16,584 bases of DNA, taken from NCBI GenBank assembly GCA_030614945.1, contig JAUXAH010000011.1:1-16584 (forward strand). Direction: 5' to 3'. The DNA is from Phycisphaerae bacterium. Lineage in GTDB: Bacteria; Planctomycetota; Phycisphaerae; Sedimentisphaerales; SG8-4. Of the stretch, positions 1 to 16,584 are shown piece after piece; position 1 is the first letter of the stretch, and every line of letters begins with the position of its first letter. The notes below the pieces were generated by a model. The model worked only from the letters and a program-made list of their open reading frames with translations, did no database searches and had not been told where the DNA came from. The translations under genes and the position numbers were made by a program.

Positions 1-1230
1 AGGAGAATCAAGCCGGGAACCGTTGCCAAATTTGAGCATTTTCCAGGAGCATACAGCACAGAGGAAGGTGATGACGTTCACAACAATCCTCACAATAAAT
101 GGACTGGGCGAGGCACGATAGGAGTATTTAAGGCTGCTGAAAACCTGGTTGCCGATCCGGAGGATTTGACTACTGGGAATTGGACTAATGTTAATTCAAC
201 GGATGAACTATCTGATTTGTATGTAGAAGGACATCGATTTACGAAAGTCATTGCTGCGGCAGCTGGAGGTCTGATATATCAAGTAATCACGTTTACGGAT
301 GATGGCGTTAAAGCGGTAAGCGCGCTTATACGTAGAGGTGATGATACACTAAGTACGCTGCGGGTAGATGACGTTACCGTACCGGCAATTCGACTAAAAA
401 TAGAAATAACATGGGCAACTAGAGCAGTTGCAGAAATTATTGGCACAGCACATAAAATTGAGTGGCTCGATGACGATACTTTGTGGCTTTTTTGTTTTAC
501 CGAAAGTATTACGGCAGCTAGTGTAAATAGGATATATTGCATTACGAACACGAATACCAAATACACATATTTTACCGCAACCCAAGCAGAAGACTCAATT
601 TATCCCACTCCCTACATCTACAAATCTCGCCCAGCAGGTTCGATAGATTATCTCTATACTATGCTATCGAAGTTCACTGTTTTGTTTTGGATAAGGCCGT
701 GGTTTAATTATGATACGGCAACAGGTCGTGTGCTACTTGGATGGAGTAATGACGCTACCCATAAATATTTGATGTATTACGATCAAGGGACGGATAGAAT
801 TTACATTAGCTGGCAAGATGGTGGAGTCGCACGATATTTATTTTCACAAGTATTCGACGATGGGTCCGCCGAAGTAGATATAAACCAATGGATAATGGTG
901 GCGGCGGCTATCGATCTTTCCGCTCAGAGACAAACAGCATCGAGATTGAAAGTCTATCCAATAGTAGGAGCGGTAGAAGGGAATACAGATTGGGACGCTG
1001 CTCCCGATGCCCTTACTGGACCGTTTCCTACATTATTTATCGGGCATGAAGCTGGAGCATCACAAGCAGATGTGCAAATAACCGACTTGCTAATCGTTCC
1101 TGATATTGTCTGGACAGAAGCACAGATGGACGCGCATTTTGCTGCTAATAGACCGTATTATGCGAGGAATCGAATACTCGGCAAGAATTCTAGTTTTTGG
1201 ACGGACGAATATGGCAATCAATGGTCGTAG
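1..1230 (+). CDS. LamG/concanavalin-like tail or fibre protein, 5'-truncated
   Basis: The frame is open from base 1, so the gene starts upstream of the window. The TTG at 166 is not the start. About 409 residues are visible. Near the left edge it reads NLVADPEDLTTGNWT, like the repeated carbohydrate-binding modules of phage tail proteins ('NLL..PEDF..W'). The second half (from about base 600) has the alternating beta-strand pattern of a LamG/concanavalin A-like lectin fold: TVLFWIRPW, GRVLLGWSND, a QWIMVAAAID strand, then LFIGHEAGA and a closing QITDLLIVPD strand. Such domains sit on fibres or appendages and may bind host glycans. It ends with TAG at 1228-1230, and the next gene lies in the same frame two codons on. 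The family is assigned from pattern only; the exact virion part is inferred. Confidence 0.7.
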   Translation, partial: RRIKPGTVAKFEHFPGAYSTEEGDDVHNNPHNKWTGRGTIGVFKAAENLVADPEDLTTGNWTNVNSTDELSDLYVEGHRFTKVIAAAAGGLIYQVITFTDDGVKAVSALIRRGDDTLSTLRVDDVTVPAIRLKIEITWATRAVAEIIGTAHKIEWLDDDTLWLFCFTESITAASVNRIYCITNTNTKYTYFTATQAEDSIYPTPYIYKSRPAGSIDYLYTMLSKFTVLFWIRPWFNYDTATGRVLLGWSNDATHKYLMYYDQGTDRIYISWQDGGVARYLFSQVFDDGSAEVDINQWIMVAAAIDLSAQRQTASRLKVYPIVGAVEGNTDWDAAPDALTGPFPTLFIGHEAGASQADVQITDLLIVPDIVWTEAQMDAHFAANRPYYARNRILGKNSSFWTDEYGNQWS

Positions 1231-1236
1231 ATAAAA

Positions 1237-1722
1237 GTGAATCGGCATGTGGGAATAGCTGCCCCGGAATGGGGTTTGGGAGGAGTCGCCCCAGATCCAA
1301 ATTTCGTCGGAATCGTACCGACGCTGGCATTCGATAAACTCAGTGATGATTTCGTGCATTACTCCCTGCTTACGCCATATCGCCTAAAAGCGGGATCGAT
1401 AATCACCGTGCGAGTAGATTGGTGTTATACCGGCGGGCAGGACAATGGTACGGTATGCTGGAATCTTGAATATAATAATCTGGCAATTGGTGATGCCGTA
1501 GATGGAACGACGACAAATATATCAAAAGTGAGTGCGGGAACTCATCCAACAGGAACGAAAGTCAGGACCGTGCTCACAACGGGAATAACAGGCACCGTGG
1601 CTCGTGGAGTTATCGGCCTGAAATTGTCGAGGGATATCAGCGAGGATACACTCGATACCGATGCCGAAATGATACAAGTACATTTTGAATTCGTTATGGA
1701 TAAACTGGGACAAGCGACATAA
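1237..1722 (+). CDS. Beta-rich phage structural-type protein of unknown function
   Basis: 161 residues if started at GTG 1237. I see no Shine-Dalgarno sequence before it. The start lies six bases after the TAG of the preceding gene and in the same frame, so translation may depend on reinitiation or on read-through of that TAG. The protein is rich in beta strands, with TPYRLKAGSIITVRVDWCYTG, then GTVCWNLEYNN and DAEMIQVHFEFVMDKLG. That layout resembles a family of small virion-associated proteins in phages and prophages, in which a 'VHW..........W.LEY' pattern is followed by a terminal 'VHF.Y..D' strand. A role in the tail or appendage is inferred from position between a LamG protein and the lysis genes. 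No catalytic motif is visible. Confidence 0.6.
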   Translation: MNRHVGIAAPEWGLGGVAPDPNFVGIVPTLAFDKLSDDFVHYSLLTPYRLKAGSIITVRVDWCYTGGQDNGTVCWNLEYNNLAIGDAVDGTTTNISKVSAGTHPTGTKVRTVLTTGITGTVARGVIGLKLSRDISEDTLDTDAEMIQVHFEFVMDKLGQAT

Positions 1723-1736
1723 TCGAGGAGGATTTC

Positions 1737-1979
1737 ATGCCCTATCCCAACGAACATAGTGCCAGGATTCTAAGCCCAGGGAGCTGCACGGAAAAATACA
1801 GACGTAAAGACATCGCTCCAGGAATAAGTCTCGTTCTTTGTCAGTTAAAAGCGAATACCGAAAAATGGGCGACGCAGACATATCGATTCAAGAAGGATAA
1901 ATTCACCGCCGCCCAGGCGCGAAAGTGGTTGAAAGATCATGATATCCGTTATACATTATTCGAAGCAGCTACTGATTGA
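1737..1979 (+). CDS. Small conserved phage protein (MPYPNEHSAR type)
   Basis: 80 residues, starting at an ATG with a strong ribosome site (AGGAGG, seven bases upstream). The N-terminus MPYPNEHSARILSPGSC and the C-terminal RFKKDKFTAAQARKWLKDH resemble short proteins often encoded beside phage structural genes. The second motif also occurs in domains linked to phage head-maturation proteins. The ending YTLFEAATD fits a natural C-terminus, so the gene appears complete and not split by the homing endonuclease that follows. Function unknown; I infer a structural-module role from context. Confidence 0.65.
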   Translation: MPYPNEHSARILSPGSCTEKYRRKDIAPGISLVLCQLKANTEKWATQTYRFKKDKFTAAQARKWLKDHDIRYTLFEAATD

Positions 1980-2010
1980 CAAAAAAGAAAAACTAGCATA
2001 CATTTACAAT

Positions 2011-2062
2011 GTCGGCAGGATGCCTCCTGGGGGGAGTTTAGCACCTTCTCCCCCATACCGAC
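2011..2062 (+). other. Three-way-junction RNA fold before the homing endonuclease
   Basis: Three perfectly complementary helices nest here. GTCGG (2011-2015) pairs with CCGAC (2058-2062) as the closing stem. CAGGA (2016-2020) pairs with TCCTG (2025-2029) over loop TGCC. GGGGGAG (2030-2036) pairs with CTCCCCC (2048-2054). Only ATA (2055-2057) is unpaired at the junction. No T-run follows, so this is not a normal intrinsic terminator. It sits just upstream of the homing endonuclease start and may have arrived with that gene. Confidence 0.6.
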
Positions 2063-2088
2063 TAATTAACAGATGCAAAGGTGCCATC

Positions 2089-2676
2089 GTGAAAATTTGC
2101 AAAATAGAAGGTTGTAATAATAAATATAAAGGGAAAGGCTATTGCCAAAAACATCTTACAAGATTTCGACAATATGGTAATTCATTGTGTGGAATCGAAG
2201 AATCAAATATACTTTATCCTAATAATGTAACTGATTTTGAATTAGGATATGTTATTGGTTTATTTGAAGGCGAGGGAAATATAAGTTGTAGAGAATTTCG
2301 CGGAATAATGCATAATAATCCAATGGCATTGAAACGCCACGCACAAATTACTATCAGTAATACCAAATTAGAATTACTAGAAAAAGTACAGGAAATTTTG
2401 AAAATAGGAAAAGTAATCAAATTAAAAAAACGAGAAAATTATAAACAACTTTATATATGGAGATTAATAAAAAAACGAGAAATGTTTCGCTTTTTAAAAT
2501 TAATTAGAAAATATCTACTAGTTCATAAAGGAAAAGCAGAATTATTAATTGCATATCTGGAATCAAGAGAAAAAAATTACTGGAATAGGCATACAGAAAA
2601 AGAAGCAGATTTCTTTAGAAAATGTTGTCAATTAAAATCCTATAATAAGAATCAAAGTCGAAATGTAGATCAATGA
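2089..2676 (+). CDS. LAGLIDADG homing endonuclease, free-standing
   Basis: 195 residues from GTG 2089, chosen because AAAGGTG lies about six bases upstream and the protein then opens with its zinc-finger-like motif (C4, C9, C19, H22). The frame is open further upstream but that stretch is structured RNA, not protein-like. The LAGLIDADG helix is GYVIGLFEGEG at residues 53-63, whose acidic residue would bind the metal for DNA cleavage. I see one clear copy, which suggests action as a homodimer. The rest is Lys/Ile-rich with typical HEG beta-sheet residues (HAQITISNTK, YIWRLIKK). The gene is visibly more AT-rich than its neighbours, a sign of recent transfer. It lies between intact genes, so it is a free-standing selfish element, not an intron ORF that I can demonstrate. 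Confidence 0.85.
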   Translation: MKICKIEGCNNKYKGKGYCQKHLTRFRQYGNSLCGIEESNILYPNNVTDFELGYVIGLFEGEGNISCREFRGIMHNNPMALKRHAQITISNTKLELLEKVQEILKIGKVIKLKKRENYKQLYIWRLIKKREMFRFLKLIRKYLLVHKGKAELLIAYLESREKNYWNRHTEKEADFFRKCCQLKSYNKNQSRNVDQ

Positions 2677-2696
2677 CGGGCTGAGACGAAAGAAAA

Positions 2697-2891
2697 ATGA
2701 GCACCTGGCCTATACGAGATGTAGTTTATTTCGCTCTGATTATCTTCAATCTGGGAGGTGTTATCTGGGTAGCACGACACGTGCAGAAAACCGTGGAGCG
2801 ACGCTTGGATAACATATTCGGCAGACTGAGTGAAGTAGAAAAATTAGCGGCCCGCAACGAAGGCAAACTTAACGGCAAAAAAGACAAATAA
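2697..2891 (+). CDS. Small membrane protein with TM helix and coiled coil
   Basis: 64 residues. Residues about 8-27 (DVVYFALIIFNLGGVIWVAR) form one transmembrane helix. A charged amphipathic segment follows (VERRLDNIFGRLSEVEKLAARNEGK), likely a cytoplasmic coiled coil. The ribosome site is weak (GAAAG before ATG). It directly precedes the endolysin, a place often held by holins or small accessory proteins of the lysis module. One TM helix is compatible with a class III-type holin or an antiholin, but nothing in the sequence proves pore formation. Confidence 0.6.
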   Translation: MSTWPIRDVVYFALIIFNLGGVIWVARHVQKTVERRLDNIFGRLSEVEKLAARNEGKLNGKKDK

Positions 2892-2906
2892 TCCGGGAGG
2901 CGGATT

Positions 2907-3521
2907 ATGATCGATATAGAGAAAGATTTCCTCACTCCGAATCCGTACTCGCGGCCGCAGATTCCCATGGACTATGTACAGACAATAGACGTGCATTGGT
3001 CCGCAGCGATGAATGCGACGGCCAAAAATCTGCGAGATGCTTTCGAACGGCAAGTGGAGCTGAAAAACAACAAGGCCTCGTATCACTATTCGGTTGACTG
3101 GGACGGCGTGATTCAGTGGATGCCGATAACAGAAGTAGCCTGGTCTATCGGCGCGTTTCACTATTTTCCGTGGATTCTGGAGAAGTGGGGTTCGTCGCCG
3201 GATTTACATTCAATTGGCGTACTACTCTGCCATCGGGATAACGAATACGGTCAGTACGATAGACAGACGTTGAACAATACTGTCGATTTGCTATCTTTTC
3301 TCTGTCAGGAAAATCGCTTCCGCCCACTGACGCGTATTTTGATGCACAGTCAGTTTACGGGCAAGGGACTCCGCGGCGAGGACGAGGATCCCGACGCTCT
3401 TCCGTGTCCGCGCTATTTTATCAGCAATCCAGACGCCTGGCAGGAATTGCTCCGTGAAGTAGAACTACAGACATATAATCTGGAAATGGAGGAGAGAAAT
3501 TCGAGAGGAACGATAATATGA
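2907..3521 (+). CDS. N-acetylmuramoyl-L-alanine amidase endolysin (Amidase_2)
   Basis: 204 residues with a strong ribosome site (GGGAGG). The fold is the T7-lysozyme/PGRP amidase: strand DVHWSA with zinc ligand H30, the YHYSVDWDGVIQWMP segment (residues 60-73) typical of the family, WSIGAFH around residue 80, and second and third ligands H147 (ILMHSQF) and C167 (LPCPRYF). It would cleave the amide bond between MurNAc and L-Ala in peptidoglycan at the end of infection. There is no signal peptide, so export would need a holin, and holin-like genes follow. The last 20 residues are charged and lie outside the catalytic domain. The stop overlaps the next start (ATGA at 3518-3521). Confidence 0.9.
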   Translation: MIDIEKDFLTPNPYSRPQIPMDYVQTIDVHWSAAMNATAKNLRDAFERQVELKNNKASYHYSVDWDGVIQWMPITEVAWSIGAFHYFPWILEKWGSSPDLHSIGVLLCHRDNEYGQYDRQTLNNTVDLLSFLCQENRFRPLTRILMHSQFTGKGLRGEDEDPDALPCPRYFISNPDAWQELLREVELQTYNLEMEERNSRGTII

Positions 3522-3745
3522 AACCAATCCGCCTGATTCAACATGCTTGGATAATCGAGGTTGCTATCCTGGTAATCGTCGCCATCATTCTGATATTCGG
3601 ATTGCCCGAGCGTGTGCCGGCTTATGTGTCTATGCTGCCTCTGCTTTCGGGACTGATCGTAGCTCAGGGTGGCTGTGCCTTTGGCGGACCCGTGATCAAA
3701 CGCAGTCAGGAAATCAAGGCAAATGGCAATGAACGAAAAACATGA
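3518..3745 (+). CDS. Two-TM small membrane protein, holin candidate
   Basis: 75 residues, coupled to the endolysin by an ATGA overlap. Two hydrophobic helices are visible: WIIEVAILVIVAIILIFGL (about 11-29) and a second at about 37-56 (YVSMLPLLSGLIVAQGGCAF). A short turn (PERVP) separates them and a charged tail (KRSQEIKANGNERKT) follows. Size, topology and position right after the amidase fit a class II holin. Holins share little sequence, so this is an inference from context. Confidence 0.65.
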   Translation: MKPIRLIQHAWIIEVAILVIVAIILIFGLPERVPAYVSMLPLLSGLIVAQGGCAFGGPVIKRSQEIKANGNERKT

Positions 3746-3935
3746 TACAAAATTTCGATGGTGGGCGACATGGATATGGTTGGCCTTGTCGATTTTGCAA
3801 GTGTTCGGATATTTGCTAATCGTGCTTACGTTTGGCAAAATCGATTTGACTGGCAGAATCGTAAAAGCAGGATTGAATATACCATCAGCGTGGATACACA
3901 GTCAAGCTTGGTGGGATAATCTCAAGGCAAAATGA
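3723..3935 (+). CDS. Small single-TM membrane protein in the lysis cassette
   Basis: 70 residues, overlapping the previous gene by 23 bases. ATG at 3723 and ATG at 3729 are both possible starts. A Trp-rich hydrophobic segment (WWATWIWLALSILQVFGYLLIVLTF, about residues 13-37) forms one TM helix, and the C-terminal part (PSAWIHSQAWWDNLKAK) could lie on the membrane surface. It may be a second holin-like or antiholin protein. Its stop overlaps the next start in an ATGA, so it is probably co-translated with the coiled-coil gene that follows. Confidence 0.55.
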   Translation: MAMNEKHDTKFRWWATWIWLALSILQVFGYLLIVLTFGKIDLTGRIVKAGLNIPSAWIHSQAWWDNLKAK

Positions 3936-4411
3936 AAAAAATACTTTGGATCGTCATTGGAATTCTCATTATCATCATAGCGATAGGAGTAGTCATAAAT
4001 GAAACGGTCGATATTTCTCTGCCTTTTTTTAACCGTCTTAGCCGCCGGTCTCTGGCCAAGCGAGCAGCCGAAGTGGGCGACGTTGTTGACGAGCTTAGAG
4101 TCAGAGAGGCACATTTTAACGCTCTCACTCTTCTCTATCGAGAAAGAGTTGAACACTACGAAAAAAGCCTTGCTCGATCTGAAGAGCGAATACTCGCAGA
4201 TGGAGAACGCATTCAGCGAGCAGAGGCAGCTCTTGAACGAGCGGAAGATAGCCTACGAAGAGCGGAAGAGCGAGCTCAAGAAGGAGAAAGCGCAGTTAGT
4301 CGAGCTCGTGGAAGCATTGGAACTGCGCGAACGGCAGTTGGAGAAATCGGCAGGATTGCTGATGAGCTTGGGGCGGAGTTTCGCCGATTATCAGGAACGA
4401 GTGGAGAATGA
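3932..4411 (+). CDS. Inner-membrane coiled-coil protein, i-spanin-like
   Basis: 159 residues. An N-terminal TM helix (IVIGILIIIIAIGVVI, about 7-22) is followed by a long charged helix running to the C-terminus, rich in Glu, Arg and Ala with leucine-type heptads (for example AEAALERAEDSLRRAEERA). One N-terminal membrane anchor plus a periplasmic coiled coil is the layout of i-spanins (Rz). It starts in an ATGA overlap with a weak AAGG site. From 3999 on it shares its DNA with a second coiled-coil gene in the +1 frame, as Rz1 does inside Rz. Spanin function is inferred from topology and from position after the endolysin and holin candidates. Confidence 0.6.
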   Translation: MKKILWIVIGILIIIIAIGVVINETVDISLPFFNRLSRRSLAKRAAEVGDVVDELRVREAHFNALTLLYRERVEHYEKSLARSEERILADGERIQRAEAALERAEDSLRRAEERAQEGESAVSRARGSIGTARTAVGEIGRIADELGAEFRRLSGTSGE

Positions 4412-4508
4412 GATTCAGGCACTTTCGACCTGGCAGGGGATCGCGCTGATCGGGATTCCAGTCGCTATCTTGGTAGGCGGGATACTGGGCGCTGTGTTGC
4501 TGAGATGA
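3999..4508 (+). CDS. Signal-peptide, coiled-coil, C-terminal TM protein overlapping the previous gene
   Basis: 169 residues in the +1 frame relative to the gene at 3932, sharing 413 bases with it. It has its own ribosome site (AGGAG at about 3985-3989, nine bases before ATG). Residues 1-17 look like a signal peptide (MKRSIFLCLFLTVLAAG), with no lipobox cysteine. A long coiled coil covers about residues 30-135 (for example LLNERKIAYEERKSELKK). A hydrophobic C-terminal segment (IALIGIPVAILVGGILGAVLL) would anchor it in the inner membrane. Classic o-spanins are lipoproteins and u-spanins are lipoproteins with a C-terminal TM, so this is at best an atypical spanin partner. Both overlapping frames look like real proteins. 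Confidence 0.6.
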   Translation: MKRSIFLCLFLTVLAAGLWPSEQPKWATLLTSLESERHILTLSLFSIEKELNTTKKALLDLKSEYSQMENAFSEQRQLLNERKIAYEERKSELKKEKAQLVELVEALELRERQLEKSAGLLMSLGRSFADYQERVENEIQALSTWQGIALIGIPVAILVGGILGAVLLR

Positions 4509-4584
4509 ATTCCTATTAAATTGAAATTGTAACAGATTTATAGCTTTTTCGGTAAAAATAATCACAATTCATCAAATAAAAGTA

Positions 4585-4613
4585 TTGACAAGTGCTAACA
4601 TGTGTAGTATATT
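4585..4613 (+). promoter_or_regulatory. Sigma70-type promoter for the small-gene operon
   Basis: A perfect -35 TTGACA (4585-4590) and a -10 TATATT (4608-4613, five of six) are separated by 17 bases in an AT-rich intergenic stretch (4509-4617). Transcription would begin near 4620, right at the ribosome site of the next gene. The spacer holds ACATGT with CTA/TAG flanks, a possible repressor half-site pair. This is one of only two such promoters I can see in the window. Confidence 0.75.
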
Positions 4614-4629
4614 ATAAATGGAGGGCAAC

Positions 4630-4878
4630 ATGAAGGGATTGAAGATCGACGCCGACATGACGGTTACCGGAACCGGAACGGCCTGTGTCGGAATGATGGA
4701 ATGGGAGACACCGTTCGTCGTGTTCGACAAAAAGTATCGCTGGCACTCCGACCGGGTAGCCTGGTTGGAAGATTCCTTCCATACCCTCCACGAGGGCGAA
4801 ACCGTACACGTCAAGGCATTCGCTTATATCACCGGCATAGATCGCTTCCATTTGCGAAGAGTCAAGATCAGTGCGTAA
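4630..4878 (+). CDS. Small hypothetical protein, first gene after the promoter
   Basis: 82 residues from ATG 4630, which has GGAGGG four bases upstream. The ATG at 4618 lies in frame but would be at or before the expected transcription start, so I reject it. The protein looks beta-rich: TVTGTGTACVGMMEW, PFVVFDKKYRWH, GETVHVKAFAYITG and FHLRRVKIS could be strands of a small barrel. No catalytic or metal motif is clear. As the first gene behind a strong promoter it may act early in infection. Unrecognised. Confidence 0.6.
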   Translation: MKGLKIDADMTVTGTGTACVGMMEWETPFVVFDKKYRWHSDRVAWLEDSFHTLHEGETVHVKAFAYITGIDRFHLRRVKISA

Positions 4879-5080
4879 GGATAAGAAAATAAAACAACAA
4901 AAGGGTAAATGCAAGCGCACATATTATGATCTAATCGGGGATATGGAAATAACGTTTTCGTATCATGTATTTGTTGATGGTGTTTGCATATATTGCAGCA
5001 CGAAAAAGCATACGGGAGATGATAATGATAAACATGACAGAAGCAAACAGAGTCAGATTGGCGGGGCAAAAAGACCGTAA
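4871..5080 (+). CDS. Small hypothetical protein with CxxC-type motif
   Basis: 69 residues from GTG 4871, overlapping the previous stop by eight bases. It has a Lys-rich N-terminus and a central YHVFVDGVCIYCSTKK (about residues 31-46). The segment VDGVCIYC recurs in short phage proteins and may be half of a zinc-binding site. The C-terminal third overlaps the next gene and is low in complexity (DDNDKHDRSKQS), so the natural end is uncertain. Function unknown. Confidence 0.45.
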   Translation: MRKDKKIKQQKGKCKRTYYDLIGDMEITFSYHVFVDGVCIYCSTKKHTGDDNDKHDRSKQSQIGGAKRP

Positions 5081-5321
5081 CGAAAAGTACGGACCGGCTT
5101 TTATGGGACTGCCTACTCGCAACGGACATTTGGTAAGTGCTCCTGAGATCGGCGACATCTTGCACGTATCCGGGTTGGAGCCGATAGTTATTACGGCCAT
5201 CAAATACGATGTTGCCCGCAACCGAGTTATCTGTACCCTGAATAAGGCCGGCGAAATCACACAGCGCGGGTGGGGCGAATTGCTCAGCGCAATTGAAAAT
5301 GGGAAAATCACCATTGATTAA
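5025..5321 (+). CDS. Small hypothetical protein, beta-rich
   Basis: 98 residues. I place the start at ATG 5025 because GGGAG (5014-5018) sits six bases upstream. The same frame is open from a TTG at 4965, but that region codes for the end of the upstream gene. ATG 5019 and 5034 are alternatives. The protein contains GDILHVSGLEPIVITAIKYD and RNRVICTLNKAGEITQRGW, which read as successive beta strands, and ends in an amphipathic helix (GELLSAIENGKI). No known domain recognised. Confidence 0.55.
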   Translation: MINMTEANRVRLAGQKDRNEKYGPAFMGLPTRNGHLVSAPEIGDILHVSGLEPIVITAIKYDVARNRVICTLNKAGEITQRGWGELLSAIENGKITID

Positions 5322-5331
5322 AGCAAGCAAC

Positions 5332-5463
5332 ATGAGAGTCATGGCGGTAGTCGATCGGAAGAAATACCGACGGCTATGTAAGTGGCTGGATAGCCGAGGC
5401 GCAAAATTCAGCGCCTGGGTACGGCTGAAAATCGAGGAAGAATTGCGGAGGGAAGACAAATGA
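5332..5463 (+). CDS. Tiny basic protein, possible ribbon-helix-helix
   Basis: 43 residues, with MRVMAVVDRKKYRRLCKWL and KFSAWVRLKIEEELRRE as its two segments. A short strand, a helix, a turn at DSRGAKFS and a second amphipathic helix match the layout of ribbon-helix-helix DNA-binding proteins of the Arc/MetJ type, where 'fS.wvr..i.e.l' is the common second-helix pattern. The strand is shorter than usual. The ribosome site is weak (AGCAAGCAAC before ATG). Its stop overlaps the next tiny gene in an ATGA. If real it could be a small regulator. Confidence 0.45.
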   Translation: MRVMAVVDRKKYRRLCKWLDSRGAKFSAWVRLKIEEELRREDK

Positions 5464-5561
5464 AATTACGTCGACTATTCGGCATCGTGCAAATGATTTG
5501 GAATTGCTATGTGCTGCGCCTATCGGAATGGCAACACTGGCGAAAAAAAGGCTGCAATTAA
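5460..5561 (+). CDS. Tiny hypothetical protein (33 aa)
   Basis: 33 residues in an ATGA overlap with the preceding gene. It begins MKLRRLFGIVQMIWNCYVL and ends SEWQHWRKKGCN. The first half could form an amphipathic or membrane-associating helix. The only support is the overlap and the good fit between its neighbours; there is no recognisable motif. Confidence 0.3.
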   Translation: MKLRRLFGIVQMIWNCYVLRLSEWQHWRKKGCN

Positions 5562-5578
5562 CAAAGGAAGCGGGATTA

Positions 5579-5896
5579 ATGCAATGTCCTGATTGCCAAA
5601 CATACAAGCGCGGTGATAATTGTGTCAAGTGTTTTCTGCGAGCCAAAGAGCGAACGAGAAGATTTTCCTGGGCTTTGAAACGCATGGCTCAGCGATATCG
5701 GCAAGCAAAGAAGCGCACGGGAATGTTTTCACGGGCTTTGAGACGCGTCGCTTGCCGCTATCTGCGAGTCAGAATTACGTACGATCTGTTGCTTGTAGAT
5801 TTGAATAGTATCCTGCTTGTGACGGCGGATTATAAATTGAAAGAAAAGATTCAGGAACGAATTGGGAAGCGAGATAAAAATGGTATTGACAGCTAA
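5579..5896 (+). CDS. Zinc-knuckle protein with internal 21-residue repeat
   Basis: 105 residues from ATG 5579, chosen because AAAGGAAG lies about eight bases upstream; the frame is open from TTG 5498. The N-terminus carries two CxxC pairs (C3-C6 and C15-C18), a likely zinc ribbon. Residues 21-41 and 42-62 are an imperfect tandem repeat of the form AKxRTxxFSxALRRxAxRY, strongly basic and probably helical. The C-terminal third (DLLLVDLNSILLVTADYK) is hydrophobic then charged. A nucleic-acid-binding role is plausible from zinc plus basic repeats, but no family is recognised. Confidence 0.55.
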   Translation: MQCPDCQTYKRGDNCVKCFLRAKERTRRFSWALKRMAQRYRQAKKRTGMFSRALRRVACRYLRVRITYDLLLVDLNSILLVTADYKLKEKIQERIGKRDKNGIDS

Positions 5897-6125
5897 ATGT
5901 GATAGTTGCGGAATAGAATCGGAAGATATTTCTCTCAATCATGATTATTGCGGAAGTGATCTATGCCGCAAATGCGCGATAGAAAGCGATTTGGAGGACT
6001 TGAGAAGAGAAAGAGAAAAACTATCGGCGTGGATAAAAACATGCTGGATAAAGCAGCTTATGGAAATGACTAAGAAAATCAGAGAACTTGAAAAAGAATT
6101 GAAAGACATGGAAGGAAATGCATGA
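5880..6125 (+). CDS. Small zinc-finger/coiled-coil protein
   Basis: 81 residues from ATG 5880, overlapping the previous gene by 17 bases. The first 35 residues carry a four-cysteine pattern (CDSCG, then CGSDLCRKC) with a nearby His (NHDYC), suggesting one zinc site. The remainder is a charged helix (LEDLRREREKLSAW, then MTKKIRELEKELKDMEG) likely to form a coiled coil. Small proteins of this shape are common in phage early regions as regulators or adaptors. No specific function can be assigned. Its stop overlaps the next start. Confidence 0.55.
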   Translation: MVLTAKCDSCGIESEDISLNHDYCGSDLCRKCAIESDLEDLRREREKLSAWIKTCWIKQLMEMTKKIRELEKELKDMEGNA

Positions 6126-6361
6126 TGGAAGGAAAAGGAACGCTCACAGGATTGACCCTAAAAGACAAACTCGAAGGTCAATTTATCGAAGTCAAAATAA
6201 TGGCACGATATGAGCCGGAGCTCTTGGCCGGACTGGGAGGATTCTTCGGAAAGCCTCTCGGATTCCAGATTGACAGCCCACAGCCAGATCTGGAATTTGA
6301 AGGCGAAGAGGATGGAAGCGCCGTGCTCGATCTCGAACGCGAAATTGAACGACGGAGGTAG
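6122..6361 (+). CDS. Small acidic hypothetical protein
   Basis: 79 residues starting in an ATGATG that overlaps the upstream stop. GGAAGG and GGAA lie just upstream. The middle contains Gly/Phe-rich LLAGLGGFFGKPLGFQID and the C-terminal part is acidic (PDLEFEGEEDGSAVLDLE), ending in ERRR. No domain recognised. Codon use and spacing match its neighbours. Confidence 0.5.
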   Translation: MMEGKGTLTGLTLKDKLEGQFIEVKIMARYEPELLAGLGGFFGKPLGFQIDSPQPDLEFEGEEDGSAVLDLEREIERRR

Positions 6362-6364
6362 CGC

Positions 6365-6550
6365 ATGAGTTATAAAATATCCGATCTTGTGCCGAAAAAA
6401 TATGAAAGACGCGAATTAAACTGGAATCATTTTGAGGCAATTGCTTCACATCCAGACAATCTAGTAGGAGATATGACCGAGGCTATTTTGCAGCTCAGGG
6501 CGCGAATAGATGATTTGGAAAAGGCATTACGAATATCAAACTTATTTTGA
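6365..6550 (+). CDS. Small hypothetical protein with C-terminal coiled coil
   Basis: 61 residues with a strong ribosome site (GGAGGT, five bases before ATG). The N-terminal half (KISDLVPKKYERRELNW) is polar. The second half (MTEAILQLRARIDDLEKALR) has heptad spacing of a short coiled coil, suggesting oligomerisation. Unrecognised. Confidence 0.5.
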   Translation: MSYKISDLVPKKYERRELNWNHFEAIASHPDNLVGDMTEAILQLRARIDDLEKALRISNLF

Positions 6551-6565
6551 GACAGGAGATAATGC

Positions 6566-6751
6566 ATGACCGAAGAAACGCGGGTGAGAATGGGAGTGAA
6601 GCAAACGGCCAAGGGAACAGTCCAAATGGACCTGACCGCTGAAGCTCCCACAGTGGATGAGGCGGGTGAACTTCTCGACGGAGCGATTACGAAGCTCGTC
6701 GAGAAAGTGCGCAAGCACGGCCTGACTCTCGTAAGCGATTCTATCATTTAG
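6566..6751 (+). CDS. Small hypothetical protein
   Basis: 61 residues. AGGAGA precedes two close ATGs, at about 6561 and 6566; the second is in this frame. The sequence alternates a strand (GVKQTAKGTVQMDLTAEA) with a helix (TVDEAGELLDGAITKLVEKVRKHG), a small alpha/beta unit seen in short phage proteins encoded near recombination genes. It is the last gene before the structured leader of the recombination module. Function unknown. Confidence 0.5.
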   Translation: MTEETRVRMGVKQTAKGTVQMDLTAEAPTVDEAGELLDGAITKLVEKVRKHGLTLVSDSII

Positions 6752-6758
6752 TCCAGGA

Positions 6759-6791
6759 AGGACGGTTGGGCAAAAGGTGCCTGGCTGTCCT
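6759..6791 (+). promoter_or_regulatory. Long hairpin in the leader of the recombination module
   Basis: Arms 6759-6772 and 6778-6791 pair over 14 positions (with G-U pairs) around loop AAAGG. The core is GGAC/GTCC outside and GGCA/TGCC inside. GTCC at 6787-6790 can instead pair with GGAC at 6796-6799, so two folds compete. It lies in the gap between two genes, with no T-run after it. Confidence 0.55.
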
Positions 6792-6800
6792 CCATGGACA

Positions 6801-6841
6801 CCGGGGAGAGACCTTACTGGGCGTCGTCCAGCTCTCCCCGG
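6801..6841 (+). terminator. Strong GC hairpin, possible terminator or attenuator
   Basis: CCGGGGAGAG (6801-6810) pairs perfectly with CTCTCCCCGG (6832-6841). An inner stem CTGG/CCAG (6817-6820, 6828-6831) caps it. ACTTTTAGCTATCTTTT follows, a broken U-tract, so intrinsic termination would be partial. The next ribosome site is only about 20 bases on, so the element could instead govern mRNA stability or attenuate the downstream operon. Confidence 0.5.
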
Positions 6842-6871
6842 ACTTTTAGCTATCTTTTCATGGAGGATGAA

Positions 6872-7900
6872 ATGTCTGAAAAGCTACCAGCAATTCAATC
6901 CAAACAGTTAGAAGCGGTAAATCTCGTCGAAAAATACCGGGGCGAAAATGCTCTAGTATTTGTCAACAATGAGGATTTGAAAACTCATCCGCTATTCGTT
7001 CCAGAGATTACGCTACTCAAGGTTGAAAAAAAAGACTTTCACATCATTCAAGGCAAATTTATGCCAAAAAGCCACATAGCCGATCGAATCGGCGAAGCTT
7101 CCGGTGTATCATTTGTCGAAACAGGATGTTCTACTCGCACCGAAAGCGACCATGTTTATGTCGGTCGGGCCCAGGGCAAAAAACGCATGCCTGATGGAAC
7201 CTGGCGCATTTCGCAAGCGCACGAATACGAATTCGATGTAGAGGTTCGGGCGGAATTGGATTTTAATGGAAAACAAGCAGACAAATATCAAACCGATAAA
7301 TCCAAAAAACTCCACAAGCTCGAGCTCAAAAAATTCGCTCGGCAGAGATCGGGCACGGGTGCCCGCTTGAAAGTTATCAAAGAACTTGTCGGCATGGCTA
7401 CCAGTTTCGAACCTAGAGAAATAGAGACCGGGCAGATGGTATTTTGCCGCGTTGCCGTAAACACGCAGGAAATGCTCGCCGATCCCGAAATGCGCCGAGC
7501 TGCGATCAAGCACGCTCTCGGTGCTACCGAAGAGATTTTTGGGCCGTCCATAGAGCGCAACGTCACTCCCGAGAAAGAAGCGCTACCGGCACCCGAAGAA
7601 ACCGACACAGAATCCGAAAGCGAACAGCAGAAACTTGCGGGAATCCTGGACGATGATATTCCCTGGAAGGATTCACCAAAGTCGGAGCCGCCGAAAGAAC
7701 GGGTACCAACTGAGCAGGAAGTCCTTCGCTCCTGGTTCGAAGAGCGAATTGCCGAGGTCCCCGCCGAAGATACCAAAACATGGCTCAGGGATTTTCTCGC
7801 TGGTAAACTCGAAGGCAAAGATAGTCAGGATGTGGAAGTCTTGAAAAATTACAAAGAGGCGCTTGAAAGAAAGCTGAAAACTGCAGGGGGTAAGAAATGA
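6872..7900 (+). CDS. Putative phage recombination/ssDNA-annealing protein
   Basis: 342 residues from ATG 6872, with GGAGG about five bases upstream; the frame extends to 6794 but that covers the leader hairpins. The N-terminal 200 residues form an alpha/beta domain: KKDFHIIQGKFMPKSHIADRI, then EYEFDVEVRAELDF, then ELKKFARQRSGTGARLKVIK, where a basic helix could contact DNA. Phage proteins of this shape are usually unannotated or grouped loosely with annealing proteins; I do not see a definite RecT, Red-beta or Erf signature. At residues 260-265 an SSB-like acidic tip DDDIPW appears, followed by about 75 charged residues. The stop overlaps the SbcDC start (ATGA), so the two are probably co-translated and may work together on DNA ends. 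Confidence 0.5.
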   Translation: MSEKLPAIQSKQLEAVNLVEKYRGENALVFVNNEDLKTHPLFVPEITLLKVEKKDFHIIQGKFMPKSHIADRIGEASGVSFVETGCSTRTESDHVYVGRAQGKKRMPDGTWRISQAHEYEFDVEVRAELDFNGKQADKYQTDKSKKLHKLELKKFARQRSGTGARLKVIKELVGMATSFEPREIETGQMVFCRVAVNTQEMLADPEMRRAAIKHALGATEEIFGPSIERNVTPEKEALPAPEETDTESESEQQKLAGILDDDIPWKDSPKSEPPKERVPTEQEVLRSWFEERIAEVPAEDTKTWLRDFLAGKLEGKDSQDVEVLKNYKEALERKLKTAGGKK

Positions 7901-10900
7901 AACAAGTCAAAATTATCCATCTATCCGACGTGCATTTCCGCCCCGACAAAAAGGAAGAGGCGCTTATCTCGCTCCGGACCGTCATTGAAAAAGGCCGCGA
8001 AGAGCAGATCGATTTATTTGCTATCGCGGGAGATTTATTCGACCGTGCGCTTCAGAATACGACGAATAGCGGGCTCCCGGAGCTCCAGCGCACGATGCAA
8101 CAGATGATGGATGTAGCACCCGTCGTAGCCGTTACGGGGACGCCTACGCACGATATTATGGGTTGTTACGATGTTTTGCAGGAGACGCAGGCAGAGCATG
8201 GATTTACTGTGCTTGATCCCCACCATAAATATTTGCTTGTTGGCAATGAGGTTTTTAGCGATCGGGTAGAAGATTATTATTTCGACGATCGTCCCTGCAG
8301 GGGCAAACTCCTCATTCTCGGCTGTCCCGAACCCTCAAAAGAATGGTTTCTCAAAGACAAACGGATGGGGCGCGAAGAGGCGAATGCCGCGATAATCGAC
8401 GGAATGAGATCGCTATTACTTGGAATGGGAGTCAAACGTAGAGAGCATCCTGATATTCCGTGCCTGTTCGTCTATCACGGCAATGTCGAAGGCGCAACTA
8501 TGTGCAACGAGCAAGTGATTCGGTCAGGTGAAATCACGATTGGGCGCGATGATCTAGCCTTTGTGGGCGCTGATTACTACGCTCTCGGACATATTCACCT
8601 GGCGCAGCAAATCGGAGATATGCCGGCATATTATGGTGGGTCCGCTTATCCCGTGAATTGGGGGGAGATGGATCAGAAAACATTTAATCTGATCGAGATC
8701 GAAAAGGAATTGCCTGGAGTTTATACTGAAGATTCATTTACTGTATGTACTGAACGCTTTCCCTTTCCACATCCGCCAAGAAAGAAAATCATCACAGACA
8801 ATTTCGACGAAGTTGGCCAAGCCGACATTGCCAATTTTCAGACATGGCTTTGTATGCGAATACCTGAGCATGTATTATTCGATGCGGAAGATGCCCTTGA
8901 ATGGATGCTCTATCATGGTGCTCTTCTTGGTTCCCGCGTCACGATCGATGTTATTCCCACCGAAACTGTGCGGGTCGGAGAGATTCAAAAAATCAAAGGC
9001 CTTCGAGAGAAAATTAAAATCTATGCCGAAAATAGCGGGGAAACCGTAACTGAGGATATCTTGTTCAAGGCAGATAAACTTGAAGCCGAGGCGCGGGCTG
9101 CCGGTGAGATCGGTGATGGATTGCATATCGTGATCGACAAGCTGGGTCTTCGTGGTGCGACTGGAATCCGAAAAGGCCTCGGTTTAGATGAAATCTGGCT
9201 TGACTTCGATCAATACGATCCTGGCGTGATTGCCCTTATTGGCGCGAACGGAACCGGTAAAACAACGCTTTTTCGAAACCTGCAGCCATTCCCCGACATG
9301 GCCGACAAGTCCGGCACTCTTCAGGATCATTTCGACTTGGCGGATTCCTGGCGTGATTTATATTTTACCGACAAAAAAACCGATTTGCGATACCGGGCTT
9401 TCATTCAGATTGATGGTCAAAATGAGACTGGCAAATGCGAGTATCATCTATATCGCGATGGACAGCCACTCACCGATGGTCGGTTGGCGAGCTATGCGGC
9501 CAAAATTGTTGAACCCTATGGTAGCAAGGAGCTTTTTCTTCGCGGCACCTACGTCTCACAGAAAAACACGAAAAAATATCCCGCCCTATCCGAAGCAACG
9601 AAAGGAGAAAAGAAGGCAATCTTCCGGGAGCTCAGTGGATTGGATTATCTGCAAACGTATGCCGATGACAGCAAGGCAAGCGGTAAAACTCTTGCAGAGA
9701 CTGTACTGCAAGACCAGGGACGAACGGAAACTCTGGAAGTACTCGTTAGCGCACTTCCAGATAAAAAAATGAAATTGGCAGGGATTGATTATGAATTGAT
9801 AGATGCCGAGAAAATCTTGACTGGGCGTGAGATTACCGGCAGGCAGGCGAAAAAAGTAAAAGACGATCTTGAAGAAAAATCGATGCAACAAGGAATTCTT
9901 CAGCAAAAAATCGATAGCAAGAAAGAAGAGCAAAAAAAGATCGAATATGAACGAGACGATCTTTGTGACGGGAATCGGGAATATGCGGCAGCTCTTGAAG
10001 GAAAGCCGGAAGCTGAAAAACAGATCGTGGAGTATGAATCCCTGAAAGCGCAGGAGGCGAAACTCAATGAAGAAAAAGCCGGAATCCTTGCTGTACGAGA
10101 GGAACTCCTTGCTGAGCATCGAAACGCTGTCGATATTGCATATGCGGCTGGCAAAAAGGTCGATGTGCAAAAAACCGAAAAAATGCAAGAAAAGGCTGAT
10201 TTTTCGACGAAAAAGGCCACTTTGCTAGCAAATATCGCAAATTTAATCGAAAAAACGGAAAAACCGCTTGATGAGAAATGTCCGACATGCCGGCAGATAT
10301 TACCTGAAGGAATGCTGGACGATCTAAGAGACAAGCGCGAATACGATCTGTTGGCGCTAAAGCAGATACAATCAGAGGAATTCGAGATTGAAAAAGAGAT
10401 TGTCGATTGCGACAAGCAGATCGACGCCTTCGATCGACAGAAAGCCGGGATTGTCGAGCCGGTCGAACCGGTGTGGCCAGAGTTGCCGGAATTTGACGAG
10501 GAAGCATTTGACGGCGTCAAGATGAGCATCGCTCGCGTCCCTATCAACTCTGCCCGAGAAACGCTCGCTCAGGCCCAGGAAGCCGCTATCAAGATCGCTG
10601 AGAACGAGAAGTGGGTTACCCAACTTACGACTGAAGTTTGCGTGTTGGAAAGTGAGATTCTGGAATTAAAAATGAAGATCGATCCAGAGCTTGAAATGAA
10701 ACATCGAGATGCTTGCACTGATTACGAAAACGCCAAGGCAAAATACATCGAAGCTCGGGAGCAGGTCAAAGGCCTCGAAGTCGAGCAGAAGAATCTTGAA
10801 GATCAGATTGCCGAACTTGAAAAACAGTCTGAAGAGTTGCAAGAAATCAGACAGTCGATCGAGGAAAAGCAAACCGACATCGCTGATTGGACTTGGCTCA

Positions 10901-11448
10901 TGCGAGCGTGTGGACCCGACGGAATACAGGCTCTGGAGCTTGATGCCATGGGTCCGGGAATCGCCAAAGTTGCGAACAAGTTGCTTGGTATAGCTTTCGA
11001 ATGTAATCCGTGGAATGCCGAAAAACGAGAAGGTAATCCATTCAACCAGGTCGAATTCAGGACGACTCGCATAGGCGGCAGTGGCAGCAAGCGAAAGCAA
11101 ATTGAAGATTTTCTGATCTTCGCTCATGACGTGCGAGATGATACTTGGACTGAAATATCCAACATTTCTGGCGGGGAATCGGTCTGGGTGATACGCGCGA
11201 TCTACGACGCTTTTGGAATCGTCCGAGATGAAAATACAGGACAGCGCTTTTTCACGGTGATGCAGGACGAATCGGACGGCGCCTTAGATCCAGATGCACG
11301 ACTGGCCTATTTTCGGATGCTCGAAGCGGCGCACGAGGAAAGTGGACGCCGGCATACGCTCGTGATTACACACAGTCAGGACGCTCAGGAGATGATTTCG
11401 CAGAAAATCGAAATGGCGGAGTTTGCAAACCAGGAGGAAACACCATGA
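7897..11448 (+). CDS. SbcD-SbcC (Mre11-Rad50-like) nuclease-ATPase fused in one chain
   Basis: 1183 residues. The N-terminal metallophosphoesterase shows SDVHF (D11, H13), GDLFD (45-49), GTPTHD (81-86, replacing the usual GNHD), YHG (193-195) and LGHIHL (230-235): the SbcD/Mre11 nuclease set. A capping domain and linker follow to about residue 405. The SbcC/Rad50 part then has Walker A GANGTGKTT (449-457), a coiled coil from about 640, the zinc hook CPTC (795-798), a returning coiled coil to about 1020, ABC signature SGGES (1091-1095), Walker B ending QDE (1123-1125), D-loop GALD and the switch His at 1159 (VITHS). Every key residue is present, so an active ATP-dependent end-processing enzyme is expected. 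SbcC and SbcD (T4 gp46 and gp47) are normally separate proteins. No stop or frameshift occurs at the junction. Confidence 0.93.
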   Translation: MKQVKIIHLSDVHFRPDKKEEALISLRTVIEKGREEQIDLFAIAGDLFDRALQNTTNSGLPELQRTMQQMMDVAPVVAVTGTPTHDIMGCYDVLQETQAEHGFTVLDPHHKYLLVGNEVFSDRVEDYYFDDRPCRGKLLILGCPEPSKEWFLKDKRMGREEANAAIIDGMRSLLLGMGVKRREHPDIPCLFVYHGNVEGATMCNEQVIRSGEITIGRDDLAFVGADYYALGHIHLAQQIGDMPAYYGGSAYPVNWGEMDQKTFNLIEIEKELPGVYTEDSFTVCTERFPFPHPPRKKIITDNFDEVGQADIANFQTWLCMRIPEHVLFDAEDALEWMLYHGALLGSRVTIDVIPTETVRVGEIQKIKGLREKIKIYAENSGETVTEDILFKADKLEAEARAAGEIGDGLHIVIDKLGLRGATGIRKGLGLDEIWLDFDQYDPGVIALIGANGTGKTTLFRNLQPFPDMADKSGTLQDHFDLADSWRDLYFTDKKTDLRYRAFIQIDGQNETGKCEYHLYRDGQPLTDGRLASYAAKIVEPYGSKELFLRGTYVSQKNTKKYPALSEATKGEKKAIFRELSGLDYLQTYADDSKASGKTLAETVLQDQGRTETLEVLVSALPDKKMKLAGIDYELIDAEKILTGREITGRQAKKVKDDLEEKSMQQGILQQKIDSKKEEQKKIEYERDDLCDGNREYAAALEGKPEAEKQIVEYESLKAQEAKLNEEKAGILAVREELLAEHRNAVDIAYAAGKKVDVQKTEKMQEKADFSTKKATLLANIANLIEKTEKPLDEKCPTCRQILPEGMLDDLRDKREYDLLALKQIQSEEFEIEKEIVDCDKQIDAFDRQKAGIVEPVEPVWPELPEFDEEAFDGVKMSIARVPINSARETLAQAQEAAIKIAENEKWVTQLTTEVCVLESEILELKMKIDPELEMKHRDACTDYENAKAKYIEAREQVKGLEVEQKNLEDQIAELEKQSEELQEIRQSIEEKQTDIADWTWLMRACGPDGIQALELDAMGPGIAKVANKLLGIAFECNPWNAEKREGNPFNQVEFRTTRIGGSGSKRKQIEDFLIFAHDVRDDTWTEISNISGGESVWVIRAIYDAFGIVRDENTGQRFFTVMQDESDGALDPDARLAYFRMLEAAHEESGRRHTLVITHSQDAQEMISQKIEMAEFANQEETP

Positions 11449-11738
11449 AAACGCACAAACTAGGATCGTGGAGACTTGGAAAACACGGCGGCACGGTTGT
11501 CGCTGATAGCAGAACGGGTAAGAAGCCCGGCGCCGGACATGATGATGTCGATTATTACGGCGGTTTTTTAGTTTGCGAATCGATAGCGACGCGAGAAATC
11601 GCCCAGGCGATAACGGCGCTGCCGGATTTGCTTGCAGTGTGCAAGGAAGTTATCGCAAAATTAAGAGGTCAACATCTTGGTACAACAATCAAGAAGATAC
11701 AAAAAGTTATCGCCAAGGCGGAGAAGGTGGTGACATGA
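11445..11738 (+). CDS. Small phage protein with 'ALPDLL' helix
   Basis: 97 residues, in ATGA overlap with the SbcDC gene and with a strong site (GGAGGAAACACC before ATG). The N-terminal half is strand-rich (GSWRLGKHGGTVVADS, then DVDYYGGFLVCESI). It leads into the helix REIAQAITALPDLLAVCKEV, a variant of the 'NA.LIAAAPELL' motif found in many short phage proteins of unknown role. The gene after it has the same motif in fuller form. Function unknown. Confidence 0.6.
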   Translation: MKTHKLGSWRLGKHGGTVVADSRTGKKPGAGHDDVDYYGGFLVCESIATREIAQAITALPDLLAVCKEVIAKLRGQHLGTTIKKIQKVIAKAEKVVT

Positions 11739-12067
11739 AACATACATCAGGACCATGGAGAGTCGCAAGAAGAAAAGTCGTCTGGTCTAATGGCATGGGC
11801 AGTTCTCATGAATTTCACATCGAACATGGTCGCAGTCAGGTCATCTGTAATGTGGGAATTGCCAATCATACTACCGAAGCCAACGCCCATTTGATCGCCG
11901 CGGCGCCGGAACTGCTTAACGAAGGACAGGCGAGAATCAAGGTTCTTGAATGTCTCTTGGCATGTTACCGATTGGAAAAAAAGCCGCCGGAAAAATTACT
12001 CGATGAATTGGATCGGGCTAGAAGAGCGTGGGAAGCGGCAGTTGCCAAGGCGGAGGAAACACCATGA
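11735..12067 (+). CDS. Small phage protein of the 'LIAAAPELL' family
   Basis: 110 residues from ATG 11735, in ATGA overlap with the upstream gene; the in-frame ATG at 11573 lies inside that gene and lacks support. It begins MKHTSGPWRVARRKVVW and contains NHTTEANAHLIAAAPELL (about 44-61), the hallmark of a very common short phage protein of unknown function. A helical, charged C-terminus follows (LDELDRARRAWEAAVAKAEE). Its ending and the next ribosome site resemble those of its neighbours, which suggests local duplication. Confidence 0.65.
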   Translation: MKHTSGPWRVARRKVVWSNGMGSSHEFHIEHGRSQVICNVGIANHTTEANAHLIAAAPELLNEGQARIKVLECLLACYRLEKKPPEKLLDELDRARRAWEAAVAKAEETP

Positions 12068-12312
12068 CGCCGAAAGAAACGTGCCAGATAACAATCTGCT
12101 GTGTTCGCGAGATGAAAAAGCAGAAGTGGTATTTGAGTCAACATGCCAAGGCGGTGCTTTTTCTCGACGATCGAATAACAGAATTGGAATCGCAGCGGGA
12201 CGGGCTTCTCGCAGCTTGCAAAATGGCGCTGAAGCGAAAGCCATTTCCTGTGGGCTGGATAGGATTGAAAGAGACGCTTGAGGATGCTGTTGCGAGGGCG
12301 GAGGAGATCTAA
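12064..12312 (+). CDS. Small hypothetical protein, Cys-containing helical
   Basis: 82 residues in ATGA overlap with the previous gene. It uses the same 16-base segment GGAGGAAACACCATGA found at the start of the gene at 11445. The central part (AVLFLDDRITELESQRDGLLAACKMALKR) is one long helix that resembles the 'pdLLaacke' helix of the two upstream genes. It ends AVARAEEI, close to AVAKAEETP of its neighbour. Unknown function. Confidence 0.55.
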   Translation: MTPKETCQITICCVREMKKQKWYLSQHAKAVLFLDDRITELESQRDGLLAACKMALKRKPFPVGWIGLKETLEDAVARAEEI

Positions 12313-12313
12313 T

Positions 12314-12607
12314 ATGTGCGATTGCTATTCTCACAAATGCGAATGCTGCGAAGAGCTGATCCCAATGCACATCGCTGATTTTGAGTTTCCGCGAGAGGAC
12401 TTCAAAATTTGGTGCGAGAAGCATATCGACCAGGCACCTTTTGGTGCGATAATTTTTGAGACGGTTGAGCCAGAAGAATATTTTGATCTAATCCCCGTTG
12501 GATGGAAATGCGCTATTTTAGGGCCGAAAACAGAGGCTAACCATGCGAAATATCAAAGGAATCATCCTAATCTATATGCGAGAATGAAATGCAGGATAGT
12601 GACATGA
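12314..12607 (+). CDS. Small Cys-rich protein, possible zinc binder
   Basis: 97 residues from ATG 12314 with GGAGG about seven bases upstream. The N-terminus MCDCYSHKCECCEELIPMH carries five Cys and two His in 19 residues, and WCEKH follows near residue 34, enough for one or two zinc sites. The remaining part (GAIIFETVEPEEYFDLIPVGWKC) is a short alpha/beta segment. It is the last protein gene before the long non-coding region. Confidence 0.55.
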   Translation: MCDCYSHKCECCEELIPMHIADFEFPREDFKIWCEKHIDQAPFGAIIFETVEPEEYFDLIPVGWKCAILGPKTEANHAKYQRNHPNLYARMKCRIVT

Positions 12608-12702
12608 GCGTATCCCGAGACCCCGGCGTTGCCGGCAGCCGGGAGCGCACAACAGGACCACGGTGGATCCTGTGGAGAATATTTGACGAGGAGGAAAGAT
12701 CG

Positions 12703-12720
12703 ATGCCTTGTGCGCTGTAA
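12703..12720 (+). other. Five-codon mini-ORF behind a strong ribosome site
   Basis: ATG at 12703 opens a reading frame of only five codons (MPCAL, then TAA). It is preceded by GAGGAGGAAAGATCG, one of the best Shine-Dalgarno sequences in the window. It could be a leader peptide, the remnant of a decayed gene, or an unpaired purine segment of the structured RNA. Confidence 0.25.
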
Positions 12721-12769
12721 TGGCGCAAGCAGATTGGTAGATGGCGGGAGTCGTCGGACACTCCCGCTT

Positions 12770-12850
12770 GGGGGCGAGGCGTGTGGTTACGTCATGGCAG
12801 GCAGGAAGTCGCGAACCCCTGCCAGGTAGGTTCGAGTCCTGTCGTCTCCA
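12770..12850 (+). tRNA. tRNA-like element, irregular anticodon arm
   Basis: GGGGGCG (12770-12776) pairs with CGTCTCC (12843-12849, two G-U pairs), followed by discriminator A at 12850. The T arm is GTAGG-TTCGAGT-CCTGT (12826-12842) with a canonical loop. A D-like stem GCGT/ACGT lies at 12779-12792. The middle does not give a normal 5-bp, 7-base anticodon arm: the best stem is TGGCAGG/CCTGCCA (12795-12801 with 12818-12824) with an oversized loop. No anticodon can be assigned. It may be a degenerate tRNA or a tRNA mimic. Confidence 0.35.
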
Positions 12851-12957
12851 ATTGCCGTTGCAGTGTGAAAAGCGGAGAGGGTAGCGGCTCTCCGGTGGGC
12901 CGGGTGAAAGCCCAGGCACCGATAAGCGAAACGTGCATTCACTGCGGCGGCCTTTAA

Positions 12958-13075
12958 GGGGATGCAGCATGAGCGTTCGGGCGAGGCGCCTCGTACCGGT
13001 GGATATGCGCCAAGGCGACGGCTTCTCGATCAGTTGCCAGTCTTGGAGATATACGTTCGATTCGTGTCATTCCCT
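12958..13075 (+). tRNA. tRNA-like element of unusual length (118 nt)
   Basis: GGGGATG (12958-12964) pairs fully with CATTCCC (13068-13074, one G-U) and T is the base after. The T arm ATACG-TTCGATT-CGTGT (13051-13067) is sound. GCC-loop-GGC near 13009-13022 looks like a D arm, but the overall span is about 30-40 bases longer than a normal tRNA. It includes a 12-base palindrome CGAGGCGCCTCG at 12982-12993. An insertion, a decayed gene or a mimic are all possible, and pairing of the outer stem could be chance. No anticodon assigned. Confidence 0.3.
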
Positions 13076-13214
13076 ATTGCTCGGTAGCCTACGGAAAGCC
13101 GTTCGAGCATCGCCTGAGAGCGACGTGGATTGTGTGTATGGCTGCGGAATGCAATCCGAGAGTGCGCCGACATGAGCACGGAGCCGGGTGGAAGCCCCGG
13201 CAACATGGGCCAAT

Positions 13215-13300
13215 GGGTCAGTGACCGAGGGGCGAAGGAGCTTGGCTGTAAACCAGGTGCCACAGGCTAAACATCGTAGGTTCAAGTCCTACCTGGCCCA
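13215..13300 (+). tRNA. tRNA-Tyr (GTA)
   Basis: 86 nt. The acceptor GGGTCAG (13215-13221) pairs with CTGGCCC (13293-13299), with discriminator A at 13300. The D region ACCGAGGGGCGAAGGAG resembles bacterial tRNA-Tyr. The anticodon arm is CTTGG-CTGTAAA-CCAGG, giving anticodon GTA. A long variable arm (about 18 bases, with GCC/GGC) marks it as class II, as expected for bacterial Tyr. The T arm GTAGG-TTCAAGT-CCTAC is perfect. CCA is not encoded. It may support decoding of Tyr codons in phage mRNAs. Confidence 0.88.
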
Positions 13301-13369
13301 ATAGCTGGGCGCAAACCGTCGTTGGCGGTTGCTTGGCGCACACATCGTCATGTGGCGATGTTATTACGG

Positions 13370-13418
13370 CAGGACGGAGGGCATACCCTCCCAGTCATGT
13401 CTTTCGTCCTGTTTTTTT
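13370..13418 (+). terminator. Intrinsic terminator closing the RNA region
   Basis: CAGGACG (13370-13376) pairs with CGTCCTG (13405-13411) and is followed directly by seven T (13412-13418). A second hairpin GAGGG-CATA-CCCTC (13377-13390) lies inside the loop. This is the clearest intrinsic terminator in the window. The next gene's ribosome site begins right after the T-run. Confidence 0.8.
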
Positions 13419-13427
13419 GAGGTAAAT

Positions 13428-13778
13428 ATGCCGGCACTAAACTTTCAGGAGCGATTCGCGGAGCTAGTCGAGAGTACAAAGAAGCGGCAGACGATCCGGC
13501 GAGTCTGGAAGAGGCCCATCAAACCGGGGGATACGCTGTATCTCTACACGGGCATGCGGACGAAACGGTGTAGGCTGCTATGCAGTGCATTGTGCGAGCG
13601 AGTAACACACATCCGTATCGAAATATTTGGAGTCAGATGGAAGGGCAAGGATTGGGTTGATGGAACGCTTTTAGAGGTGTTCGCACGGCGAGACGGCTTC
13701 GACTCATGGCTAGAAATGCGGGATTGGTTCGACAAACGATACGGCCTGCCTTTTGAGGGTGTGCTGATTCAGTGGTGA
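13428..13778 (+). CDS. ASCH/PUA-like domain protein
   Basis: 116 residues from ATG 13428, with GAGG five bases upstream; the frame extends to 13329 but that is the terminator region. The pattern LNFQERFAELVESTKKRQTIRR, then KPGDTLYLYTGMRTKRCRLL, then GFDSWLEMRDWFDKRYGLPFEGVLIQW matches the small ASCH-type proteins found in many phages. These have a PUA-like beta barrel thought to bind RNA or modified nucleotides, and some ASCH proteins have nuclease or deaminase-linked roles. The conserved Lys/Arg-Gln-Thr-Ile-Arg segment near residues 18-23 is typical. The precise function is unknown. Its place after the RNA region would fit an RNA-binding role, but that is only inference. Confidence 0.7.
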   Translation: MPALNFQERFAELVESTKKRQTIRRVWKRPIKPGDTLYLYTGMRTKRCRLLCSALCERVTHIRIEIFGVRWKGKDWVDGTLLEVFARRDGFDSWLEMRDWFDKRYGLPFEGVLIQW

Positions 13779-13800
13779 TGACGAACAGGAGGAAAATCAA

Positions 13801-13908
13801 ATGAAATCTAAAACAGACGCTTATCGAAAAGAACTGGCCATTAGAGCGAGGCGCGCGAGAAAAGCAAAGAAGGGGAGGCGGGCGCAAGGAAAGCAAGGAG
13901 GAAAATAG
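13801..13908 (+). CDS. Tiny highly basic protein (35 aa)
   Basis: 35 residues with a very strong ribosome site (AGGAGGAAAATCAA before ATG). More than a third of the residues are Arg or Lys (for example IRARRARKAKKGRRAQGK), so it would bind nucleic acid or a ribosome-like surface non-specifically. The repeated purine-rich DNA makes chance ORFs more likely, but the spacing from the neighbours favours a real gene. Confidence 0.45.
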   Translation: MKSKTDAYRKELAIRARRARKAKKGRRAQGKQGGK

Positions 13909-13910
13909 AA

Positions 13911-14114
13911 ATGCAAAAGGAAGAGTGTAAGAATTGCTTTTATTCTAGTGAAACTTTCGATAAAAAATATAGAGCATGTCATGTGTTTACAGGAACAATT
14001 CATGTGAAAACACACGGTCATTGCCCGGCTTGGAAAGAAAATTTTGACAGAAACAATCTTGAGCCTGGAGTCGGTTTCGCTCTTCTAGGTACGAACGATG
14101 ATATGCCGGGTTGA
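13911..14114 (+). CDS. Small Cys-rich protein, probable zinc binder
   Basis: 67 residues with AAGGAGG upstream of ATG. Four cysteines (C6, C9, C23, C38) and His residues (H24, H31, H35, H37) lie in the first 40 residues: ECKNCFY, RACHVF, HVKTHGHCPAW. The spacing CxxC..C..C fits a single zinc site, as in many short phage proteins that report 'C.NC.y' at the N-terminus. Function unknown. Confidence 0.6.
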   Translation: MQKEECKNCFYSSETFDKKYRACHVFTGTIHVKTHGHCPAWKENFDRNNLEPGVGFALLGTNDDMPG

Positions 14115-14130
14115 AAATAGGAGGAAATTG

Positions 14131-14241
14131 ATGGACGCAACCATCATTCAAAAAATCTTGTGGTTCGGCATACTGATTATTTTAGGCATAGGTGTTTTGG
14201 CGCTTTTTGTCGCCGTGGTTGTCCGACGATCGAACAGATGA
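14131..14241 (+). CDS. Tiny single-TM membrane protein (36 aa)
   Basis: 36 residues with AGGAGG six bases before ATG. Nearly the whole protein is one hydrophobic helix (ILWFGILIILGIGVLALF) followed by VVVRRSNR, a positive-inside tail. It may be a small membrane modulator. Unrecognised. Confidence 0.55.
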   Translation: MDATIIQKILWFGILIILGIGVLALFVAVVVRRSNR

Positions 14242-14254
14242 AACGAGAGAAAAA

Positions 14255-15961
14255 ATGATCGAGCGCAATAAAATAATCTGCTGTAATGTATTGGAGGGAT
14301 TGGGCGGGCTGCCGGGTGACAGCATAGATTGCTGCGTGACGAGTCCTCCTTATTGGGGCCTCCGGGACTATAATGTGAATGGTCAGATCGGTCTCGAGTC
14401 CACTCTCGAAGAATATATCGCTCGGCTTACACAGGTGTTTCATGAGATTAAACGGGTGCTGAAGCCTGATGGTAGTCTTTGGCTTAATATGGGGGATGCT
14501 TATGGTGGTCCAGCAGGAAATAATCGGAGCGGATTCCAAAACCCTAAAGATCAAAGTGGTATGGCTATTCATTCAGGGAAAAAACAGCCAAAGGATATGC
14601 GAGCCAAAGACTTGATTGGCCAACCCTGGCGCCTTGCCCTCGCGCTCCAAGCCGATGGATGGTATCTCCGATCGGATATCGTAGAAAAACAAACTTGGTT
14701 ATGTCCTTGCTGCGGCGAAGAAATGGAAATAGTGCGGCAAAATTGTGACAGGGATATTATTTGGGAAAAACCGAATCCCATGCCGGAGAGCGTAACTGAT
14801 CGCCCGACAAAAGCCCATGAATACCTGTTTTTGATGACGAAGAATCCGAGATATTTTTATGATAGTTTAGCTATTCGAGAGTCTGCTTCGGCGGGGACTG
14901 CAAACGGCGCAGCGCTTGGCGGTTCCGCTTTGACTCCAGAAATGCGCTCCGCATTGAACGCAAATAATGTCACGACGAATTTGCGCGGGAGGTTGGACTT
15001 TCGTAAGCCGGAGATAACCATCAATGGCACGGTGACACGGAAGGCATTGGACTTGAAGATTGTCAAGTGCATTTGCTTTGAGATAATTGTCGAACAAACG
15101 GAACGGCAATATGTGATGAACCTGGAGCCTTGTGCTAATACCGCATCGCTCACAGATATAACCACTGCGCTCCAAGGCGCGGCGACGGGCGGTTTTCCAA
15201 TTAGGGCCACGATAATCAATACGGCCTCCGCGCCAAGTATGGCTATTGGGGCCAATCCGGTGAATACTATTCCATTGATCGGAACAAGCGCGACAACAAA
15301 AAATATGCTTCAAGTTAGGCCTGAAGAACAACTGACTCGCATAACGCCAAAAGGCTTTCCCGCATTGCTCGCATTGCATTTTAATGAAACGAGTGCGCCC
15401 TTTTTTGTTAAGGGAACCTTTATGCCTTCCCATATGCGCCAAGATACCAGAAATATTCAAGAAAATCAAGGCCGCAACAAGCGTACTGTCTGGACGATTG
15501 CGACGCAGCCCATGCCCGACGCACATTTCGCTACATTTCCTGAGAAGCTGGTCGAGCCCTGTATCCTGGCCGGCACAAGCGAGCGGGGATATTGCAGCGA
15601 GTGCGGGAGGCCGTGGGTGAGGATAGTTGAAAAAGCAAAAGTTCCTTATGTAGATACAAGAGTACATGGTAAGCATAAAGGAGTAAATGAAAGCAAAATA
15701 AGAGGTGGGGATTTACAAAAATGGTTAAACGAACATCCCACTCAGACAATAGGCTGGAAAGCTGAATGCAACTGCAATGCCAAAACCGTACCGGGCCTCG
15801 TTCTCGATCCATTCATGGGCTCAGGAACTGTGGCCTTGGTAGCGTACAGACTCGACCGAGACTTCATTGGATTCGAGCTCTCGAAAGAATATTGCGAGAT
15901 GGCTCAAAAACGAATTGCTGCTGAAGTAGATCAAGGTAGACTTTTTGTGGAGGGAAATTGA
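14255..15961 (+). CDS. Beta-class DNA methyltransferase with an in-frame insertion carrying an antisense HNH gene
   Basis: 568 residues from ATG 14255. Motif IV is SPPY (residues 30-33, in CVTSPPYWGLRDY) and motif I is DPFMGSGT (518-525) near the C-terminus, the IV-TRD-I order of beta-class N4-cytosine or N6-adenine methyltransferases. Conserved segments KPNPMPESVTDRPTKAHEY, RNKRTVWTIATQP (from 407) and FATFPEKLVEPCILAG match the family. Residues about 208-405 do not look like methyltransferase; they are the exact complement of an HNH endonuclease gene read on the other strand, yet contain no stop. A Cys cluster (C150, C152, C153, C164) also interrupts the usual SDIIW segment. Activity is uncertain: the catalytic motifs are intact but the recognition region is replaced. 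The end overlaps the ribosome site of the next gene. Confidence 0.85.
   Translation: MIERNKIICCNVLEGLGGLPGDSIDCCVTSPPYWGLRDYNVNGQIGLESTLEEYIARLTQVFHEIKRVLKPDGSLWLNMGDAYGGPAGNNRSGFQNPKDQSGMAIHSGKKQPKDMRAKDLIGQPWRLALALQADGWYLRSDIVEKQTWLCPCCGEEMEIVRQNCDRDIIWEKPNPMPESVTDRPTKAHEYLFLMTKNPRYFYDSLAIRESASAGTANGAALGGSALTPEMRSALNANNVTTNLRGRLDFRKPEITINGTVTRKALDLKIVKCICFEIIVEQTERQYVMNLEPCANTASLTDITTALQGAATGGFPIRATIINTASAPSMAIGANPVNTIPLIGTSATTKNMLQVRPEEQLTRITPKGFPALLALHFNETSAPFFVKGTFMPSHMRQDTRNIQENQGRNKRTVWTIATQPMPDAHFATFPEKLVEPCILAGTSERGYCSECGRPWVRIVEKAKVPYVDTRVHGKHKGVNESKIRGGDLQKWLNEHPTQTIGWKAECNCNAKTVPGLVLDPFMGSGTVALVAYRLDRDFIGFELSKEYCEMAQKRIAAEVDQGRLFVEGN
14867..15433 (-). CDS. HNH homing endonuclease, antisense inside the methyltransferase
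   Basis: 188 residues from ATG 15433, the only confident minus-strand gene. It opens MGRHKGSLNKKG, as do many phage HNH proteins ('MGR.KGS.NK'). A zinc-ribbon pair follows (CEQCG, then CCRAC), then CERCG, the HNH core LQVHHILPF, NLQVQCLPCHRAID, and a C-terminal CVQCG..CAVC ribbon. The His pair and the downstream Asn and His would bind the catalytic metal. Its frame also extends upstream to 15676, but that part is antisense to conserved methyltransferase sequence and I reject it. The ribosome site is weak. The last eight residues and the stop are encoded opposite conserved methyltransferase codons (SLAIRES), so the element uses host sequence for its end. Confidence 0.8.
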   Translation of the reverse strand: MGRHKGSLNKKGRTRFIKMQCEQCGKAFWRYASQLFFRPNLKHIFCCRACSDQWNSIHRIGPNSHTWRGGRIDYRGPNWKTARRRALERSGYICERCGISTRLQVHHILPFRLFDNYLKANALDNLQVQCLPCHRAIDGYLRLTKVQPPAQIRRDIICVQCGAHFWSQSGTAKRCAVCSPRRSRLSNS

Positions 15962-16336
15962 ATGAGCGGATATTACAAACACGAATATGACGAACGAATC
16001 ATCGAGCTCCGCGAGAGCGGATTGACTTGTATTGCCGTAGCCGAGAAGCTAGACATAGCGTACCATACCGTTCAGAATTGTATGCTCCGACTTGGATTAC
16101 AGGGTAAATTCCGGGGCAATCGCCGGGATGATAAGTACATCGTCAAGCGGCCAAGGAAGCCCAACCCAGGGAATCCTTCGCCTTTCAGCATCTTGGTAGA
16201 AGGCAATTACGATTTCATCAATATCCGCTTGTTGCCCACGTCGAAAGAGCAGGCTGAGCGATTGGTTGCCTTACTTGAAAAGCAGGGCGGAGAAGTAATT
16301 TCTGAAAATGGATTGAATTTATCTAAAAATGCTTGA
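15962..16336 (+). CDS. Helix-turn-helix DNA-binding protein
   Basis: 124 residues starting one base after the methyltransferase stop, with GGAGGG inside the upstream gene as ribosome site. Residues about 10-47 (ERIIELRESGLTCIAVAEKL, then AYHTVQNCMLRLGL) form a helix-turn-helix of the resolvase/Hin type. The C-terminal part has a strand-rich segment (NYDFINIRLLPTSKEQAERL) and a helix. It is probably a regulator or a terminase-small-subunit-like DNA binder. I have no direct target evidence, though a promoter follows at once. Confidence 0.6.
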   Translation: MSGYYKHEYDERIIELRESGLTCIAVAEKLDIAYHTVQNCMLRLGLQGKFRGNRRDDKYIVKRPRKPNPGNPSPFSILVEGNYDFINIRLLPTSKEQAERLVALLEKQGGEVISENGLNLSKNA

Positions 16337-16362
16337 CTTAGTGTAAAGAAAGTTGCTAAAAT
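16333..16362 (+). promoter_or_regulatory. Sigma70-type promoter overlapping the end of the HTH gene
   Basis: TTGACT (16333-16338) and TAAAAT (16357-16362), each five of six to consensus, are 18 bases apart. Transcription would begin near 16369. The -35 element overlaps the stop of the HTH gene, which may control it. It drives a leader of about 105 bases before the next gene. Confidence 0.65.
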
Positions 16363-16371
16363 GCAGTATGG

Positions 16372-16460
16372 ATTGGGCAGCCTACCAAACAGATTATTTA
16401 TACCCGCGCGTCGCGATTCTCTACTGCCCAGTCCAGATCCGGCGCGTTGGGTGTTTTTTA
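16372..16460 (+). promoter_or_regulatory. Leader with competing hairpins, attenuator-like
   Basis: ATTGGGCAG (16372-16380) can pair with CTGCCCAGT (16424-16432), enclosing CGCG-CGT-CGCG (16405-16415). The segment CCCAG at 16427-16431 can instead pair with TTGGG (16447-16451), followed by TG and six T (16454-16459). The second fold is a weak terminator; the first would prevent it. This arrangement is that of an attenuator, but stems are short and it may be only a terminator. Confidence 0.45.
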
Positions 16461-16475
16461 TGGGAGAAATAACTT

Positions 16476-16584
16476 ATGAAATTATCTGGAATACCTACAA
16501 ACTACAAATCAAGACGATATCGTTCTAGAATAGAGGCGCGATGGGCAAAAATGTTCGATTTGCTAGATTGGCAATATGAATATG
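16476..16584 (+). CDS. Start of an 'RSRIEARWA' phage protein, cut by the window end
   Basis: 36 residues are visible from ATG 16476, with GGGAG about ten bases upstream. The sequence IPTNYKSRRYRSRIEARWA, then MFDLLDWQYEYE, is a recognisable N-terminus of common phage proteins with a conserved R-S-R-x-E-A-R-W-A segment. Many are listed as hypothetical or nuclease/topoisomerase-primase-like. The rest lies outside the window, so no function can be given. Confidence 0.55.
   Translation, partial: MKLSGIPTNYKSRRYRSRIEARWAKMFDLLDWQYEY

Follow-up and report, generated by a model that had tools for sequence, protein, structure and literature searches.

The distal part of a 16,584-nt stretch of Phycisphaerae contig JAUXAH010000011.1 (hereafter the window) raises the question of how an HNH endonuclease gene can lie inside a DNA methyltransferase gene, on the opposite strand, while both reading frames stay open. 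An earlier note, drawn from the letters of the window, had reported that the two frames share their codon boundaries, and we indeed find the minus-strand ORF within the plus-strand ORF in exact antisense codon register. The features that bear on the question are as follows, in window coordinates.

14255..15961, plus strand: DNA methyltransferase ORF of 568 aa, open and continuous across the insert; Pfam N6_N4_Mtase (PF01555) at 5.3e-43
14342..14353, plus strand: SPPY, residues 30-33; invariant in an 8-sequence alignment
14867..14869, minus strand: HNH stop codon TAA, which is plus-strand TTA (Leu205); within the conserved motif Y-F-Y-D-x-x-A-I-R-E (window: YFYD-S-L-AIRE)
14867..15433, minus strand: HNH endonuclease gene; 188 aa; Pfam HNH (PF01844) at 1.7e-6, above cut-off, and PHROG HNH at 2.3e-20
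14888..15469, plus strand: insert in the plus frame, residues 212-405 (~190 aa), between the SPPY side and the DPFMGSGT side
15026..15154, minus strand: HNH domain (Pfam match), minus-ORF residues 94-136
15441..15469, minus strand: candidate promoter TTGATT-17-TATCTT, 7 nt before the HNH ATG; 8/12 consensus matches, weak
15470..15961, plus strand: methyltransferase C-terminal half, retaining 29/29 conserved columns downstream of the insert; DPFMGSGT at 15806-15829

From its motifs, we assign the plus ORF to the phage-type beta-class N6/N4 DNA methyltransferases, with methylation in the presence of the insert as its predicted function. SPPY, which we take to be catalytic motif IV, precedes DPFMGSGT, presumably motif I, an order that we assume to define the beta class, and relatives of the CcrM, RsrI and MboIIA type were found in the PDB by both profile and fold. 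An in-frame GTG at 14192 would extend this ORF to 589 aa. The minus ORF matches the HNH profiles against which the earlier note had proposed to search it (values listed above). Across five HNH proteins 29 columns are invariant, Cys and His among them; the conserved Cys pairs and the His of the HNH domain have zinc-binding and catalytic roles. Its close HNH-called relatives are P0123 (55%) and P0124 (58%). The minus frame is open upstream as far as 15676, beyond the ATG at 15433, but P0123 starts with MGRxxGSxNKKGR, as does the window protein read from that ATG, which makes the shorter gene likelier. No ribosome-binding site is evident for the HNH gene, and a promoter scan at a threshold of 9/12 returned three sites, compared with 2.8 in shuffled sequences, none of them at the HNH gene.

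We asked whether the segment shared by the two genes is an ordinary part of the methyltransferase. A protein search with the full plus ORF gave 7995 matches, 120 of which were listed; subtracting the window's own ORF, a homologue with an intein-like insert (P0106) and three bearers of the window-type insert leaves 115 listed homologues, 100 of them 355-420 aa in length. An HMM of the ~190-aa segment had no match in the 115 listed homologues or in P0106, and was found only in the window's methyltransferase (P0001) and six relatives. Three of these (P0005, P0009 and P0020) are among the 120 listed matches and carry the insert at the same site, alignable end to end, while P0127, P0128 and P0129 came from a second search with the P0009 insert alone as query. 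This second search missed P0001 and P0005; its reach is short, the census of bearers is incomplete, and more may therefore exist. In all seven, the insert follows the motif YxxDxxA[IV]R and precedes the motif RNxxxxW or the loop before it.

The six other bearers are known as called proteins and were hence ascertained as open ORFs. Insert-alignment scans of viral and genome contigs yielded no insert-bearing DNA locus, the P0009 insert had no tblastn match among phages and plasmids, and a set of 98 methyltransferase loci for which DNA was available (18 from one search and the best 80 of 583 from another) contained no window-type HNH at E 1e-3. HNH scans of contigs with DNA gave 30 + 5 viral loci and one weak genome locus, with none from one earlier viral scan. 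At two of these DNA loci, a relative of the window HNH lies antisense in or next to methyltransferase sequence: at motif I, with another methyltransferase C-terminus on the far side of the HNH (L022:2590-3508), and between two methyltransferase-like pieces (L027:2584-3553). The methyltransferase frame is not carried through in either.

Around the insert, the methyltransferase of the window appears intact. From an alignment of 53 of the 115 insert-free homologues we defined 89 conserved columns; P0001 retains 89/89, with 29/29 downstream of the insert, as does P0020. The other five bearers (P0005, P0009, P0127, P0128 and P0129) keep 71-80 of the 89 (80-90%) and 23-28 of the 29 downstream, compared with 92-100% for insert-free rows each left out in turn, a reduction that may reflect clade distance or relaxed constraint. 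The claim that the insertion leaves a translatable methyltransferase is upheld by the complete columns of P0001 and by six relatives with the same insert in which both readings are possible.

For these six relatives, antisense coding capacity was assessed from protein, each plus residue limiting the residues that its antisense codon can encode. HNH-invariant residues are possible at 28/29 positions in each of P0005, P0009 and P0020 and at 29/29 in each of P0127, P0128 and P0129, while shuffled inserts allow means of 5.3-5.9 of 29, with a maximum of 13. An HMM built from the four HNH proteins P0123-P0126 only, with no methyltransferase and without P0002, scored means of 27-55 bits on the antisense of the inserts written in random synonymous codons, compared with at most 5.4 for shuffled inserts and backbones. 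Of the residue changes relative to the window insert, 82-91% remain compatible with an antisense HNH at positions conserved in three close HNH proteins, as opposed to 35-46% elsewhere. Judged by this protein-level reconstruction, the HNH is very probably encoded antisense in all seven bearers; that the frame has also been maintained in the six relatives is suggested by their being called as open proteins. The reading under which the middle region is a normal recognition domain lacking HNH similarity on its other strand is excluded as far as tested, with the insert HMM found in 0 of the 115 listed homologues and the antisense strand fitting HNH in 7 of 7 bearers.

The end of the HNH gene provides a separate trace of the overlap. 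Its stop codon is the complement of Leu205, within a conserved host motif; among 53 insert-free homologues, residue 205 is Glu or Asp in 50 and Leu or Ser in none. In contrast, Leu or Ser occupies residue 205 in P0001, P0009, P0127 and P0128 and the preceding residue (204) in P0005, and is absent from the HNH stop position in P0129 and P0020. Leu or Ser at 204 or 205 therefore occurs in 5/7 bearers versus 1/53 insert-free homologues (Fisher 2e-5, a value inflated by relatedness, with three lineages represented) or 3/101 by motif search. In several relatives, Ser at the motif YFYD-x-x-A-I/V-R-E could serve as the complement of the HNH stop, like Leu in the window. The C-terminus LSNG of the HNH protein P0124 is compatible with the antisense of the same host motif, and P0124 may lie in a methyltransferase too; P0123 and P0124, both called as HNH genes, might alternatively sit in broken or different contexts.

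How much does an open antisense frame mean by itself? For the plus frame to stay open, the HNH gene must avoid TTA, CTA and TCA, and the earlier count of 14 Leu and 13 Ser proved correct, with 0 of these 27 codons being TTA, CTA or TCA. The chance of 3 in 10,000 attached to this count stands under uniform codon use, but with the codon use of the window, P(no antisense stop) is 0.0026. Empirically, 43 of 1479 188-codon windows in 11 other genes of the window are equally open when read antisense in this register. Of the 36 related HNH loci for which DNA was available, one (L036, GC 0.64) lacks antisense stops across its whole ORF; in none of the 36 is the antisense-register frame open through the whole HNH ORF and well past both ends, the nearest being L036, open beyond the ORF ends by 18 and 57 nt. 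Considering the matched stretch alone, 5 of 30 distinct HNH relatives have no antisense stop, four at GC 0.60-0.64 and one over just 44 codons; below a GC of 0.55 this falls to 1/15, the 44-codon match. Ser codons in the window HNH are AGY in 10/13 cases, compared with 55/147 in other window genes (p=0.004) and 50/168 in relatives. Long in-register antisense ORFs are also present in many methyltransferase loci (counted by ORF alone, with homology tested for the same-strand ORF of L124), and for this reason we did not take an open antisense frame alone as evidence. Openness of the frame by itself is of modest weight, and, given that chance openness at this level and some open HNH relatives are observed, our case rests on the insert-bearing relatives.

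These relatives also indicate which strand constrains the insert. Across the P0009 clade, substitutions in the insert fall on plus codon positions 1 and 2 in a ratio of 204:27, compared with 167:117 in the backbone (counts from 6 non-independent pairs of 4 sequences, excluding 31 multi-step, 27 ambiguous and 10 position-3 changes in the insert, and 260, 26 and 19, respectively, in the backbone). Because plus position 1 corresponds to HNH position 3, the HNH appears to be the main constraint, with the plus peptide drifting where the HNH allows. An AlphaFold model of the 568-aa protein (mean pLDDT 67.9) predicts the methyltransferase core confidently, the nearest folds being those of MboIIA, BceJIV, CcrM and RsrI, while blocks of the insert range over pLDDT 28-67, a low confidence; no Pfam domain was found in the plus-frame insert. 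Variation mostly at HNH-silent positions and low model confidence make the insert look like a tolerated loop, as which it would be translated within the enzyme. The same two observations fail to bear out a further suggestion of the earlier note, that these ~195 residues have become part of the recognition region.

A homing gene should be distributed out of step with its host. In a quick tree built from 122 methyltransferase backbones after removal of the insert (SH-aLRT support only; P0003, the window's own ORF, and the intein-bearing P0106 left out), the seven bearers, a small sample, are scattered, requiring 4 state changes in all, at least 3 of them forced by starred branches; on this tree, the insert is patchy and confined to a single site. 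P0001 groups with the insert-free P0004 and P0007 (97, starred), sharing backbone identities of 68% and 71% with them, respectively, while its insert is 43% identical to that of P0005 and 42% to that of P0009. This pattern reflects either transfer to one site or many precise losses, of which transfer seems likelier.

Together, these findings make it probable, in our view, that the window holds a splice-free HNH homing gene, tolerated because its antisense strand reads as an open, translatable loop of the methyltransferase. A small HNH gene would have inserted backwards into the variable loop that joins the catalytic (motif IV) and cofactor (motif I) halves of the enzyme, ending within host codons such that its stop is the complement of a host Leu codon. 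Expressed from the minus strand, perhaps via the weak TTGATT-17-TATCTT, the HNH protein would cut insert-free alleles, into which the gene would then be copied by repair. The HNH gene would not kill its host gene, because the antisense strand is stop-free; this strand, stop-free by chance and probably obliged to stay so, would be translated as an enzyme loop of ~190 residues. Neither RNA splicing nor protein splicing would be required.

Several other explanations deserve consideration. The insertion may have inactivated the methyltransferase, its open plus frame being a lucky survival in a decaying enzyme, as the 43 of 1479 windows open by chance and the reduced columns (71-80/89) of five of the seven bearers would allow. 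We consider this improbable: P0001 and P0020 hold all 89 columns, the other five still keep 23-28 of the 29 downstream, and neutral drift should yield mostly broken copies, whereas the HNH protein search (45 candidates) found two close HNH-called proteins only. Removal of the insert by splicing, as a self-splicing intron with an antisense HNH or as an intein-like element, has precedents in the antisense homing genes of rDNA group I introns (going by the accessible text of PMC9548176) and in the intein-like insert elsewhere in the homologous methyltransferase P0106. However, no Rfam intron was found in the window at the gathering threshold, a tRNA being the only match; HNH coding sequence takes up nearly the whole insert, so that a ribozyme would not fit; and Pfam detects no intein splicing domain in P0001, yet does so in P0106 (1.2e-06, below the curated cut-off). 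Splicing is accordingly a very unlikely account. Slighter still is the chance that the HNH gene was overprinted on a segment that serves the methyltransferase as a real recognition domain. In line with this, the plus-frame inserts of all seven proteins can be aligned, but HNH relatives exist outside methyltransferases (haloviral and other HNH genes), the plus segment contains no Pfam domain, its substitutions track the HNH frame, and the 115 listed homologues lack it.

A closer question is whether the methyltransferase strand is itself under selection. That the HNH alone is selected and homes, with the antisense frame open through composition and survivorship, is a possibility we take seriously but hold to be rather unlikely. 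The dominance of HNH-silent sites in insert evolution, the low AlphaFold confidence there and the recovery of all relatives as open ORFs are what it would predict; it accounts less readily for the lack of stops at the 27 at-risk codons of the window and in the six relatives (these being ascertained as open), the AGY preference for Ser, or the alteration of a host motif residue where it can carry the HNH stop. Conversely, we are doubtful that both strands are selected, one for the HNH and the other for an open peptide that is now a lasting part of the enzyme's recognition region. If so, the host protein would set the codon choice of its parasite (no TTA, CTA or TCA, and a stop lent by a host Leu or Ser codon), and the insert may alter recognition by the enzyme.

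The preferred reading, a homing gene hidden in a tolerated loop, sits in a window that also encodes a LAGLIDADG endonuclease (1939-2676, plus strand; 1e-07) upstream of an amidase gene, so that at least two homing-type genes are present. Elsewhere, the window contains a tRNA-Tyr gene (13214-13301, plus strand) and a 1183-aa ORF (7897-11448, plus strand) whose calcineurin-like phosphoesterase start (3.5e-06) is joined to an SMC/ABC-like ATPase (matches below cut-off), resembling fused SbcD and SbcC. P0106 carries its intein-like insert after RSDIIW (PF14890 at 1.2e-06, under the curated cut-off), indicating that this methyltransferase family is targeted by several kinds of insert. The methylase of Mycobacterium phage Mantra (L135:1461-3785) similarly combines an in-frame LAGLIDADG endonuclease (6.3e-16) with an out-of-frame HNH.

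Persistence of homing genes inside protein-coding genes is commonly attributed to introns or inteins that conceal them. Together with the ShiLan insertions of phage methylases, the window suggests a further survival route, in which the host frame is left open in another reading. The antisense codon-register form of this route is highly constraining, because each base serves both proteins, making it a natural experiment in dual coding in which tolerance can be counted per strand. Hidden genes of this kind are easily missed, as the relatives are recorded simply as longer methyltransferase ORFs. Going by titles and the beginnings of abstracts, none of the papers listed in literature searches appears to report a homing gene that lies antisense within the reading frame of a host protein.

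Arsenault, Gosselin and Gogarten 2025 (PMC11855218) describe same-strand hidden HNH insertions with disjunct distributions in mycobacteriophage methylases, as the ShiLan domain with a hidden, out-of-frame HNH endonuclease (see also Gosselin et al. 2023, PMC9957025); a further methylase whose HNH is out of frame is reported in PMC12613952. We encountered the same-strand form in our own searches. A metagenomic viral locus (L124) has an uninterrupted 552-aa methyltransferase ORF (1480-3138) with an HNH_3 gene (2450-2923; 4.9e-12) on the same strand in another frame, just before motif I. Relatives of this HNH were found in 94 phage records. Ten in which the match falls within an annotated methylase were examined, from nine mycobacteriophages and from Cylindrospermopsis phage Cr-LKS3, and all 10 have the HNH match in the offset-2 frame relative to the methylase. 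In Cr-LKS3 (L138:1971-3821), the HNH_3 gene occupies the offset-2 frame inside an open methylase CDS; the word 'Cylindrospermopsis' is absent from the main text of PMC11855218. In OwlsT2W (L143:1680-3596) and ShiLan (L144:711-3593), the annotated methylase CDS with its hidden HNH stops before the DPFAGSGT motif and a short separate methyltransferase CDS comes next, so these two copies look split.

Compared with other homing systems, the window element shares single features with several. Antisense homing genes in nuclear rDNA group I introns likewise oppose their host gene, but, by the accessible text of PMC9548176, they sit in a self-splicing intron of an rRNA gene, with no host protein frame. 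Inteins with homing endonucleases, as treated in the main text of PMC11855218, are in-frame in a conserved enzyme gene and translated with their host, as is the window insert, but they splice out and carry the endonuclease in the host frame, whereas no splicing domain was detected in the window insert. Free-standing phage HNH genes (PHROG 8446 and 1271; haloviral HNH genes) encode the same protein family as the minus ORF but, unlike it, are annotated as ordinary separate genes.

The closest parallel is the ShiLan domain. As there (PMC11855218 and PMC9957025, by their accessible text), an HNH lies within the uninterrupted ORF of a phage DNA methylase, with no intron, intein or other splicing element and no stop in the host frame, and as in the main text of PMC11855218, the distribution is patchy, suggesting homing, and the insert is predicted to be a tolerated loop. 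In contrast, the ShiLan HNH described there shares the strand of its host, reads in the third frame from a GTG start and occupies a different site, while the window HNH runs opposite to its host with codon boundaries in exact register; 'antisense', 'opposite' and 'reverse' are absent from the main text of PMC11855218. The ShiLan-type loci we tested match HNH_3, whereas the window HNH matches PF01844 and, unlike ShiLan, has its stop within a host motif. The window element works like ShiLan but differs in strand and frame, and it is not a member of the ShiLan element family. Repeated in relatives, it instead adds a new, antisense form to the hidden HNH insertions without splicing that were described recently.
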